Origin: Shimia sp. SK013
GTDB taxonomy: Bacteria; Pseudomonadota; Alphaproteobacteria; Rhodobacterales; Rhodobacteraceae
DNA length: 64,000 bases
NCBI RefSeq assembly: GCF_001292625.1
Contig: NZ_LAJH01000014.1
Span: 1-64,000, forward strand
Direction: 5' to 3'
Shown: one piece after another, positions 1 to 64,000 of the stretch
Layout: the number at the start of each line of letters is the position of its first letter
Position numbering within the stretch: the first letter of the stretch is position 1
The notes under the pieces: generated by a model
What the model saw: the letters and a program-made list of their open reading frames with translations, nothing else
Told to the model about the DNA's origin: nothing
The model's database searches: none
Position numbers and translations under genes: made by a program

Positions 1-16
1 CGATGACCTCTCAAAG

Positions 17-1162
17 TCAAACTGCCATCTGTCTCAAATTATCTGATGACGGACACTTATCAACCAGTGTGATTTTCTGTTCGTCGGATATGGCGGGTGG
101 TGCGGCAGCCTTGGCGTCTCCAATGTCCTGAAACACCGCACGACGCTCATCATCGCCAATCACTCCGTAATACTTTTGTGTGGTCGCCTCACTGTCATGG
201 CCCATGTTGTGCGCCCAAGCCCTGCGCTGGCGATCCGTGAGAGGTCTGCGGTCCCGCTCAGCTGCTATAGTGTCTTTGACTGAATGCGGATTATACTTCA
301 CCTTAATGTCACGGCAGGCACTCGCGAAGGCCTTTGAGACTTCATCCTTTGATGCCATGGGCTCAATAGGCGATCAATTGGAGGTTTTCAGGTCCTTTCG
401 ATGCTGAAGCATGCGGAGGCTTGGAAACAGCGCATCTTGCCCAGCCAATCCAGCACCCTCCAGTCCTTCAATCCAGTCCTTAACCGCCGCCAAGAACGAG
501 TCAGATATTGGGAACCAGTCGATCCTTAGGCTCTTTCCATTTTTGGTTCGGGACAGATCTGCATCCTGCAAGATCTGTCTGTATTCGGAATCAAAATGAC
601 ATATGCGCAGAGACGTGACAGTGTCCGCCCGCAGTGCTCCAAGATAAGCAATCGCAACCATCGCGCGCGCCCGTTTCTGCGCAACTGACAAGCGGGGCAT
701 TGCCAATAAAAGATCTTCGGCCTCTTCAATCGACGGATAGGCTTTGTCGTTCTTGGGCATGGCCTTGGCATAGGCCGCCTTAGGCAATTTAATACTTCCC
801 GGCAGATCAGCAGGCAGACGTTTGTAGCCATCCTGTTTGATCAGCCGCTCGAGAAACCCCATAATCTGCGACGCCTGGTGCGCCGCCGTTGATTTTGATT
901 TTTGAACCTCCGCCTTTGCTGCCAATGCAGCCTTTAGGACATCTCGGACCAGACCTACGTCACGGACCTTAAGGCGCTCAAAGGGCTTTCCCTCCAGTAC
1001 ATCTTCCATGAACCGGATGGCTGCCAGATGCTGATCGATGGTTTGCTCTGCAAGGTAGCCTGCATTAAACTGCCATTGGTACAGGATACGATCATTTGCG
1101 CGCCACCAGCCGTCGGAAACATTTTCCTCGCAAATCCAAATACCACCGGGATCTGCCCTCAT
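17..1162 (-). pseudogene. Tyrosine recombinase interrupted by an in-frame TGA
   Basis: The reading frame from the ATG at 1162 runs 262 codons to a TGA at 374-376. It then continues in the same frame for five codons and a further 113 residues to 17. Catalytic residues of a tyrosine recombinase lie on both sides of the stop. Arg178 (LGALRADTV) and Lys207/210 are upstream. His293-x-x-Lys296, His322 (NMGHDSEATT) and the Tyr331/332 nucleophile (QKYYG) are downstream. Neither half could recombine DNA alone, so this is best read as one gene of about 381 codons inactivated by a nonsense mutation. Box II has HxxK in place of the usual HxxR. The start overlaps the stop of the upstream zinc-finger/HTH gene by ATGA, so the two were translationally coupled. 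Stop readthrough cannot be excluded but nothing supports it. Confidence 0.8.
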
Positions 1163-1533
1163 TCCTTCGCCTCAGAAATGAACTTTCGGACGTGGCATCC
1201 GCATTCGCAGCAATACCCGAATGCCATGATCGCGCCGTTGGTGACAACGCGTAGACCCAGCGTTTCAACATCGGGAAAGACGGCCGACTTGCATCCAGTG
1301 CAATTGAACTCGCCGGGTCTAAGTTCTATCTTGGTTCGTTCCCGCCGTGCCTTCAGGAATGAAGTGACCTGCCCACCCCGGAAGACATAGGGCCGCTTGT
1401 CATCGGATGGTTGCAGACCTGTTTTGATCCAATTGGAGATTGTGTTTGCGGACACAATAAACACCTTCTGCAGATCTTCGCCCAAATAGACGCGGTTCTT
1501 CTTTAGCTTAATGCCTTTGTAAGACCGGCTCAT
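1159..1533 (-). CDS. Small HTH and zinc-binding protein of the integrated element
   Basis: This 124-residue protein is unrecognised at family level. The N-terminal half (about residues 18-60) looks like a helix-turn-helix of the excisionase/MerR kind (VSANTISNWIKTGL followed by a basic wing). The C-terminal half has two cysteine pairs, C78-x2-C81 and C108/C109-E-C111-G-C113, which could bind one zinc ion. Its stop overlaps the start of the broken recombinase by ATGA, which suggests it is a DNA-binding partner of that recombinase. DNA binding is inferred from the fold pattern only. It could equally be a transcriptional regulator of the element. Confidence 0.65.
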   Translation of the reverse strand: MSRSYKGIKLKKNRVYLGEDLQKVFIVSANTISNWIKTGLQPSDDKRPYVFRGGQVTSFLKARRERTKIELRPGEFNCTGCKSAVFPDVETLGLRVVTNGAIMAFGYCCECGCHVRKFISEAKE

Positions 1534-1597
1534 ATGCCACCGCCGATCCCGCTACGCCCAGCGCCTTGGGAATAACCACTTCTACGACACTCTCGCA

Positions 1598-1837
1598 TCA
1601 GCTCGCTGAGCCCGCATTGGGATCAACAAGGTTGGCTTCAAGCCAAGCGTTTAAGTTGGATCCGCGATAGACCACCCTTCGCCCGATTTTGTAATAGGCC
1701 GGCCCCGTACTTTTGTGCCGCCATTGCGCGAGCTTTTCGCGCCCACCAAACAGTTCCAGCTCGGGATCACCCAGTACATAGTTTCGGTCATTCTCAAAGG
1801 GTTTAGACACGGCTGACTTTCCTTTCGTTGCGTTCAT
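1598..1837 (-). CDS. AlpA/excisionase-like HTH protein
   Basis: This is a 79-residue basic protein. Residues 35-72 (LAQWRHKSTGPAYYKIGRR then VVYRGSNLNAWLEAN) match the helix-turn-helix pattern of the AlpA, Xis and phage-excisionase group, in which a helix is followed by a wing ending in a tyrosine-rich strand and a final recognition helix. Such proteins control excision or integrase transcription in P4-type islands. It lies upstream of the recombinase-partner gene in the same direction, 64 bases away. The role follows from domain type and location, and there is no direct evidence for the DNA site. Confidence 0.7.
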   Translation of the reverse strand: MNATKGKSAVSKPFENDRNYVLGDPELELFGGREKLAQWRHKSTGPAYYKIGRRVVYRGSNLNAWLEANLVDPNAGSAS

Positions 1838-1868
1838 TTACAACGAATGAAGTGGTCCGATCTTATGA

Positions 1869-2547
1869 TTACAGGCAGTCCCCGATTTGCAAACCTGCGA
1901 CCCCAAAATATTGATAAATAGGAAAAGAAAGCTGACAATCAGAATCAACGTAGGGCTTCTCAGTGCCCCTGGGGCAGTTTCCACTAAGCGCATTTTGCCT
2001 ATCTTCGGCCAGATGCAGTACATGCCACCCAGAGTTTGGGTTATCTTCGCAAGAGTCCATTGCCATCCCCAAGTGCACCACGCCGCGGTAGCAATTCCAA
2101 ATATTGCGAACCGTGTCTTTGTCGACCCCTCCCCTAATTCCCAGAGCCTTTGCCTCAACTCGAACTTGCTCAAGAATACCACCAGGAACCTGCACTCCTT
2201 GGAACCTTTTTTTTGGAATCCCAAACCAGCTTTCCAACATGCTCCGCAATATTGAGTTTCCGTTCGTTCTTGGCCTCACACCGCTGCAAAATCTGAGAAT
2301 ATTCGTGCGCCGCCTCGTATCGAGCCTGCGATGTTTCCGCGACCCACAGAACAAAATTCGGGCTTCTCTTATGACCCGGCCCCATTGGGAAGCTCCCAAG
2401 GCCCAAGCTTGTCACTTCCTGGCGCATCACCTCGATTGCTCGCAGTCGCGCTTTCTCCGACGGTTCACTTAGAGCCACACCGAACAGCTCCAGCGACAAA
2501 AATTCAGGCTCGTTAAATTGGATCTCAATCAAGCGGTGTGCTTTCAT
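1869..2547 (-). pseudogene. Frameshifted unknown gene of the integrated element
   Basis: Translation from the ATG at 2547 overlaps the integrase stop by ATGA and is therefore coupled to it. It runs about 112 codons into a run of eight A residues on the coding strand (2208-2215), then soon terminates at 2170. If one A is removed, the frame continues as a credible protein (VQVPGGILEQVRVEAKALG, later GVDKDTVRNIWNCYRGVVHL) down to 1869, about 225 residues in total. I do not recognise the family. The lesion is either a real indel in a homopolymer or a sequence error. The heptamer A-AAA-AAG is slippery, but a -1 slip leads into a less convincing frame, so programmed frameshifting is not favoured. 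Confidence 0.6.
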
Positions 2548-3716
2548 TTGTTCCGGGATGTTACGAATTGCGACCACATGCGCATCAATTCGCGGCGCTT
2601 TTCCAACAGGTCAGACTGTGCATATGCCCGCTCCACTTCAGAACCCACGGAATGTGCCAAACTCTTTTCAGCCACCGCTCGTGGTGCGTTGGCTTCCTCG
2701 GACGCCCAGTCCCGGAACGTGGACCGAAACCCATGCACAGTGACCCCTTCCACCTTCATGCGACGCAAAAGCATCAGCATCGACATATTGGAAAGCGGCT
2801 GATGGCGCTTCTGGCCCTCAAACACATATTCCGATTGCATAGCCTTCAGCGGCTCAATGTTGACCAGCATCTCATCTGTAAGCGGCACACGATGTTCCAC
2901 GCCAGTTTTCATCAGCTCAGGTGGGCAGATCCACAGGCGTTCTTCAAAATCCAACTCTGCCCACCGCAACCCCAAAACTTCGCCGGTTCTTGATCCCGTC
3001 AAGCAAGTGAACATCAGCGCCTTAGCCGACATTGCGTTTTTGGCTTTCAGATTCGCATAGAAATCCGGAACGAATTGCCAGCGCATCGCCATATGATGCT
3101 TGGGCTTTGCCTTTACCTTAGGCAAAACCTGCGCATCTTTGATTGCCGTGACCGGGTTCTCTCCTGATCGGAAACCCTTCGACTTTGCCACATCCAGCAC
3201 AATCTTAATCCGTTGCGACAACCGCCGTGCCGTTTCGTGCTTTTCCGTCCAAATCGGTGACAAACGCATCAGCACTTCGGGCTGATCGATACTATCGACC
3301 GGCATACGGCCTATCTTGGGGAAAGCATAATCCCGCAACGTATTTATCCACTGCGCCCCGTGTTTGGCGTTCTTCCAGGTTGGCATGCGGTCAATATGGA
3401 CGTGCTGTGCCACGTCTTCGAAAGGCACCTCTTGTCGGGCTTTAAACCTCGGGTTCAGCTCTTGCTTGGCCATGCGCCGATATTCCAACGCGCGTTCTCT
3501 CGCCTGGTTCAGCGTTACAATATCAGCTCCGCCCAAACCAAAGTCCGTTCTCAGAGGTGCGCCCTTTTTGTTCTTCTGCCCTTTCACCACCACCCGCACG
3601 ATCCAGCGTCGCGCACCTGAGGGATCAACTACCAGATACAAGCCATTGCCATCGCGATGTCGCCCAGCGCCGAGATTTTCGACAAGTTTCTTTGTCAGCT
3701 TTCCAGAAAGCGCCAT
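2544..3716 (-). CDS. P4-type tyrosine integrase
   Basis: This 390-residue site-specific recombinase joins the element to a tRNA attachment site. Residues 1-90 form the arm-binding DUF4102 domain (GLYLVVDPSGARRWIVR), 95-190 the core-binding domain and 205-380 the catalytic domain. All active-site residues are present: Arg243 (TGSRTGEVLGL), Lys270, His328-x-x-Arg331 (HGFRSTF), His355 and Tyr365 (ERAYAQSD). Its start is 150 bases from the 3' end of tRNA-Ser, the classic arrangement of P4-like islands, with the integrase reading away from the tRNA. The gene immediately downstream overlaps by ATGA. Unlike the second recombinase nearby, this one looks functional. Confidence 0.93.
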   Translation of the reverse strand: MALSGKLTKKLVENLGAGRHRDGNGLYLVVDPSGARRWIVRVVVKGQKNKKGAPLRTDFGLGGADIVTLNQARERALEYRRMAKQELNPRFKARQEVPFEDVAQHVHIDRMPTWKNAKHGAQWINTLRDYAFPKIGRMPVDSIDQPEVLMRLSPIWTEKHETARRLSQRIKIVLDVAKSKGFRSGENPVTAIKDAQVLPKVKAKPKHHMAMRWQFVPDFYANLKAKNAMSAKALMFTCLTGSRTGEVLGLRWAELDFEERLWICPPELMKTGVEHRVPLTDEMLVNIEPLKAMQSEYVFEGQKRHQPLSNMSMLMLLRRMKVEGVTVHGFRSTFRDWASEEANAPRAVAEKSLAHSVGSEVERAYAQSDLLEKRRELMRMWSQFVTSRNK

Positions 3717-3823
3717 TCAAAAACACCACATTTCGTACCACCCAAGGAAACGATGCGAGCACTATCGAAAGAAACCCAACAAAAACCGGAAACACATTTA
3801 AAATCATGAAATCAAATGGAAAA

Positions 3824-3840
3824 GGCCGCTAAAAGCGGCC
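3824..3840 (-). terminator. Rho-independent terminator of tRNA-Ser
   Basis: On the minus strand, a perfect GGCCGC/GCGGCC stem with a five-base loop is followed by TTTTCC. It lies about 26 bases beyond the CCA end of tRNA-Ser, in the right orientation to end that transcript. It is on the element side of the attachment site, so it may have arrived with the element. Confidence 0.7.
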
Positions 3841-3865
3841 CATTCAAATCGAACAAAATATAAGA

Positions 3866-3955
3866 TGGCGGAGAAGGTGGGATTCGAACCCACGGAGGGC
3901 GTTAACCCTCGTCGGTTTTCAAGACCGGTGCATTCGACCACTCTGCCACTTCTCC
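3866..3955 (-). tRNA. tRNA-Ser (anticodon TGA)
   Basis: This is a 90-nucleotide tRNA with acceptor stem GGAGAAG/CTTCTCC, discriminator G and encoded CCA. It has a D arm, an anticodon loop CTTGAAA giving TGA, a long class II variable arm (GACGAGGGTTAACGCCCTC) and a T arm with GTTCGAATC. The long variable arm is diagnostic of serine or leucine tRNAs, and the anticodon reads serine UCN codons. The 3' half adjoins the integrase gene and is the presumed attachment site of the integrated element to its left. Confidence 0.96.
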
Positions 3956-4149
3956 GACGCCACATCCCTAATCGCCTGAAAAATTAGACGCAACCCGTTT
4001 TCCTTCAATTTTCCGCTCGTCGCCGCCACGCACACTTTCCATAAAGCGCGCATCGGGCTACACTCTGTGCAAATGTTCGTTGATGGGACGCATCCGCGCT
4101 CCAAAACAATGGCAAAAGCAAAAAATTGATTGCAGGCGAGAGGCAGTTC

Positions 4150-5049
4150 ATGGCGGATCAATCACCACAGACCGGCACACGGCGGTTGTTGAAGACAGGC
4201 ACGGCTATGTTGGCCCTCGGCCTGCTCATGAGCGCCTGCGCAGAAGGCGAAGGATTCAATTTCGGCAATGGGCCGGACACAACATCAAATGAATCCAGCG
4301 CTCCAAACAGTTCAAACACAACAAAACTTGTTGAACGCGATGTCGAAGCCCCTGAGGTATTCGCCGTTTCTGAGGCAGGTCTTTGGGATGGGCGCCCGTC
4401 ATTAGGCGGCGTTTGGGCTGCACACCCGGATGTGAACTCGCCGGAACGCGTCATCATTCGCAATCAGGCGAACGGTAAATTCGTGATTGGCGCCTTGTTC
4501 CGCCGCGAACGCGAAATTCCCGGCCCCCGCATTCAGGTCTCGTCCGATGCCGCCGAGGCACTTGGTCTGCTTGCGGGCCAGCCTGTCGAACTGAACATGA
4601 CCGCTCTGCGCCGCGAGGAAGTTGCGCCAGAGCCGGAGATGAGTGAAACCGACGGCACCGCCGAGGTGGCCGACGTCGAAGAAGCCCCACTTGAGCCGAT
4701 TGCGGCTGCTTCTGCGGCCATCGCCGCAGCCGAGGCAAGCACGGCACCCGTCGCAGCACCGGCACCAACGCCCGCCGCCCAATCTGAGGTCGCGCCTAAA
4801 CCGGCCTCCAGTTCGCTTGCCAAACCTTATGTGCAAATCGGCATCTTCTCAGTGGAATCCAACGCCGACAACGCCGCGAAACAGATGAAGGCCGCTGGCC
4901 TGACCCCGTTGATCAAGAAAACCACATCAGGGTCCAAAACCTTCTGGCGCGTCATCGTGGGTCCGGCCACCACCAAGGCTGGCCTCAAATCGATGACCAA
5001 AACTGTGCATGGCACCGGTTTCACCGACGCCTACGCCGTGACCAACTGA
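4150..5049 (+). CDS. SPOR-domain lipoprotein
   Basis: This is a 299-residue envelope protein. Residues 12-30 form a lipoprotein signal ending in LGLLMSAC, with Cys30 the predicted lipidated residue. The middle (about 150-215) is Ala/Pro/Glu-rich and likely unstructured. Residues 217-297 form a SPOR domain (YVQIGIFSVESNADNAAKQM, then FWRVIVGP), which binds denuded peptidoglycan glycan at division septa. The start at 4150 is chosen over one 24 bases upstream because a GAGAGG ribosome site precedes it. It lies 27 bases before a D,D-carboxypeptidase gene, which supports a cell-wall role. RlpA-like function is possible, but no RlpA double-psi barrel is obvious. Confidence 0.85.
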   Translation: MADQSPQTGTRRLLKTGTAMLALGLLMSACAEGEGFNFGNGPDTTSNESSAPNSSNTTKLVERDVEAPEVFAVSEAGLWDGRPSLGGVWAAHPDVNSPERVIIRNQANGKFVIGALFRREREIPGPRIQVSSDAAEALGLLAGQPVELNMTALRREEVAPEPEMSETDGTAEVADVEEAPLEPIAAASAAIAAAEASTAPVAAPAPTPAAQSEVAPKPASSSLAKPYVQIGIFSVESNADNAAKQMKAAGLTPLIKKTTSGSKTFWRVIVGPATTKAGLKSMTKTVHGTGFTDAYAVTN

Positions 5050-5076
5050 TCAATACTGCTTTAAGGAGCCACTCTC

Positions 5077-6258
5077 ATGCGTCCTTTCCTGCCCCGACTG
5101 ATGGCCGTTGGCCTGGCGCTTGTTTTGACCTCCGCCCAGGTGCACGCATTTGAAACGCGCGCCCGCGCGGCATTTGTGATGGATCAGACAACCGGCACCG
5201 TGCTTCTGGCCAAAAACGCCGATGAGGCGCTGCCGCCCGCCTCCATGTCCAAACTGATGACGCTCTTCATGGCGTTTGAGGCCGTGCGTGACGGGCGTTT
5301 GGCCATGCAAGAAACGCTGCCCGTGTCGCAACATGCCATGAGCTACGGTGGGTCCACGATGTTTTTGGACACCACAGATCGTGTGACTGTCGAAGACCTG
5401 CTGCGCGGTATCATCGTTTTGTCAGGAAATGATGCCTGTGCCGTGCTTGCCGAAACGCTCAGCCCGGACGGCACTGAATCCGGCTTTGCGCGCCTGATGA
5501 CCCGCCGCGCGCATCAGATGGGCATGACCAACTCCACTTTTGCCAATTCCAATGGCTGGCCCGCCCCCGGACACCGCATGTCGATGCGCGATCTGGCCTT
5601 GCTGGCCAATCTGTTGATCTCCGAGTTCCCCGAGTTCTATCCGATGTTTTCCGAAACGGAATTTGCTTTTGACGGTCGTGCGCCGTCCAATGTTCGCAAC
5701 CGCAACCCATTGCTGCGGCTCAATATCGGTGCGGATGGCCTGAAGACCGGCCACACCCAAGAAGCGGGTTACGGCCTTGTGGGATCCGCAAAACAAGGCA
5801 ACCGCCGGGTGATTTTTTCTTTCACAGGGCTCGAAAGCGAAAGGGACCGCGCCGAGGTGGCCGAACAAATGGTCAGCTGGGCCTTCCGCCAATTCTCCGA
5901 AACCACCCTCGCCCGCGAAGGCGAGCGCATCGCGGAAGCCAACGTCTGGATGGGCAAATTCGCGCGCGTCGGTCTGGTGCCCGCCGAAGACATCACCGTT
6001 CTGCTACCGGTTCTGGCACAGGGCAAGGTCAAAGGCGAAGTGATCTACAGTGGTCCCATTCAGGCCCCCGTCACCAAAGGTGCACCTTTGGCAGAATTGG
6101 TCCTGACGCCCGAAGACCTGCCTGAAATGCGCATTCCGCTTGTGGCCGAGGCCGACGTGCCCGAAGGCGGCTTTGGCGTGCGTATCAGCACCGCAACCAG
6201 CGTGCTGGCCGCGCGTTTCGGCATTGGTGGTTCCGCCCAAACAGAGGCGACGCAGTGA
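5077..6258 (+). CDS. D-alanyl-D-alanine carboxypeptidase (PBP5/6 type)
   Basis: This 393-residue periplasmic penicillin-binding protein trims the terminal D-Ala from peptidoglycan pentapeptides. A Sec signal peptide covers residues 1-24 (ending VHA). The three active-site motifs are intact: Ser56-x-x-Lys59 (PPASMSK), Ser116-Gly-Asn118 (VLSGNDA) and Lys223-Thr-Gly225 (GLKTGHT). The C-terminal 110 residues match the PBP5 C-terminal beta domain. A strong ribosome site (AAGGAG) precedes the ATG. It ends in an ATGA overlap with tmk, so the genes form one operon. Confidence 0.94.
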   Translation: MRPFLPRLMAVGLALVLTSAQVHAFETRARAAFVMDQTTGTVLLAKNADEALPPASMSKLMTLFMAFEAVRDGRLAMQETLPVSQHAMSYGGSTMFLDTTDRVTVEDLLRGIIVLSGNDACAVLAETLSPDGTESGFARLMTRRAHQMGMTNSTFANSNGWPAPGHRMSMRDLALLANLLISEFPEFYPMFSETEFAFDGRAPSNVRNRNPLLRLNIGADGLKTGHTQEAGYGLVGSAKQGNRRVIFSFTGLESERDRAEVAEQMVSWAFRQFSETTLAREGERIAEANVWMGKFARVGLVPAEDITVLLPVLAQGKVKGEVIYSGPIQAPVTKGAPLAELVLTPEDLPEMRIPLVAEADVPEGGFGVRISTATSVLAARFGIGGSAQTEATQ

Positions 6259-6893
6259 CATCCAAGACAATCCCCGGCGGATCTTTCATCACCTTTGAAG
6301 GCATCGACGGCTCTGGAAAATCCACGCAGGCCCGCTTGCTAGCAGAACACCTGCGCGCACGAGGTCATGACGTGGTGCTGACACGTGAGCCCGGTGGCTC
6401 AACTGGAGCCGAAGAAATCCGCGCACTTGTGCTTGAGGGCGATCCAGACCGCTGGTCCGCCGAAACCGAAATCCTGCTCTTCACCGCAGCGCGTCGCGAC
6501 CATCTGGAACGCACAATTCTGCCCGCCTTGGCGGCTGGCAAGATCGTGATCTGCGACCGATTTGCGGATAGCACCCGCATGTATCAGGGTCTGTCTCGCG
6601 GCGACCTGCGCGGCGTGGTAGATCAGCTGCATGACCTGATGATCGGACGTGAGCCGGATCTGACGATCCTGATCGACATGGATCCCGCCGAAGGCCTCTC
6701 CCGCGCCAAATCCCGCCAGACGGCAGAAGAACGTTTCGAGGACTTTGGTCAGGCGTTGCAAGACCAGATGCGCGCGGGCTTTCTTGCCCTGTCCCGTGAA
6801 TTCTCTGACCGATTTTGTGTCATCAACGGCACTGGCACACCCCAAGATGTGTCGCGGCGTGTCACCGACAGCGTGGCGGAGCACCTCTCGTGA
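6255..6893 (+). CDS. tmk: Thymidylate kinase
   Basis: This 212-residue enzyme phosphorylates dTMP to dTDP with ATP. It has the P-loop GIDGSGKST (residues 16-24), the DR(F/Y) motif CDRFADST with its substrate-binding arginine, and a LID region (SRAKSRQTAEERFE). The length is normal for bacterial Tmk. The start overlaps the carboxypeptidase stop by ATGA and its stop overlaps the holB start by GTGA. The tmk-holB-tatD order is widely conserved in alphaproteobacteria. Confidence 0.97.
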   Translation: MTSKTIPGGSFITFEGIDGSGKSTQARLLAEHLRARGHDVVLTREPGGSTGAEEIRALVLEGDPDRWSAETEILLFTAARRDHLERTILPALAAGKIVICDRFADSTRMYQGLSRGDLRGVVDQLHDLMIGREPDLTILIDMDPAEGLSRAKSRQTAEERFEDFGQALQDQMRAGFLALSREFSDRFCVINGTGTPQDVSRRVTDSVAEHLS

Positions 6894-8038
6894 GCGAGGA
6901 CGCCACGCCAGAACCCGACCGCATTCCGGGCGCACCACATCCGCGCGAAACACGCCACATCTTTGGCCAAACAAACGCCGAAGAAGACTTTCTCACCGCC
7001 GTGAACTCCAGCCGCCTGCATCACGGGTGGTTGATGACCGGTCCGCAAGGGGTCGGCAAAGCCACGTTCGCATGGCGCATCGCCCGATTTTTGCTGACCT
7101 TGCCTGCTGACGACGGCGGTGGCCTCTTTGGTGACCCACAACCCTACGACACCCTGTCCGTTGATCCCGATCATCCCGTCTGCCACCGCATTCTCGCCTT
7201 GTCCGAACCCGGCCTTTTTCTGCTACGTCGCGGCTTTGCAGGCAGCACCGACAGCGCACGGGAAAAGTCCCGCCAAGACAGCAAATTCGCCGCCGACATC
7301 CGCGTCAACGACGTCCGCGAGATGGCGTCCTTCTTGCACATGTCCGCCGCCGACGGCGGCCGCCGCGTGGTGATTGTCGACAGCGCAGACGAGATGAACG
7401 TCAACGCCGCCAACGCACTTCTAAAGATGTTGGAAGAGCCGCCGGAACGCACCACGATGCTGCTGATTTCGCACCAACCTTCACGACTCTTGCCAACCAT
7501 CCGCTCCCGCTGTCGCGAGCTGCGTTTTAGCCCGCTCTCACCCGAGGACATGCACGCCGCAATGGAACAGGCCGGCCACGCCGCTGACGACACGCCCGCG
7601 CTATCTGAGCTGTCCGCCGGCTCCGTCGGAGAGGCGATGCGCGTTACCCAATTGGGTGGCCTCGCCATGTATCAGGAACTCGCTGCGCTCTTTGCCTCCA
7701 TGCCGCAGTTTGACCGCCAACGCGCGCTGAAACTGGCCGAAGCCGCCGCCACACGTGGGGCGGATGCGCAATTTGATCTACTGCTCACACTTCTAGACAT
7801 CTTTGTCTCCCGTATTGCGCGCACCGGCGCGCTTGGCCAAGCACCCGAAACCGAAATTGTACCGGGCGAGGCCGAATTGCTGATGCGCCTTTCGCCCAAT
7901 CCGCACAAAGCCCGTGCTTGGGCCAATCTCGCGCAGGAAATTACCGACCGCACCCGCCACGGCAAAGCGGTCAACCTTGACCCTGCCGCGCTTGTGCTTG
8001 ATACGGTTTTCAAGATTCAGAAAACCGCAAGCGCCTAA
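6890..8038 (+). CDS. holB: DNA polymerase III subunit delta prime
   Basis: This 382-residue clamp-loader subunit has a Walker A-like loop GPQGVGKAT and the SRC sensor motif (TIRSRCREL). The AAA+ domain includes NALLKMLEEPP. I choose the GTG at 6890, which overlaps the tmk stop by GTGA. An ATG 75 bases upstream would lie deep inside tmk. Delta prime opens the beta clamp together with the delta and gamma/tau subunits. It is co-transcribed with tmk and tatD. Confidence 0.94.
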   Translation: MSEDATPEPDRIPGAPHPRETRHIFGQTNAEEDFLTAVNSSRLHHGWLMTGPQGVGKATFAWRIARFLLTLPADDGGGLFGDPQPYDTLSVDPDHPVCHRILALSEPGLFLLRRGFAGSTDSAREKSRQDSKFAADIRVNDVREMASFLHMSAADGGRRVVIVDSADEMNVNAANALLKMLEEPPERTTMLLISHQPSRLLPTIRSRCRELRFSPLSPEDMHAAMEQAGHAADDTPALSELSAGSVGEAMRVTQLGGLAMYQELAALFASMPQFDRQRALKLAEAAATRGADAQFDLLLTLLDIFVSRIARTGALGQAPETEIVPGEAELLMRLSPNPHKARAWANLAQEITDRTRHGKAVNLDPAALVLDTVFKIQKTASA

Positions 8039-8057
8039 AACGCTGCCTGAGGGCCAC

Positions 8058-8864
8058 ATGACCGACTTTCCGCAGATCACCGACAGCCACTGCCACCTCG
8101 ACTTTCCCGATTTCGATGGCCAGTTGGACGATTTCATCGCCCGCGCCGCTGACGTCGGTGTGACCCGCATGGTTACGATTTGCACGCGTCTCAAGAACGA
8201 ACCCGCGGTGCGCGCCATCGCCGAAGCGCACGCACCGGTTTTCTACGCCGCCGGCACCCATCCGATGAGCGCCGCCGAAGAGCCGCTGGCCTCTGTGGAC
8301 GAGCTGATCGCGCTGGCGCAGCATCCAAAATTTGTCGGCATTGGTGAAACCGGTCTGGATTATCACTACACCGCCGACAGCATGGAGATCCAACAAACCT
8401 CCCTGCGCATCCATTGCGAAGCCGCTCGAGAAACCGGCCTGCCGCTGATCATCCACAGCCGTGACGCCGATGACGACATGGCCGAAATCCTGACGGATGA
8501 ATTTAACAAAGGCGCTTATTCCTGCGTCATGCATTGCTACAGTTCTGGTCCGGAACTGGCCCGCAAGATGCTCGACCTCGGCTTCTACCTGTCGATGTCC
8601 GGCATCGCCGCCTTCCCGCGCAGTCAGGAAGTACGTGATATCTTCGCCGCCGCGCCTATGGATCGCATTTTGGTGGAAACCGACGCACCCTACCTTGCGC
8701 CCCCCCCCTATCGCGGCAAGCGAAATGAGCCGTCTTATGTCGAAAAAACCGCCCGCGTCGGGGCAGACGTCTTTGGCATGGAATACGCTGATTTCGCGGC
8801 ACAGACACAGGCCAATTTTGACCGGCTGTTTTCCAAAGCCAAATTGACGGCAGCCGCCGCATGA
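8058..8864 (+). CDS. TatD-family metal-dependent hydrolase
   Basis: This 268-residue TIM-barrel hydrolase has the N-terminal metal motif SHCHLDF, the glutamate motif GETGLDYH, HSRDADDD and the C-terminal LVETDAPYLAPPPYRG. The family includes 3'-5' DNA exonucleases and D-aminoacyl-tRNA deacylases, so the exact substrate is open. The ATG at 8058 is preceded by GAGGG. A run of nine C residues near 8700 encodes the Pro-Pro-Pro of the last motif without breaking the frame. The stop overlaps the next gene by ATGA. Confidence 0.93.
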   Translation: MTDFPQITDSHCHLDFPDFDGQLDDFIARAADVGVTRMVTICTRLKNEPAVRAIAEAHAPVFYAAGTHPMSAAEEPLASVDELIALAQHPKFVGIGETGLDYHYTADSMEIQQTSLRIHCEAARETGLPLIIHSRDADDDMAEILTDEFNKGAYSCVMHCYSSGPELARKMLDLGFYLSMSGIAAFPRSQEVRDIFAAAPMDRILVETDAPYLAPPPYRGKRNEPSYVEKTARVGADVFGMEYADFAAQTQANFDRLFSKAKLTAAAA

Positions 8865-9667
8865 GCGCCAAGCTGACCTTCACCATCCTCGGCTGCGGCA
8901 GCTCCGGTGGCGTGCCGCGTCTTGGTGGCCATTGGGGCGATTGCGACCCTGAAAATCCAAAGAACCGCCGCCGCCGCTGCTCAATGCTGATCGAGCGTAA
9001 AACCGCTGAAGGCACAACAACTGTGCTTGTGGACACCTCACCTGACATGCGTGACCAGCTACTGGGTGAAGGCACGGGCCGGCTTGATGCGGTGGTCTAC
9101 ACCCACAACCACGCCGACCACATCCACGGCATTGATGATCTGCGCATGATCGTCTTCAACATGCGCGCGCGTATTCCCGTCTGGGCAGATGGGGCCACCC
9201 AAAACGATCTGATAAGCCGGTTCGGCTATGCTTTTGCGCAACCCAAAGACAGTCCCTACCCGCCAATCCTTGAAATGCTGACGATCGACGAAAGCAAGGA
9301 TTTCACCATTTCCGGCCCGGGCGGCGACATAACATTCACGCCCATCCGTGTGGACCACGGCAGCATCGACGCGCTGGCGTTTCGAATAAACGACGTGGTC
9401 TATATGCCCGATGTAGCCGAAATCTATGACGAGGCCTGGCCCAAGCTTGACGGCATGAAGTGTTTTATTGTCGACGCGCTGCGCCGTACGCCGCATCCGA
9501 CCCATGCACACCTTGAAAAAACGCTGGACTGGATCGACCGCACGAAACCCGAACGCGCCGTGCTGACAAACATGCACATCGATCTGGACTACGCCACGCT
9601 AGAGGCCGAAACCGCGGATCACATCACCCCTGCCTTTGACGGGATGAAAATCACCTACGATCTCTGA
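8861..9667 (+). CDS. MBL-fold hydrolase (PhnP/cyclic phosphodiesterase-like)
   Basis: This 268-residue metallo-beta-lactamase-fold protein has the HxHxDH zinc motif (THNHADHIHGIDDLR) and a C-terminal histidine (NMHIDLDY). The opening segment, TILGCGSSGGVPRLGGHWGDC, and NRRRRCSML are typical of the PhnP-like group that hydrolyses cyclic phosphates. It is coupled to tatD by an ATGA overlap and closes the tmk-holB-tatD run. The substrate cannot be read from sequence. No other phn genes are nearby, so a housekeeping nucleotide or phosphodiesterase role is more likely than phosphonate use. Confidence 0.88.
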   Translation: MSAKLTFTILGCGSSGGVPRLGGHWGDCDPENPKNRRRRCSMLIERKTAEGTTTVLVDTSPDMRDQLLGEGTGRLDAVVYTHNHADHIHGIDDLRMIVFNMRARIPVWADGATQNDLISRFGYAFAQPKDSPYPPILEMLTIDESKDFTISGPGGDITFTPIRVDHGSIDALAFRINDVVYMPDVAEIYDEAWPKLDGMKCFIVDALRRTPHPTHAHLEKTLDWIDRTKPERAVLTNMHIDLDYATLEAETADHITPAFDGMKITYDL

Positions 9668-9697
9668 CTGCCGGAGGTCCACAGAAAGCACAGCCCC

Positions 9698-10627
9698 ATG
9701 CAGACGCTGATCTCTGTGATCTTGCCGGTCTTCCTGATCATCGGCTTTGGCTACCTCGCCGCATGGCGAGGGTTTTTCAGCCAATCCAACGTCGATGGGT
9801 TGATGCGCTACGCCACTAACTTCGCTGTGCCCGTCCTGCTGTTTCGCGCTATCTCAAACCTTGATCTCGCCGCCGAATTCAACCTCGGTTTGATGGGCAG
9901 CTACTATGCCGCCGCTTTCCTTTGTTTTGCCACCGGCATGATCGGCGCCAAAGTGTTCTTTGGCCGTGATTGGGAAGACGCCACGGCCATCGGTTTTGTG
10001 TGCCTTTTCTCCAATTCCCTCCTGCTTGGTCTGGCAATCATGGAGCGTGCCTACGGCGCCGACAGCCTCACCGGGAACTACGCCATCATCTCGATCCACG
10101 CTCCTTTCTGCTACGGCCTTGGTATTGCCGTGATGGAAGTCATGCGGGCCCGTCACACCTCCAAAGCCAAGATCGTGCCGACCGTGCTCAAGGCGATGTT
10201 CTCCAACGCTTTGATCCTTGGCATCGGCCTTGGGTTTATTGTGAACCTTGGAAACGTTCCTGTTCCCGGCCCCGTGACCCACGCCGTCAACCTGCTGGCC
10301 GCTTCCGCGCTGCCCGCTGCGCTCTTTGGAATGGGGGGCGTTTTATACCGCTACCGCCCCGAAGGTGACATGCGCACAATTCTGTTTTGCTGCTTTGTGT
10401 CTCTCGGCCTTCACCCCGCCCTGACATTTGCCTTTGGCACTTGGTCCGAAATTTCAGCGGACAACATGCGCTCCGCCATTGTGACCGCCTCCATGGCGCC
10501 CGGCATCAACGCCTATCTCTTTGCCAACATGTATGGCCGCGCCATGCGCGTTGCTGCCTCCACCGTTCTGATCGGCACCGCGTTCTCGGTGGTCACAGTC
10601 TGGATGTGGCTCGGGGTCCTGCCCTAA
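9698..10627 (+). CDS. AEC-family (auxin efflux carrier-like) transporter
   Basis: This is a 309-residue inner-membrane protein with about ten predicted transmembrane helices. It belongs to the AEC/bile-acid-sodium symporter-like superfamily. Hallmarks are an N-terminal LPVFLIIGFGYLA, a central break, and a C-terminal PGINAYLFANMYG with repeated helices. Bacterial members export or import small organic acids such as malate or malonate. The substrate is not predictable here. It follows the MBL hydrolase by 30 bases and may belong to the same transcript. Confidence 0.87.
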   Translation: MQTLISVILPVFLIIGFGYLAAWRGFFSQSNVDGLMRYATNFAVPVLLFRAISNLDLAAEFNLGLMGSYYAAAFLCFATGMIGAKVFFGRDWEDATAIGFVCLFSNSLLLGLAIMERAYGADSLTGNYAIISIHAPFCYGLGIAVMEVMRARHTSKAKIVPTVLKAMFSNALILGIGLGFIVNLGNVPVPGPVTHAVNLLAASALPAALFGMGGVLYRYRPEGDMRTILFCCFVSLGLHPALTFAFGTWSEISADNMRSAIVTASMAPGINAYLFANMYGRAMRVAASTVLIGTAFSVVTVWMWLGVLP

Positions 10628-10723
10628 CGAGCCCTTGTGGCAAGTGACCTCGCGGAACGGTGACTTGCGCGCCCCCGTGCAACGTCCCATTTTGGCACTT
10701 CATGCTGAACAGGAGCCAGTGCC

Positions 10724-11386
10724 ATGTCCCAAGATCCAATCCGCGTTGATATCGTCTCCGACGTCGTCTGCCCTTGGTGCATAATTGGCTATCGCCAGCT
10801 CCTCAAAGCTTCTGAAGCAACCGGCATTGCCATCGAAACCTACTGGCACCCGTTTGAACTGAACCCAGACATGGAGACCGAAGGTGAAAACATCCGCGAT
10901 CACATCATGCGCAAATACGGCTCCTCGGCAGAACAATCCCAAGAAGCCCGCACGCGGCTTTCCGATCTGGGCGAAGACCTCGACTTCACTTTCTCATGGT
11001 CCGACGAAAGCCGTATCTACAACACGTTTTCCGCCCATCAACTGATCCATTGGGCCGCCGAGGCCGGCAAGGCTCAGGACATGAAACTTGCCCTCTTTGA
11101 CGCCTACTTCACCCATCGCCGTGATGTCAGCAACACCGACATCCTTGTGGACGTTGCCGGTGAAATCGGCTTGGACAAAGACGAAGCCCACGCAGTTCTG
11201 ACCGACGGACGCTTTGCCGAATCCGTGCGCGAGAAAGAAACCTTCTGGACGTCTCGCGGTGTCTCTGGCGTGCCAACCATGGTATTTGACGCGCAACAGG
11301 CCACGTCCGGCGCGCAAGGTGTCGACGTCTTCTCGCAGGTTTTACGCCACATGGCCGCGCAACCTCGCCAAGTCCCCGCCAGCTAA
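10724..11386 (+). CDS. FrnE-type DsbA-family oxidoreductase
   Basis: This 220-residue cytoplasmic thioredoxin-fold protein has a CPWC active site (Cys16-Cys19, VSDVVCPWCIIGY), a helical insertion and the cis-Pro loop GVPTMVFD. There is no signal peptide. FrnE relatives are 2-hydroxychromene-2-carboxylate isomerase-like disulfide oxidoreductases, some linked to oxidative-stress tolerance. A good ribosome site (AGGAG) lies upstream of the ATG. The gene appears to be monocistronic. Confidence 0.9.
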   Translation: MSQDPIRVDIVSDVVCPWCIIGYRQLLKASEATGIAIETYWHPFELNPDMETEGENIRDHIMRKYGSSAEQSQEARTRLSDLGEDLDFTFSWSDESRIYNTFSAHQLIHWAAEAGKAQDMKLALFDAYFTHRRDVSNTDILVDVAGEIGLDKDEAHAVLTDGRFAESVREKETFWTSRGVSGVPTMVFDAQQATSGAQGVDVFSQVLRHMAAQPRQVPAS

Positions 11387-11689
11387 GCGGATTGAACCCA
11401 CTTAGGTTCAAAGTCACTTCCAGAATTACAGAGCCCCGCAGGTGGGGCACCAAAGGATTCGCGCCACGCGGGGGTTTCAGCACCTCAACGGGGTGATGCG
11501 GCGCGTATCCTAGGCTCTGCTTCGGTCAAAGGATCTGTTCCACGACTCGTGGATGTGACCTACTGAAAGCCCAATTTACGTAATATTTTCAATCACGAAG
11601 AGCATACTCCCTCGATACCGAGAGATCAGTAACGCGGTGTTAAGGGAGTGTGCCTAGGTTCCAATATGAAGCCCGAACTTTTTAAGTGA
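11387..11689. other. Intergenic region upstream of the chemotaxis operon
   Basis: I see no convincing gene in these 303 bases. No strong terminator follows the FrnE gene. The region must hold the promoter of the chemotaxis operon. The only site-like element I noted is TTAA-N7-TTAC at 11682-11696, close to the CtrA consensus TTAA-N7-TTAA, but it overlaps the first possible start codon. No clear sigma-70 or sigma-28 boxes could be assigned by eye. Confidence 0.5.
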
Positions 11690-12007
11690 ATGTTACCCGA
11701 CATGCCCTCACCAGACCCAACGACCACAGCAGGCCAAATTGACCTGCCAAAAACACTAGACCATTCGCACGCAACCGCCTTGCGTCCCCTGATCGAGGCG
11801 CTTCGCGGCAAACCGGTCAACCTGAATGCACAGGACTGCGATCACCTTGGCGGCGCGGGGGCTGAACTCCTTTTGGCCGCGTACGCGGAGTGGGCTGACG
11901 CAGACGTCCCGTTCGCCATTCAAAATATGTCTGAAAAATTTGTTGCCGGGGTGTCCTGCCTAGGCCTGCAACAAACCGCACTCTTCCAAGAGGGAACCAC
12001 AGAATGA
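11690..12007 (+). CDS. STAS-domain protein of the chemotaxis operon
   Basis: This 105-residue protein has the STAS (anti-sigma-factor antagonist/MlaB) fold pattern, with an N-terminal strand, a central LNAQDCDHLGGAGAELLLAA and a C-terminal helix. The position that is a phosphorylatable Ser in SpoIIAA-type proteins sits in a Gly-Gly-Ala context here, so phosphoregulation is doubtful. It overlaps the following cheY by ATGA. STAS proteins open several alphaproteobacterial chemotaxis operons, and their role there is poorly defined. The start could be 11690 or 11702, as neither has a clear ribosome site. Confidence 0.78.
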   Translation: MLPDMPSPDPTTTAGQIDLPKTLDHSHATALRPLIEALRGKPVNLNAQDCDHLGGAGAELLLAAYAEWADADVPFAIQNMSEKFVAGVSCLGLQQTALFQEGTTE

Positions 12008-12366
12008 CAAAAATCTTGGCAATTGATGATTCCCGCACGATGCGGGCGATGCTGGAAACGGCCCTGACCGAAGCGGGGATGGACGTGGATCTGGCCGAGG
12101 ACGGTGTCGAAGGACTCGAAGTTCTGCCCGACGCCGCGCCCGACCTGGTGATCACCGATATCAACATGCCTCGCCTTGACGGATTTGGCCTGATCGAAGG
12201 GGTCCGCAAGAAGCCGGAATATGCCTCTCTGCCAATCCTCGTGCTGACCACTGAAAACGGCGACGCGCTGAAACAGCGTGCCCGCGATGCCGGTGCAACG
12301 GGCTGGATCGTTAAGCCATTTGATGCCGATAAACTTGTGGCGGTGATCAACCGCTTGGTTGTCTGA
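12004..12366 (+). CDS. cheY: CheY-type response regulator 1
   Basis: This 120-residue single receiver domain has the acidic pair Asp8/Asp9, phosphoacceptor Asp52 (ITDINMPRLDG), the switch Thr at about 82 and Lys104 (WIVKPFDADK). It has no output domain, so after phosphorylation by CheA it should bind a partner, either the flagellar switch or a sink. It overlaps the STAS gene by ATGA and precedes cheA by 13 bases. This is the first of two CheY proteins in the operon, and one of them may act as a phosphate sink, as in rhizobia. Confidence 0.93.
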   Translation: MTKILAIDDSRTMRAMLETALTEAGMDVDLAEDGVEGLEVLPDAAPDLVITDINMPRLDGFGLIEGVRKKPEYASLPILVLTTENGDALKQRARDAGATGWIVKPFDADKLVAVINRLVV

Positions 12367-12379
12367 AAGGAGACCTTTG

Positions 12380-14608
12380 ATGTCCGATCTCCGCGATATG
12401 TTCTTTGAGGAATGCGACGACCTGATGGAGGTTCTCTCCACAGGTCTGGACGACCTCCAGAATGGCAATGGCGACGCCGAAACGATCAACGCTATGTTCC
12501 GCTCGGTCCACTCGATCAAGGGTGGCGGTGGCGCCTTTGGGCTGGATCGGCTCATCAACTTTGCGCATGCCTTCGAAAATGTACTCGAAGACCTGCGGTC
12601 CGAAAAAATAGAAGCGGATCCGGCGCTGATCGCCCTGATGTTTTCCTCGTTTGATCACCTCAACGATCTGGTGGATGCCGCACGCGACGACAACGACATC
12701 GCCGAAGACGCCGGTGCCTCTATTCTTGCGGACCTGAAACAGGTGTCCCCGCCGGAAAATGGCGGCGCAGACGAAGTCGAGGTTGATTCCGCGGATTTCA
12801 TGCCGCTCACTCTCGACATTGGTGGCGACAACGATTTTGGCCCCCTTCCCGACTTCGATCTGCCTCCATCACTGGATCTCGAGGCAGACCCTGCCCCACC
12901 GATGGCAGATCCCCTGCCCACCGGCGACGGCATCAACGCCTTCTCAATCGAATTCTCAGCCGATCCCGGCCTCTATTCGCGAGGCCATGACCCCGCCCTG
13001 CTATTCCGCGCCCTCGCGGACCTCGGAGACGTAACCGTCTCCGCCGATACCGGCAACGTTCTCGCCTTGGCCGAGGCCGGCGACGCCCTCTCAGCCCTGA
13101 GTTGGACATTGCAACTGATCCCGAACGACGGCGTCGAAGAAGACGACATTCGCGAAGTTTTCGAATTTGTCGAAAGCCAGTGCGTGTTGGAAATCTCGAC
13201 CACAGTCGTGGAAAAAGCCGCGGACACCGACCTGCCGGAACTCGCTCTTCCAACCTTGGCAGACGAAGCACCCGCGCCTGATGAGGCCGACACAGCGGTC
13301 GACGCGACGGCGCAGACCGCTCCGCAACCTGCTGCAAAACCCGCTATCAAAGTGGTAGAAGCGAAACCTGCCACCGGAAAAAAGTCTGAACCGCGCAACA
13401 GCACGATCCGCGTAGATCTGGACCGTGTCGACCGCCTTATCAACCTCGTGGGGGAGCTGGTGATCAGCGAAGCCATGTTGCGCCAGTCGATGAACGAACT
13501 GCCGGTCTCTGCCAACAGTTCCGTAAGCGAGGCCATCGGCCAGCTCAAGACTCTGTCGGGCGTGTTGCAAGAAAGCGTTATGGCCATTCGTGCGCAACCT
13601 GTGCGCGGCCTGTTCCAGCGTATGTCGCGCATCGTGCGTGAATCGTCTCGCACCGCCGGCAAGGACGCCCGAATGCTGATGATCGGGGACAGCACCGAGG
13701 TCGACAAGACCGTGACTGAGCGTTTGGTCGAACCGCTGACGCACATGATCCGCAACTCGGTAGACCACGGACTGGAAACCGCCGAAGACCGCATCAAGGC
13801 GGGCAAACCGGCCCAAGGCACGATCAAACTCGAGGCGGCCCACCGCTCTGGTCGGGTGGTGATCTCGCTGTCTGACGACGGCGCTGGCATCAACCGCGTA
13901 AAGGTCCGCAAAATCGCCGAAAGTAAGGGTTTGGTGCGTCCAGAGGACGATCTGACCGACTCCGACATCGACAACCTGTTGTTCCGCCCCGGATTTTCCA
14001 CCGCCGATTCCATTTCCGAACTGTCCGGACGTGGCGTTGGTCTGGACGTGGTTCGCAGCGAAATTCAGGCTCTTGGGGGCCGCATCAATCTTCAGTCCGA
14101 ACCGGGCAAAGGCACGTCGATGACCATTTCGCTGCCTCTGACTTTGGCAGTAATGGAAGGCATGCTTGTCACCATCGAGGGTGAATCGCTCGTAGTGCCA
14201 ACCGTGGCCCTGCGCGAAACGCTGCAACCTGGTCAGGCCAACGTGCATGAATTCTGCGAAGGCGATCGTGGCCTTTCGATGGGGGGTGAAATTCTGCCCA
14301 TCGTGGATCTGGGCGAAGCGCTCGGCTTCCGCCGCCAATTGTCCAACTTGGACAACCAAGCCCTCTTGCTCATCGAGGGCGAAAGCGGCCGCCGTTCCGC
14401 GCTGGCCGTGGACAACATCATCGAACAACGCGAGGTCGTGATCAAAGGGCTGGAGCAAAACTATCAATCCATCCCCGGCATCGCCGCCGCCACCATTCTT
14501 GGCAACGGTAAAATTGCCCTGATTGTCGACACAGACCAAATGATCCCTGCCGCAGGCAAGAGCCAGCTGAGCTTGCTCAAGGGTCAAGAACACGCAGAGG
14601 TAGCCTGA
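12380..14608 (+). CDS. cheA: Chemotaxis histidine kinase CheA
   Basis: This is a 742-residue kinase. Residues 1-105 form the Hpt domain, with phospho-accepting His44 (RSVHSIKGGGGAFGL). Residues 190-285 form an alphaproteobacterial intermediate domain (FSIEFSADPGLY to FEFVESQCVLEIS), flanked by acidic and Ala/Pro-rich linkers. Next come the dimerisation helices (RVDRLINLVGELVI), the ATPase with N box (MIRNSVDHGLE), DDGAGIN and GRGVGLDVV, and a C-terminal CheW-like domain. I prefer the ATG at 12380, with AAAGGAG upstream, over an in-frame TTG 21 bases earlier. It phosphorylates the two CheY proteins. No CheB is encoded nearby. Confidence 0.96.
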   Translation: MSDLRDMFFEECDDLMEVLSTGLDDLQNGNGDAETINAMFRSVHSIKGGGGAFGLDRLINFAHAFENVLEDLRSEKIEADPALIALMFSSFDHLNDLVDAARDDNDIAEDAGASILADLKQVSPPENGGADEVEVDSADFMPLTLDIGGDNDFGPLPDFDLPPSLDLEADPAPPMADPLPTGDGINAFSIEFSADPGLYSRGHDPALLFRALADLGDVTVSADTGNVLALAEAGDALSALSWTLQLIPNDGVEEDDIREVFEFVESQCVLEISTTVVEKAADTDLPELALPTLADEAPAPDEADTAVDATAQTAPQPAAKPAIKVVEAKPATGKKSEPRNSTIRVDLDRVDRLINLVGELVISEAMLRQSMNELPVSANSSVSEAIGQLKTLSGVLQESVMAIRAQPVRGLFQRMSRIVRESSRTAGKDARMLMIGDSTEVDKTVTERLVEPLTHMIRNSVDHGLETAEDRIKAGKPAQGTIKLEAAHRSGRVVISLSDDGAGINRVKVRKIAESKGLVRPEDDLTDSDIDNLLFRPGFSTADSISELSGRGVGLDVVRSEIQALGGRINLQSEPGKGTSMTISLPLTLAVMEGMLVTIEGESLVVPTVALRETLQPGQANVHEFCEGDRGLSMGGEILPIVDLGEALGFRRQLSNLDNQALLLIEGESGRRSALAVDNIIEQREVVIKGLEQNYQSIPGIAAATILGNGKIALIVDTDQMIPAAGKSQLSLLKGQEHAEVA

Positions 14609-14609
14609 T

Positions 14610-15080
14610 ATGTCTGACCAAACCACTGAAGAACAGACCGAAGACCGCATTGAGATCGTTTCCTTTACCATCGGTGAGCAGGCATTTTGCCTCAACATCG
14701 GCCACGTTCTCGAAATTCGTGGCTGGACCAGCACCACGACGCTGCCTCACGCGCCTGAATATGTCGTCGGTATGATGAACCTGCGCGGCGCCGTGCTGCC
14801 GGTGATGGATCTGTCGTTGCGCCTCGGCCTCGGCAAAACCGTGCCGGAATCGCGTTCGGTGATCATCATCGCCCACATCGATAAGAAAAGCGTCGGCTTT
14901 CTGGTCGACGCCGTCAGCAACATCCTGACCGTGAACCAGGCCGATATGCAGCCCACCCCCGAGGTTTCCTCGGCTCGGACCGCTGCTTTCATCCGCGGCG
15001 TTTACACAATGGACGACACCATCGTGCGCGCCATTGATGTGCACCAAATTATGCCACAGGACAACTTGGTCGCAGCATGA
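14610..15080 (+). CDS. cheW: Chemotaxis adaptor CheW
   Basis: This 156-residue adaptor couples CheA to chemoreceptors. It has the two-subdomain SH3-like CheW pattern: EIVSFTIGEQAFCLNIGHVLEI, then VVGMMNLRGAVLPVMDL with the conserved NLRG, and VGFLVDAVSNIL. It starts one base after the cheA stop and overlaps cheR by ATGA, so the cheA-cheW-cheR block is tightly coupled. The length is normal. Confidence 0.95.
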   Translation: MSDQTTEEQTEDRIEIVSFTIGEQAFCLNIGHVLEIRGWTSTTTLPHAPEYVVGMMNLRGAVLPVMDLSLRLGLGKTVPESRSVIIIAHIDKKSVGFLVDAVSNILTVNQADMQPTPEVSSARTAAFIRGVYTMDDTIVRAIDVHQIMPQDNLVAA

Positions 15081-15985
15081 CACAAACCAAAGGGCATACA
15101 CTGGACGACGGGACCATCAGTGACGGGGATTTCGCCCGCATTGCCAGCCTTGTTCGCAGCATGACAGGTATCGACCTTCAACCGCACAAACGTGCGATGG
15201 TGGCCGCACGCCTTGCAAAACGCATGCGCGCCACGGGGATGACCTCGGTTTCGGAGTATTGCAAACGCCTCGAAGACGGCACCGCCGGCGAAGAAACCAC
15301 GCAGTTTGTCACCGCCTACACCACCAACATGACGCGTTTTAACCGCGAGGAGCATCACTTCGCGCATCTCGCGGACGAAACGCTGCCCAAACTGGTGGCC
15401 GCAGCGAAACAGGGTGCGCGCGTGCGGATTTGGTCTGCTGGCTGCTCCAGCGGAGAAGAACCCTACGGACTGGCTTTCCACCTGTTGGATTTGTGCCCCG
15501 AAGCACACACACTGGATTTGAAAATCCTGGCATCCGACATCGATCTGGAAATTCTCGCCCGAGCCAAGCGCGGTATCTACTCCAGCGCCAGCCTCACAAC
15601 GCTTCCCGACCATCAAGCGAAGCAGTACTTTCAGCCGGTTAAGGGCCAATCTGACCAGATGTCAGTCACCCAGCCAGCCCGCGACCTTATCGCGTTCCGT
15701 CAGCTGAACTTGCACGGCCCTTGGCCCTTCACCGGCGCGTTTGACGTCATCATCTGCCGCAATGTGGCAATCTATTTCGACGTCCCCACCCAAAGCACTC
15801 TTTGGCGCCGGTTCGCCGAAAACCTAAACGCACAGGGCTTGCTCTATATCGGTCACTCCGAAGGTATAGACGCTGACAACACCTCGCGTTTCAACACTGT
15901 GGGTCGCGGCGTCTTCCAAGTGACACCTGCCCACCAAAAAACAGCCAAAAATGGCACATCCACTCATTTGGGGAACGCAGTATGA
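15077..15985 (+). CDS. cheR: Chemoreceptor methyltransferase CheR
   Basis: This 302-residue S-adenosylmethionine-dependent glutamate methyltransferase modifies MCPs. An N-terminal helical domain (residues 10-90) is followed by the catalytic domain with the SAM motif WSAGCSSGEEPYG and FDVIICRNVAIYFD. The beta-subdomain that reads C-terminal receptor pentapeptides should lie around residues 180-215. The downstream MCP ends in SWSDF, a pentapeptide-like tail. It overlaps both neighbours by ATGA. A partner methylesterase CheB is not present in the operon. Confidence 0.95.
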   Translation: MTQTKGHTLDDGTISDGDFARIASLVRSMTGIDLQPHKRAMVAARLAKRMRATGMTSVSEYCKRLEDGTAGEETTQFVTAYTTNMTRFNREEHHFAHLADETLPKLVAAAKQGARVRIWSAGCSSGEEPYGLAFHLLDLCPEAHTLDLKILASDIDLEILARAKRGIYSSASLTTLPDHQAKQYFQPVKGQSDQMSVTQPARDLIAFRQLNLHGPWPFTGAFDVIICRNVAIYFDVPTQSTLWRRFAENLNAQGLLYIGHSEGIDADNTSRFNTVGRGVFQVTPAHQKTAKNGTSTHLGNAV

Positions 15986-16368
15986 GCCTGAAAGACAAAC
16001 TTCACGTCCTGGTCGTAGACGACATGTCCACCAGCCGCGGCCTGATCACCCAAGCTTTGGATGAAATCGGCATTGTGAACTACCGCACTGAAAATAATGG
16101 TAAATCCGCGTGGAGCAGCCTCGCAACCAAACCGGTTCACTTGGTGCTGTCCGATTACAACATGCCGGAAATGGATGGGCTTCAACTCCTTCATGCGATC
16201 CGCTCGCACAAGCCCATCGCACGCACCGGTTTTATCCTGATTACGGGCCGTGCCGATCCGGCGACCATCAACCAAGGCGCTCAGCTTGGCATGAACAACT
16301 TCATCAAGAAGCCGTTCCAGACCGCCCAAATCAAAGCCTGTATCGAAAAAGTAGTGGGCGCGCTCTAA
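15982..16368 (+). CDS. cheY: CheY-type response regulator 2
   Basis: This is a 128-residue receiver domain with acidic residues Asp13/Asp14, phosphoacceptor Asp58 (LSDYNMPEMDG), Thr88 and Lys110 (FIKKPFQ). Its length and motifs resemble flagellar-switch CheY more closely than the first copy does. It overlaps cheR by ATGA. It sits where cheB is found in many related operons but has no methylesterase domain. The candidate phosphatase gene follows 20 bases downstream, which suggests this CheY is its substrate. Confidence 0.93.
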   Translation: MSLKDKLHVLVVDDMSTSRGLITQALDEIGIVNYRTENNGKSAWSSLATKPVHLVLSDYNMPEMDGLQLLHAIRSHKPIARTGFILITGRADPATINQGAQLGMNNFIKKPFQTAQIKACIEKVVGAL

Positions 16369-16388
16369 GCGATGCCCGGGGACGAAGA

Positions 16389-16733
16389 ATGACCACAAGA
16401 TCCACCTCTGATTTGTTGGTGACCATCGCTGAGGATGTCTCTGAGATGGCCACGGTCGCGCGCGCGCTTGACGCACTGACCAGCCAGCTCGACCTGACGC
16501 ATGCAAACCAATCCAAAATCCGTGATTTGCAACGGGTGGACGCTCTTTTTCAGCACTTGGACGACGTATCTGTGCTGCTGCGTAAAATGGCGGCAATGAT
16601 CGGCTCCGGCCCCGAACTCGACACCCGTGATCTCAGTGAGACCATTCGCCTGGACTACCTGAAGTCGCGCATGACCGATGCTGCAGCCGTGTCTGTCACG
16701 CCTGACGTGTCTGGCGAAGTAAACCTGTTTTGA
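16389..16733 (+). CDS. Small helical chemotaxis protein, CheT/CheZ-like candidate phosphatase
   Basis: This 114-residue, probably all-helical protein lies directly after cheY2. Residues 47-67 (LQRVDALFQHLDDVSVLLRKM) contain Asp51-x3-Gln55, the spacing of the CheZ catalytic pair D-x-x-x-Q. The size matches CheT, the short CheZ-like protein of rhizobial chemotaxis operons. The C terminus GEVNLF closely resembles the CheD C terminus in the same operon. I infer that it dephosphorylates CheY-P. I cannot show homology from sequence alone, and other helical adaptor roles are possible. The ATG at 16389 follows a GGGGACGA purine tract. Confidence 0.6.
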   Translation: MTTRSTSDLLVTIAEDVSEMATVARALDALTSQLDLTHANQSKIRDLQRVDALFQHLDDVSVLLRKMAAMIGSGPELDTRDLSETIRLDYLKSRMTDAAAVSVTPDVSGEVNLF

Positions 16734-16756
16734 CCGAATTGACTCTGGAGACAGAC

Positions 16757-17956
16757 ATGAACGCGATCTCGAAAATCACTCCTGCCCGTGGATCCGAAGA
16801 ACGGTCTGTTCCGCGCGAGGCGGTCCTGACCTCTGCCACCGATCCGCGCGGCGTTATCACCTTTGCCGGGACTGACTTCTGCAACATTGCAGAATATTCT
16901 GCGGATCAGTTGCTCAACGCGCCCCACAAAATCGTGCGCCATGGCGACATGCCCAAAGGCGTGTTCTACCTCATGTGGGAGACACTCAAAGCTGGCAAAC
17001 CTATCTGCGCCTATGTCAAAAATCGCACCGCGAACGACAATTACTATTGGGTATTGGCCGTCGTCTCCTTGACCGAAAACGGGTACATGTCGGCCCGCAT
17101 CCATCCCGAAACTGAATACTTTGATCTCGCAAAAGGTCTGTACGAAGAGATGTTGGTGATGGAAGCCGACAGAAAGTCACCCGAAGACAGCGCCAATTGG
17201 CTTCTGGAGCAACTGCAAGAAAATGGCTTTTCCAACATCGAGGCCTTCAGCGAAGTTGTGCTGAATGCCGAGTTTAAAAACCGCAACATCGTCTCGCCCA
17301 AAAACGAAGCGTTCTTCGCGCTGATGGATGAAATCCTCGGGTTGGCCACCGACATGCGCCAATTGGCCAAGAACATCGAGACTGGCTTCAAGCGGGTGCG
17401 CGGCGAACCTGTCAATTTGCGCATTCTGGCAGGCCGGCTGGAAGGCGCAGGGGCTGCACTCGGCACCATATCGCAAAACTATGACGCGATGGCGCAGGAA
17501 ATGTACGAGCTTTTGGGCCGCCTTTATGGCGATGAGACCGGCGCTCTGGCTGATATGGACAAAGCGGTGTCTCATGGCCGCACAGCACAGCAGTTTTCCC
17601 AGCTCTTGAGCGAAGCCTTCGAGCGGGAAAACGAGACCCAGACCGGCGGCGGACAGCTCGACTTGCTGGTCGATCATCACGCCCGCCTTGAATCCATCTG
17701 CCAGCAGCGTATCCGTGAAATCGCATTGGCTGGAAAATCGATCCCCGACATTTGCCGCAGCCTGCGCCGCCGCATCAACGGGCTCGACGTCGTCAAATTG
17801 CTTTGCAAAGTGGAAAGCGGTCGTATGCGCGAAGTCGACAGTGGTCTGGACGGTATCATCGAACGGCTGCAGGCATTCCATGACGACACCGACACAAGCC
17901 TCGCGGAACTCTCTGCAAAGGCCTCTCAAATCCAACAAAAAATGAGCGCCTTCTAG
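16757..17956 (+). CDS. Aer-type PAS protein without a receptor signalling domain
   Basis: This 399-residue soluble protein has a PAS domain at residues 20-125 that closely follows the aerotaxis receptor Aer (CNIAEYSADQLLNAPHKIVRH, then MWETLKAG and VKNRTANDNYYWV), so FAD or another redox cofactor is plausible. The remaining 270 residues are helical. They contain no transmembrane segment, HAMP domain or MCP hairpin tip (no E-A-A-R-A-G-E motif). I choose the ATG at 16757, which has GGAG seven bases upstream, over a TTG at 16730 that overlaps the previous stop. It may be a cytoplasmic redox input to CheA or to the neighbouring MCP. Confidence 0.8.
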   Translation: MNAISKITPARGSEERSVPREAVLTSATDPRGVITFAGTDFCNIAEYSADQLLNAPHKIVRHGDMPKGVFYLMWETLKAGKPICAYVKNRTANDNYYWVLAVVSLTENGYMSARIHPETEYFDLAKGLYEEMLVMEADRKSPEDSANWLLEQLQENGFSNIEAFSEVVLNAEFKNRNIVSPKNEAFFALMDEILGLATDMRQLAKNIETGFKRVRGEPVNLRILAGRLEGAGAALGTISQNYDAMAQEMYELLGRLYGDETGALADMDKAVSHGRTAQQFSQLLSEAFERENETQTGGGQLDLLVDHHARLESICQQRIREIALAGKSIPDICRSLRRRINGLDVVKLLCKVESGRMREVDSGLDGIIERLQAFHDDTDTSLAELSAKASQIQQKMSAF

Positions 17957-18069
17957 CTGGAAAAAGCACCAACCGCTTAACCCAACGCTCATGAGCTTTG
18001 CCACTTATGTACCGCCAGTGTCTTTGACACCGCAGCATGTGTGATCTTTGACATCGAAAGGGAAACGTA

Positions 18070-20085
18070 ATGTCCGTCTCCAACACCCCTCGCGTCCGGC
18101 CCGCCACTTTCGGGATTCAGACAAAACTTGCCTTTCTGGTTGGCGCTATTGTCGTTTTCGCCGTCGCTGTTGGCTTCCTCGGTCAATACAAGCAGCGCGT
18201 CTCATCCCTCAAATCCACGCAGGAAGAGATCGCTGAACTGATGTCCGGCGCGGTCGCCGGGCAAATCTCTGATCTCGTCACTGCTGGTGACAGCGCTGCG
18301 CTGCAAGCCGTTCTCAAAGTAGGCCTTCCGCGCTATCCCGACATCCATGCGGTGTCCATTTATGGCGCATCCAAAGAAGAGCTCGTCACGGTTTTTGCGG
18401 ACGACGCGGCGGTTTCCACCCTCACCCCACTTCTGAAGACTTTCCAGTCCAAGCTTACCGAGAACAGTGCCAGCACGTTGGAACGAACCTCAGACTACGC
18501 CCTGCACGGTACAGCGCTCACGGGTCTGGCTGGCGCAAAGACAGCCGGAACCATCGTGTTCGCATGGGATATGGCGCCGATTTTTGCCAAAGCCCTGCGC
18601 GAGCAATTGATGGCAGCAGTTGCAAGCTTTATCGCCGGTAGTCTGGCCATGGCCTTGTTGATTTGGCTTGTGGGGCGCTTGGCCATCAAGCCGATGCTGG
18701 CAATAAGCGAAGCCATGGACAAAGTCGCCAATCATGACTTTGACACTGAAATTCCCAATCAGGACCGCGGCGACGAAGTCGGTGCTATGGCGCAGCGTCT
18801 CGCTGTGTTCCGTGACCGCTTGGCCGAAGAAGAACATCTGCGCAGCGCCCGCGAAAAGGTTGATGCCCAACAGCATGAAATCTACCGCGCACTCGCTGCT
18901 GGTCTATCCGATTTGGCCGATGGTCGTGTCGACCGCACGGTTGACACTGGCCAATTCGACGGCGGAGATCAGGACCAGATCGCCATCCTCAATGACTTCA
19001 ATCAGGTCGTGACCAATCTGCGCAATATCCTGACCACGGCCACGTCAACTGCGGAGAACGTACGCAACAGTTCGCAAGAAATCGCCGAGGTTGTTATCGA
19101 CCAATCCAAGCGATCGGAGGCCCAGGCCGTCACTCTCGAAGAATCCGCAGCGGCCATCGAAACCCTGTCTACCTCGGTCGAAAACACGGCCGAGCGTGCA
19201 GCGGACGCCAACAAGCGTATCCTGGAAAACCGCGAACAGGCCCAGGCCGGCGGCAACGTTGTCGACCAAACAGTCGACGCTATGAAGAATATCGAAGCCT
19301 CTTCCGAGCAAATCCGAGCCATCATCGGCGTGATTGATGACATCGCCTTCCAGACCAACCTTCTGGCTCTCAATGCCGGTGTCGAGGCCGCACGTGCCGG
19401 CGAAGCAGGTCGTGGCTTTGCGGTTGTGGCTTCCGAGGTCCGCGCTCTCGCACAACGAGCCTCCTCTAGCGCCAATGAAATCAAGGAATTGATCACCCGC
19501 TCCGGTGAACAGGTGACCAACGGCAGCCGTCTTGTTCACGAAGCAGGCAGCGCACTGCATGACATCATCGATGGCATTAACCACGCCTCCGAACTGGTGT
19601 CGCAGATTGCCACAGGCTCCCGCGATCAGGCCAACAACCTTATCGAGATCAAGGAGAACGTGACCGAGCTCGACCGCGTCACACAGCGCAATGCCGCAAT
19701 GATCGAGGAATCCTCGGCCGCCAGCCGGACTCTCAGCGAAGAAGCCGGCCGTTTGACCCAAACTTTGGCCTCCTTCACGCTCAACGGCATCGAAAGCGAA
19801 GCAGCGATCCAGAGTTGGGACGAAGACCTCGCCGCAGACTCCCCAGCTGAGGCTGTGGACTCCCATGACACTTGGGGAGCTGCTGACACCGTCGCCACAG
19901 ACTTCTCCCCCGTTGATGAACCTCAAGCATCGGAACAAGAGCCCGCGATCGGCGAAGTCGACCTCTTCGAAGAACCGCCGGAAGAAGAAATCCAGACCAA
20001 GCCAGCGCAGCCAACGCTCGAATTTGCCTCGCGCAACTCTCGCAGCCAAGTCGCCTACGACACCGACAGCTGGTCGGACTTTTGA
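18070..20085 (+). CDS. Methyl-accepting chemotaxis protein with long C-terminal tail
   Basis: This is a 671-residue membrane chemoreceptor. TM1 covers about residues 20-38, a small periplasmic domain 39-178 and TM2 179-201. HAMP lies at 202-254, with a second HAMP-like segment at about 268-320. The signalling hairpin tip is at 420-450 (FQTNLLALNAGVEAARAGEAG). Residues 571-671 form an acidic, Pro-rich, flexible tail. It carries GEVDLF at 628-633 and ends in SWSDF, which matches the x-aromatic-x-x-aromatic pentapeptide that tethers CheR or CheB. It is expressed with the chemotaxis operon, 113 bases after the PAS gene. The ligand is unknown. Confidence 0.92.
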   Translation: MSVSNTPRVRPATFGIQTKLAFLVGAIVVFAVAVGFLGQYKQRVSSLKSTQEEIAELMSGAVAGQISDLVTAGDSAALQAVLKVGLPRYPDIHAVSIYGASKEELVTVFADDAAVSTLTPLLKTFQSKLTENSASTLERTSDYALHGTALTGLAGAKTAGTIVFAWDMAPIFAKALREQLMAAVASFIAGSLAMALLIWLVGRLAIKPMLAISEAMDKVANHDFDTEIPNQDRGDEVGAMAQRLAVFRDRLAEEEHLRSAREKVDAQQHEIYRALAAGLSDLADGRVDRTVDTGQFDGGDQDQIAILNDFNQVVTNLRNILTTATSTAENVRNSSQEIAEVVIDQSKRSEAQAVTLEESAAAIETLSTSVENTAERAADANKRILENREQAQAGGNVVDQTVDAMKNIEASSEQIRAIIGVIDDIAFQTNLLALNAGVEAARAGEAGRGFAVVASEVRALAQRASSSANEIKELITRSGEQVTNGSRLVHEAGSALHDIIDGINHASELVSQIATGSRDQANNLIEIKENVTELDRVTQRNAAMIEESSAASRTLSEEAGRLTQTLASFTLNGIESEAAIQSWDEDLAADSPAEAVDSHDTWGAADTVATDFSPVDEPQASEQEPAIGEVDLFEEPPEEEIQTKPAQPTLEFASRNSRSQVAYDTDSWSDF

Positions 20086-20178
20086 TCATGGCCGAAGCCC
20101 GCCACCCATCTTCCTTTTCTGCGGCACAGACAAACGCCCGTGCCGCACACCCAACTCCGCTGAAACGAGTGTGACCCA

Positions 20179-20748
20179 ATGAGCCAGAACAACTCCCAAG
20201 CCCTCAAAGGGTTTCGCACGCAAGCTTTGCTGCAAGGGGATGTGCAAGTCTCAAAGGATCAGGACCTTGTTCTCACCACAATGCTGGGCAGCTGTGTCGC
20301 CGCCTGCATGTGGGATGAGGTTGCCGGCATCGGCGGTATGAACCACTTCCTTCTGCCCGGAAACGATCCCAATTCGCGCGGTGCGGTGCAAGAAGGTGTG
20401 CACGCAATGGAACTGTTGGTGAACGGCCTAATCCAATCCGGTGCCAGCCGTGACCGAATTCAGGTCAAACTGCTCGGCGGCTCCAAAATGTTCAACAGCC
20501 GCATCGACATCGGCGCCAAGAATGCCGAGTTCGCAATGTGGTTTGTCCACAACGAAGGCTTTAATCTGGTGGATTGCTGTCTTGGCGGGCAACGCGGCCG
20601 AAACATTCGCTTCTGGCCTGCAGGCGGCAGAATCCAACGCCGTTTCATGAACGAAACCAGCGCTGTCATGGATGAAACCAGCCGCGCCTCCGACCGCCGC
20701 CGCGCAGTTCGGCTCGAAGAAAACTCCGGCGACGTTCAACTGTTCTAG
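20179..20748 (+). CDS. cheD: Chemoreceptor glutamine deamidase CheD
   Basis: This 189-residue enzyme deamidates receptor glutamines. The catalytic triad can be placed by its spacing to Thermotoga CheD: Thr33, Cys39 (TTMLGSC) and His56 (GGMNHFLLP). The motif LLGGSKMF is also conserved. The last six residues, GDVQLF, resemble the GEVNLF end of the CheT-like protein and the GEVDLF in the MCP tail. It lies 93 bases after the MCP, and a clear terminator follows. It ends the chemotaxis operon. Confidence 0.95.
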   Translation: MSQNNSQALKGFRTQALLQGDVQVSKDQDLVLTTMLGSCVAACMWDEVAGIGGMNHFLLPGNDPNSRGAVQEGVHAMELLVNGLIQSGASRDRIQVKLLGGSKMFNSRIDIGAKNAEFAMWFVHNEGFNLVDCCLGGQRGRNIRFWPAGGRIQRRFMNETSAVMDETSRASDRRRAVRLEENSGDVQLF

Positions 20749-20773
20749 CATCCACGTTCAGGACTTTCGATTC

Positions 20774-20802
20774 GGGCTGCCTTTGGGCGGCCCTTTTCTT
20801 TT
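20774..20802 (+). terminator. Rho-independent terminator of the chemotaxis operon
   Basis: GGGCTGCC pairs with GGGCGGCCC (eight pairs, one G-U) across a short loop. The stem is followed by TTTTCTTTT. It lies 26 bases after the cheD stop. Confidence 0.85.
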
Positions 20803-21149
20803 GTGCATTGGCATCAACAAACGCCGCGTTTGTCACGCAAGATCGGGATCACTGAAGCCTGGCTGGGTTCGCGAACCCAGCCGGACAGCCGACCGACTGC
20901 GTCGGCGCGGCCAAGATCAACTCCTCCACGTTGGCGTCGCCGATTGTGCCCCGTAACGTAATTTTGAGTTCTTTGCCCCAGATCCGCTTTGCAGGCGATT
21001 TGTACACGTTTCCCTGCACCGCCGCCAAACGCCACATCAGTCGCTGCTCTTATTTCTGAAGAGGTGATTTCCGCGCCAAAGAAAACAGCGCCATACTTGA
21101 TCCATAAGAAAACCAACCCGACGAAATGCCTGAACAATGGCCGCGCAAC
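20803..21149. other. Intergenic region with a 22-bp palindrome
   Basis: Between the chemotaxis terminator and tRNA-Leu lies a stretch with no recognisable gene. It contains a perfect palindrome at 20861-20882 (GGCTGGGTTC then GCGAACCCAGCC) and, just after it, a GCCGAC/GTCGGC hairpin at 20888-20906. A minus-strand frame at 20849-21037 could encode 62 residues with plausible codon use (GNVYKSPAKRIWGKELKI), but it runs through the palindrome and matches nothing I know. I do not call it a gene. Confidence 0.5.
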
Positions 21150-21178
21150 AAAAAAACGCCCTGCCTGCCGGCGGACGT
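21150..21178 (-). terminator. Probable terminator after tRNA-Leu
   Basis: On the minus strand, an imperfect GC-rich stem (GTCCGCC with GGCAGGGC) is followed by GTTTTTTTG. It lies about 30 bases past the CCA end of tRNA-Leu. The stem has a bulge, so confidence is moderate. Confidence 0.45.
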
Positions 21179-21207
21179 TTCAAAATCCATCACTGTTCAG
21201 AAAGATT

Positions 21208-21294
21208 TGGTGCGGTCGAGAAGACTCGAACTTCCACGGGTGTTACCCCACAGCGACCTCAACGCTGCGCGTCTACCAATTCCGCCACGACCGC
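21208..21294 (-). tRNA. tRNA-Leu (anticodon GAG)
   Basis: This is an 87-nucleotide class II tRNA with acceptor GCGGTCG/CGACCGC, discriminator A and encoded CCA. The D arm contains GGTAGACGC, the anticodon loop TTGAGGT gives GAG, and there is a long variable arm (GTGGGGTAACACCCGT). The T loop GTTCGAGTC is intact. It reads CUC/CUU leucine codons. No integrase lies beside it, in contrast to the tRNA-Ser. Confidence 0.95.
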
Positions 21295-21363
21295 ACTTGC
21301 CCTGGTGGGTGAGGGGCTAATACCCACCCTTTGCAGGGAAGTGAAGCGAAAAATTCATCGATT

Positions 21364-21861
21364 TCACATTTTGTTGGCGGGTTCGCGCCGCCGTCTCCAC
21401 GCCATCAGAAACAGCGCGATCACCAAGGCCGCAATCACACCCGTCGCGACGCTCATCTCGACCTGCGCAAACAGCACTTTGTGCATAATCCGGCCCGGCA
21501 AAAGCGTCAGCGCGCCCGCGATTCCCAGCGCCCAAAACGCCATTCCGCGCATCGCCGCTGCGTGCCCCTGAAAATCCCCTGCCCAAGCGGCGCGCAGGCC
21601 GCTCCTCAGTCCCAGAAAAGTCAAAACCGACAAGAGGTGGATGGGTGAAAACGGCCCCATCACCTCAAAACCTGTGATCCAAAAAGAAGACCCCGCGGTC
21701 ACGCCCATCGCCAACACCCAACCATAGCCCAGCCTCTTATGCCACGCCCCGCGCTGGCGCCGAATGATTTGAACCGGCGCCAAACAAGTTGCGAGCACGG
21801 CGGCAGCCACATGCACATGCGTGGCGAAAGACGCCTCAATCAATGGAGTTAACGTTGCCAT
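21364..21861 (-). CDS. DUF2306-type membrane protein
   Basis: This 165-residue protein has four predicted membrane helices and matches the DUF2306 pattern. A histidine (HVHVAAA) lies in helix 1, followed by QIIRRQRGAWHKRLGYGWV between helices and HAAAMRGMAF before helix 4. The function is unknown. The family resembles small four-helix cytochrome-like proteins, and the conserved histidines could bind haem, but that is speculation. It is convergent with tRNA-Leu and divergent from the LytTR gene, sharing a 95-base upstream region with it. Confidence 0.8.
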   Translation of the reverse strand: MATLTPLIEASFATHVHVAAAVLATCLAPVQIIRRQRGAWHKRLGYGWVLAMGVTAGSSFWITGFEVMGPFSPIHLLSVLTFLGLRSGLRAAWAGDFQGHAAAMRGMAFWALGIAGALTLLPGRIMHKVLFAQVEMSVATGVIAALVIALFLMAWRRRREPANKM

Positions 21862-21956
21862 TCAGACCTATCCTTGCGTAAACAAATGTCACGACATCTG
21901 ATGGCAACCTCCCCCGCTCCGGCCCAGCGCCATTGCGTGAACCGAAGGAAAATCGC

Positions 21957-22742
21957 GTGACCGACACGCCTCTGCACTTGGCGAAGCGCGAATTGCAGCG
22001 CCTGCTGACCAGCCCCAAAGTCTGGATTGGCGTCTTGGCCGTGGGCCTGATTGCGGGCTTGTCCGGTCCATTCGGAACCATCGACCACCTGTCGCCCCTG
22101 CCGCGCCTGATCTATTGGATCCTTCTCTCGGCTTCGGCTTTCTTTATCGGCTCTGGCGTCGGGACCTTCGCGCACTGCGCTCTGCGTCCGCGCCTTCCGG
22201 ACCTTGTGGCGACGCTTGTGGCCGGTTTGTGCGTGGGTATCGTGCTGACGGCGATCCTTGCGGCCATCAATCGTGAGATCTTTGGCATTTCGCCTCTGGA
22301 TCCAGAACATCTGCTCGGCACGTTTGCCAATGTCGGCGTGATCTCTCTGATCGTCACTCTCGCCTTTGTCGCTTTTGACCGCCTGGACGAAACCCCTGAC
22401 GACACACCGCAAACGCCCCGCCCTGCCGATGCCCTTCTACGCCGCCTTCCGCCGGAAAAACGCGGCCCGCTTCTGTCGCTCAGCGCGACAGATCATTATG
22501 TTGAGGTCACAACCCCCAACGGCAGCGATCTGGTCCTCATGCGCCTGAGCGACGCCATCGAACTGGCGACCGGCGTAGACGGCCTGCAAGTGCACCGATC
22601 TCACTGGGTGGCACGCGCCGCTGTTGCGGGACCGCGCCGCGAAAACGGTCGCTTAATGCTGCGTCTAACTGACGGACGTGACATTCCCGTCAGCCGCACT
22701 TATGTCTCAGCGGTCAAAGATGCAGGACTAATACCGGAGTAA
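21957..22742 (+). CDS. Membrane-anchored LytTR-family regulator
   Basis: This 261-residue protein has three or four membrane helices at about residues 20-145 and a C-terminal LytTR DNA-binding domain at about 165-258. Diagnostic segments are [27 protein letters not shown] and the final [17 protein letters not shown]. It lacks a receiver domain, so it is a one-component, membrane-tethered regulator. The GTG at 21957 is chosen because AAGGAA lies seven bases upstream. It ends four bases before lipB. The target genes are unknown. Confidence 0.85.
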
Positions 22743-22746
22743 CCCC

Positions 22747-23394
22747 ATGGTGGAATGGATCATCACCGACGGTCTGACCGACTACGACACCGCCGTGACC
22801 TTCATGGAGGCCCGCGCAGCAGCCATTCACTGCGGTGAGGCAGACGAATGCATTTGGCTGGTGGAACACCCACCGCTCTACACCGCGGGCACCTCTGCCC
22901 GCATCGAAGACCTCAAAGATCCCGACCGTTTCCCTGTCTACACTTCCAAACGCGGTGGCCAGTATACCTATCACGGTCCGGGTCAACGCGTGGCGTATGT
23001 CATGCTGGATCTCAACAAGCGCGGCAAAGATGTGCGTTGTTTTGTGCAGATGCTTGAAAAATGGGTGATCGCAACGTTGGCTGAATTCAATCTGCGGGGT
23101 GAAATCCGCGATGGCCGAGTTGGTGTATGGGTCGAACGCGACGACAAACCGTTGACCGCCACCGGTCAAAAAGCCGAAGACAAAATCGCCGCCATCGGTA
23201 TCCGTCTGCGCAAATGGATCAGCTTCCACGGCATCTCGATCAACGTCGAGCCAGACCTCAGCCATTTTGACGGCATTGTACCCTGCGGCATCACCGACTA
23301 CGGGGTGACATCTCTGGTGGATATGGGTCTGCCGGTGACGATGGATGATCTCGACAGTGCGCTGCAAAAAACTTTTGCCGAACGGTTTTCCTGA
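22747..23394 (+). CDS. lipB: Octanoyltransferase LipB
   Basis: This 215-residue enzyme moves octanoyl from acyl-carrier protein to lipoyl domains, the first step of lipoate synthesis. The motifs [34 protein letters not shown] (catalytic lysine) and [12 protein letters not shown] (catalytic cysteine) are all present. The length is normal. It follows the LytTR gene closely and is ended by a strong terminator at 23533-23566. Confidence 0.96.
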
Positions 23395-23532
23395 GACTCT
23401 GGTTTCCTCCCAACCTGCGGTCACCTCCGCCAACCTCAGAGGCCCACGAAGGCGGCCCAAACAGGGGCGCAACGATCAAAGTGCGCTTTTTCTGGCGTTC
23501 GGTTTTTTGTGTTACACTCCGAAAATCCTTAC

Positions 23533-23566
23533 CGAGGGCGGACAGATTGTCGCCTTCGCTTTTTTT
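23533..23566 (+). terminator. Rho-independent terminator between lipB and the cytochrome c gene
   Basis: CGAGGGCG pairs with CGCCTTCG (one G-U), with a further ACA/TGT inside. The stem is followed by CTTTTTTT. It ends the lipB transcript and separates it from the cytochrome gene promoter, which must lie in 23567-23640. Confidence 0.82.
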
Positions 23567-23649
23567 CGCGTTCATTCGGACGTTTGCCTGTTAAACTGTA
23601 CGCCACAGGACCGCGACGAACCATTTTTCCAGCTTAAAAGGTCAGAGAC

Positions 23650-24111
23650 ATGAAATCCGTATTTGCAATCGCTGCTGCAACACTCGCCCTCTCCGCCCCG
23701 GCATTTGCCGAAGGCGATGCTGAGGCCGGCAAAAAAGGCTTCAACAAATGCAAAGCCTGCCACACCATCGCTGATACCGAAGGCAACGTGCTCTTAAAGG
23801 GCGGTAAAACCGGCCCCAACCTTTATGGCGTGGTTGGCCGCGTCGCTGGTTCCGAAGACTTCAAATACGGCCCCGGCCTGATGGATGCCAACGCGGCCGG
23901 GTTCGTCTGGACCGCCGAAGAGTTGGTAGCCTACTCCGCTGATCCAAAAAAATGGCTGTCCGGCCAAGGCTTCGCAGCCAAATCCAAGATGAGCTACAAG
24001 CTCAAAAAAGGCGGCGAAGATGTCGTGGCCTTCCTGATTTCGGTTGGTCCGGAAATGCCTGCCGAGGATGCTGCGGCTGAGGACACAACCGAAAGCACCA
24101 CCTCCGACTAA
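23650..24111 (+). CDS. Periplasmic class I cytochrome c (c2/c550 type)
   Basis: This 153-residue electron carrier has a Sec signal peptide at residues 1-20 (SAPAFA). The haem motif is Cys34-x2-Cys37-His38 (CKACH), and Met114 (KSKMSYKL) is the likely axial ligand. The segments KTGPNLYGVVGR and WTAEELVAY fit soluble cytochrome c2/c550 of Rhodobacteraceae, which delivers electrons from the bc1 complex to terminal oxidases. The last 17 residues are an acidic extension. It carries its own terminator. The oxidase gene ctaD lies about 1.2 kb away. Confidence 0.92.
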   Translation: MKSVFAIAAATLALSAPAFAEGDAEAGKKGFNKCKACHTIADTEGNVLLKGGKTGPNLYGVVGRVAGSEDFKYGPGLMDANAAGFVWTAEELVAYSADPKKWLSGQGFAAKSKMSYKLKKGGEDVVAFLISVGPEMPAEDAAAEDTTESTTSD

Positions 24112-24146
24112 CTAAGTTAGCATTTCGACCGCACCCAAGATACCGC

Positions 24147-24185
24147 GCCCATCGCAGATACCCTGCGGTGGGCTTCATTCTTTTC
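24147..24185 (+). terminator. Terminator after the cytochrome c gene
   Basis: An 11-bp stem (GCCCATCGCAG with CTGCGGTGGGC, one G-U) has an ATACC loop and is followed by TTCATTCTTTT. It lies 36 bases after the cytochrome stop codon. Confidence 0.75.
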
Positions 24186-24234
24186 GGTGAAGCGCACAGC
24201 GCGCTACTTTGGATAGAACAGACCGCTTACGCAG

Positions 24235-25092
24235 TCACAGGTCCCGTTTGTCTAAGGCATCCCCACGCATCATACCCATCAGCTCCGCACCCGGCATCGC
24301 CTCTGCGGCATACCCAAACGACCCCTGCCCTAAAATTTCGGCCGCGGCGCGCTGCAGCGCACCATAAGCAGCCCGCGCCATCGACCCGCCCACGCTGATC
24401 CGCGCCACGCCCGCCTCTTGTAGCTCAGTCACCGAATACAATGGCGCCCGCAGCCCCATCACAACGTTCACCGGCTTATCAACTTCGGCACAAACCGTCC
24501 TGATCGCATCCAGATCGGGCAACGCCGGTGCATAAAGAACATCCGCACCCGCCTCACCGTAAGCCTGCAATCGCGCAATCGTGTCTCTCAGGTCAGGCCG
24601 CCCGACAAGATAGTTCTCCGACCGCGCCGTCAAAACAAACCCAACCTCCTGCGCCGCCTCTACCGCCGCCGCGACGCGGTCCGCCGCTTCTGCAATCTCG
24701 TAAACGCCGCCGTCCGGCCCGCCAGTCACATCCTCGATTGAGCCCCCCGCCAAACCGACGCCAGCCGCCAGCCGCACGGTTTCCGCGCAAACCTCAGGCG
24801 CAGGCCCGAAGCCATCCTCAAGGTCTGCCGAGACCGGCACATCAACTGCCGCCACAATCGCCGCCGCGTTTTCAAGAATCATTGCCCGCGACACAGCCGC
24901 CACCCCGTCGCGATATCCTGCACTCACCGCGCATCCCGCGCTGGTTGTGGCCAACGCCGCGAATCCCATCTGCTCCAGTATCCGCGCCGACCCTGCATCC
25001 CATGGGTTGGGCATCACAAAACCCGCGCCCATTTTATGCATTTCTTGGAATCGGGCCGATCCGGCCCTTTGCATTTCGCCATTCTCACCCAT
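24235..25092 (-). CDS. Isocitrate lyase/PEP mutase-family enzyme
   Basis: This 285-residue TIM-barrel enzyme has the family signatures [30 protein letters not shown] and SADLEDGFG (metal-binding acidic pair), then [16 protein letters not shown] and [12 protein letters not shown]. The subgroup includes oxaloacetate decarboxylase-like and C-C lyase enzymes. The KKCGH catalytic loop of true isocitrate lyase is not present. The precise substrate is unknown. The ATG at 25092 has GGAGGA upstream. It is divergent from ctaD, with 229 bases shared between them. Confidence 0.85.
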
Positions 25093-25205
25093 TTTGTCCT
25101 CCGTAACATGCCCTTGCCGCCATCAAATCAGAACAAATAAAGAACACAAGCCCCCTGCGACACCTTGTAAATTGACCGAACTCCGGTGGGGTGCGACACT
25201 TTTTT

Positions 25206-25219
25206 TTGATCTGCGTCAA
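25206..25219. promoter_or_regulatory. FNR/FnrL-like box upstream of ctaD
   Basis: TTGATctgcGTCAA differs at one position from the FNR consensus TTGAT-N4-ATCAA. It lies about 100 bases upstream of the ctaD start, in the space between two divergent genes. FnrL regulates oxygen-linked genes in Rhodobacteraceae, so oxygen control of the oxidase is plausible. Confidence 0.5.
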
Positions 25220-25321
25220 ATACGGAGATTGCGACTGCGCTCCGTAGTCCCTAAAAACAGCCCGGAATGGGTGTCGGCAAGAATCCGCGCGCCCCAGAAA
25301 TGTATCAACAGGAGGCGAGGC

Positions 25322-27001
25322 ATGGCAGACGCAGCCATTCAAGGCCACGAACATCATGACGAGCGCAGCTTCTTCACTCGCTGGTTCATGTCCACCAACC
25401 ACAAAGACATCGGCCTGCTATATCTGGTCGTGTCCGCGCTGGCCGGTTTCATCGCGGTATTCTTCACCGTTCTGATGCGCATGGAGCTCATGGAGCCCGG
25501 CGTTCAGTATATGTGTCTGGAAGGCGCACGCTTCCTGAGCCTCGGCGCAGGCGACGGGCCCTGTACTCCAAACGGCCACCTCTGGAACGTTCTGATCACC
25601 TACCACGGTGTGTTGATGATGTTCTTCGTGGTGATCCCCGCGCTCTTCGGCGGCTTTGGCAACTACTTCATGCCACTGCAAATCGGTGCGCCGGATATGG
25701 CCTTCCCTCGCATGAACAACCTGTCGTTCTGGCTTTATGTGGCTGGTACATCGCTGGGTGTGGCTTCGATGCTTGCACCAGGTGGCAACGGTCAGTTGGG
25801 CTCCGGCGTCGGCTGGGTGCTTTATCCGCCGCTGTCCACATCCGAAGGCGGCATGTCCATGGACCTCGCCATCTTCGCGGTGCACGTTTCTGGTGCCTCG
25901 TCGATTTTGGGCGCGATCAACATGATCACCACCTTCCTGAACATGCGCGCACCGGGCATGACGCTCTTCAAAGTGCCGCTGTTCTCTTGGTCGATCTTCG
26001 TGACCGCATGGCTAATCCTGCTGGCTCTGCCGGTGCTGGCTGGCGCCATCACCATGTTGCTGACCGACCGTAACTTCGGCACAACCTTCTTTGATCCTGC
26101 CGGTGGCGGTGATCCGATCCTCTATCAGCACATCCTGTGGTTCTTTGGTCACCCCGAAGTTTACATCGTGATCCTGCCGGGCTTTGGTATCATCTCGCAC
26201 GTGATCGCGACCTTCTCGCGCAAGCCGGTCTTTGGCTACCTGCCAATGGTTTGGGCGATCATCGCGATTGGTGCTCTGGGCTTCGTCGTGTGGGCGCACC
26301 ACATGTACACCGTAGGCATGTCGCTGACACAGCAGTCCTACTTTATGCTTGCCACGATGGTCATTGCGGTCCCGACAGGGGTCAAGATCTTCAGCTGGAT
26401 CGCCACCATGTGGGGCGGCTCGATTGAGTTCAAAACCCCAATGCTCTGGGCGTTTGGCTTCCTGTTCCTGTTCACCGCAGGCGGTGTAACCGGCATCGTG
26501 CTGTCACAAGCCGCTGTGGACCGCTACTACCACGACACCTACTACGTGGTTGCGCACTTCCACTACGTGATGAGCTTGGGCGCTGTCTTTGCCATCTTCG
26601 CCGGGATCTACTTCTACTTCGGCAAGATGACGGGTCGTATGTATCCTGAGTGGGCCGGCAAGCTGCACTTCTGGACCTTCTTCATCGGTGCAAACCTGAC
26701 CTTCTTCCCACAGCACTTCTTGGGTCGTCAGGGCATGCCACGGCGCTACATCGATTATCCGGAAGCTTTCGCTTACTGGAACAAGATCAGCTCCTACGGC
26801 GCATTCCTGTCGTTCGCGTCTTTTGTGTTCTTCTTCGGCATCGTGATCTACTCACTGCTGCGCGGCGCGAAAGTGACCGAGAACAACTACTGGAACGAAT
26901 ACGCTGACACTCTGGAGTGGACACTTCCTTGCCCGCCCCCGGAGCACACCTTTGAAATCCTGCCAAAGCAGGAAGACTGGGACAAAGGCCACTCGCACTA
27001 A
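25322..27001 (+). CDS. ctaD: Cytochrome c oxidase (aa3 type) subunit I
   Basis: This 559-residue, 12-helix core subunit of the aa3 oxidase reduces oxygen with electrons from cytochrome c. All ligands align one residue after Paracoccus numbering. His95 and His412 bind haem a. His414 binds haem a3. His277, His326 and His327 bind CuB, with the cross-linked Tyr281 and Glu279 in GHPEVY. The K-channel Lys355 and D-channel Asp125 are present. The ATG at 25322 follows AGGAGGCGAGG. Subunits II and III are not next to it, a common dispersed arrangement. A strong terminator follows. Confidence 0.97.
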
Positions 27002-27023
27002 AGAGCGGTCTCATACCAAAATC

Positions 27024-27065
27024 AAAGAGGCCCCGGCGCACCACTGCCCCGGGGCCTCTTTCTTT
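27024..27065 (+). terminator. Rho-independent terminator of ctaD
   Basis: A perfect 10-bp stem (GAGGCCCCGG with CCGGGGCCTC) flanked by AAA and TTTCTTTC lies 22 bases after the stop codon. The A and T flanks would also allow it to work for transcripts from the right. Confidence 0.92.
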
Positions 27066-27100
27066 CCCACCCTTGCGAACGCGAAAGATGACCAGCGCGC

Positions 27101-27322
27101 CTAAAAGTACCTTTCAAAGATATGACGGGCTTTGTGCCGCTCCGCGATGTCGAGCGCCCGCTCTATAATCACCGCCTCGGTCAGGCCTGCCTGGATGCAA
27201 CCGGGCACATTGTGAAAAACATCCGCGTAAATCTGTGCCTTTTTCAGATTCTCGTTCGCCCTTATCTCAATCAAGCACAAACTCATGGCTTTCAAAACGC
27301 GATCATAATTTTTGGTCATCAC
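27101..27322 (-). CDS. Small protein of unknown function
   Basis: This is a 73-residue, probably helical soluble protein (VLKAMSLCLIEIRANENLKK, then EAVIIERALDIAERHKARHI). A good ribosome site GGGAG lies upstream of the ATG, and codon use looks coding. I do not recognise the family. It is divergent from the methyltransferase gene, whose start is 35 bases away. Confidence 0.6.
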   Translation of the reverse strand: MMTKNYDRVLKAMSLCLIEIRANENLKKAQIYADVFHNVPGCIQAGLTEAVIIERALDIAERHKARHIFERYF

Positions 27323-27357
27323 TTTTTTCTCCCACGCTTTCAGCGCATTCTTTTCCC

Positions 27358-27981
27358 ATGACCAACCTTACCGTAATCAAGTCCCAAACCAACGCCACCT
27401 ACGACCGCGTTGCCACCCAATGGGATACAAGCCGCAACAAGGACCTGCACGAGCGCCCATGGATCGACCGCCTTCTGGCCGGCCTGCCCACCCCAGCCCG
27501 CGTGCTGGACCTCGGCTGCGGCTCAGCCCGCCCGATCGGTCAATATATCGCAAACCTTAGGCACCTCCTGACCGGCGTTGATGCCAGCCCGGCGATGATC
27601 GCACTGGCCCGCACTCATGTCCCTGAGGCAACATTCCTCGAGATGGATCTCACCAATCTCACGCTCACAGGCACCTTCGACGCCGTGCTCAGCTGGGACG
27701 GCACTTTCCACCTTTCCGTCGCAGAACAACGCGCCCTGCTGCCGCGCCTCGCCGCGCTCACTGCCCCCGGCGGCAATCTGCTGCTGACCATCGGCCACAG
27801 CGAAGGCGAGGTCACCGGCACCGTCGCTGGCGAAACCGTCTATCACGCCTCGCTGCACCCCGACGAATACATATTCACACTGACCCGTCTCGGCTTTGAA
27901 ACCGTCACTCACGCTGCCGATGATCCCACCACCTACGGCCACCACATCCTGCTCGCCACAAACAGGACCGCTGCTCAATGA
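27358..27981 (+). CDS. Class I SAM-dependent methyltransferase
   Basis: This 207-residue enzyme has the SAM-binding motif I VLDLGCGSARPIG, motif II GVDASPAMIALAR, the post-II acidic LEMDLTNL and AVLSWDGTFHLS in motif IV. The substrate is unknown, and small-molecule methyltransferases of the UbiE/COQ5-like superfamily are the closest pattern. The ATG at 27358 lacks a strong ribosome site. A REP-like element follows the gene. Confidence 0.85.
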   Translation: MTNLTVIKSQTNATYDRVATQWDTSRNKDLHERPWIDRLLAGLPTPARVLDLGCGSARPIGQYIANLRHLLTGVDASPAMIALARTHVPEATFLEMDLTNLTLTGTFDAVLSWDGTFHLSVAEQRALLPRLAALTAPGGNLLLTIGHSEGEVTGTVAGETVYHASLHPDEYIFTLTRLGFETVTHAADDPTTYGHHILLATNRTAAQ

Positions 27982-27996
27982 CACCCACCCCCTCTT

Positions 27997-28056
27997 CCTT
28001 TTGCCACAAATATCCCGGGGTGAATTGCCCGCAGGGCAAGAGGGGCTGGCCCCTCC
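27997..28056 (+). repeat. REP-like intergenic element, copy 1
   Basis: The lead TTGCCACAAATATCCCGGGG is followed by two hairpins, TTGCCC-GCA-GGGCAA (28025-28039) and GGGGC-TG-GCCCC (28042-28053). The same lead and two-hairpin plan recurs at 32815-32877 and, inverted, at 55378-55424. It lies just upstream of the DUF2244 start, so it may affect that mRNA. Confidence 0.7.
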
Positions 28057-28075
28057 CCTTCGAAAGATCCGCCTA

Positions 28076-28564
28076 ATGCCGCACCGCTGGACAGACACGC
28101 CCGCGCCCGACAAACCGGTCCTGATCCTGTGGCCGCACCGCTCGCTGCCCCGTCGCGGCTTTGCAGCGATGATCCTCTTCGCCTTCACGATGGGCACCAT
28201 CCCGCTTTACGGGCTTCTGGGCACCGTCTTCTTCTGGACCATCCTGCCCTTCATCCTTGCGATGATCGCCGCACTCTGGTGGGGGCTGGAGCGCTCTTAC
28301 AAAGACGGGGATGTCGTCGAAGAGCTACGCCTGAAAAATGACACCCTGCACCTCGTACACAGCCCGTCCAAGGGCAAAACTCAAACCTGGGAGTGCAACG
28401 TCTATTGGGCACAAGCGGACATGCACGTCACCGGCGGGCCGGTGCCTCACTACGTGACGCTTTCGGGAAACGGCCGCACTGTGGAAATCGGCGCCTTCCT
28501 GTCAGAAGACGAGCGCAAGATCCTTTTCACCGAACTCTGCGATTTCCTAAAGCGCCGCCAATAA
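28076..28564 (+). CDS. DUF2244 membrane protein
   Basis: This 162-residue protein has two membrane helices (about residues 28-70) and a cytoplasmic C-terminal domain with WECNVYWAQADMH, VTLSGNGRTVEIGAFLS and ERKILFTELCDFL, the DUF2244 pattern. The family is found in alphaproteobacteria, often near oxidase or nth genes. Its role is unknown. The start at 28076 is the first ATG after the REP-like element. Confidence 0.82.
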   Translation: MPHRWTDTPAPDKPVLILWPHRSLPRRGFAAMILFAFTMGTIPLYGLLGTVFFWTILPFILAMIAALWWGLERSYKDGDVVEELRLKNDTLHLVHSPSKGKTQTWECNVYWAQADMHVTGGPVPHYVTLSGNGRTVEIGAFLSEDERKILFTELCDFLKRRQ

Positions 28565-28677
28565 GGCCCTCACCTTCCGAAGCCCCCTGCCGCCGCGTCG
28601 CTGCCGACGATTTTCCCCGCAATCATGCGCCGCACCGTTACACTGTCCCTAAGGACCGGTCATTCACGGAGGACACC

Positions 28678-28989
28678 ATGCCCGTTTCAATGCAAGTACT
28701 CTACCCCGTTGCCGAAGGCACCACTTTTGATCACGACTACTATGCGACAACCCATATGGCCCTTGTGGCCGAACACATGGGCCCGCACATCACCTCTGCT
28801 CAGGCCAGCAAAGGCCTCGGCGGCGGCGGCCCCGACGTGCCCGCGCCCTACCATGTCATCGCGACGATCGTTTTTCCGGATCAACCCTCAATGGATGCGG
28901 CCATGGCAGCTTCCGGCCCGGTGATGGCGGACGTGCCAAACTTCACGAACATCCGCCCCACAGTGATGATCGGCGAAGTGCTCGGCTGA
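28678..28989 (+). CDS. EthD-family small protein
   Basis: This 103-residue ferredoxin-like-fold protein matches EthD (dimeric alpha-beta barrel): VLYPVAEGTTFDHDYYATTHM, YHVIATIVFPDQPSMDAAM, and a C-terminal PNFTNIRPTVMIGEV. EthD itself is required for ether degradation in Rhodococcus, but most homologues are uncharacterised. GGAGG lies seven bases upstream of the ATG. It is convergent with the DUF2189 gene. Confidence 0.85.
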   Translation: MPVSMQVLYPVAEGTTFDHDYYATTHMALVAEHMGPHITSAQASKGLGGGGPDVPAPYHVIATIVFPDQPSMDAAMAASGPVMADVPNFTNIRPTVMIGEVLG

Positions 28990-28996
28990 TCAAAAC

Positions 28997-29017
28997 GGGG
29001 ACGGGATGCCCGTCCCC
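28997..29017. terminator. Hairpin between convergent genes
   Basis: A perfect 9-bp stem GGGGACGGG-ATG-CCCGTCCCC lies between the convergent EthD and DUF2189 genes. It has GTTTTG after it on the minus strand but no T run on the plus strand. It probably ends the DUF2189 transcript and may act in both directions. Confidence 0.5.
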
Positions 29018-29051
29018 ACGCCAAACTAAAATCCGCCCACACAAGGGCAGG

Positions 29052-29870
29052 CTACTTTGTATCTGCCGGCACAATCCGCTGATAAAGATGCCATGTGGTG
29101 TGACCCAGTACTGGCAGCGTTACGACCAGCCCCAAAAACGCCGGCACGAGCGAAAGCAAAATGGTCACCGACACGATCGCTGCCCAACACAGCATGACCA
29201 GCGGATTTTCCATAACCGCACGCACCGATGTGATCATGGCGGACACAAAATCGATCTGTCGATCAAGCAGCATCGGCATCGCAATAACCGTCACCGAAAA
29301 CAGCGCCGCCGACAAGAAGGCCCCTGCGCAGGTGCCAACGGCAAGGAAAGTCCAACCTTCCGGCGTGAAAAAGACGGCTGTCACAAACCCGTCAAAGCCC
29401 GAGAACGACACATCTTTGAGGATGATCGCCAGCCACAACCGTATCTGATAAATCCACACCCAGAAAATGAACAAAGTGACAAAAGCCATCCAGCCCATCT
29501 CACGTTTGCGCTGATTGGCCATCACGGTGAGGATATCCGCCCAGCCGAAGGACTCGCCCGCTTGCATGCGGCGCGACATCTCATACAGCCCCGCCGCCGC
29601 AAATGGCGCCACCAGTGGAAAGCCGATGATGGCTGGAATGATCATCCATATTTGCCCAAGCCACAGCAGGCTCCAGACAAAAAGCAATCCGAACACCGCA
29701 TAGAACAGGCCAAAAAAGCCGCTCATGATCGGGCGCGCCAGAAAATCAGCCACGCCAGCCCTAAGGGCAAAGACAATATCGCTGGCGCTTACCTGTCCAA
29801 CCTGCGGCAATGCCGGTGGCGCAGGTGTCTCTGCTGCGGCGGTCTCGGAGTTCTCGGGTTTGGATGTCAT
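29052..29870 (-). CDS. DUF2189 integral membrane protein
   Basis: This 272-residue protein has about six membrane helices after a Pro/Ala-rich cytoplasmic start. It matches DUF2189 (COG5473): ALRAGVADFLARPIMSGFFG, a glycine-rich GFPLVAPFAAAGLYEMSRRM, and SVRAVMENPLVMLCWAAIV. The function is unknown. It is downstream of apbC in the same direction, but the apbC terminator lies between them. Confidence 0.85.
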   Translation of the reverse strand: MTSKPENSETAAAETPAPPALPQVGQVSASDIVFALRAGVADFLARPIMSGFFGLFYAVFGLLFVWSLLWLGQIWMIIPAIIGFPLVAPFAAAGLYEMSRRMQAGESFGWADILTVMANQRKREMGWMAFVTLFIFWVWIYQIRLWLAIILKDVSFSGFDGFVTAVFFTPEGWTFLAVGTCAGAFLSAALFSVTVIAMPMLLDRQIDFVSAMITSVRAVMENPLVMLCWAAIVSVTILLSLVPAFLGLVVTLPVLGHTTWHLYQRIVPADTK

Positions 29871-30005
29871 GGGCGCACCTCCTTGCAGGTCGCGCCGTCG
29901 GTTGCGCTTGCCAACAAACGCTGCGGCAACGACGCCACTCTCCTCAGGTCAAAGGGTGCGCTGACAAGGGTTCAAGAGCAAGCCCGTCGGGTAAGTAAGC
30001 GCACA

Positions 30006-30033
30006 CAAAAAAAGGGGCACCCTTTGGCGCCCC
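30006..30033 (-). terminator. Rho-independent terminator of apbC
   Basis: Read on the minus strand, GGGGCGCC-AAAG-GGTGCCCC is followed by TTTTTTTT. It lies 24 bases past the apbC stop codon. Confidence 0.9.
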
Positions 30034-30057
30034 TTCACTGTGTTCTGTTGCCCGTGT

Positions 30058-31149
30058 TTAGGCCATGCCCCCACGCACCAGCCCTTCAGCAATCCGCGCA
30101 TACGCCTGCGCCATGTCGCTGTCGCCTGCGGCAATCGGCGTGCCGCCGTCGCCTGCCAGCCGTGTGTCCAGATCAATCGGCAAGGCCCCCAGCAGAGGCA
30201 CACCAATCTTCTCGGCCTCCGTCGCCACTCCGCCATGGCCAAAGATGTGAGATTCGTGTCCACACTTCGGGCAATGAAACAGGCTCATGTTTTCGATCAG
30301 GCCCAACACCGGCGTCTTAAGCTGATCAAACATGCCCAACGCTTTGCGCGCATCCAAAAGCGCCACATCCTGCGGCGTGCTCACCACGATTGCGCCTGTC
30401 AGTTCTGTCTTCTGACACAGCGTCAACTGCACGTCGCCCGTGCCGGGCGGCAGATCAACGATCAACACGTCCAGATCGCCCCACTGCACCTGCGTCAGCA
30501 TCTGCTGCAACGCGCCCATCAACATCGGCCCGCGCCAGACCACCGGCTTGTCCTCCTCCAGCATGAACCCAAGCGACATGATCGTGACGCCATGCGCGTG
30601 CAGCGGCAGGATTGTTTTGCCATCCGGCGATGCGGGGCGTTTGTTCACGCCCATCATACGCGGCTGGCTTGGCCCATAGATGTCTGCGTCCAGCAAACCG
30701 ACCTTGCGCCCTTGCTTGGCCAACGCCACCGCAAGGTTGGACGACACCGTGGATTTGCCGACGCCCCCCTTGCCGGATCCAACCGCCAGAATGCGATCCA
30801 CACCGGCCACCTTCATCGGGCCGGCCTGCGGCTTGGGATGCCCGCCAATTTTCAGGCTCGGCGGCGCGGCAGGGGCCGCAGCAGGCGCTGCCTGCCCGCC
30901 CGAATGCGCGGTCAACACCACAGACACCTCATTGACGCCATCCATTGATGCCACCAAATCCTCGGCCGCCTGGCGCAACGGTCCCATTTTCTGCGCGATC
31001 TCCGCGTTTGGCGCCTCGATCACAAACCGCACCACACCTTCCGTTACGGAAAGCGCCCGCACAAAATCATGCGACACAAGATCCCCGCCATCCGGCAGAG
31101 AGATCCGACGTAACGTCGCAAGCACTGACTCTTTTGTTACCGCCACCAT
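30058..31149 (-). CDS. apbC: Mrp/ApbC iron-sulfur carrier ATPase
   Basis: This 363-residue P-loop ATPase delivers Fe-S clusters to apo-proteins. An N-terminal DUF59/MIP18-like domain (residues 1-95) is followed by an Ala/Pro linker and the deviant Walker A VGSGKGGVGKST. The C-terminal CPKC motif (HCPKCGHES) binds the bridging cluster between subunits. I choose the ATG at 31149, with GAGG upstream, over one 39 bases earlier. It is divergent from the DUF1127-sRNA operon. Confidence 0.94.
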   Translation of the reverse strand: MVAVTKESVLATLRRISLPDGGDLVSHDFVRALSVTEGVVRFVIEAPNAEIAQKMGPLRQAAEDLVASMDGVNEVSVVLTAHSGGQAAPAAAPAAPPSLKIGGHPKPQAGPMKVAGVDRILAVGSGKGGVGKSTVSSNLAVALAKQGRKVGLLDADIYGPSQPRMMGVNKRPASPDGKTILPLHAHGVTIMSLGFMLEEDKPVVWRGPMLMGALQQMLTQVQWGDLDVLIVDLPPGTGDVQLTLCQKTELTGAIVVSTPQDVALLDARKALGMFDQLKTPVLGLIENMSLFHCPKCGHESHIFGHGGVATEAEKIGVPLLGALPIDLDTRLAGDGGTPIAAGDSDMAQAYARIAEGLVRGGMA

Positions 31150-31314
31150 TTTCCTCACTTTCTGCATTGCAGCATACTTTTTAGGCATGCTCTTTTTTAC
31201 ATTTCCTTCACAAATAGACCTTTGTTTTCCGTATCTTGCCTATTTTGTTGCGTTTTTCGAAGTGACGCCACGTCCCTATTCCACAGACGCATAGCTGCCT
31301 TGCACAGCCGGGTA

Positions 31315-31341
31315 TTGTGCAGTCGCAGCAACACCCTATAT
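31315..31341 (+). promoter_or_regulatory. Candidate promoter of the DUF1127-sRNA operon
   Basis: TTGTGC and CTATAT, 15 bases apart, lie about 55 bases upstream of the DUF1127 start. The equivalent R. sphaeroides operon is driven by RpoHI/RpoHII. The match is by eye and weak, and no transcription start is known. Confidence 0.3.
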
Positions 31342-31395
31342 CACCATCATCAAGACGAAACGAAACGAACACCGCACGATGCTCGAGGTATCAAG

Positions 31396-31614
31396 ATGGC
31401 ATATGTAACAAACACAAACACAGTGGCAACCGCCACCGAAGCCCGCGGCCTCTCGGTTCTGCTTTCGAACCTCGCAGAGAAATGGCGCCAACACCGCGTG
31501 TACCGCGAAACGTACACAGAGCTGATGAACCTGTCTGATCGCGATCTCGCTGATCTGGGTTTGAACCGCTCGATGATCCGTCGCCTGGCCACTGAGGCCA
31601 GCCGCGAACACTAA
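31396..31614 (+). CDS. DUF1127 protein (CcaF1-like) heading an sRNA operon
   Basis: This 72-residue basic protein has the DUF1127 core at residues 35-66 (HRVYRETYTELMNLSDRDLAD then LGLNRSMIRRLA). In R. sphaeroides a DUF1127 protein (CcaF1) is encoded directly upstream of the CcsR sRNAs, binds RNA and affects their maturation. The same order is seen here, as the first CUCCUCCC hairpin begins seven bases after the stop codon. GAGG lies upstream of the ATG at 31396. Expression under oxidative or heat stress is expected by analogy. Confidence 0.88.
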   Translation: MAYVTNTNTVATATEARGLSVLLSNLAEKWRQHRVYRETYTELMNLSDRDLADLGLNRSMIRRLATEASREH

Positions 31615-31620
31615 AAATTT

Positions 31621-31690
31621 CGGAAAGCCGCTCCTCCCTCAGGCTTTCCAATTCAGCGGTGATGTCTCTCCTCCTCCCTGACGTCACCGC
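31621..31690 (+). ncRNA. CcsR/cuckoo-like sRNA unit 1
   Basis: There are two hairpins. The first (31622-31649) has stem GGAAAGCC/GGCTTTCC and a loop with CTCCTCCC. The second (31656-31690) has an 11-bp stem GCGGTGATGTC/GACGTCACCGC and the loop TCTCCTCCTCCCT. The stems differ between units but the loops are nearly identical, so the loop is the conserved part. A GGGCC-AACA-GGCCC mini-hairpin (31701-31714) follows. Confidence 0.85.
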
Positions 31691-31720
31691 AAAGAACACC
31701 GGGCCAACAGGCCCAACCGG

Positions 31721-31800
31721 GATCAAGATCTCCTCTCCTCCTCCCTGGAGGTCTTGTGACTAGAGCGACGGCGCCTCTCCTCCTCCCTGGCGTCGTCGCA
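31721..31800 (+). ncRNA. CcsR/cuckoo-like sRNA unit 2
   Basis: There are two hairpins, with stems CAAGATCTCC/GGAGGTCTTG (31724-31756) and GCGACGGCGCC/GGCGTCGTCGC (31765-31799). Each displays the identical 13-base loop TCTCCTCCTCCCT. G-U pairs replace G-C at equivalent places, so base pairing is kept while sequence changes. A GGGCC-ACAT-GGCCC linker hairpin (31811-31824) separates it from unit 3. Confidence 0.87.
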
Positions 31801-31830
31801 CCAGAACATCGGGCCACATGGCCCAACGGG

Positions 31831-31910
31831 ATCAAAGGTTCCTCTCCTCCTCCCTGGGACCTTTGAAACTAGAGCGGCGACACCTCTCCTCCTCCCTGGT
31901 GTCGTCGCGC
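31831..31910 (+). ncRNA. CcsR/cuckoo-like sRNA unit 3
   Basis: There are two hairpins, TCAAAGGTTCC/GGGACCTTTGA (31832-31866) and GCGGCGACACC/GGTGTCGTCGC (31874-31908), both with loop TCTCCTCCTCCCT. The ACTAGAG spacer between the hairpins is the same as in unit 2, which points to duplication of a two-hairpin unit. A GGGCC-GATCC-GGCCC linker (31921-31935) follows. Confidence 0.87.
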
Positions 31911-31942
31911 TACCAACATCGGGCCGATCCGGCCCACCGTAA

Positions 31943-32031
31943 TCGGGGCCTCCCTCTCCTCCTCCCTGGGATGTCCTGACACAAGAACGGCGGCGCCTTC
32001 CTCCTCCCTGGCGCCGCCGTTTCTTTTTTTT
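31943..32031 (+). ncRNA. CcsR/cuckoo-like sRNA unit 4 with terminator
   Basis: The first hairpin (31943-31979) has a 12-bp stem with one mismatch and two G-U pairs, and the same TCTCCTCCTCCCT loop. The second (31986-32021) has a perfect 12-bp stem AACGGCGGCGCC/GGCGCCGCCGTT with loop TTCCTCCTCCCT. It is followed by TTCTTTTTTTT, so it also serves as the rho-independent terminator of the whole operon. Confidence 0.88.
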
Positions 32032-32073
32032 CAAGGCTGTTTTCGGGGCCAGCTCCCCTATTTTTTTAAAGCG

Positions 32074-32703
32074 TCAAAGCCCAGCGCTCGGCCGCGCCTT
32101 CACACGCTCAAACCACGCCTGCGAGGCCGCATTTTCCTCCGGAATCCCCTGCTTCACGATCCGCGCAAAATCGCAGAATACAAACCCCGTGATATCGGCC
32201 ATCGTGAAATCACCCCCCGCAAGGAACGCACTTTCCTTAAGCCGCACCTCCAACGTGTCAAAGAACCGTCCCAGCCGCAGAATGCCCCGCTCCGCCAACG
32301 CCGGAATCTGCGCGTAATCCACTGCCCCCGGCAACGCCCGCCCCTTCAGAGCAGGCGTCGAATTGCGCAAAGCTTCTGCGATCGCCATTCCGGCGTGAAA
32401 CTCGCAGATCGCGTTCCACATCAAAACTTTGCCTTTTTCGTCAGGTGTCACGCCCATTAACGGCGGCTCTGGGCACATCGCTTCCAAATAGCCCGCAATG
32501 GCGATGTTTTCAGTCAGCGGTGCACCTTCATCGGTCACAAGAACCGGAACGGTGCCATGGGGGTTGATTGCCAAAAATTCGGGTTTCCGGTGCGCATCGT
32601 TGCGCAAATCCACCTGCTGAACCTCCACATCAACGCCTTTTTCAGCAATGAACATGCGTGCGCGCCGCGGGCTGGGCGCTGTGGAACAGTCGTAAAAGAT
32701 CAT
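32074..32703 (-). CDS. Glutathione S-transferase family protein
   Basis: This is a 209-residue protein. The N-terminal thioredoxin-like domain (residues 1-80) has CSTAPSPRRARMFIAEKG, the cis-Pro motif GTVPVLV and the glutathione-binding TENIAIAGYLE. The C-terminal helical domain has the N-capping FTMADITGFVF. Serine or cysteine around residues 6-7 may be catalytic. The class is close to bacterial GSTs of unknown substrate. It is convergent with the sRNA operon, whose terminator lies between. Confidence 0.92.
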   Translation of the reverse strand: MIFYDCSTAPSPRRARMFIAEKGVDVEVQQVDLRNDAHRKPEFLAINPHGTVPVLVTDEGAPLTENIAIAGYLEAMCPEPPLMGVTPDEKGKVLMWNAICEFHAGMAIAEALRNSTPALKGRALPGAVDYAQIPALAERGILRLGRFFDTLEVRLKESAFLAGGDFTMADITGFVFCDFARIVKQGIPEENAASQAWFERVKARPSAGL

Positions 32704-32814
32704 GAAGGCCTCCTCTGGTTGGTTCCAGCCAACGCCGCAAGTGGCAGTCTGTCAATCGGATCACCGCAAGCTGACGCCTCGTCAAAGCCTCGGCATGCAG
32801 AGCACACCCGCCGC

Positions 32815-32877
32815 TTCCTCTTGCCAAAAGTATCCTGGGGGGAGCGTCAGCTTGCTGGCGCGGGGGCAAAGCCCCAA
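32815..32877 (+). repeat. REP-like intergenic element, copy 2
   Basis: TTGCCAAAAGTATCCTGGGG is followed by GCGTCAGC-TT-GCTGGCGC (32844-32861) and GGGGC-AAA-GCCCC (32863-32875). It has the same order as copy 1. It lies in the space between the GST start and the helicase stop. Confidence 0.75.
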
Positions 32878-32898
32878 TCCACCCATCAAAAACCGCAC

Positions 32899-35334
32899 TC
32901 AGAATGGAACATCATCCGGTGCCGTTACAAATCGTGCGACAACTTTTTTCTCGCCCGCTTTTTCGAATTTCACGGTCAGCTTGTCACCCTCGATATCGGT
33001 CACAACGCCATAACCGAATTTTTGGTGAAACACCCGATCATCAACGGTGAAACTGCTCACCGCTGTCAAATCAATCGCCGCCGCTTTGCTTTCCTTGGGT
33101 TGGCTGGTGCCATATTGCCCGCTGCGCGATTGCATCCGCTTCCAACCGGGCGAATTATAGACATTCGCGTCCGCAACTTTCGCCTCAAGCCCCGACGACA
33201 TGCCTCCGCCTCCGCCTCCACCGGTATGCCCATACAGACCCGGCGGCGTCAGCACCTCGATATTCTCTTCGCTCAGCTCATCAATAAACCGACTGGGCAT
33301 CTGGCTCTGCCATTGCCCAAACACGCGCCGATTGCCCGCGAAAGAAATCGTGCAGACCTCTTCGGCCCGCGTGATGCCGACATAGGCCAGTCGTCGCTCT
33401 TCCTCGAGTCCCTTCAGCCCGCTTTCGTCCATCGACCGCTGGCTTGGAAACAGACCGTCTTCCCAGCCCGGCAAAAACACCGCTGGGAACTCCAGCCCCT
33501 TGGCGCCGTGCAGGGTCATTATGGTGACTTTCTCGCCGTCGTTGTTGTCATCCCGATCCATGATCAGGCTGACGTGCTCCAAAAACCCTTGAAGATTATC
33601 AAAGCTTTCCAACGCTTTGACCAATTCCTTCAGGTTTTCCAACCGTCCCGGCGCTTCAGGCGTTTTGTCGTTCTGCCACATGGCGGTATAGCCCGACTCA
33701 TCCAAAATGACTTGTGCCAGTTCCACATGTCCAAGCTCGGGCGCACCTTCCTGCAAGCGTGTCGCCTGCACCGTGGCCCCATCGTCAATCACCGCATCGT
33801 CATCCAGAGCGACCTCAATCACTGGCGCGCGCCCCTGCCGTTGCCAACGCGCCACGCCATCCAGCAAGATCGCCAGCTCTTTGGCCCCTTTGCCGCCGAT
33901 GCCCTTTTCCTCAAGCAGAATCCGCGCGCCTTCCAAAAGGCTCACCCCATTGGCCCGTGCGCAGGTCTGGATCTTTTGCTGCGCCACATTGCCCAGCCCA
34001 CGTTTGGGCGTGTTCACAATCCGCTCAAACGCCAGATCATCTTCAGACGACACCACCAGCCGGAAATAGGCCATCGCATCGCGAATTTCGAGCCGCTCGT
34101 AAAACCGCGGCCCGCCAATCACCCGATACGGCAGGCCAATCGTCAGGAACCGGTCCTCAAAGGCGCGCATCTGGTGGCTCGCGCGCACTAGAATTGCCAT
34201 ATCTTCCAGCGACTTGCGCTCCATTCCACGCGTGCCGCGCTGCATCGCTTCAATTTCTTCCCCGACCCAGCGCGCTTCTTCTTCGCCGTCCCAATGGCCG
34301 ATCAGACGCACCTTCTCGCCGTCTTCCGCCTCGGTCCACAATTCCTTGCCAAGCCGGTTTTCATTGCCGCGAATGACCGAACTCGCCGCCGCCAGAATAT
34401 TGCCTGTCGAGCGGTAATTCTGCTCCAGCCGCACCACATGCGCGCCCTCGAAATCTTTCTCAAACCGCAGGATGTTGCCCACCTCGGCCCCGCGCCAGCC
34501 GTAAATCGACTGGTCGTCATCGCCCACACAACAGATGTTCTTGTGCCCCTGCGCCAACAGCCGCAGCCACAGATACTGCGCGACGTTGGTATCCTGATAC
34601 TCGTCGACCAGAATATAGCGGAACCAGCGCTGATACTGCGCCAGCACATCGGGGTGTTGTTGAAAAATTGTCACCACATGCAGCAGCAAATCGCCAAAGT
34701 CACAGGCATTCAGCTCTTTCAAGCGCACCTGATACTGCGCATAAAGCTCGCCGCCGCGATGGTTATAAGCCCCCGCATCCGCCGCCGACAGCTTCTCCGG
34801 CGTCAGCGCCTTGTTCTTCCAGCCATCAACCAACGACGCCAACTGACGCGCCGGCCAGCGTTTGTCGTCAATATTGGCGGCTGACACCAACTGCTTGAGC
34901 AGCCGCAGCTGATCGTCTGTGTCCAGAATAGTGAAATTGCTCTTCAGCCCGACCAGTTCCGCATGCCGCCGCAATAGCTTCACACAAATCGCGTGGAACG
35001 TGCCCAACCACTGAATTCCCTCGATCTGATGGCCCAACATGTTGCCAACGCGGGTCTTCATCTCCTTGGCGGCCTTGTTGGTAAACGTCACCGCCAAAAT
35101 CTCGTTTGGCCGCGCCTTGTTCATGTTGAGAAGATGCACAATCCGCGCCGTCAGCGCCTTGGTCTTGCCCGTGCCAGCCCCCGCCAGCATCAAAACAGGC
35201 CCGTCCAATTGCTCCACCGCTTCGCGTTGCGCGGGGTTCAGCTCGTTCAGGTATGGCATCGGCCGCGCCATCATCGCGCGGGCCGACAGGGATGCGCCTT
35301 CAAAGGCGGCGAATTCGTCGTCAAAACTGCTCAT
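32899..35334 (-). CDS. UvrD/PcrA-type DNA helicase
   Basis: This 811-residue superfamily 1A helicase works 3'-5' in repair and replication restart. The motifs are Q (LNPAQREAV), Walker A LAGAGTGKT, motif Ia TFTNKAA, Walker B VDEYQDTN, motif III GDDDQSIYGWRGA, motif IV QNYRST, motif V TLHGAKGLEF and motif VI VGITRAEE. The C terminus has the PcrA/UvrD tudor-like domain (FTVDDRVFHQKFGYGVVTDI), which binds RNA polymerase in PcrA. A glycine-rich stretch precedes it. The ATG at 35334 begins the family-like sequence. The 99 bases of open frame upstream are not conserved-looking. Confidence 0.94.
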   Translation of the reverse strand: MSSFDDEFAAFEGASLSARAMMARPMPYLNELNPAQREAVEQLDGPVLMLAGAGTGKTKALTARIVHLLNMNKARPNEILAVTFTNKAAKEMKTRVGNMLGHQIEGIQWLGTFHAICVKLLRRHAELVGLKSNFTILDTDDQLRLLKQLVSAANIDDKRWPARQLASLVDGWKNKALTPEKLSAADAGAYNHRGGELYAQYQVRLKELNACDFGDLLLHVVTIFQQHPDVLAQYQRWFRYILVDEYQDTNVAQYLWLRLLAQGHKNICCVGDDDQSIYGWRGAEVGNILRFEKDFEGAHVVRLEQNYRSTGNILAAASSVIRGNENRLGKELWTEAEDGEKVRLIGHWDGEEEARWVGEEIEAMQRGTRGMERKSLEDMAILVRASHQMRAFEDRFLTIGLPYRVIGGPRFYERLEIRDAMAYFRLVVSSEDDLAFERIVNTPKRGLGNVAQQKIQTCARANGVSLLEGARILLEEKGIGGKGAKELAILLDGVARWQRQGRAPVIEVALDDDAVIDDGATVQATRLQEGAPELGHVELAQVILDESGYTAMWQNDKTPEAPGRLENLKELVKALESFDNLQGFLEHVSLIMDRDDNNDGEKVTIMTLHGAKGLEFPAVFLPGWEDGLFPSQRSMDESGLKGLEEERRLAYVGITRAEEVCTISFAGNRRVFGQWQSQMPSRFIDELSEENIEVLTPPGLYGHTGGGGGGGMSSGLEAKVADANVYNSPGWKRMQSRSGQYGTSQPKESKAAAIDLTAVSSFTVDDRVFHQKFGYGVVTDIEGDKLTVKFEKAGEKKVVARFVTAPDDVPF

Positions 35335-35436
35335 GCGCGGCAATCTACAGCGCCAAATCGACGATGGGAAGTTCTCTTTATGTTCACTTGGCGTGGAAAT
35401 GCTGGACAATTGCTGCCACACGGCGAAACTCACGCC

Positions 35437-36570
35437 ATGGATTTACACAGCTCATACCCCGCGCTCAGCGATCTGCGTGCCAAAACACAACGCCGAATCC
35501 CCAAATTCGTATGGGAGTATCTCGACAGCGCCACAGGTGACGAACGCACCAAGGCCCGCAACCGCGCCAAGCTGGACGAGATCCTGTTCAATCCCTCGAT
35601 TCTGCACGGCGACATCACACCGGACACCACAACCACGCTTTTGGGTCAGCGCTATCCGCTGCCGGTCGGCATGGCCCCGATAGGCATGTCCGGCCTGATG
35701 TGGCCTGACGCCGAATTTTCCCTCGCCCGCGCCGCCGCGACGGCAAACGTGCCATATTGCATCTCGACTGTCGCGACCAAAACCCCCGAGGAGATGGCAC
35801 CGCACATTGGCGAAAACGCGTGGTTCCAACTTTACCCGCCCCGCGACGAAGGCATCCGCAAAGACCTTCTGTCCCGCGCCAAGGCCGCAGGGTTTTCCAC
35901 CTTAGTCCTAACGGTGGACGTGCCCATCGCCAGCCGCCGCGAACGTCAGGTGCGCTCGGGCCTGACAACGCCCCCCCGTTTGACCCCCCGCTTGCTGGCG
36001 CAAGTGGCAATGCGTCCGGCTTGGGCTTTGGCCACCGCCCGCGCCGGCATGCCCCGTATGAAGCTGATTGACGACTATGCCGAAGAGGTCAGCGGCCTCA
36101 GCTCCACCGCTCATGCAGGCTATCTGCTGCGCACGTCACCGGATTGGGATTACTTCACTTGGCTGCGCGATCATTGGGACGGCCCGCTGGTCGTCAAAGG
36201 CGTGTTGCGCGCCGATGATGCAAAACGCCTCACGGCCACTGGCGTTGACGCGCTTTGGCTCTCCAACCACGCGGGCCGCCAATTTGATGCCGCCCCCGCC
36301 CCCATCGAGGTACTGCCCGCCATTCGCGCGGTCACTGACCTGCCGCTCATCGTCGACAGCGGCTTTGAAACCGGATTGGACATTTTGCGCGCGCTGGCTT
36401 TGGGCGCCAACTTTGTTTTCATGGGGCGCGGCTTTCACTACGCGCTATGCGCATTGGGCGAAAAAGGCCCGGCGCATCTACTGGATATCCTGTCCAAAGA
36501 TCTTGAGGCCAATATGGGTCAACTTGGTGCAAGGACGTTTGGGGACGTGCCCGCCGCACTGGTGACCTAG
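35437..36570 (+). CDS. FMN-dependent alpha-hydroxy-acid oxidase/dehydrogenase
   Basis: This 377-residue TIM-barrel flavoprotein of the L-lactate dehydrogenase (LldD)/glycolate oxidase family has FMN contacts PVGMAPIGMSGLMW and LTVDVPIASRRER. The catalytic histidine lies in LSNHAGRQFD, with the phosphate loop VDSGFETGLDILRAL and GRGFHYAL. The exact substrate (lactate, glycolate or mandelate) is not decided by sequence. It is divergent from the helicase and convergent with the rhodanese gene, whose stop is 10 bases away. Confidence 0.9.
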   Translation: MDLHSSYPALSDLRAKTQRRIPKFVWEYLDSATGDERTKARNRAKLDEILFNPSILHGDITPDTTTTLLGQRYPLPVGMAPIGMSGLMWPDAEFSLARAAATANVPYCISTVATKTPEEMAPHIGENAWFQLYPPRDEGIRKDLLSRAKAAGFSTLVLTVDVPIASRRERQVRSGLTTPPRLTPRLLAQVAMRPAWALATARAGMPRMKLIDDYAEEVSGLSSTAHAGYLLRTSPDWDYFTWLRDHWDGPLVVKGVLRADDAKRLTATGVDALWLSNHAGRQFDAAPAPIEVLPAIRAVTDLPLIVDSGFETGLDILRALALGANFVFMGRGFHYALCALGEKGPAHLLDILSKDLEANMGQLGARTFGDVPAALVT

Positions 36571-36580
36571 CCCAGGCAGA

Positions 36581-37039
36581 TTACTCTGCCGTCAAATCCT
36601 TCGGCATTGCGTCAAACGCCACCTGCGCCGTCACCACTGGTAATCCCAACGGAATCCAGCCCGTTCCGCGGGGCCCACCGACCATACCTTCGGTTACATC
36701 CAGAACACCCTCGATGCCGTTTTGCGCCAGGGCTTGCATCAAGCGGCCCGTGCGATTGCCGGTCCGGCAGATGATCGCCACCTTGCGTCCGGGGTTGCGC
36801 TCAATCGCGGCCATCAACCAACCCCCAAAATCCTGATGCCGCATATCCAGCAACCAAGCGCCTTCGGCCACGCCAGTCTCCTGCCATTCCTGAGGCGTTC
36901 GCACATCAATCAAAATCAAATCACCAGTCGCGAGCGCTTTGCTGGCCTCTCCGGCACTCAAAGTTTTCACCTGCGCACGCGCGCCAATCGGCAAACCCAA
37001 AGCAGCAGCAGCCATAACAAAAACACGACGAGTCAGCAT
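36581..37039 (-). CDS. Exported rhodanese-like protein
   Basis: This is a 152-residue single-domain rhodanese with an N-terminal signal peptide (residues 1-22, MLTRRVFVMAAAALGLPIGARA). The active-site loop CRTGNRTG contains the catalytic cysteine, and DVRTPQEW is the entry motif. It should transfer sulfur or act as a periplasmic thiol enzyme. The ATG at 37039 is chosen because the longer frame upstream would bury the signal peptide. It is divergent from pyc. Confidence 0.88.
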   Translation of the reverse strand: MLTRRVFVMAAAALGLPIGARAQVKTLSAGEASKALATGDLILIDVRTPQEWQETGVAEGAWLLDMRHQDFGGWLMAAIERNPGRKVAIICRTGNRTGRLMQALAQNGIEGVLDVTEGMVGGPRGTGWIPLGLPVVTAQVAFDAMPKDLTAE

Positions 37040-37321
37040 GAACACATTCCAATTATTGCGTATGACTTTTTGCCACGCAGCGCATTCGGGCGCAAGACAA
37101 TCACCTGCGACAAGATCGACCAAGTCACAATAGTACCCAAACCAACGAATTTCAGCACGATTCAGTCTCGCCGCCAGAATGTTATCGCTGACACTGTGGG
37201 CTCGCTTTCAAATGTAACACAAATCTTACAAATACCGGCCTCTGGGTATTGCGCTGCATCGCGGCGAACGGCTAGCAATTCGCTCAAACACCGACAGAGC
37301 CACAAAAGGGGAAGCCTGCCG

Positions 37322-40300
37322 ATGCCCGATTTTCAGAAAATCCTGATCGCCAACCGCGGCGAAATTGCCATCCGCGTCATGCGCGCCGCCAACGAGATGG
37401 GCAAAAAGACCGTCGCGGTCTTTGCCGAAGAAGACAAACTTGGTCTGCATCGCTTCAAAGCCGACGAAGCCTATCGCATCGGCGAAGGCATGGGCCCAGT
37501 GGCCGCTTATCTCAGCATCGATGAAATCATCCGCGTCGCCAAAGAATGTGGCGCTGACGCGATCCATCCGGGTTACGGCCTCCTGTCAGAAAACCCCGAC
37601 TTCGTGGATGCCTGCGCCGCCAATAACATCACCTTCATCGGCCCCAAAGCCGCCACCATGCGCGCCCTTGGCGACAAGGCGTCAGCCCGCAAGGTCGCGG
37701 TTGAGGCTGGCGTGCCCGTCATCCCTGCCACCGAAGTGCTCGGCGACGACATGGACGCGATCAAGAAAGAAGCCGCCGAAGTTGGCTACCCTCTGATGCT
37801 TAAAGCCTCTTGGGGCGGCGGTGGCCGTGGCATGCGGCCTATTTTCTCCGAAGATGACGTTGAGGAGAAAGTCCTGGAAGGCCGTCGCGAAGCCGAAGCT
37901 GCTTTTGGCAACGGCGAAGGCTATCTGGAAAAGATGATCACCCGCGCCCGCCACGTCGAGGTGCAGATCCTTGGCGACCAGCAAGGCAACATCTACCACC
38001 TCTATGAACGCGACTGTTCCGTTCAGCGTCGCAACCAAAAGGTCGTTGAACGCGCGCCCGCGCCTTATCTCTCTGAGGCACAGCGCGAAGAAATCTGTGA
38101 ACTGGGACGCAAAATCTGCGCCCATGTGAACTACGAATGCGCCGGCACCGTCGAATTCCTGATGGATATGGAAACCGGCAAGTTCTACTTCATCGAAGTG
38201 AACCCCCGCGTGCAGGTCGAACACACCGTCACCGAAGAAGTCACCGGCATCGACATCGTTCAGGCCCAGATCCTGATCGCCGAAGGCAAATCACTGGCCG
38301 AGGCCACCGGCAAATCCAGCCAGTACGACATCCGCCTCAACGGTCACGCGCTGCAAACCCGTGTCACCACCGAGGATCCACAGAACAACTTTATCCCCGA
38401 CTATGGCCGCATCACCGCGTATCGTTCGGCCACTGGCATGGGCATCCGACTCGATGGCGGCACGGCTTATGCGGGCGGCGTCATCACCCGTTTTTATGAC
38501 TCGCTGCTGACCAAAGTCACGGCCCACGCCCAAACACCGGAAAAGGCGATCAAACGTATGGACCGCGCCCTGCGCGAATTCCGAGTGCGCGGCGTGTCGA
38601 CCAATATCTCTTTTGTCGAAAACCTGCTGAAACACCCGACGTTTCTGAACAACCAGTACACCACAACCTTCATCGACCAGACGCCGGAACTCTTTAAATT
38701 CGCCAAACGGCGCGACCGCGGCACCAAGGTTCTGACCTACATCGCCGACATCACCGTTAACGGCCATCCTGAAACCACCGACCGTCCGGCACCTGCCACA
38801 GATCTCAAGACCCCCATTGCGCCCGCCAAAAAAGCCGAACCGGCCTACGGAACGCGCAACCTGCTTGAGGACAAAGGCCCGCAAGCTGTGGCCGATTGGA
38901 TGAAAGCGCAGAAACAACTGCTCTTGACCGACACCACCATGCGCGACGGCCACCAATCCTTGCTCGCCACCCGCATGCGCTCGATCGACATGATCAAGGC
39001 GGCGCCGACTTACGCCGCCAACCTGCCGCAGCTGTTCTCAGTGGAATGCTGGGGCGGCGCGACCTTTGATGTGGCTTACCGCTTCTTGCAGGAATGCCCA
39101 TGGCAGCGTCTGCGCGATCTGCGTGTGGCGATGCCCAATCTGATGACACAGATGTTGCTGCGCGCCTCAAACGGCGTCGGCTACACCAACTATCCCGACA
39201 ACGTGGTGCAGGAATTTGTCCGCCAAGCCGCCGAAACCGGCGTCGACGTATTCCGCGTGTTTGACAGCCTCAACTGGGTGGAAAACATGCGCGTCGCGAT
39301 GGATGCTGTGGTTGAATCCGGCAAGGTCTGCGAAGGCACGATCTGCTACACTGGCGATTTGCTTGATCCAAACCGCGCCAAATACGACATCAACTATTAT
39401 GTCTCGATGGCCAAAGATCTTGAGGCCGCAGGCGCCCACATCCTTGGCCTCAAGGATATGGCCGGCCTGATGAAACCCGCCTCCGCCCGCGTCTTGATCA
39501 AAGCGCTCAAGGAAGAAGTCGGCCTGCCAATCCACTTCCACACCCACGACACCTCGGGCATTGCCGGCGCAACCATTCTCGCCGCCGCAGATGCTGGCGT
39601 AGATGCCGTTGACGCCGCCATGGATGCCTTCTCGGGCGGCACCTCACAGCCTTGCCTCGGCTCCATTGTCGAGGCCACGCGCAACACCGACCGTGACACC
39701 GGCCTTGATATCAAAGCCGTGCGCGAACTGTCTGAATATTGGGAAGGCGTACGCGCCCAATATACCGCGTTTGAAAGCGGCCTCGCCGCGCCTGCCTCCG
39801 AGGTCTATCTGCACGAAATGCCCGGCGGTCAGTTCACCAATCTCAAAGCTCAGGCCCGCAGCCTTGGCCTTGAGGAAAAGTGGCACGAGGTCGCGCAGAC
39901 CTACGCCGATGTGAACCAGATGTTCGGCGATATCGTCAAAGTGACGCCGTCGTCCAAAGTGGTCGGCGACATGGCCCTGATGATGGTCTCCCAAGGCCTC
40001 ACCCGCGAAGAGGTCGAAAACCCAGATACCGACCTGTCCTTCCCCGACTCGGTTGTGGACATGATGCGCGGCAACTTGGGCCAGCCCCACGGCGGCTTCC
40101 CGTCTGCGATCATCGACAAGGTGCTTAAGGGCGAAAAGCCCAACCTTGAGCGTCCCGGCAAGCATCTCGCTCCCGTGGACATCGAAGCCACCCGCGCCGA
40201 ACTCTCCGCCGAACTCAACGGGTTTGAGGTCGATAACGAAGATCTCAATGGCTACCTGATGTATCCCAAGGTCTTCCTCGACTACATGGGCCGCCATCGC

Positions 40301-40762
40301 CAATACGGGCCCGTGCGTGCCCTGCCGACCCGCGCGTTCTTTTATGGGATGGAACCCGGCGAGGAAATCACCGCCGAAATCGACCCCGGCAAGACATTGG
40401 AAATCCGCCTTCAGGCGATTGGCGAAACCGACGAGAACGGCGAGGTCAAAGTCTTCTTCGAACTCAACGGCCAACCCCGCGTGATCCGCGTGCCAAACCG
40501 TCTGGTGAAATCGTCAACGGCCGCACGTCCCAAAGCCGAAGTGGGCAACAAAAACCACATCGGCGCGCCGATGCCCGGTGTTGTCGCCTCGGTTGCCGTG
40601 ACCGTCGGTCAAGAGCTCAAAGAAGGCGACATGCTTTTGACGATTGAGGCGATGAAAATGGAAACCGGCATCCACGCCGAACACGACGCCACGGTCAAAG
40701 CCGTACACGTCGGCCCGGGCGGTCAGATCGACGCCAAGGACCTGCTGATCGAACTGGAGTAA
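37322..40762 (+). CDS. pyc: Pyruvate carboxylase
   Basis: This 1146-residue biotin enzyme forms oxaloacetate from pyruvate and bicarbonate. Biotin carboxylase occupies residues 1-450 (ILIANRGEIAIRVMRAANEM, ATP-grasp ASWGGGGRGM, EVNPRVQVEHTVTEEVTG). The carboxyltransferase barrel is at about 530-800 (TTMRDGHQSLLATRMRS, DSLNWVENM), followed by the allosteric/PYC domain. The C-terminal carrier has biotinylated Lys1112 in EAMKMETG. The length is typical of the alpha4 form. AAAGGGGAAG lies before the ATG. The 282-base upstream region is shared with the divergent rhodanese gene. Confidence 0.98.
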   Translation: MPDFQKILIANRGEIAIRVMRAANEMGKKTVAVFAEEDKLGLHRFKADEAYRIGEGMGPVAAYLSIDEIIRVAKECGADAIHPGYGLLSENPDFVDACAANNITFIGPKAATMRALGDKASARKVAVEAGVPVIPATEVLGDDMDAIKKEAAEVGYPLMLKASWGGGGRGMRPIFSEDDVEEKVLEGRREAEAAFGNGEGYLEKMITRARHVEVQILGDQQGNIYHLYERDCSVQRRNQKVVERAPAPYLSEAQREEICELGRKICAHVNYECAGTVEFLMDMETGKFYFIEVNPRVQVEHTVTEEVTGIDIVQAQILIAEGKSLAEATGKSSQYDIRLNGHALQTRVTTEDPQNNFIPDYGRITAYRSATGMGIRLDGGTAYAGGVITRFYDSLLTKVTAHAQTPEKAIKRMDRALREFRVRGVSTNISFVENLLKHPTFLNNQYTTTFIDQTPELFKFAKRRDRGTKVLTYIADITVNGHPETTDRPAPATDLKTPIAPAKKAEPAYGTRNLLEDKGPQAVADWMKAQKQLLLTDTTMRDGHQSLLATRMRSIDMIKAAPTYAANLPQLFSVECWGGATFDVAYRFLQECPWQRLRDLRVAMPNLMTQMLLRASNGVGYTNYPDNVVQEFVRQAAETGVDVFRVFDSLNWVENMRVAMDAVVESGKVCEGTICYTGDLLDPNRAKYDINYYVSMAKDLEAAGAHILGLKDMAGLMKPASARVLIKALKEEVGLPIHFHTHDTSGIAGATILAAADAGVDAVDAAMDAFSGGTSQPCLGSIVEATRNTDRDTGLDIKAVRELSEYWEGVRAQYTAFESGLAAPASEVYLHEMPGGQFTNLKAQARSLGLEEKWHEVAQTYADVNQMFGDIVKVTPSSKVVGDMALMMVSQGLTREEVENPDTDLSFPDSVVDMMRGNLGQPHGGFPSAIIDKVLKGEKPNLERPGKHLAPVDIEATRAELSAELNGFEVDNEDLNGYLMYPKVFLDYMGRHRQYGPVRALPTRAFFYGMEPGEEITAEIDPGKTLEIRLQAIGETDENGEVKVFFELNGQPRVIRVPNRLVKSSTAARPKAEVGNKNHIGAPMPGVVASVAVTVGQELKEGDMLLTIEAMKMETGIHAEHDATVKAVHVGPGGQIDAKDLLIELE

Positions 40763-40803
40763 TACTTTCGGGATTTCGGTCCACGATTGGTTCGCTAGAC
40801 ATG

Positions 40804-40840
40804 AAAACGCCGCCGGAGACCACCGGTGGCGTTTTTCTTT
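40804..40840 (+). terminator. Rho-independent terminator of pyc
   Basis: AACGCCGCCGG pairs with CCGGTGGCGTT (11 bp, one G-U) and is followed by TTTCTTTT. It lies about 40 bases after the stop codon. Confidence 0.9.
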
Positions 40841-41043
40841 TCGCAATGAAGAGCGCCCGTTTGCGGTGAAACAGCGAATGTCCGGTTTGAGCCCGTTTTG
40901 GCGGATGCTGCAGCGCGACGAATGGCCACCCCTGAGCATCTGTTCCTGCGAATGATTTCCATGCGGCTACAAGGAATCCTTCCTGCCACTATCATTCCTA
41001 GCTGCTTAGCTTAAAGGGGGGGGGGACCTACGGAGAATGAACA

Positions 41044-41556
41044 ATGGAAACTTCACAGAATGTACCGGACCTGATTGCGGCGGCGCAGGCCAAAGCAACG
41101 GTGTCCACAGATAGAATTTTGCAAGTTCGGGAACATTTGGAAGGGCAGACCGCATCCGAAGCTCAAGTTGAAGACCTTCGCGCGGCGAATGTCGCGCTTG
41201 AATTGGCTGCGGTTGATATCTTCACTCTTTTCGAGGCGCGCATGCAGCACCACTTCAAACGAGGTCCGTTTTCACGAAAATTAAGAGCAGCGCTTTTGGA
41301 AGCCGGACACACTGACCTCGCCGGTAGGTTCCATGAATACTATCTCGCAATCAACGTACTCAAGCATGGAACAGGCGCGAGCTATAGGGAATTGCTCGCC
41401 ACTCCGACCACGCTTTTTCATGTGAGGCGCACCGAAAGTCTCAATTCTCAAGACGAACAGGCTCCTTCAAGCCTCATAGACATTGACGTTCCGGGCTTTT
41501 TTGACCGGCTCGCCACAACACTTCTTGAGGCTCACCAATTCCTTGAAAACCGTTAG
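41044..41556 (+). CDS. Unknown helical protein in a lower-GC patch
   Basis: This is a 170-residue, probably all-helical soluble protein. The segments VALELAAVDIFTLFEARMQHHF and FHEYYLAINVLKHGTGASY recall HEPN-type helical bundles, but the canonical R-x4-6-H motif is not clear, so this is only a resemblance. GGAG precedes the ATG. Base composition and codon use look more AT-rich than the flanking pyc and gshA genes. A run of ten G residues sits just upstream (41020 region). It could be a recent arrival. Confidence 0.6.
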   Translation: METSQNVPDLIAAAQAKATVSTDRILQVREHLEGQTASEAQVEDLRAANVALELAAVDIFTLFEARMQHHFKRGPFSRKLRAALLEAGHTDLAGRFHEYYLAINVLKHGTGASYRELLATPTTLFHVRRTESLNSQDEQAPSSLIDIDVPGFFDRLATTLLEAHQFLENR

Positions 41557-41637
41557 CTTTCCGAACTCAATTTGCGAGAATGAATGTGCGATGCATTACG
41601 CTTGCCGCGCCCTCAACTATGAAAGTCCACACAACCT

Positions 41638-42111
41638 ATGTCTGATCCGAGCATGAAAATTGTGTTGGTAACACCCGAAATTCCGTACAATACAGGCGCT
41701 ATTGGACGGACGTGCGTTGCGTTGAACCTAGAGCTGATTTTGATCAAACCTTACGGGTTTTCCCTTGATGAGAAAGCAGTGCGGCGGGCCGGAACGGACT
41801 ACTGGAAATATGTTCATCTCAGCGAATACGACAGTTGGCAAAGTTTTCTGGATGAACGCAGGCCATGCTCCCAAAGCTTATACTTCTTCGAAGAACACGG
41901 GGCCCAATCCGTCTACGATCCTGACTATCAACAGGATGCCTATTTGGTGTTCGGGTGTGAATCCAAAGGCCTGCCATTGGCGATCCTGAATGGGATGGAG
42001 GATCGAACGTTCAAATTGCCCATGCTCGATTCGCGTGTCCGATCACTCAATTTGGCAAATGTGGCCACAGCAGTTGTCTATCAAGCTATGCGTTCTCAGC
42101 TGGGCGGTTGA
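41638..42111 (+). CDS. trmL: tRNA (cytidine/uridine-34-2'-O)-methyltransferase
   Basis: This 157-residue SPOUT methyltransferase modifies the wobble base of tRNA-Leu isoacceptors. The conserved blocks are VLVTPEIPYNTGAIGRTCVAL, LVFGCESKGLP and LNLANVATAVVYQAM (knot and SAM site). The length is normal for TrmL. Like the gene before it, it appears AT-richer than its neighbours. It may start at 41638 or at the ATG five codons later. Confidence 0.88.
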   Translation: MSDPSMKIVLVTPEIPYNTGAIGRTCVALNLELILIKPYGFSLDEKAVRRAGTDYWKYVHLSEYDSWQSFLDERRPCSQSLYFFEEHGAQSVYDPDYQQDAYLVFGCESKGLPLAILNGMEDRTFKLPMLDSRVRSLNLANVATAVVYQAMRSQLGG

Positions 42112-42286
42112 AAGCAGCCATTGGCGAGATGGTAGGCAGTGCCTGCAAAGTCCCCAAGCCGCCATCACGCCCGTTTCAATTGGGCCTTCAAACCCACCAA
42201 ATCCAGCACCCGCGCGATCGCGTAAGCCGTCAAAGACGGCGCAACAGGCGCTACCGCCTATCCGCATGCGTGACAACGGCGCCCGA

Positions 42287-43657
42287 TCAATAGCTGTATT
42301 CGCCGTAAATCTTGCTCAGATCGCCATTCCAATCGCCGTGGTAGCGCTCCAGCAATTCGTCTGCTGGCACTTTACCGCTTTCGATGCTGTCTTTCAGCGC
42401 GTTCAGGAAATGTGTCTCGTCCGGCACCAGACCACCCGCACCGGGCCGCGCGCGCGCTTTCAGGCCTGCTTCGGAAATCGCCAGTACATCACGTGCCAGA
42501 TCGTGCATCTTAATGCCGTTCACTTCGGCCTGAAGCCCGTCTTCGCTGGCCGCCACCCGCAGCGCCTCGCGCGTCTCGGCGTCCCAGCCTTTCGCCAGAT
42601 CCCAAGCGGCATCAAGCGAGGATTGATCATACATCAGACCAACCCAGAACGCCGGCAACGCGCAAAGCCGCCGCCAAGGTCCGCCGTCTGCGCCACGCAT
42701 CTCCATGTATTTCTTGATCCGCGCCTCGGGGAAGGCCGTCGTCAAATGGTCGGCCCAATCGCTCAGCGTGGGCATTTCACCCGGCAACGCCGGCAGCTCA
42801 CCCTTGAGGAAATCACGGAAACTCATGCCCAGCGCATCGATGTATTTGCCGTCGCGATAGACAAAATACATCGGCACATCGAGCGCGTATTGCACCCAAC
42901 GCTCAAAGCCAAAGCCGTCTTCAAACACAAACGGCAACATGCCTGTGCGCGCGTCATCCAGATGCCGCCACACCAGCCCGCGGGTGGACTTCATTCCGTT
43001 GGGTTTGCCATCCAGAAACGGCGAATTGGCAAAAAGCGCATTGGCCACCGGTTGCAGGGCCAACGCCACGCGCAATTTTTGCACCATGTCAGGCTCAGAG
43101 GCGAAATCGAGGTTCACCTGCACGGTACAGGTGCGATACATCATCACCTTGCCCATGGTGCCGACGCGATCCATGTAATCGGTCATCAACCGATACCGCC
43201 CTTTGGGCATCACCGGCATCTGTTCGTGCGACCATTCCGGCGCGGCGCCAAGCCCGATAAAGCCGACGCCAATCTTGTCAGCAATGTCCTTCACATCCTG
43301 CAGGTGCTCGTTCACCTCGTCACAGGTCTGGTGAATGGTCTCAAGCGGTGCACCAGACAGCTCCAGCTGCCCACCCGGCTCAAGGCTCACATTGGCGCCG
43401 TCTTTTTCCAGCCCGATCAGCTTGCCGCCTTCTTCCAGCGGCGCCCAGCCATGCCCGTCGCGCAGCCCTTGCAGCACAGCCAAAATCGACCGCTCGCCTT
43501 CATACGGCAACGGTTGCAGCGTCTCTTTGCAATAGCCGAACTTCTCGTGCTCCGTGCCAATACGCCACTCATCTTTGGGCTTGCAGCCCGAGGACAAGTA
43601 TTCTGCCAACTGGTCGTGATGCTCAATCGGGCCGCCGCCGGACTGGGGAATGGACAT
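42287..43657 (-). CDS. gshA: Glutamate-cysteine ligase (plant/alphaproteobacterial type)
   Basis: This 456-residue enzyme makes gamma-glutamylcysteine, the first step of glutathione synthesis. Sequence blocks are RIGTEHEKFGY (ATP/metal site), YEGERSILAVLQGL, GGQLELSGAP, MYRTCTVQVNLDF and RRLCALPAFWVGLMYD. It belongs to the GCS2 class shared with plants rather than the E. coli class. The ATG at 43657 follows GGAG, and the longer frame upstream has no support. GST genes such as the one at 32074 use its product. Confidence 0.94.
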   Translation of the reverse strand: MSIPQSGGGPIEHHDQLAEYLSSGCKPKDEWRIGTEHEKFGYCKETLQPLPYEGERSILAVLQGLRDGHGWAPLEEGGKLIGLEKDGANVSLEPGGQLELSGAPLETIHQTCDEVNEHLQDVKDIADKIGVGFIGLGAAPEWSHEQMPVMPKGRYRLMTDYMDRVGTMGKVMMYRTCTVQVNLDFASEPDMVQKLRVALALQPVANALFANSPFLDGKPNGMKSTRGLVWRHLDDARTGMLPFVFEDGFGFERWVQYALDVPMYFVYRDGKYIDALGMSFRDFLKGELPALPGEMPTLSDWADHLTTAFPEARIKKYMEMRGADGGPWRRLCALPAFWVGLMYDQSSLDAAWDLAKGWDAETREALRVAASEDGLQAEVNGIKMHDLARDVLAISEAGLKARARPGAGGLVPDETHFLNALKDSIESGKVPADELLERYHGDWNGDLSKIYGEYSY

Positions 43658-43739
43658 GCGCTCGCTCCGCTGCAAAAAATGTCGTGACAATCAGTCGTGA
43701 GCCGATTTGTCGAGACTGTCAATGTGCTCTGATGCACAG

Positions 43740-44249
43740 TTAGCTCAATCGCCGATCATCCTTCGCCCAGATCAGAACCGGCTCTGCTTTCACGTCCTGC
43801 AATCTCGCCAACATTTGTTCGGTTTTTAACCCCGGCAGACTGGCGAAAGCGTCAAACAAAGCCTCGCCATCTTCAGCGTTCACAGGGATGTGAAGCTGCG
43901 GACGACCGGGCTGATACAGCGCCCAAACCGCAGGATTGGACCGCCCATCCAGCACCAGACGGCTCAAGGCCCGCACAGCCACACTGCCGCCATTGAGCGG
44001 CCCGAAATAGGCGACCTCGCCCTCGACCACCTGCACCACGCCTGGCCCACCCGTGCCACGCCGGAACCGCGCCCGCTGAATACCACTGACAATCAGCGCA
44101 ATCCCCGCGATTAACACCGCAAAACCGATCCAGCGCAAAATACCGCCGCCGCTGGCCCACCACAGACCAAGCAGCAGCACCACAAGACCCACCAATACTT
44201 CGCGCCATTTGACAATGGCGACCCGCGCCTCCGGTCGTATGAAACTCAA
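43740..44249 (-). CDS. Unknown membrane protein, third gene of the rsmE operon
   Basis: This is a 169-residue protein with two membrane helices (about residues 18-55, VLVGLVVLLLGLWWASGGG then WIGFAVLIAGIALIVSGI). A soluble beta-rich domain follows (VVQVVEGEVAYFGPLNGGSV, LHIPVNAEDGEALFDAF). The TTG start at 44249 overlaps the upstream stop by TTGA, and an AGGAGAGG ribosome site precedes it. An ATG 27 bases further upstream is the alternative. I do not recognise the family. Confidence 0.65.
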   Translation of the reverse strand: MSFIRPEARVAIVKWREVLVGLVVLLLGLWWASGGGILRWIGFAVLIAGIALIVSGIQRARFRRGTGGPGVVQVVEGEVAYFGPLNGGSVAVRALSRLVLDGRSNPAVWALYQPGRPQLHIPVNAEDGEALFDAFASLPGLKTEQMLARLQDVKAEPVLIWAKDDRRLS

Positions 44250-45151
44250 TGTACCTCTCCTCTTAGAGAATACCACTTTGGATCGTTGCGCTCGCGACGC
44301 GCTGTTTGCAGACCCGCATAGGGCGCCCGAACACTCACGAACTTATTCGCGTTCAGGTTCGCAACCAAACTAGGCTTTTCACCTGCCCGCATGCGAAACA
44401 GGCAGCCTTCTCGCGCGAACAAGACATCATTGCGCCAAACGTCCGCCCACTCCGCATGCAGTTCAAGAACACCGTCCCGACTATGCAATTCGAAGCTCTG
44501 CCAAGGATATTTCGCCCTCAGATCAGCGATCTTATAGGAAAGCATCTGTGTCCTCATTTGGGTCAATGTGAACCCCTCGCCCAATCCCTTATCCATCGTC
44601 CAGTTCCGGCGAAGAAGACGACCGTCCTCTCCTTTGGTCACGCTCATGGCGACATTGGTCCAACCGTCACGCCGTGCAAAAGGCCAATCCTCAATGTTCT
44701 TTCGCAACAGGGTTTCGGGAAACCGCGGGACACGCCTCAACCCATTGGACCTTAGCAGCAGCCCCTTGCCGAGATCTTCTGCCGACGAGCCAACCCAAAA
44801 CCGTCGATTGCCTAGGAAAAAACACCCACCTTCTTCGAATTCCGGCGTCGGGTAGAGCGCAAGCGCTGTGAAAAACGGAGGTTTGGAAATCGCGACATAG
44901 CCACCACCTAATTGGTGGTTTGGGCTATAGGTGGCGGCATTGTAAATCAGGAAGCGACCATCAGGGGAAAGATCTGCATTCTCCGTGTAAACGCGGTGTT
45001 TCAACCATTGGCCCGGCGTGATCCGGTCCGTCTTGAGGTCCCAAAGCAACATTTGGAAATGTCGGGTTGGGCCGCGTCGGAAAACAACCGCGGTCGGCGC
45101 GTACTTCGCAACAATTACATAAAGGCGTGCAGTCACCGCTTCACCGCTCAT
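44246..45151 (-). CDS. Unknown protein, second gene of the rsmE operon
   Basis: This 301-residue protein has no signal peptide or clear domain. Segments such as ADLSPDGRFLIYNAATYS and HQLGGGYVAISKPPFF look like beta-propeller (WD40/TolB-like) blades. Trp and Tyr are frequent and the sequence is poor in conserved motifs. The start ATG overlaps the rsmE stop by ATGA, and its stop overlaps the next gene, so three genes are coupled. The function is unknown, and the propeller idea is an inference from short motifs. Confidence 0.68.
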   Translation of the reverse strand: MSGEAVTARLYVIVAKYAPTAVVFRRGPTRHFQMLLWDLKTDRITPGQWLKHRVYTENADLSPDGRFLIYNAATYSPNHQLGGGYVAISKPPFFTALALYPTPEFEEGGCFFLGNRRFWVGSSAEDLGKGLLLRSNGLRRVPRFPETLLRKNIEDWPFARRDGWTNVAMSVTKGEDGRLLRRNWTMDKGLGEGFTLTQMRTQMLSYKIADLRAKYPWQSFELHSRDGVLELHAEWADVWRNDVLFAREGCLFRMRAGEKPSLVANLNANKFVSVRAPYAGLQTARRERNDPKWYSLRGEVH

Positions 45152-45873
45152 CCCCAATCCCCCAATGCCTGCTGCCACAGCGTCATTGCTGCCACAGCTG
45201 CCGTATCCGCCCGCAATATCCGCGGCCCGAGGCTGACGACATGGGCAAACGGCAAGGCTTTCAGCTTCGCTCGTTCCACCTCAGAAAATCCACCTTCCGG
45301 CCCGATCAGGATCGCCCATTGTTTCGCAGAGGATGCCGCCAGCCGCTTGGCCGCGCCCACCTCCGCCTCATCACAAAACATCAGCTGCCGCCCCTCGGGC
45401 CACTCCGCCAACAGCCGCTCAAGCTTGGTAAGCTCTGCAACCTCAGGCACATACGTCCCGCCGCATTGCTCCGCGGCCTCGACCGCGTGCGCTTGCAAAC
45501 GGTCTTGCCGGATGCGCTCGGAATTGGTGAACTCAGTCTGCACCGGCACAATCTTCGCGGCCCCCATCTCGGCGGCTTTTTCCACGATGAAATCCGTTCG
45601 CGCTTTCTTGATCGGCGCAAACAGCAGCCACAAATCCGGCGGCATCTGCAACGGTTTGGTCTGTTCACGACACACCAACTCACCGCCGCGCTTGCCAGCA
45701 AAAGCCACCTCACAGCGCCACTCGCCATCGCGACCATTAAACAGCAGCACCGGATCGCCCACCGCCATGCGCATCACACCAAACAGGTAATGCGCCTGAT
45801 CGCGCGCGAGAGGAATGGTTTGCCCTTCCCCCAGCCCCTGCTCTACATACAATCTGACTTTTGCCTGTTTCAT
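45148..45873 (-). CDS. rsmE: 16S rRNA (uracil-1498-N3)-methyltransferase
   Basis: This 241-residue SPOUT enzyme methylates U1498 of 16S rRNA. The N-terminal PUA-like domain contains RDQAHYLFGVMRMAVGDPV and LLFNGRDGEW. The knot region has VQTEFTNSERIRQDRLQAHA, ILIGPEGGFSEVE and LGPRILRADTAAVAA. It is divergent from ubiA, with only 12 bases between the two start codons. Confidence 0.95.
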   Translation of the reverse strand: MKQAKVRLYVEQGLGEGQTIPLARDQAHYLFGVMRMAVGDPVLLFNGRDGEWRCEVAFAGKRGGELVCREQTKPLQMPPDLWLLFAPIKKARTDFIVEKAAEMGAAKIVPVQTEFTNSERIRQDRLQAHAVEAAEQCGGTYVPEVAELTKLERLLAEWPEGRQLMFCDEAEVGAAKRLAASSAKQWAILIGPEGGFSEVERAKLKALPFAHVVSLGPRILRADTAAVAAMTLWQQALGDWG

Positions 45874-45885
45874 GGAATCCTACAT

Positions 45886-46851
45886 ATGGCCGACACGCCC
45901 ACAACGCCAGAGCCCCAAGGTCAGGTTTCCGACGCCGTCAAAGGCAATTGGGTGGACCACCTCGCGCCCGCTTTCTCCCGCCCCTACCTGCGCCTCTCGC
46001 GCGCGGACCGTCCGATTGGCACATGGCTTCTGTTGCTGCCGTGCTGGATGGGCCTCGCTCTGGCCATGCTGTCAGACGGCACCGCCAGCTGGCATGACCT
46101 CTGGATCGCCGTGGGCTGCGCGCTTGGCGCCTTTTTGATGCGCGGCGCTGGCTGCACATGGAACGACATCACCGACCGCGACTATGACGCCAAGGTCGAA
46201 CGTACACGCTCCCGCCCGATCCCTTCAGGCCAAGTCAGCGCCAGACAGGCCGCTGTCTGGATGGGTCTTCAGGCTCTCATCGCGCTGGCCATCCTGCTCA
46301 GCTTCAACACCCAAGCCATCGTGCTTGGCATCGTCTCGCTTGCGCCAGTTGCGGTCTATCCGTTCGCCAAGCGCTTCACCTGGTGGCCGCAGGTCTTTTT
46401 GGGCATTGCGTTTAACTGGGGGGCGCTTCTGGCATGGACGGCCCACACCGGTCAGCTTCAGGCACCTGCGGTTGTGCTCTATCTTGGCGGCATCGCATGG
46501 ACCCTGTTCTACGACACCATTTATGCCCATCAGGACACCGAAGACGACGCTTTGATCGGCGTGAAATCCACCGCACGCCTGTTTGCCGAGAAAACCCCGC
46601 AATGGCTTCAATTCTTTTTGATCGCCACCGTCTCCCTAATTGGTATCGCGGTCATCATGGCCGGCATCACAGCCTCCAAGCTGGCCCTTGTTGTCGCCCT
46701 TATCGGCCCTGTGGTCATGGGCTGGCACATGCAATGGCAACTTCGGATGCTGAAAACCGAAGACCCTGACCGTCTGCTGATGCTGTTCCGGTCCAATCGC
46801 GACACCGGACTTCTCGCCGTCGCGTTTTTTGCAATTGCCCTATTCCTGTGA
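45886..46851 (+). CDS. ubiA: 4-hydroxybenzoate polyprenyltransferase
   Basis: This 321-residue membrane prenyltransferase of ubiquinone synthesis has about eight helices. Its two Asp-rich motifs bind Mg-diphosphate: NDITDRDYDAKVERT and DTIYAHQDTEDD. The ATG at 45886 is 12 bases from the divergent rsmE start, so promoters of both genes must overlap the coding sequence of the other. The length and motifs are standard. Confidence 0.95.
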   Translation: MADTPTTPEPQGQVSDAVKGNWVDHLAPAFSRPYLRLSRADRPIGTWLLLLPCWMGLALAMLSDGTASWHDLWIAVGCALGAFLMRGAGCTWNDITDRDYDAKVERTRSRPIPSGQVSARQAAVWMGLQALIALAILLSFNTQAIVLGIVSLAPVAVYPFAKRFTWWPQVFLGIAFNWGALLAWTAHTGQLQAPAVVLYLGGIAWTLFYDTIYAHQDTEDDALIGVKSTARLFAEKTPQWLQFFLIATVSLIGIAVIMAGITASKLALVVALIGPVVMGWHMQWQLRMLKTEDPDRLLMLFRSNRDTGLLAVAFFAIALFL

Positions 46852-46909
46852 TTGCAAGCGCGCGCGTCTCGGCGTATCACTCTGCAACCTTTCATGACTG
46901 CCGGCACGA

Positions 46910-48970
46910 ATGCGACTTTCTTCCCTCCTTATTGTCTGCGCCACCTTCGCCACTGCAGCGTTGCTCTCTGTTGTGGCCGCAAGCCTCTCCGCTGACCTGA
47001 TCGAAGACAGCTCCCGAGAGGCCGTCAAACGAGAACTCTCGCTGGATGGCCAAGACTGGGCTGATGTGCACGCCGAAGGCCTCAATGTCTTCCTTGCCGG
47101 CACCGCCCCGACCGAGGCCGCACGGTTTCGCGCCATGACCGCCGCTGGTCGCATCGTTGATGCGGCGCGGGTGATCGACAACATGCAGGTGGTCGCCACT
47201 GCCGACATCGCGCCGCCGCGCTTTTCCGTTGAAATTCTGCGCAATGACGCAGGCATTTCTCTGATTGGCCTCGTGCCTGAAAGCAGCGATCGTGCCGCCA
47301 TCCTGCGCGACATTACCAAACTCGTCGGCACCCGCGACGTCACCGACCTTCTGGAAACTGCCGCCTATGACGCTCCTGTGGCTTGGGCGCAAAGCCTCGA
47401 CTACGCTATCGAGGCCCTGCGCGACCTGCCCCGCTCCAAAATCTCGGTAGAGGCCGGACAGGTCAGCATCACAGCAATGGCCAACAGCCCCGAAGATCGC
47501 CAACAGCTGTCTGCAAAACTGGTGCGCACGGCGCCAGCGACGGTTGATGTGAACCTCAACATCTCGGCGCCACGTCCGGTTATCACACCGTTCACACTGC
47601 GGTTCCTGATCGACGAGGCTGGCGCAAAGTTTGACGCCTGCTCGGCAGACACAGACCGCGCCCGCACCATGATCCTAACGGCTGCCCGCGACGCCGGCCT
47701 CCCGCCGGGGCGCAGCATTTGTACGATTGGCTTGGGTGTTCCGTCACCGACATGGGCCGACGCCGTGGAAACCGCGATCAAAGGTCTTGCCGAATTAGGC
47801 CAAGGCTCTGTGACCTTCTCCGATGCCGACATCACCCTTATTGCCGCGCAAGGCACCGATCCCGCGCTGTTTGACAAAGTTGTCGGCGAAGTCGAAAGCG
47901 GCTTGCCAGACGTCTTTGCGCTCAGCGCGACACTGCCTGCCACGCCCGAAGCTATGGCCGAAGGCACCACGCCGGAATTCAACGCCACCCTCAGCCCCGA
48001 AGGTTTGGTTCAACTGCGCGGTCGCCTCTCCAATGAAATCTCTCGCACCACAACCGAAAGCTACGCCCACGCCCGCTTTGGCAGCGAACAGGTTTACATG
48101 GCGGCCCGCCTTGACGACACCTTGCCGCAAAGCTGGCCGTTCCGGGTGATGGCCGGTCTGGATGCACTGGCGCAACTGCACAACGGCTCGCTGATGGTAA
48201 CACCGGAATCGCTGGCCATAACCGGCCGCACCGGCGATCTGGAGGCCAACGCCCGTATCGCCCAAATCCTTGCGGACAAACTCTCCTCCACAGACCACTT
48301 CTCGATTGATGTGCTTTATCTCGAGGAACTTGACCCGCTCGCGGCCTTGCCCACGGTCGAAGAATGCATCGCCGACATTCAGGGCTTCGCCAAGGAAAAC
48401 AAAATTGTGTTTGAACCCGGTTCGGGCACGCTGGACGCATCCGCCGCCGACGTTTTGGACTCCATCGCGATCAAAATCGCCGACTGCCCTGACCTGCAGC
48501 TGGAAATCCAAGGCCACACCGACAGCCAGGGGCGCGAGTCGATGAACCAAGCGCTCAGCCAAACCCGTGCCCAATCCGTTCTGACCGCCTTGCAAGACCG
48601 CCGCATCCTGACCAAAGGCTTCGTTGCCATTGGGTATGGTGAAAGCCAACCGATTGCCGACAACGAGACGCAAGAAGGCCGCGAGGCCAATCGCCGGATC
48701 GAATTTGTGCAAGTCGTGCCCGAGGCCGAAGAACAAGCCGAAGGCGACGCCGAGGCCGACGCAGCGACCGACGCGTCCGACACCGCCACATCGGAGCCGG
48801 AGACAGCCAATTCACCCGACGGGCAGGCACAAACACCTACAGAAACTGATGGCCAGGCCGTTGACTCCGAGGCCCAAGAAGCCGACACCGACAGTGAGGC
48901 AGACGCAGACAACGCCGAAACAGCGGACCCAGACGCCGCGGGCGAGGAGACGACCAATGACCAGAATTGA
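46910..48970 (+). CDS. OmpA-family envelope protein with acidic tail
   Basis: This is a 686-residue protein with an N-terminal signal or anchor helix (residues 1-27). There are repeated BON-like alpha-beta segments over residues 30-470 (LNVFLAGTAPTEAARFRAM, VSITAMANSPEDRQQL, LSPEGLVQLRGRLSNE). A peptidoglycan-binding OmpA domain lies at about 490-605 (IVFEPGSGTLDASAADVL, LEIQGHTDSQGRESMNQALSQ). Residues 606-686 are a low-complexity Glu/Asp/Ala/Thr tail. It starts 58 bases after ubiA. Its last 14 bases overlap the next gene, so the two are likely partners. The exact role is unknown. Confidence 0.86.
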   Translation: MRLSSLLIVCATFATAALLSVVAASLSADLIEDSSREAVKRELSLDGQDWADVHAEGLNVFLAGTAPTEAARFRAMTAAGRIVDAARVIDNMQVVATADIAPPRFSVEILRNDAGISLIGLVPESSDRAAILRDITKLVGTRDVTDLLETAAYDAPVAWAQSLDYAIEALRDLPRSKISVEAGQVSITAMANSPEDRQQLSAKLVRTAPATVDVNLNISAPRPVITPFTLRFLIDEAGAKFDACSADTDRARTMILTAARDAGLPPGRSICTIGLGVPSPTWADAVETAIKGLAELGQGSVTFSDADITLIAAQGTDPALFDKVVGEVESGLPDVFALSATLPATPEAMAEGTTPEFNATLSPEGLVQLRGRLSNEISRTTTESYAHARFGSEQVYMAARLDDTLPQSWPFRVMAGLDALAQLHNGSLMVTPESLAITGRTGDLEANARIAQILADKLSSTDHFSIDVLYLEELDPLAALPTVEECIADIQGFAKENKIVFEPGSGTLDASAADVLDSIAIKIADCPDLQLEIQGHTDSQGRESMNQALSQTRAQSVLTALQDRRILTKGFVAIGYGESQPIADNETQEGREANRRIEFVQVVPEAEEQAEGDAEADAATDASDTATSEPETANSPDGQAQTPTETDGQAVDSEAQEADTDSEADADNAETADPDAAGEETTNDQN

Positions 48971-49283
48971 CTTCATCCTGACAACAGCCGTCATCCTGTT
49001 TGTGGCCTTCTCAATGGGGTGGTTTGCCAATTGGCTGGTGCACCGTTTCACCCGCGTGGCGCAAGCTGACGTGGATCAACTTGAGCGCATGAGCCAAGAG
49101 TTGCACGAAGCGGAAGAGACCCGCGATCAGGCGATCACCTACCTGCAACAGCGCGAGGCCGAGCTGACCAATCAGCTTACCCAGACCGAAGCCGAGCTGC
49201 GCGCCGCCATGGACGGGCTGCGCGATGCCCGCCAAGAGGCCGAAGAAATGCGCGCGCACCTAGAGCGCATGAACGCGGGCTGA
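48957..49283 (+). CDS. Small single-helix membrane protein with coiled coil
   Basis: This is a 108-residue protein with one membrane helix at residues 6-28 (FILTTAVILFVAFSMGWFAN). A long coiled coil follows at 40-105, rich in Glu, Gln and Leu heptads (QREAELTNQLTQTEAELRAA). It overlaps the OmpA-family gene by 14 bases, which implies translational coupling and a shared envelope function. I do not recognise the family. Confidence 0.75.
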   Translation: MTRIDFILTTAVILFVAFSMGWFANWLVHRFTRVAQADVDQLERMSQELHEAEETRDQAITYLQQREAELTNQLTQTEAELRAAMDGLRDARQEAEEMRAHLERMNAG

Positions 49284-49358
49284 CTTGCCCGAAAATGTGA
49301 TTAGCATGTAAAGAAAATTTCGATACTCTCCTCGCCAGTCAGGTTAAGGAGTGATCGT

Positions 49359-50903
49359 TTGAAGTATTTTAGCATTCTACCGCTTGCTTTGGTTGCAAGC
49401 ATGGCCAGCGCAAACTCGTATGAAACCGTCATTCTCAATGGCCGCGTTATTGACCCGGACAGCGGCCTTGATGCAGTGCGCAATGTCGCCATATCCGATG
49501 GCCACATCGCCGCGATTTCTGAATTTGACTTGCAAGGCGAAACCGTCATCGACGCCTCCGGCATGGTGGTTGCGCCGGGCTTTATCGATTTGCACGCCCA
49601 CGGCATGGCACTTGGCGATATGCGCATGCAGGCCATGCAGGGAGTCACCACGGTGATGGAGCTTGAAAGTGGTGTGCTGCCAATCGGCGACTGGTATTCC
49701 GCGATGCAGGTGCAACAAACGCCGCTAAATTATGGCGCATCCGCCGCTTGGACATTCTCACGCATCGCCACGTTCTCCAACACCGAGCCTCAGGCCACTT
49801 CCGCTTACTTTCAGGACGCGCAGGCTCAAAATGACTGGAAGTTCCAGATCGCCGACCCGCTGCAAACCGCGCGCATTCTGGATCTCGTTGAAACCGGCCT
49901 CAAGGAAGGCGCTATCGGCATCGGAATCAATGCAGGCTATGCGCCCGGATATGGTCAAAAAGAATACTTCGCCCTTTCGGAACTTGCCGCAGACTACGAT
50001 GTCGCGACTTTCACCCACGTGCGCTATGCCTCAAACCTCGAACCTCAGGGATCGTTTGAGGCCATCAAGGAATTGATCGCCAACGCAGCTCTCACGGGCG
50101 CGCACATGCATATCTGCCACATCAACAGCTCGTCTCTGTCCGACATTCACGCCACCCTTGATCTGGTCGAGAAAGCGCAAGCCCAAGGCATCAATATCAC
50201 GGTTGAAGCCTACCCTTACGGCGCAGCCAGCACTGTGGTTGGTGCCGCCATGTTCTCCGGCGACGACTGGCGCGAACGCGTGGACAGCTCCTCCGAAAAC
50301 TTCCAGCTTGGCGCCGATCGGATGACAGAAGACGAACTTGCCGACTACCAAGCCAACAATCCGGGCACCTTTATCGTCTGGCACTTCCTGGATGAATCCG
50401 AACCCGACAAGCTGGCGCTTCTGGATGCATCGGTCACCCACCCATCAACCAGTATCGGATCCGATGCGGTGTTCTGGTCCTACTTTGACGATGCAGGCGC
50501 GATCAAAACCTACACAGGCGACGCATGGCCCCTGCCTGACAACGTCTTCAGCCATCCTCGCAGTTCGGGCACCTATGCCAAGGTTTTACGTTCCTATGTG
50601 CGCGAGCGCGGGTTGATTTCTCTCTCCGAAGCCATTCGCAAAATGTCATTGCTGCCGGCCCAAACGCTCGAAGATTTCGTGCCCCAAATGCGCAGCAAAG
50701 GCCGTGTGCAGATCGGCATGGACGCTGATCTCGTGGTGTTTGATCCGGCCACTATCACCGACAACGCCACGTTTGAGAACGCCAATCAGCCCGCCTCCGG
50801 CGTCCACTCTGTTCTGGTCAATGGTCGCTTCGCAGTCCGTGACGGAGAAATGGTTTTAAACGCCGACGCCGGCCTTCCCGTCCGCCGCGAGGTTGTCCAA
50901 TAA
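49359..50903 (+). CDS. Exported D-aminoacylase/amidohydrolase
   Basis: This is a 514-residue amidohydrolase with a signal peptide (residues 1-18, SMASA). The metal motif is His79-x-His81 (PGFIDLHAHGMA). Further metal-site segments are FTHVRYAS and HMHICHINSSS, with a C-terminal GVHSVLVNGRFAVRDGE beta domain. The family comprises N-acyl-D-amino-acid and D-glutamate deacylases. A periplasmic version may release D-amino acids from acylated or wall-derived peptides. Translation begins at a TTG at 49359 with AAGGAG seven bases upstream. No in-frame ATG fits the signal peptide. Confidence 0.85.
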   Translation: MKYFSILPLALVASMASANSYETVILNGRVIDPDSGLDAVRNVAISDGHIAAISEFDLQGETVIDASGMVVAPGFIDLHAHGMALGDMRMQAMQGVTTVMELESGVLPIGDWYSAMQVQQTPLNYGASAAWTFSRIATFSNTEPQATSAYFQDAQAQNDWKFQIADPLQTARILDLVETGLKEGAIGIGINAGYAPGYGQKEYFALSELAADYDVATFTHVRYASNLEPQGSFEAIKELIANAALTGAHMHICHINSSSLSDIHATLDLVEKAQAQGINITVEAYPYGAASTVVGAAMFSGDDWRERVDSSSENFQLGADRMTEDELADYQANNPGTFIVWHFLDESEPDKLALLDASVTHPSTSIGSDAVFWSYFDDAGAIKTYTGDAWPLPDNVFSHPRSSGTYAKVLRSYVRERGLISLSEAIRKMSLLPAQTLEDFVPQMRSKGRVQIGMDADLVVFDPATITDNATFENANQPASGVHSVLVNGRFAVRDGEMVLNADAGLPVRREVVQ

Positions 50904-51040
50904 CCTTTTGCATCGCGCGTTGCCTTCACACCTGCGCGGCTTGAAAATCGCACCGACGCAATACCGACGCTTTGCAGCCGCAATACAGACGGGCGTTTTA
51001 CCCAACGCCAAAAGGTTAACCTAGATTCGACGACCTCCGC

Positions 51041-51484
51041 TCACCAGCGGTTCAGCGCGTCCTCATCCTCATCCTTGGCGGCCACCCAGTCGGCCCCGTC
51101 AGAAGTGATCTCTTTTTTCCAGAACGGCGCGCGGGATTTGAGGTAATCCATCAAAAATTCCGCCGCCTCAAAGGCATCTTTGCGATGCGGAGACGCCGTG
51201 GCAACCATCATGATCATCTCACCCGGTGCCAGATCACCATAGCGGTGAATGACCAACACATCCCCAAGGCTCCAACGTTCCCGCGCCTCATTCGCGATTT
51301 TTTCCAACGCTTTCAGCGTCATGCCGGGATAGTGTTCGATCACCATGCGGTCCAAATCACCCCGTGCCAGATCCCGCACGACACCGGTAAAGGTCACAAT
51401 TGCACCCATGTCGCGATGCCCGCTGGCAAAGGCGCTGGCCTCGGCACCCAGATCAAACGGCTCAGACTGAACTGCGATTTTCAT
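51041..51484 (-). CDS. moaE: Molybdopterin synthase large subunit MoaE
   Basis: This 147-residue subunit transfers sulfur from thiocarboxylated MoaD to precursor Z. The segments GAIVTFTGVVRD, IEHYPGMTLKALEKI, VIHRYGDLAPGE and FWKKEIT (active-site lysines) match MoaE. It lies 14 bases after moaD in the pgsA-moaD-moaE order. It serves molybdoenzymes such as the hydroxylase at the end of the window. Confidence 0.95.
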   Translation of the reverse strand: MKIAVQSEPFDLGAEASAFASGHRDMGAIVTFTGVVRDLARGDLDRMVIEHYPGMTLKALEKIANEARERWSLGDVLVIHRYGDLAPGEMIMMVATASPHRKDAFEAAEFLMDYLKSRAPFWKKEITSDGADWVAAKDEDEDALNRW

Positions 51485-51498
51485 GACGGAAACCCTCT

Positions 51499-51744
51499 TT
51501 AGCCACCGGTCATCGGCGGGAAAAACGCCACTTCCCGTGCGCCCTCAAGTGAGGCGTCAAACTCGGTCAGCTCCTGATCCACGGCCACCCGAAGCGCGCT
51601 CAAATCCGCAAACGCGGCAGCGTAACGCTCTTCGCGCCCGCGCAATTCCTCGACCAGATCAGTCACGGTTTTTGCTTGTGTTTCAACGACTTCCTTCGGA
51701 ACACCGATCCGCTCGCGCACCCATGCAAAATACAAAACATCCAT
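51499..51744 (-). CDS. moaD: Molybdopterin synthase small subunit MoaD
   Basis: This 81-residue ubiquitin-fold protein ends in Gly-Gly (FFPPMTGG), the site of thiocarboxylation. I choose the ATG at 51744, since AAGGA lies nine bases upstream. A TTG at 51753 that overlaps the pgsA stop is too close to that site. Confidence 0.92.
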   Translation of the reverse strand: MDVLYFAWVRERIGVPKEVVETQAKTVTDLVEELRGREERYAAAFADLSALRVAVDQELTEFDASLEGAREVAFFPPMTGG

Positions 51745-51749
51745 CGTGC

Positions 51750-52409
51750 TCAATCCTTCAGATGCGGCAAAGCTTTGCGGAAATAGTCATACCCGGTGAT
51801 CGCTGTTAGCGCCGCCGCGACCCACAGCAACACCAACCCGATCCATCCGGTCCAGACCATGCCCGCGTGTTTCCACAACAGCCCTTGCGTGTCCTCAACG
51901 GCGCCGGTCATCACCTGATCGACCATCGCCTGATCCATGCCCCATGCCGACATGCCGAGGTAATGTTCAAACACGCCTTGCCCGAACAAAACAGCAATGG
52001 CCACCATCTGCGTCGCGGTCTTCCATTTTGCGAGTTTGGTGACTTTCAACGTGCCAGCGACATCGCCCAGAAATTCGCGCAACCCGCTGACAAACACTTC
52101 GCGGAACAGGATCAAAGTCGCCGGAAGCACCAGCCAGGGTGACATCGACGAGTAGCCCACAATCACCATCAACGCGATCACCACCATCGCCTTGTCCGCA
52201 ATCGGGTCGATCATCGCGCCAAGTCGGGTTTCCTGCTTCCACAGTCGCGCCAAATACCCGTCAAACCAATCGGTGACAGAGGCGATCAGGAACAAGCAAA
52301 GCGCAAACCAATCGGCGTAAGGTCTTGTGAAGTAAAGAAACATCACAGCGATCATCGGCGCGGCGGCAAGCCGCAAAACCGACAGCATATTGGGCACATT
52401 CCAGTTCAT
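51750..52409 (-). CDS. pgsA: CDP-diacylglycerol-glycerol-3-phosphate 3-phosphatidyltransferase
   Basis: This 219-residue membrane enzyme commits lipids to phosphatidylglycerol. The CDP-alcohol phosphotransferase motif D-G-x2-A-R-x8-G-x3-D-x3-D is present as DWFDGYLARLWKQETRLGAM followed by IDPIADK. It has about five helices. It is the first gene of pgsA-moaD-moaE. Its length is slightly above average because of an extra segment near residues 150-180. Confidence 0.93.
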   Translation of the reverse strand: MNWNVPNMLSVLRLAAAPMIAVMFLYFTRPYADWFALCLFLIASVTDWFDGYLARLWKQETRLGAMIDPIADKAMVVIALMVIVGYSSMSPWLVLPATLILFREVFVSGLREFLGDVAGTLKVTKLAKWKTATQMVAIAVLFGQGVFEHYLGMSAWGMDQAMVDQVMTGAVEDTQGLLWKHAGMVWTGWIGLVLLWVAAALTAITGYDYFRKALPHLKD

Positions 52410-52514
52410 ACTGACTTCCTATGCTCTTTTGGTTCGCGCGAAAACCCCATCCATGGCCCTGTCGCTCTTTGTCACGTCCCCATCAGGCCAAATGTTTCAC
52501 CTGTTGGACCCAGC

Positions 52515-53168
52515 TCAGCTTTTTTGACCCACTACGTGACGCCGGTAAACCTCGATCATCCATCCCAGCATGACCGCGTTCAGAATGTGCCACAAAAAGC
52601 GCGTACCCAGCGGAACCGCCTCGCAAACACGCGCATCCAATGATCGCATCATCAGCGAAACCATCAGGATCACCACGCCAATGGCCAATCCTTTTGAGAC
52701 CTCTGGCAAACGCTTACGCAAGGCCACTGCATAAAGCGCAATCATCGCCGGCACCGGTAGATATCCCGCAGAAACACCCAAAACAGGCAGAGCCTCAAAC
52801 ATCGGCATCGTGAGGTAAGCAAAGGGAAAAAATAGCAGCGTCGCCCCGAAAGCCCAAACGTTGGACAGACCCCAGTAGTCGCGGTTGGCCGCAAAAATAT
52901 AGAGCAAAACATAAGCGGCAATCGGCGTTGTATCCGCCACCGCGGCCCAGACCACCGCATGGGTGTGAAACAGAAAACTGCCCACCCCGATCAACCCGAG
53001 AATGACGCAAAGCGCCCGCGCCAATCCCAAACCCGGTCCCTGCACCCGCCGCCACATAATCAGCGCCGCGATCACAAAGGCCGCGTTCGTCACCGCATTG
53101 ACAGGTTCAGCCCAATACTCGGGCCCCGACCGCTCACAATAGGCGTCGATATAGCGCGTCCAATCCAT
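52515..53168 (-). CDS. Alkaline-ceramidase-like membrane hydrolase
   Basis: This is a 217-residue, seven-helix membrane protein of the CREST superfamily (ceramidase, PF05875). Residues lining the eukaryotic zinc site can be matched: Glu12 (DAYCER), Ser64 and His68 (GSFLFH), Asp79 (VADTTPI) and His194 (FLWHILNA). The position four after His194, a zinc-binding His in ACER enzymes, is Ala here, so metal binding or activity may differ. Ceramidase activity is a family inference, and the bacterial substrates are unknown. It is divergent from the UPF0173 gene, 60 bases away. Confidence 0.82.
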   Translation of the reverse strand: MDWTRYIDAYCERSGPEYWAEPVNAVTNAAFVIAALIMWRRVQGPGLGLARALCVILGLIGVGSFLFHTHAVVWAAVADTTPIAAYVLLYIFAANRDYWGLSNVWAFGATLLFFPFAYLTMPMFEALPVLGVSAGYLPVPAMIALYAVALRKRLPEVSKGLAIGVVILMVSLMMRSLDARVCEAVPLGTRFLWHILNAVMLGWMIEVYRRHVVGQKS

Positions 53169-53228
53169 GCACTCTTCCCATCTTTCCTGCCCGTGTTAGT
53201 CTTGTCCCAAAGCATCAGGAGAAACAGC

Positions 53229-53933
53229 ATGAAAATCATCTGGATGGGCCATGGCTCTTTTCGCATCGAGACCGGCGACCTTGTGCTGTTGCTTGACCCT
53301 TGGCTCACCGGCAATCCGGTATTGAGCGAAGATCAACACGACGCCGCAACATCGGGCGCCACGCACCTGATCCTAACCCACGCGCATTTTGACCACGTTG
53401 CCGACATGCTGCCTCTGGCACGCAAATTGAACATTCCGGTGGTGGGACAATATGATCTGATGGGCTATTGGTCAGAGCACGAAGGCATTGAAACCGTTGG
53501 GTTTAACAAGGGCGGCACCGTGGCATTGAGCGAGACTGTCAAACTGTCGATGGTGCCAGCGTCACATAGCTCCACCTTTGGCACCGATACCGGTCCCCGC
53601 ACTGGCGGCACCGAAGTCGGGTTTATGCTGCAGGCCGAAGGCCACACTGTTTATCTGTCGGGCGACACCGATATCATGGCCGACATGGATTGGATGGCGG
53701 ACTACTACAAACCCGACATTGGCATCCTCTCTGCGGGCGGGCATTTCACCATGGACATGCGCGGCGCCGCCTATGCCGCCAAACGTTATTTCAACTTCAA
53801 AACGGTGATCCCGTGCCACTACGGCACTTTTCCGATTCTGGAACAGTCCGCACTGGATTTGATTGACGGGTTGCCCGGCGTGGATGTGGTCGAGCCACAG
53901 CTGATGCAAGCCATTGAAATCGCAGCGATCTAG
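53229..53933 (+). CDS. UPF0173 metal-dependent hydrolase (MBL fold)
   Basis: This 234-residue beta-lactamase-fold hydrolase has HxHxDH (LTHAHFDHVAD), MVPASHSS, LSGDTDIMADM and the final IPCHYGTFPIL. It fits UPF0173/UlaG-like enzymes. AGGAG lies upstream of the ATG. The substrate is unknown. Its stop overlaps the tadA stop on the other strand by four bases. Confidence 0.9.
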   Translation: MKIIWMGHGSFRIETGDLVLLLDPWLTGNPVLSEDQHDAATSGATHLILTHAHFDHVADMLPLARKLNIPVVGQYDLMGYWSEHEGIETVGFNKGGTVALSETVKLSMVPASHSSTFGTDTGPRTGGTEVGFMLQAEGHTVYLSGDTDIMADMDWMADYYKPDIGILSAGGHFTMDMRGAAYAAKRYFNFKTVIPCHYGTFPILEQSALDLIDGLPGVDVVEPQLMQAIEIAAI

Positions 53934-54382
53934 GGGCGTTTGGCGGCAAAGAATTCCTTTAGCATCGCTTCGGCTTCGTCAGAGGCGATGCCGTCATAAA
54001 CCTCGGGCACATGATGGCTTTGCGAATGGGAGAATACGCGCGGTCCCTGCGCGACACCGCCGGACTTGGGGTCAGATGCGCCATAATACACCCGCGCAAT
54101 CCGCGCCTGACTGATCGCGCTGGCACACATCGGACAAGGCTCCAGCGTCACGTATAAGTCATGCCCCGCAAGCCGCTCGCTGCCAAAAGCGGCACAGGCG
54201 GCGCGGATCGCCAGAACTTCGGCATGCGCTGTCGGATCGCTCAGCTCGCGCGTGCGGTTGCCCGCCGCCGCAACCACCGCCCCGTCAGGGGACACAATCA
54301 CGGCACCCACTGGCACTTCGCCCCGCGTGGCGGCTTTGCGCGCCTCAGACAAAGCCTGCGCCATATGGCTCTTGAACGTCAT
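53930..54382 (-). CDS. tadA: tRNA adenosine-34 deaminase TadA
   Basis: This 150-residue zinc deaminase converts A34 to inosine in tRNA-Arg(ACG). The active-site HAE (PTAHAEVLAIRAA) and PCPMC (TLEPCPMCASA) motifs are intact. The N terminus is taken at the ATG at 54382, since upstream codons are not family-like. It is divergent from the pseudouridine synthase. Confidence 0.94.
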   Translation of the reverse strand: MTFKSHMAQALSEARKAATRGEVPVGAVIVSPDGAVVAAAGNRTRELSDPTAHAEVLAIRAACAAFGSERLAGHDLYVTLEPCPMCASAISQARIARVYYGASDPKSGGVAQGPRVFSHSQSHHVPEVYDGIASDEAEAMLKEFFAAKRP

Positions 54383-54446
54383 GGGGCTAGGTGATGCCCG
54401 CTCGCGCCCCCTTTCGCAATCCCTCAAATGCCGCTAGAGGAACCCC

Positions 54447-55322
54447 ATGAACCGCAAACCCACAAAACCCGGCCCGTCCTCCAAGCCCGCCGCTCGATCT
54501 TCGGCGCGCCCTCAGAAATCTGCGCGCAATGCACCGGCCACACCGGACGGCGCCACGCCCGAAGGCGACCGCATTGCCAAAGTTCTGGCCCGCGCTGGTG
54601 TGGCTTCGCGCCGCGAAGCCGAGCGCATGATTGGCGCCGGTCGGGTCAGCGTGAATGGCAAGGTGATCGACAGCCCCGCACTGAACGTGACCGACAAGGC
54701 CCGCATCCTGGTGGATGGCAAACCGATTGCCGAACCCGAGCCCGAGCGCATCTGGCTCTATCACAAACCCCTTGGACTGGTGACCACAAACAGCGACGAA
54801 AAAGGCCGCACGACGATCTTTGACAAATTGCCACCCGAACTGCCGCGCGTGATGACGGTGGGTCGGCTCGACATCAACTCCGAAGGTCTTTTGCTGTTAA
54901 CCAATGACGGCGGCGTCAAACGCAAGCTTGAGTTGCCGGAAACCGGCTGGCTGCGCAAATACCGCGTGCGCGTCAATGGCCGCCCGACCGAGGATACCTT
55001 TGCTCCGCTGCGAAGGGGTATCGTGGTGGACGGCGAAAAGTTCCAACCGATGGAGCTGACGCTGGACCGCCAACAAGGCGCAAACGCATGGGTGTCTGTG
55101 GGCCTGCGCGAAGGCAAGAACCGTGAAATTCGCCGCGCCATGGAGACCATTGGCCTGTCCGTGAACCGGTTGATCCGCGTTAGCTATGGCCCCTTCCAGC
55201 TTGGAAACCTCAAGGCCGGCGCCGTCGAAGAATTGCGTCGCCGTGTGGTGCGCGATCAACTTGGCTTGGATGGCGCTGTACCGCCTGAGTCCCGCCCCAC
55301 ACCGACACGTCGCCGCAAATAG
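54447..55322 (+). CDS. RluB/RsuA-family pseudouridine synthase
   Basis: This is a 291-residue rRNA pseudouridine synthase. A basic, disordered start (residues 1-40) is followed by an S4 RNA-binding domain (KVLARAGVASRREAERMIGA) and the catalytic domain. The catalytic Asp lies in VGRLDINSEGLLLLTNDG, followed by KYRVRV and REGKNREIRRAME. The substrate is probably 23S rRNA U2605-like (RluB). AGAGGA precedes the ATG. A REP-like element follows the gene. Confidence 0.92.
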   Translation: MNRKPTKPGPSSKPAARSSARPQKSARNAPATPDGATPEGDRIAKVLARAGVASRREAERMIGAGRVSVNGKVIDSPALNVTDKARILVDGKPIAEPEPERIWLYHKPLGLVTTNSDEKGRTTIFDKLPPELPRVMTVGRLDINSEGLLLLTNDGGVKRKLELPETGWLRKYRVRVNGRPTEDTFAPLRRGIVVDGEKFQPMELTLDRQQGANAWVSVGLREGKNREIRRAMETIGLSVNRLIRVSYGPFQLGNLKAGAVEELRRRVVRDQLGLDGAVPPESRPTPTRRRK

Positions 55323-55377
55323 CCCCCCTCCCTCTCCTACCAACTGAACATGGCTCAAAGCGCCGCTTTGAGCCTGA

Positions 55378-55424
55378 AGGGGCGTTGCCCCTGCGACAGC
55401 ATGCTGTCGCCCCTCCCATAAGTT
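55378..55424 (-). repeat. REP-like intergenic element, copy 3 (inverted)
   Basis: On the minus strand, AACTTATGGGAGG is followed by GCGACAGC-AT-GCTGTCGC (55393-55410) and AGGGGC-AAC-GCCCCT (55378-55392). This is the same lead and two-hairpin plan as the copies at 27997 and 32815. An additional perfect 10-bp hairpin (GGCTCAAAGC-GCC-GCTTTGAGCC) lies beside it at 55352-55374. Confidence 0.6.
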
Positions 55425-55535
55425 TCTCCTTAAACGTCGCCTGCGGGGAATTTGGCGGTACGAATTTCATTTGTTTGTCACTCGTCATGCGGTATTGAGC
55501 CAAAAAACGCATAAAAACCAACGGGGACACGCGCG

Positions 55536-56363
55536 ATGGCCGACCTTCTGACTTTGGGAAACCTCACCGATTTGCTGATGCTCTGCTTTTTGCAGGCGGT
55601 GCTTGGGTTTGACAACTTGCTTTACATCTCGATCGAAAGCCAACGTGCGCCGGTCGCGAAGCAAAAGGCCGTACGCTTTTGGGGCATCATCATAGCCGTG
55701 GCCCTGCGGGTGGTGCTCTTGTTCACCATGATCCAACTGATTGACGCCATGGCCGAACCGTTTGTGGTCTTCGCCGAAGGCGGCCTGATCGAAGGTGGCG
55801 TGAACTTTGCTACGGTGATCTTTATCATTGGCGGGATTTTCCTGATGTATACCGCCGTCAAGGAGATCAGCCATATGCTGTCGCTTGAGCATCTGGGCAC
55901 TGACGTCAATCACAAGGGCCGCAAATCCGCGGTCCAAGTGGTGATGCTGATCGTCGCAATGAACCTTGTTTTCTCTTTTGACTCAGTGCTTTCCGCCCTC
56001 GCGATCACCGATGTGTTCCCGATCCTGGCCACAGCCATTCTTTTGTCCGGCGCGGCTATGTTGCTTTTGGCGGACGGGGTAACCGAGTTCCTCAAGAAAA
56101 ACCGCATGTACGAGGTGCTGGGCCTCTTTATCCTGCTGATCGTCGGTGTGGTGCTGTTGGGCGAAGCTGGTCAGGCCGCCGCCCACGCCATGCATGATCC
56201 GGCGTTGGCGCTCAAATTCTTCGGCTACGAAGTTATCCCGATGTCCAAGACCACCTTCTACTTCTCGGTGGCCGTGCTGTTTGTCGTGGAGATCCTGCAA
56301 TCAGGCTACGCCCGCAAACTGGCGGCAGAACGCTCAGCTGAACAAGACGGCGGAACACATTGA
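55536..56363 (+). CDS. TerC-family membrane protein
   Basis: This is a 275-residue integral membrane protein with about seven helices. It has the paired TerC motifs with in-membrane acidic residues, LGFDNLLYISI near the start and VFSFDSVLSALAITD in the middle, typical of metal-ion exporters linked to tellurite and manganese. A cytoplasmic loop (SLEHLGTDVNHKGRKSAV) divides the halves. It is the first gene of a same-strand run through TelA to the zinc-ribbon protein, which suggests shared membrane-stress or metal work. Confidence 0.9.
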   Translation: MADLLTLGNLTDLLMLCFLQAVLGFDNLLYISIESQRAPVAKQKAVRFWGIIIAVALRVVLLFTMIQLIDAMAEPFVVFAEGGLIEGGVNFATVIFIIGGIFLMYTAVKEISHMLSLEHLGTDVNHKGRKSAVQVVMLIVAMNLVFSFDSVLSALAITDVFPILATAILLSGAAMLLLADGVTEFLKKNRMYEVLGLFILLIVGVVLLGEAGQAAAHAMHDPALALKFFGYEVIPMSKTTFYFSVAVLFVVEILQSGYARKLAAERSAEQDGGTH

Positions 56364-56488
56364 ACCGACTCAGGCGGGCAGGCCAGCAAGTGCCAGCCCG
56401 TCCTGCGGCGCGGTCAGGAATCTTCCCCCTAGCCACGGTGCGGCAGAGTTCCTAGATTTCAAAGTGGGTTAAGAGGGTCGAAACAGTC

Positions 56489-56572
56489 ATGTCTGAAACC
56501 GGATTGCAAAAATTATCCTTTGTTCTTCTTGTCATCCTGATCCTCTATGTGACGGTCACCGGAGGCGCATGA
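56489..56572 (+). CDS. 27-residue single-helix membrane peptide
   Basis: A short frame encodes MSETGLQK followed by a hydrophobic helix (residues 9-24, LSFVLLVILILYVTVT) and a Gly-Gly-Ala end. Its TGA overlaps the ATG of the next gene (ATGATG), a sign of coupling, and AGAGGG lies 12 bases upstream. A polar start followed by one clean helix and tight overlap makes chance unlikely, though homologues must be checked. It may regulate TerC or the XpaC-like protein, as small membrane peptides often do. Confidence 0.6.
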   Translation: MSETGLQKLSFVLLVILILYVTVTGGA

Positions 56573-57453
56573 TGGCTCAGAAATTTGGTGGAAAATACAG
56601 CCCCGATGGGCAAACTGGGGGATCAACCCCACAGGCGGAAGCCTTTCAGAACGCGCGCCGCTCTAGGGCCGGGGGACGGGTAAACCTGCTGTTTATCGCG
56701 CCACTGCCGCTGATCTGGAAGGCGTTCACGTCTGAGCCTGTCGTCATGGCGCAATACCTCAGCGCTTTGGGTGTTCTGTTGCTGGCCGCATGGCTGACGC
56801 GCTCCGGCCAAGAAGCGCACGACGCCTATGACGCCCGCAAAGTTGCCCGGCGCCCGGCCCTGCCCCGAAAAATTCTGGGCGCAGTGTTGACCGGTGGCGG
56901 CCTCGCACTGGCTGGCTTCGCCGGTCACGGGCTGGTCGAGGCGGCGATCTTTGCCGTTGTCGGGTTTTGCTTACATCTTTTTGCCTTTGGCCCTGACCCG
57001 CTGCGCGACAAGGGCATGGAAGGTGTGAACCTTCATCAAACCGACCGCGTCGCCCGCGCCGTAGAAGATGCCGAAGAGCACCTTCGCGCCATGGAAGACG
57101 CTATCAAACGCTCCGGCGACCGCGCACTAGAAGGCCGCGTTGCGCAGTTCCAACAAGCCGCCCGCGCCTTGTTTCGCACGGTGGAAAACGACCCCCGCGA
57201 CTTGTCGTCGGCACGACGCTATCTGGGCGTCTATTTGCTGGGCGCCAAAGACGCGACGGTCAAGTTTGCCGATCTTTACAGCCGCACCCGCAATCCCGAG
57301 GCCCGCATCGAATACGAAGCCCTGCTGGATGATCTCGAGGAAAATTTTGCCGCCCGCAACCAAAAGCTGCTTCTGGATGACAAGGGCGATCTGAACATTG
57401 AAATCGACGTGCTGCGCGAGCGGCTTGCCCGCGAAGGCGTGCACCACAACTGA
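56572..57453 (+). CDS. XpaC-like (5-bromo-4-chloroindolyl phosphate hydrolysis) protein
   Basis: This is a 293-residue protein with a disordered polar start, three or four membrane helices at about residues 40-140, and a cytoplasmic helical domain (AVEDAEEHLRAMEDAIKR, SSARRYLGVYLLGAKDATVK). This plan fits the XpaC family, whose genes almost always sit beside telA. GGAGG is three bases before the first ATG and six before the second, so I take 56572. The biochemical function is unknown. The name comes from a screening phenotype. Confidence 0.82.
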   Translation: MAQKFGGKYSPDGQTGGSTPQAEAFQNARRSRAGGRVNLLFIAPLPLIWKAFTSEPVVMAQYLSALGVLLLAAWLTRSGQEAHDAYDARKVARRPALPRKILGAVLTGGGLALAGFAGHGLVEAAIFAVVGFCLHLFAFGPDPLRDKGMEGVNLHQTDRVARAVEDAEEHLRAMEDAIKRSGDRALEGRVAQFQQAARALFRTVENDPRDLSSARRYLGVYLLGAKDATVKFADLYSRTRNPEARIEYEALLDDLEENFAARNQKLLLDDKGDLNIEIDVLRERLAREGVHHN

Positions 57454-57482
57454 CGTCAAAACTCCATAGGAGAGGGACCACT

Positions 57483-58682
57483 ATGTCTGACACCACCCGC
57501 CAAAAAGCCGAGGCCGCGCTGGCCGAAGTCGAACAGGTTTCCGCCGTGATCCTGCCCGAGCCAACCGAAGCCACTGCAATTGTGCCTTTGGCCGAAGCGG
57601 ACGCGCCGGTCTCTGCCGAGATCACCAAGCGCATGGCCGAGCTGGACATGTCCAACACCAACTCGATTGTGTCATTTGGCTCCGCCGCGCAGTCGGAATT
57701 GCAAACCATTTCACAAGCCATGCTGCAGGATGTGCGGAACAAGGACGTCGGTCCCGCCGGTGACAGCCTGCGCGACATCGTCACCACGATCCGTGGCTTC
57801 TCGGTCTCCGAACTCGACGTGCGCCGCAAGCGCTCGTTCTGGGAAAAACTGCTGGGCCGCGCCGCGCCGTTTGCCCAGTTCACCGCTCGTTTTGAGGAAG
57901 TGCAGGATCAGATCGACAAGGTCACCGACAATCTGCTGGGCCACGAACACACGCTGCTCAAAGACATCAAGTCGCTCGATGTGCTCTATGACAAAACCCT
58001 CGCGTTTTATGACGAACTGGCGCTCTATATCGCTGCGGGTGAGGCAAAAATCGCCGAGCTTGATACCGAAACCATTCCAGCCAAAGAAGCCGAAGTGCAG
58101 GCTGCGGATGAAAACGCTCAGGTCATGAAGGCGCAGGAACTGCGGGATCTGCGCGCTGCGCGTGACGATCTGGAACGCCGCGTGCACGACCTCAAACTGA
58201 CCCGTCAGGTCACCATGCAATCGCTGCCGTCCATTCGCCTCGTGCAGGAAAATGACAAGTCGCTGGTCACCAAGATCAACTCGACGCTGGTCAACACCGT
58301 GCCGCTTTGGGAAACCCAGCTGGCGCAGGCTGTGACCATTCAGCGTTCGGCCGAAGCGGCGGCCGCCGTGCGCGACGCCAACGATTTGACCAACGAGCTG
58401 TTGACTGCCAATGCCAAGAACTTGCGTGAAACCAACAAGGTTGTGCGCGAGGAAATGGAACGCGGTGTGTTTGACATCGAAGCCGTGAAACAGGCCAACG
58501 CCGACCTGATCGCCACCATCAACGAGTCGCTTCAAATCGCGGACGACGGCAAAGCCAAACGCGCCGCCGCCGAAGAGGACATGAAAAAGATGGAAGCCGA
58601 ACTGCGCGACACGCTGGCCTCGGCAAAGGCCCGCAAAACTGGTCTGGGCGACTCTGCCGCGACCGCCGTGCCCGGCGCGTGA
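57483..58682 (+). CDS. telA: TelA/KlaA toxic-anion resistance protein
   Basis: This is a 399-residue cytoplasmic, mostly coiled-coil protein of PF05816 (IVSFGSAAQSELQTISQAML, WEKLLGRAAPFAQFTARFEE, SLPSIRLVQENDKSLVTKIN, NTVPLWETQLAQAV). TelA is linked to tellurite and other membrane-active stresses, but its mechanism is unknown. AGGAG lies upstream of the ATG. The stop overlaps the GTG of the DUF2927 lipoprotein. It is part of the TerC-to-zinc-ribbon run. Confidence 0.9.
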   Translation: MSDTTRQKAEAALAEVEQVSAVILPEPTEATAIVPLAEADAPVSAEITKRMAELDMSNTNSIVSFGSAAQSELQTISQAMLQDVRNKDVGPAGDSLRDIVTTIRGFSVSELDVRRKRSFWEKLLGRAAPFAQFTARFEEVQDQIDKVTDNLLGHEHTLLKDIKSLDVLYDKTLAFYDELALYIAAGEAKIAELDTETIPAKEAEVQAADENAQVMKAQELRDLRAARDDLERRVHDLKLTRQVTMQSLPSIRLVQENDKSLVTKINSTLVNTVPLWETQLAQAVTIQRSAEAAAAVRDANDLTNELLTANAKNLRETNKVVREEMERGVFDIEAVKQANADLIATINESLQIADDGKAKRAAAEEDMKKMEAELRDTLASAKARKTGLGDSAATAVPGA

Positions 58683-59608
58683 AGGCAGCCCGTCGCATAG
58701 CTTTGACCCTGTCGTTGGCGGCCGCTCTGGCCGCCTGCGACACCATCGACACGGCCAGAGGCACAGGCACGGCGCAAACAATCCCTGCCAAACCAACAGT
58801 CTCCGAAGCCAGCCAATCCCTGCGCAACTACTATGTGCATCTGCAACAGGATCATCAGGCGCGCGGCTTGCTGCGGGTTGATGGCGGCGGACCGGACACG
58901 CCTTTTACGCCCGACATGCTGGGGCGCAATTTTGAAAACATCGCCTTTTTTGAGGAATACGCGCGCAACAGCGGCATCAGCCAAAAGGGGCAGGCCTCAG
59001 ATCTGCGCCGGTGGAACCGCCCTGTGCGCATCAGCCTCGAATTTGGTCCGTCGGCAACTGCGGACATGATTGCCAAGGACCGCGCTGCGCTGGACGCGCT
59101 GGTGCCGCGTCTTGCGACGGCAACCGGCCACAGAATTTCGCAAAACGCGACGCGGGCGAATTTTCAAGTGCTGGTGATGGGCCAGGATGACCGCGAAACG
59201 CTGGCCGCCCGCATCGACGCCCTTCTGCCCAACGCGTCTCCGTCGACTCGCAATCTGTTCCTGAACATCCCGCGCGACTTTTTGTGTTTCGTAACCACCT
59301 TCTCCACCTCCGAGCCCGGGCATCACTATGACACTGCCGTGGCGCTCATCCGCGCCGAACAACCCGATCTTTTGCGCAAGTCTTGTCTGCACGAAGAAAT
59401 CGCCCAAGGCCTCGGCCTGCCCAACGATTACCAGAAGGCCCGCCCGTCGATTTTTAACGACGACGACGAATTTGCACTGCTAACCACACATGACGAAATG
59501 CTTCTGAACATGCTTTATGATCCCCGCCTCACCGCGGGCATGACCGTGGACGAAGCCCGCCCCATCATTTACATCTTGGCCCGTGAACAGACGGGCCGCG
59601 TTTACTGA
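58679..59608 (+). CDS. DUF2927 lipoprotein
   Basis: This is a 309-residue lipoprotein. The signal peptide ends in AALAAC with Cys20 lipidated. The mature part matches DUF2927 (FENIAFFEEYARNSG, RRWNRPVRISLEFG, and CLHEEIAQGLGLPND). The His-Glu-Glu in the last motif, with a downstream NDDDEFALLTTHDEMLL, resembles a zinc-metallopeptidase-like HExxQ helix, so a protease role is possible but unproven. The GTG start overlaps the telA stop (GTGA). It gives the TerC/TelA run an envelope component. Confidence 0.8.
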   Translation: MKAARRIALTLSLAAALAACDTIDTARGTGTAQTIPAKPTVSEASQSLRNYYVHLQQDHQARGLLRVDGGGPDTPFTPDMLGRNFENIAFFEEYARNSGISQKGQASDLRRWNRPVRISLEFGPSATADMIAKDRAALDALVPRLATATGHRISQNATRANFQVLVMGQDDRETLAARIDALLPNASPSTRNLFLNIPRDFLCFVTTFSTSEPGHHYDTAVALIRAEQPDLLRKSCLHEEIAQGLGLPNDYQKARPSIFNDDDEFALLTTHDEMLLNMLYDPRLTAGMTVDEARPIIYILAREQTGRVY

Positions 59609-59632
59609 TTTTTCTTCGAAAGGAACCGCCAC

Positions 59633-60775
59633 ATGGGTATCTTCGACTTTCTCACCGGTGAATTCATCGACGTCATCCACTGGGTGGACGACACCCGCGA
59701 CACGCTGGTCTGGCGGTTCGAGCGTGAAGGCCACGAAATCAAATACGGTGCCAAGCTGACGGTCCGCGAAGGTCAGGCTGCCGTGTTTGTCCACGAAGGC
59801 CAACTCGCCGACGTGTTCACCCCCGGTCTTTATATGTTGGAAACCAACAACATGCCGGTAATGACCACGTTGCAGCACTGGGATCACGGCTTCAAAAGCC
59901 CGTTTAAATCCGAGATCTACTACGTCAACACCACGCGCTTTGCCGATCTGAAATGGGGCACCAAAAACCCGATCATGGCGCGTGACCCTGAATTTGGTCC
60001 CGTGCGCCTGCGCGCCTATGGCACCTATGCGATCCGTGTTGTCGACCCTGCACGCTTCCTGACCGAAATCGTCGGCACCGACGGCGAATTCACCATGGAC
60101 GAGATCAGCTATCAGATCCGCAATATCATCGTGCAAGAATTCTCCCGTGTGATTGCGTCCTCGGGCATTCCAGTGTTGGACATGGCCGCCAACACCGCCG
60201 ATTTGGGCAAGCTGGTTGCGGCTGAAATCTCAGGCACATTGGCTGAATACGGCCTCTCGATCCCCGAGCTTTACATCGAAAACATCTCGCTTCCGCCTGC
60301 GGTTGAGGCCGCGATGGACAAGCGCACATCAATGGGCATCGTCGGCGACCTTGGCGCCTACACACAGTTTTCCGCAGCCGAAGCCTTGACTGCCGCTGCG
60401 CAGACGCCCAACTCTGGCATGGGTGCGGGCCTTGGCATGGGGATGGGCATGGCGATGGCGCAACAGATGGCCGCGCAAAATGCACAGCCCCAAGTGGGCC
60501 CGTGGGGCGCCGCCCCCGCCGCGGCTCCTGCACCGCAAGCCGCCGCAGCACCGCCCCCGCCGCCTCCGGTTGAACACGTCTGGCACATCGCCGAGAACGG
60601 GGTCACCAAAGGCCCGTTCTCCAAGGCCGCTCTGGGTCGCATGGCTGCGGCTGGTGAACTGACCCGCGAAACCCTTGTCTGGACCGCCGGCCAAGACGGC
60701 TGGAAACACGCCGAAGACGTGGCAGAACTCGCTCAACTCTTTACCATCCTACCACCACCACCTCCGGGGGCTTAA
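59633..60775 (+). CDS. SPFH-domain protein with C-terminal GYF2 domain
   Basis: This is a 380-residue protein. Residues 20-250 form an SPFH/virion-core-like domain (YGAKLTVREGQAAVFVHEGQ, GPVRLRAYGTYAIRVVDPA). A Met/Gly/Ala/Pro linker (residues 255-320) follows, then a GYF2 domain at 322-376 (VWHIAENGVTKGPFSKAALG, VWTAGQDGWKHAED). It is akin to Bacillus YdjI-type SPFH proteins. There is no membrane helix, so it probably works at the membrane through its neighbour. A purine-rich AAAGGAA ribosome site precedes it. It is followed nine bases later by the zinc-ribbon gene. Confidence 0.88.
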   Translation: MGIFDFLTGEFIDVIHWVDDTRDTLVWRFEREGHEIKYGAKLTVREGQAAVFVHEGQLADVFTPGLYMLETNNMPVMTTLQHWDHGFKSPFKSEIYYVNTTRFADLKWGTKNPIMARDPEFGPVRLRAYGTYAIRVVDPARFLTEIVGTDGEFTMDEISYQIRNIIVQEFSRVIASSGIPVLDMAANTADLGKLVAAEISGTLAEYGLSIPELYIENISLPPAVEAAMDKRTSMGIVGDLGAYTQFSAAEALTAAAQTPNSGMGAGLGMGMGMAMAQQMAAQNAQPQVGPWGAAPAAAPAPQAAAAPPPPPPVEHVWHIAENGVTKGPFSKAALGRMAAAGELTRETLVWTAGQDGWKHAEDVAELAQLFTILPPPPPGA

Positions 60776-60785
60776 GGCCAACAAA

Positions 60786-61892
60786 GTGACAGATTTACCG
60801 CCCCCTGCACCCCAAGAAACCACCCGCTTCCCCTGTCCCAATTGCGGTGCGGACTATCGCTTTGCCCCCAAACAGGCCAAGCTGGTCTGCGATCATTGCG
60901 GCCATGAGGAAGCGACGGAGCAAGGCGACCGCGACGCCGCGATTGCCGAGCTTGATTTCAAGGCGGCACTGGCCGAACAACTGCCCGCCGCCGAGATGGT
61001 CGAAACCCGCGCCAGCTCCTGCCCGAACTGCGCCGCGCATGTGGTGTTTGAGGGCGACACCCACGCCACCGAATGCCCGTTCTGCGCCACGCCTGTGGTG
61101 GTCGACACCGGCACGCATCGCCAAATCAAACCACGCGCTGTGCTGCCGTTCCAGCTTGCGGAACGCACCGCCCATGACGCCATGAACACATGGCTTGGCA
61201 AGCTCTGGTTTGCGCCCAACGGACTGGCCGACTACGCCCGCAAAGGGCGCAAGATGAACGGCGTCTACGTGCCTTACTGGACCTATGACGCAGACACCAA
61301 ATCCCGTTATCAGGGCGAGCGTGGCACTGTCTATTACGTCACCGAAACCGTGATGCGTGACGGCAAACCCGAGCAGCGCCAAGTACAGAAAATCCGCTGG
61401 CGTCCTGCCGCGGGCCGCGTCAAACGCTGGTTTGACGACGTGCTGGTGCTGGCCTCCCGTGCGCTTCCAAAACGCTACACAGACGCATTGCAACCATGGG
61501 ACCTGTCCAAGCTGGAACCCTACTCGCCTGAATTCCTCGCAGGGTTTCAGGCCGAGGGCTACAGCGTCGAACTTCAAGACGGCTATGACGAAGCCCGCGC
61601 CCATATGGACGCCGTGATCCGTCGCGACGTGGCCTTTGACATCGGCGGCGACCGACAGCGCATTCACCACATCTCCACAGCCGTGAATGACGTGACTTTC
61701 AAGCACATTCTTTTGCCGGTTTGGATGGCAGCGTACAAATACCGCGGCAAGACCTATCGCTTTGTGGTCAATGGACAAACCGGACGTGTTCAGGGCGAAA
61801 GACCCTATTCCGCGATCAAGATTGCGATCGCTGTCACGCTCGGATTGCTTGCCGCCGCTGCAATTGGCTATATCATCGCCCAAAACCAATAA
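60786..61892 (+). CDS. Zinc-ribbon membrane-anchored protein (YdjG-like)
   Basis: This is a 368-residue protein with two N-terminal zinc ribbons, Cys17/20 with Cys35/38 and Cys79/82 with Cys97/100. A beta-rich central region (RKMNGVYVPYWTYDADTKSRY, HILLPVWMAAYKYRGKTYRF) and one C-terminal membrane helix at about 344-364 follow. This order resembles proteins often labelled primosomal-like, and Bacillus YdjG, which pairs with an SPFH protein. I choose GTG at 60786, as the frame upstream overlaps the SPFH gene. It likely anchors the SPFH protein, which is an inference from the pairing. Confidence 0.8.
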   Translation: MTDLPPPAPQETTRFPCPNCGADYRFAPKQAKLVCDHCGHEEATEQGDRDAAIAELDFKAALAEQLPAAEMVETRASSCPNCAAHVVFEGDTHATECPFCATPVVVDTGTHRQIKPRAVLPFQLAERTAHDAMNTWLGKLWFAPNGLADYARKGRKMNGVYVPYWTYDADTKSRYQGERGTVYYVTETVMRDGKPEQRQVQKIRWRPAAGRVKRWFDDVLVLASRALPKRYTDALQPWDLSKLEPYSPEFLAGFQAEGYSVELQDGYDEARAHMDAVIRRDVAFDIGGDRQRIHHISTAVNDVTFKHILLPVWMAAYKYRGKTYRFVVNGQTGRVQGERPYSAIKIAIAVTLGLLAAAAIGYIIAQNQ

Positions 61893-61910
61893 AAGACTTG
61901 GGACGACCCG

Positions 61911-62582
61911 ATGACCCCGCATTCCGCCCTCCAAGAGCTGCTCAACAGCCGATTTTCCTGTCGCGCCTTCCGCAAGGATCCGGTCCCCCGAGATGTGATC
62001 GAACAAGTTCTGCGTGACGCTGGCCGCGCGCCCAGTTGGTGCAACGCCCAACCGTGGAAAGTGATTGTGGCCTCCGGTGCGCAGACCGACGCCTTCCGCG
62101 ACACGATGGCAAGCGCCTTTGATAATGGTAAACCAGCGCCCGACTATCCCTTTCCCGCGACCTACACAGGCGCCCACCTGCAAAGGCGCCGCACCTGCGG
62201 CATGCAGCTATACGAGGCTGTCGGCATTGGTCGCAGAGACCGCGAAGGGCGTGCCGCGCAAATGCGGGAAAACTACACCCTGTTTGGCGCCCCCCATGTG
62301 GCGGTGATCACCTGCCCCGAAGAACTCGGACCCTATGGTGTTCTCGATTGCGGCGGCTTTATCACGGCCTTTTGTCTGTCGGCACAGGCCCAAGGCCTCG
62401 GCACCGTGCCACAGGCCGCTTTGTCGCTGTTCTCCGACGCCGTGCGCACGCAATTCGCCATCCCCGACGATCGCAAAGTGCTGGCGGCTATTTCGTTTGG
62501 CTATCCGGATGATCAGGCCAACATAAACCAGTTCCGCACCGATCGCGCCGAGCTGGACGAATTTGTCGAGTGGAAAGACTAG
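61911..62582 (+). CDS. Nitroreductase-family flavoprotein
   Basis: This 223-residue FMN-dependent NAD(P)H oxidoreductase has the family segments SRFSCRAFRKDPVPRDVIEQ, GRAPSWCNAQPWKVIV, DCGGFITAFCLSAQAQGLGT and AISFGYPDDQ. It probably reduces nitro or quinone compounds, though the natural substrate is unknown. It lies 18 bases after the zinc-ribbon gene but is probably not functionally tied to it. It is convergent with the DUF2235 gene. Confidence 0.9.
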   Translation: MTPHSALQELLNSRFSCRAFRKDPVPRDVIEQVLRDAGRAPSWCNAQPWKVIVASGAQTDAFRDTMASAFDNGKPAPDYPFPATYTGAHLQRRRTCGMQLYEAVGIGRRDREGRAAQMRENYTLFGAPHVAVITCPEELGPYGVLDCGGFITAFCLSAQAQGLGTVPQAALSLFSDAVRTQFAIPDDRKVLAAISFGYPDDQANINQFRTDRAELDEFVEWKD

Positions 62583-62619
62583 TCGTCAGTCGCTTGGGGC
62601 GTGTCTCAAACGCGCCGTC

Positions 62620-63678
62620 TTAGCGCAAGTCGCCCACAACCCGCGCTTTTACATCGCCCGCCGCCACAAAGGGTTTCGCACTTTCATGTAAACTTTCGCT
62701 GCGATCCCGTCCGGCAATCCGGCGTTTACGGATCCAGAAAAACTTACCCCAACGCCGCCAGGTGCCCAACATTGGCACTTCTGCGTCGCACACGATCCGC
62801 TCCTGCCACCCTTCAGGCAAAGCCACATCACAGCTTTCCAGCCGCTCCAGCATCCAGACAAGCGAGATATTCCCCAGGGGACGGGCCGCCGCAAACCCGT
62901 GAAGCTGCCCGCCCACGTCGCCATGCGCGCCGCGAAACCAGACCTGTTCCACCCGCCCGTCCCACATGTCGGGGCATTCCCACATCTCCGGCGCGAACAC
63001 CGACCGCGTTTCATCCAGCGCCAGCGCCTGAAATCCATGGCGCACGACGGGGCTCAGGTGGTGGTTGTGAAACGCGTGCCGCTTCTCCGTAAGGCGCCAC
63101 AAAAGCGGCAATCGCGCGCCCAGCGCTTTGACCGTGTCCCAGACACCGATCATCTCAACCGCAACGTCTTCATGGCAATGCGCCTCGGCAAAGGTACCAA
63201 CCACGTCGCTGTCCGGCGTCAATTCATAGTGGCGATACGCGGTGCGGATGTTGCGCTCCGTCGCGCACTCCGCCCGCAACAAGCCGACGCGGTCAATCAC
63301 ACCTGCCAACGACCGAACGGCAAAAGCGCCACGCGAATATCCCATCAGGAATATGCGATCACCGGGACGATAGCGGCTCGCCAGATAGCCATAAGCCCGC
63401 CGGATTTGCCGGTTGATCCCACGCCCCATCATCACGTCCAGTGTCTGCCGCCAGCCAGGCCATTGCACGCCCGCCTCATAGTAAAGCGACACGTCAGGCC
63501 GCATCTCCTGCAACAAACGATATGTCAGCCCCGCGTTGGTTTCCTCACCAGCGCGCAGGCTCGACATTGTGCCGTCCAGAATAAGAACATGGGTAACCGC
63601 CCCGCGCCGCGCGGTGACTTTGGAATGGTCTGCACGGGGTCCGCCGCGCAGCCAATTCCAAAAGCGTTTACGCAGCAT
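62620..63678 (-). CDS. DUF2235 alpha/beta-hydrolase-like protein
   Basis: This 352-residue protein has the DUF2235 (T6SS phospholipase Tle-like) pattern. It includes LILDGTMSS, the nucleophile elbow GYSRGAFAVRSLAGVI, the acidic GVWDTVKALG and a late histidine in RGAHGDVGGQL, a plausible Ser-Asp-His triad. No secretion genes are nearby. The ATG at 63678 overlaps the 3' end of the upstream gene by 11 bases. Lipase activity is a family inference. Confidence 0.85.
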   Translation of the reverse strand: MLRKRFWNWLRGGPRADHSKVTARRGAVTHVLILDGTMSSLRAGEETNAGLTYRLLQEMRPDVSLYYEAGVQWPGWRQTLDVMMGRGINRQIRRAYGYLASRYRPGDRIFLMGYSRGAFAVRSLAGVIDRVGLLRAECATERNIRTAYRHYELTPDSDVVGTFAEAHCHEDVAVEMIGVWDTVKALGARLPLLWRLTEKRHAFHNHHLSPVVRHGFQALALDETRSVFAPEMWECPDMWDGRVEQVWFRGAHGDVGGQLHGFAAARPLGNISLVWMLERLESCDVALPEGWQERIVCDAEVPMLGTWRRWGKFFWIRKRRIAGRDRSESLHESAKPFVAAGDVKARVVGDLR

Positions 63679-64000
63679 CGGGCGCGGCTTCGCGCAGCAT
63701 TTCCCAGACCCGCAGCGGGGTAAACGGCATGTCAGCCTGACGCACTCCGCGGTCCCAAAGCGCATCCTGTACTGCGTTGGCCACAGCCGCCATTGCCCCC
63801 ACGGTGCCCGCTTCGCCACAGCCTTTCATGCCCATGATGTTCGCCGTCGACGGCACGGCCTCGGTGGTAAAGCCGATCATCGGCATATCGCTGGCGCGCG
63901 GCATCGCGTAATCCATAAAGGTTGCGGTCAACAACTGACCGTCCTCGTCAAACACCACATGCTCCATCAAGGCCTGACCTGCGCCCTGCGCGACACCGCC
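63668..64000 (-). CDS. Xanthine dehydrogenase/CoxL-family large subunit (3' end)
   Basis: The frame is open to the window edge, so only the last 110 residues are seen. GGVAQGAGQALMEHVVFDEDG, FMDYAMPRASDMP and the molybdenum-site glutamate in GMKGCGEAGTVGAMAAVANAV are diagnostic of the molybdopterin hydroxylase large subunit (CoxL/XdhB type). The enzyme oxidises CO, purines or aldehydes. The substrate cannot be told from this end. Its cofactor needs MoaD/MoaE, which are encoded in this window. Confidence 0.92.
   Translation of the reverse strand, partial: GGVAQGAGQALMEHVVFDEDGQLLTATFMDYAMPRASDMPMIGFTTEAVPSTANIMGMKGCGEAGTVGAMAAVANAVQDALWDRGVRQADMPFTPLRVWEMLREAAPDAA

Follow-up and report, generated by a model that had tools for sequence, protein, structure and literature searches.

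A ccaF1-CcsR-type small RNA operon in Shimia sp. SK013 and its relatives, with covarying linker hairpins and a conserved promoter box

Results and Discussion

Analysis of the window, the whole 64,000-nucleotide stretch of Shimia sp. SK013 DNA considered here (64 kb of contig NZ_LAJH01000014.1), identified a locus that is, judged by sequence and gene order, orthologous to the ccaF1-CcsR1-4 operon of Rhodobacter sphaeroides (the CIN1 locus, with its cuckoo RNAs). A short DUF1127 gene is followed by eight CUCCUCCC-loop hairpins arranged in four pairs, three spacers and a terminator (Table 1). This locus very probably gives rise to a stress-induced precursor that is cut, with help from the DUF1127 protein, into four small RNAs (sRNAs) whose loops pair with ribosome-binding sites. 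An RpoH-type promoter responding to heat and oxidative stress would yield a single precursor, namely the mRNA of a DUF1127 RNA-binding protein carrying four tandem two-hairpin sRNAs in its 3' part. An endonuclease, which in R. sphaeroides is RNase E aided by CcaF1, would cut in the unpaired, A-rich stretches on either side of the linker hairpins and release units of about 80–95 nt. Once exposed, the CUCCUCCC loops of these units would base-pair with certain mRNAs at their purine-rich ribosome-binding sites and so tune carbon and redox metabolism under stress. Our analysis documents the anatomy of the locus, its orthology, the covariation of its hairpins and the conservation of its promoter box. 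RpoH control, maturation by RNase E and CcaF1, and metabolic targets are carried over by orthology from the papers on R. sphaeroides, and the roles of the linkers, the box and the loop targets in Shimia sp. SK013 are those that we infer below.

Anatomy of the locus

The ccaF1-like gene is an ATG frame of 72 codons (31396–31611; stop codon 31612–31614), and residues 26–62 of its product matched PF06568 with 49.1 bits against a cut-off of 23.3, which bears out the DUF1127 gene proposed in an earlier note on this DNA. The array lies directly downstream of this gene and in the same orientation, as in the CIN1 or ccaF1-CcsR locus, and it is convergent to two neighbours that we take to be a GST-like gene and uvrD. 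Only one of the five DUF1127 genes of the genome carries an array; the four others (L157, L159, L160 and L161) stand without one, and two of these four are near neighbours on contig C16.

The loop core CTCCTCCCT occurred eight times in the window, always on the + strand and always inside 31631–32009, in comparison to a mean of 0.32 and a maximum of 3 copies in 100 shuffles. Folding of the pair units gave z values of -6.5, -3.8, -5.4 and -6.1 (units 1 to 4), each reached by 0 of 200 shuffles, and with the eight loop cores this upholds the reading of eight hairpins in four pairs. The loops had also been called nearly invariant: the 13-mer TCTCCTCCTCCCT is exact in six of the eight hairpins, and hairpin 1 (GCTCCTCCCTCA) and hairpin 8 (TTCCTCCTCCCT) deviate from it. 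As in CcsR and cuckoo RNAs, the core is constant (8/8; the full CCUCCUCCC in 7/8) and the stems are variable and covarying. Gaps measured 3–8 nt within pairs and 30–33 nt between pairs. Two hairpins per unit, tandem units and an intrinsic terminator correspond to the form of CcsR RNAs, where the pairing pattern is taken from structure and the mature RNAs are predicted. By direct reading of the sequence, hairpin 8 has a 10-bp stem followed by TTTCTTTTTTTT, in agreement with the terminator hairpin previously placed at the array end; the terminator scan, which permits loops of 3–8 bases, did not list this hairpin with its loop of 12 bases.

Table 1. Features of the ccaF1-CcsR-type locus (positions in the window)
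Feature	Position	Strand	Evidence
Promoter box TTGTGCAGTCGCAGCA; TTG, putative RpoH -35; TGC-N4-GCAGCA, operator-like	31315..31330	+	conservation
Putative RpoH-type -10, CCCTATAT	31334..31341	+	sequence; consistent with TTG -35/-10 rules in the passages cited (PMC3441632, PMC10673084)
ccaF1-like gene, 72 aa, DUF1127	31396..31614	+	ORF and PF06568 match
Hairpin 1 (unit 1, first), loop GCTCCTCCCTCA	31622..31649	+	sequence, unit folding
Hairpin 2 (unit 1, second)	31656..31690	+	sequence, unit folding; second-hairpin stem covariation
Linker hairpin 1, GGGCC-AACA-GGCCC	31701..31714	+	pattern, comparative stem tests, folding
Hairpin 3 (unit 2, first)	31724..31756	+	sequence, unit folding
Hairpin 4 (unit 2, second)	31765..31799	+	sequence, covariation, unit folding
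Linker hairpin 2, GGGCC-ACAT-GGCCC	31811..31824	+	pattern, comparative stem tests, folding
Hairpin 5 (unit 3, first)	31832..31866	+	sequence, unit folding; unit 3 is the best CcsR1 match (31829–31913)
Hairpin 6 (unit 3, second)	31874..31908	+	sequence, covariation, unit folding
Linker hairpin 3, GGGCCG-ATC-CGGCCC	31921..31935	+	pattern, comparative stem tests, folding
Hairpin 7 (unit 4, first)	31943..31979	+	sequence, unit folding
Hairpin 8 (unit 4, second), also terminator stem	31988..32019	+	sequence, unit folding
Intrinsic terminator U-tract	32020..32031	+	sequence

The position of the array directly after the stop codon, with a terminator at its end, together with the existence of arrays of just two hairpins (6 of 60 loci, see below), would suit hairpins that act as attenuators of the DUF1127 mRNA or stabilise its 3' end and yield no trans-acting RNAs. 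We consider this very unlikely, as the orthologous units of R. sphaeroides accumulate as separate sRNAs in the passages cited (PMC10253847, PMC8625941) and a near-invariant loop sequence would not be needed for 3'-end stabilisation.

Relationship to the R. sphaeroides operon and Rfam families

An Rfam scan of 30000–34000 showed CcsR1 (RF02791) matches in all four units (38.9–46.2 bits) and an ar14 (RF02344) match of up to 54.3 bits, below the gathering scores of 65.3 and 58.8 respectively, and the whole-window scan at gathering gave nothing but two tRNAs. Given these sub-gathering scores, the locus is filed by its homologous locus and its structure and not as a formal Rfam member. CcsR1 was matched at E≤1e-5 in 219 of 295 family genomes, only 10 of which exceeded the Rfam cut-off, so that the low score here fits an Rfam model that is narrow around R. 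sphaeroides, and arrays of the family are mostly missed at Rfam cut-offs. None of 14 unrelated control genomes matched at E≤1e-5 but eight did so at a loose E≤1, indicating that weak CcsR1 matches mean nothing by themselves. The correspondence with the CcaF1-CcsR1-4 locus, already suggested in the earlier note, is supported by CcsR1 and ar14 being the best Rfam models, by conserved synteny and by the RpoH-like promoter sequence.

According to the passages cited (PMC10253847), ccaF1 lies ahead of CcsR1-4 in an R. sphaeroides operon that is driven by an RpoHI/RpoHII promoter, has a terminator and yields a precursor processed by RNase E. Hfq binding and induction by stress, further traits of CcsR RNAs, may apply here too. 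Both operons have, as far as the cited passages go (RF02791; PMC10253847, PMC8307010, PMC8625941), a short DUF1127 gene (71 aa in R. sphaeroides, 72 aa in Shimia sp. SK013), tandem two-hairpin RNAs, CCUCCUCCC loops, an RpoH-type promoter (putative here) and a terminator. The Shimia locus differs in its score below the Rfam cut-off and in its stems, and its expression and processing are predictions from sequence. The genome with the best CcsR1 match (G115, 106 bits) has the same promoter box as Shimia sp. SK013; its array comprises 14 hairpins with spacers of 30–44 nt, in comparison to spacers of 30–33 nt with a compact 5-bp hairpin here. The cuckoo family at the CIN1 locus of alphaproteobacteria (ar14, RF02344) likewise has a common loop motif, variable stems and short DUF1127 proteins nearby in the passages cited (PMC3927594; see also Reinkensmeier and Giegerich 2015, as cited in PMC10253847). 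Sinorhizobium SmelA075 and SmelA099 are described with three and four hairpins (PMC3927594), whereas the hairpins here come in pairs.

Distribution and conservation across Rhodobacteraceae

Two copies of CTCCTCCCT at a distance of 20–50 nt were found in all 25 genomes of the genus (own genome included) and in 20 of 35 other family genomes, in comparison to one of 40 genomes from the rest of the class, where the match gave no hairpin array. The DUF1127 protein shares 93% identity with its counterpart in Shimia sp. Alg240-R146 and 78% with the one in Shimia haliotis. From 60 loci collected via the DUF1127 protein alone, 58 had at least two stem-supported CCUCC hairpins downstream, and none of the 60 had them in 900-nt upstream control stretches. 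The two exceptions, L086 with no hairpin and L093 with one, both have uvrD downstream and represent an apparent loss of the array. These results indicate a wide distribution across the family, also among its marine members, of a stress sRNA operon that was characterised in a single phototroph.

Hairpin number ranged from 2 to 11 across the 58 array-bearing loci. The four units of the earlier reading are thus present here but do not constitute a defining number. Loops contained TCCTCCC in 271 of 282 hairpins, and conservation in relatives, set in advance as a test of the earlier reading, was borne out. Among 278 hairpins, arms were 97% paired with their own partner in comparison to 51% with the arms of other hairpins. 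RNAalifold showed both-side changes in 10 of 11 pairs of the second-hairpin stem, using a 47-sequence alignment of unit boundaries (47 of 56 stretches; L052, L053, L057, L061, L071, L073, L078, L089 and L092 were left out). Both results substantiate the co-varying stems. The gene neighbourhood is also maintained, with mrp (- strand) upstream in at least 42 and uvrD (- strand) downstream in at least 41 of the 60 loci, counts that are minima as the fetched loci span at most 6.2 kb. Some genomes (G158, G289 and G152) had CcsR1 matches spread over more than one contig or widely separated within a single one, and these may carry extra arrays outside the mrp-uvrD locus. Identical inter-loop segments within single genomes (G002, G049 and G050) point to recent tandem duplication.

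Loops and their possible targets

The resemblance of the loops to the anti-Shine-Dalgarno sequence, also pointed out earlier for this locus, is published for the cuckoo family, whose loop is described as an anti-SD motif in the passages cited (PMC3927594). A search of the draft assembly for the 16S tail with one exact pattern gave no match, and so provided nothing for a loop comparison. The perfect complement of the loop 9-mer, GGGAGGAGG, occurred at six genome sites outside the array in comparison to 12 for the reversed control. One of the six (L165, C11:50226) precedes an acyl-CoA synthetase gene at the position of a ribosome-binding site; the loci of the genus have GGGAGG at this site in 22 of 25 cases (by eye) and the full 9-mer in 6 of 25. 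These counts are set against the reversed 9-mer as background, and no loop target is claimed from them.

The constancy of the loops and the published anti-SD view both support pairing of the loops with GGAGG-type sites, with targets in Shimia sp. SK013 presumed by analogy. Alternatively, the array may be mainly a sponge, whose numerous identical CUCCUCCC loops soak up a protein (the DUF1127 protein, Hfq or a ribosomal factor) or pair with SD sites without specificity. The loops are far more constant than the stems, copy number varies widely and perfect complements are few, all of which would suit a sponge. However, flhR is a named mRNA target of the R. sphaeroides CcsRs in the passages cited (PMC8307010), and the two-hairpin form and the separating linkers are kept although a plain sponge would not need them. 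We therefore regard the sponge as unlikely and favor pairing with the ribosome-binding sites of selected mRNAs.

Linker hairpins

The GGGCC-n-GGCCC linkers that had been noticed between the pairs are confirmed, with one in each of the three spacers that separate the four pairs. A fourth match in the window (25053–25067, GGGCCGATCCGGCCC), which lies outside the locus and has the same sequence as linker 3, is probably due to chance. Folded alone, the three linker hairpins had z values of -1.2, -2.0 and -2.6, and 24, 11 and 5 of 200 shuffles respectively folded as well. Owing to this modest stability the case for the linker hairpins is a comparative one. Our linker survey covered 110 chains of at least two hairpins, a few of which may be chance, and yielded 182 linkers of 25–60 nt (173 distinct, from 92 arrays). 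A stem score of at least 14 (3 per G-C, 2 per A-T) was reached by 65% of the 182 linkers in comparison to 13% of dinucleotide shuffles. Covariation was evaluated without alignment on one linker of 26–36 nt per array (74 linkers, 64 after removal at >80% identity). With their own halves, 50 of the 64 linkers reached the stem score, in comparison to a mean of 11.9 and a maximum of 20 when halves were dealt among linkers (1000 permutations).

These 50 linkers fall into 21 stem classes, including GGGCC/GGCCC (10), CCGGC/GCCGG (9) and GGACC/GGTCC (7). Their geometry is far more uniform: the stem starts 8–10 nt after the second hairpin in 42, ends 6–9 nt before the next hairpin in 43, and encloses a loop of 3–5 nt in 42 of the 50. 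In the same 50 linkers, A+T made up 61% of the 5' flank and 52% of the 3' flank in comparison to 12% of the stem, and the flanks are A-rich. RNAalifold on the 47-sequence MAFFT alignment did not find the linker hairpin, the differing stem classes not being aligned together there. Overall, the comparative sequence data make the linker hairpin well supported as a structure, and the covariation supports the view that these hairpins matter; they may act as the processing signals proposed earlier.

The Rfam CcsR1 matches end before the linker hairpins and begin again after them, and RNase E of R. sphaeroides is described, in the passages cited, as preferring AU at the cleavage site (PMC6238624). 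The simplest interpretation of both is that cuts fall in the flanks. Most likely, the linker hairpins keep the units apart, insulate them from one another and determine where the cuts are made. A related explanation is that they have no processing role and are passive folding insulators against mispairing of near-identical neighbouring stems. This is quite possible, although we lean somewhat away from it: stem sequence varies freely while pairing is kept, and adjacent units may differ little or not at all, as the inter-loop segments described above illustrate, but the A+T bias of the flanks relative to the stem suits RNase E, and the CcsR1 matches stop and resume around the hairpins. Whether it serves processing or insulation, this covarying candidate element lends itself to clean mutation, and we retain the reading in which it both insulates the units and sets cut sites.

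Promoter and conserved box

The most constant upstream element of the family loci is TTGTGCAnnYGCAGCA, located about 3–5 bases before a -10-like CCTATnTT, CCCATGTT or CCCTATAT. In the scanned upstream stretches of the 60 named loci, TTGTGC was present in 49 and TTGTGC-N4-GCAGCA in 44. The latter was also found within 700 nt upstream of 49 of 53 arrays (from loci L005–L034 and L095–L124) that were chosen by array or Rfam match and whose species partly overlap the 60-locus set. In their promoter stretches, two genomes of the same genus agree with Shimia haliotis and Shimia abyssi. A TTG and a TAT element, spaced about as expected, make this a putative RpoHI/RpoHII promoter; the TTG element and the -10 conform to the rule for promoters of this class (PMC3441632, PMC10673084), and an RpoHI/RpoHII promoter is indicated for R. 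sphaeroides ccaF1 in a figure legend (PMC10253847). The passages cited on RpoH logos make no mention of GCAGCA as part of them (PMC3441632, PMC10673084). A sigma-70 promoter scan gave no match. Both the linker hairpin covariation and the promoter box go beyond the passages cited on the operon, although the primary CcsR, CcaF1 and cuckoo papers may describe linker hairpins or the box.

Genome-wide, 63 exact copies of the box were found in 43 of 61 family genomes, at 0–3 per genome, in comparison to none in the 61 genomes for the reversed control. Inspection of 53 of these sites, with the second site of a genome preferred, showed that 27 precede an array by the filter used; another two (L231, L244) are followed, as judged by eye, by a DUF1127-like frame. 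Other sites lie before genes for a PHB depolymerase (PF06850), a succinate dehydrogenase membrane subunit (Sdh_cyt), a patatin and four DUF1611-like proteins, one of which was scanned, and further sites are at genes and places without an evident link. In the own genome, a one-mismatch site precedes a zinc-type dehydrogenase gene, presumably that of crotonyl-CoA reductase. At up to two mismatches the own genome had 147 sites in comparison to 77 for the control, which shows that the box has looser relatives. The RpoH regulon comprises many promoters whereas the box is rare in each genome, and a generic RpoH spacer is therefore an unlikely explanation of the box.

PhaR as a candidate repressor

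The box most likely binds a repressor, and PhaR is the best candidate. TGC and GCA half-sites are common to the box and to PhaR/AniA operators in the passages cited (PMC12542648, PMC10888616). S. meliloti PhaR is reported there to bind YGCRNYGCR and to repress the sRNA MmgR (PMC12542648), and Paracoccus and R. sphaeroides PhaR are said to recognise TGC-rich regions (PMC10888616). A phasin gene was present in 19 of 20 fetched regions, and all 19 promoters had TGC-N3-GC(A/G), usually twice; TGC-N4-GCA was also found in 5 of the 19. Phasin promoters of the family thus have a 3-base spacer, and the ccaF1 box with 4 bases has one extra, a spacing that sets it apart from a canonical PhaR site.

Promoters of phaZ were surveyed at 31 loci (30 from 61 genomes, plus L241), eight of which, the own genome's included, were dropped as the start anchor was not found. 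Among 22 phaZ promoters not chosen by the box, TGC-N3-GCA occurred in 14, and TGCA-N2-YGCA without the N3 form in two; the L241 promoter, found through the box, had the N4 form only. At phaR starts, TGC-N4-GCA was found in 9 of 14 and TGC-N3-GC(A/G) in 5 of 14, counts that stand without a background control. The N4 form therefore occurs at PhaR-linked promoters, where the canonical spacing is N3. Three of 61 genomes had no phaZ match (G027, G038 and G057, the last 74% complete), and none had a box at an array; G027 has an array without a box (L018). As 17 of the 58 genomes with phaZ also lack an exact box, the association of box and phaZ is weak. A PhaR-type repressor at ccaF1 is plausible on these sequence data.

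A broader proposal is that two inputs control the ccaF1-CcsR operon of Rhodobacteraceae. RpoH sigma factors would turn it on under heat or oxidative stress, a repressor reporting PHB or carbon status (PhaR or a paralogue), bound at the near-invariant TTGTGCAnnYGCAGCA over the -35 and the spacer, would gate it, and linker hairpins of free sequence and fixed geometry would divide the transcript into sRNAs whose number varies. We hold this tentatively and consider it doubtful as a whole, and our estimate was lowered slightly by the independent phaZ count of the N4 form (2 of 22), a third case having been found through the box itself. The promoter box allows a direct test of whether carbon storage feeds the stress sRNA response. 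A search of the open-licence literature for PhaR control of ccaF1 gave no title among its top matches. Near the ccaF1 promoter, an N3-type PhaR-like site (CTGCATTGCAGCA, 31162–31174) was observed where the divergent mrp gene begins; it lies inside mrp if the start is 31188 and upstream of the gene if a later start codon is used.
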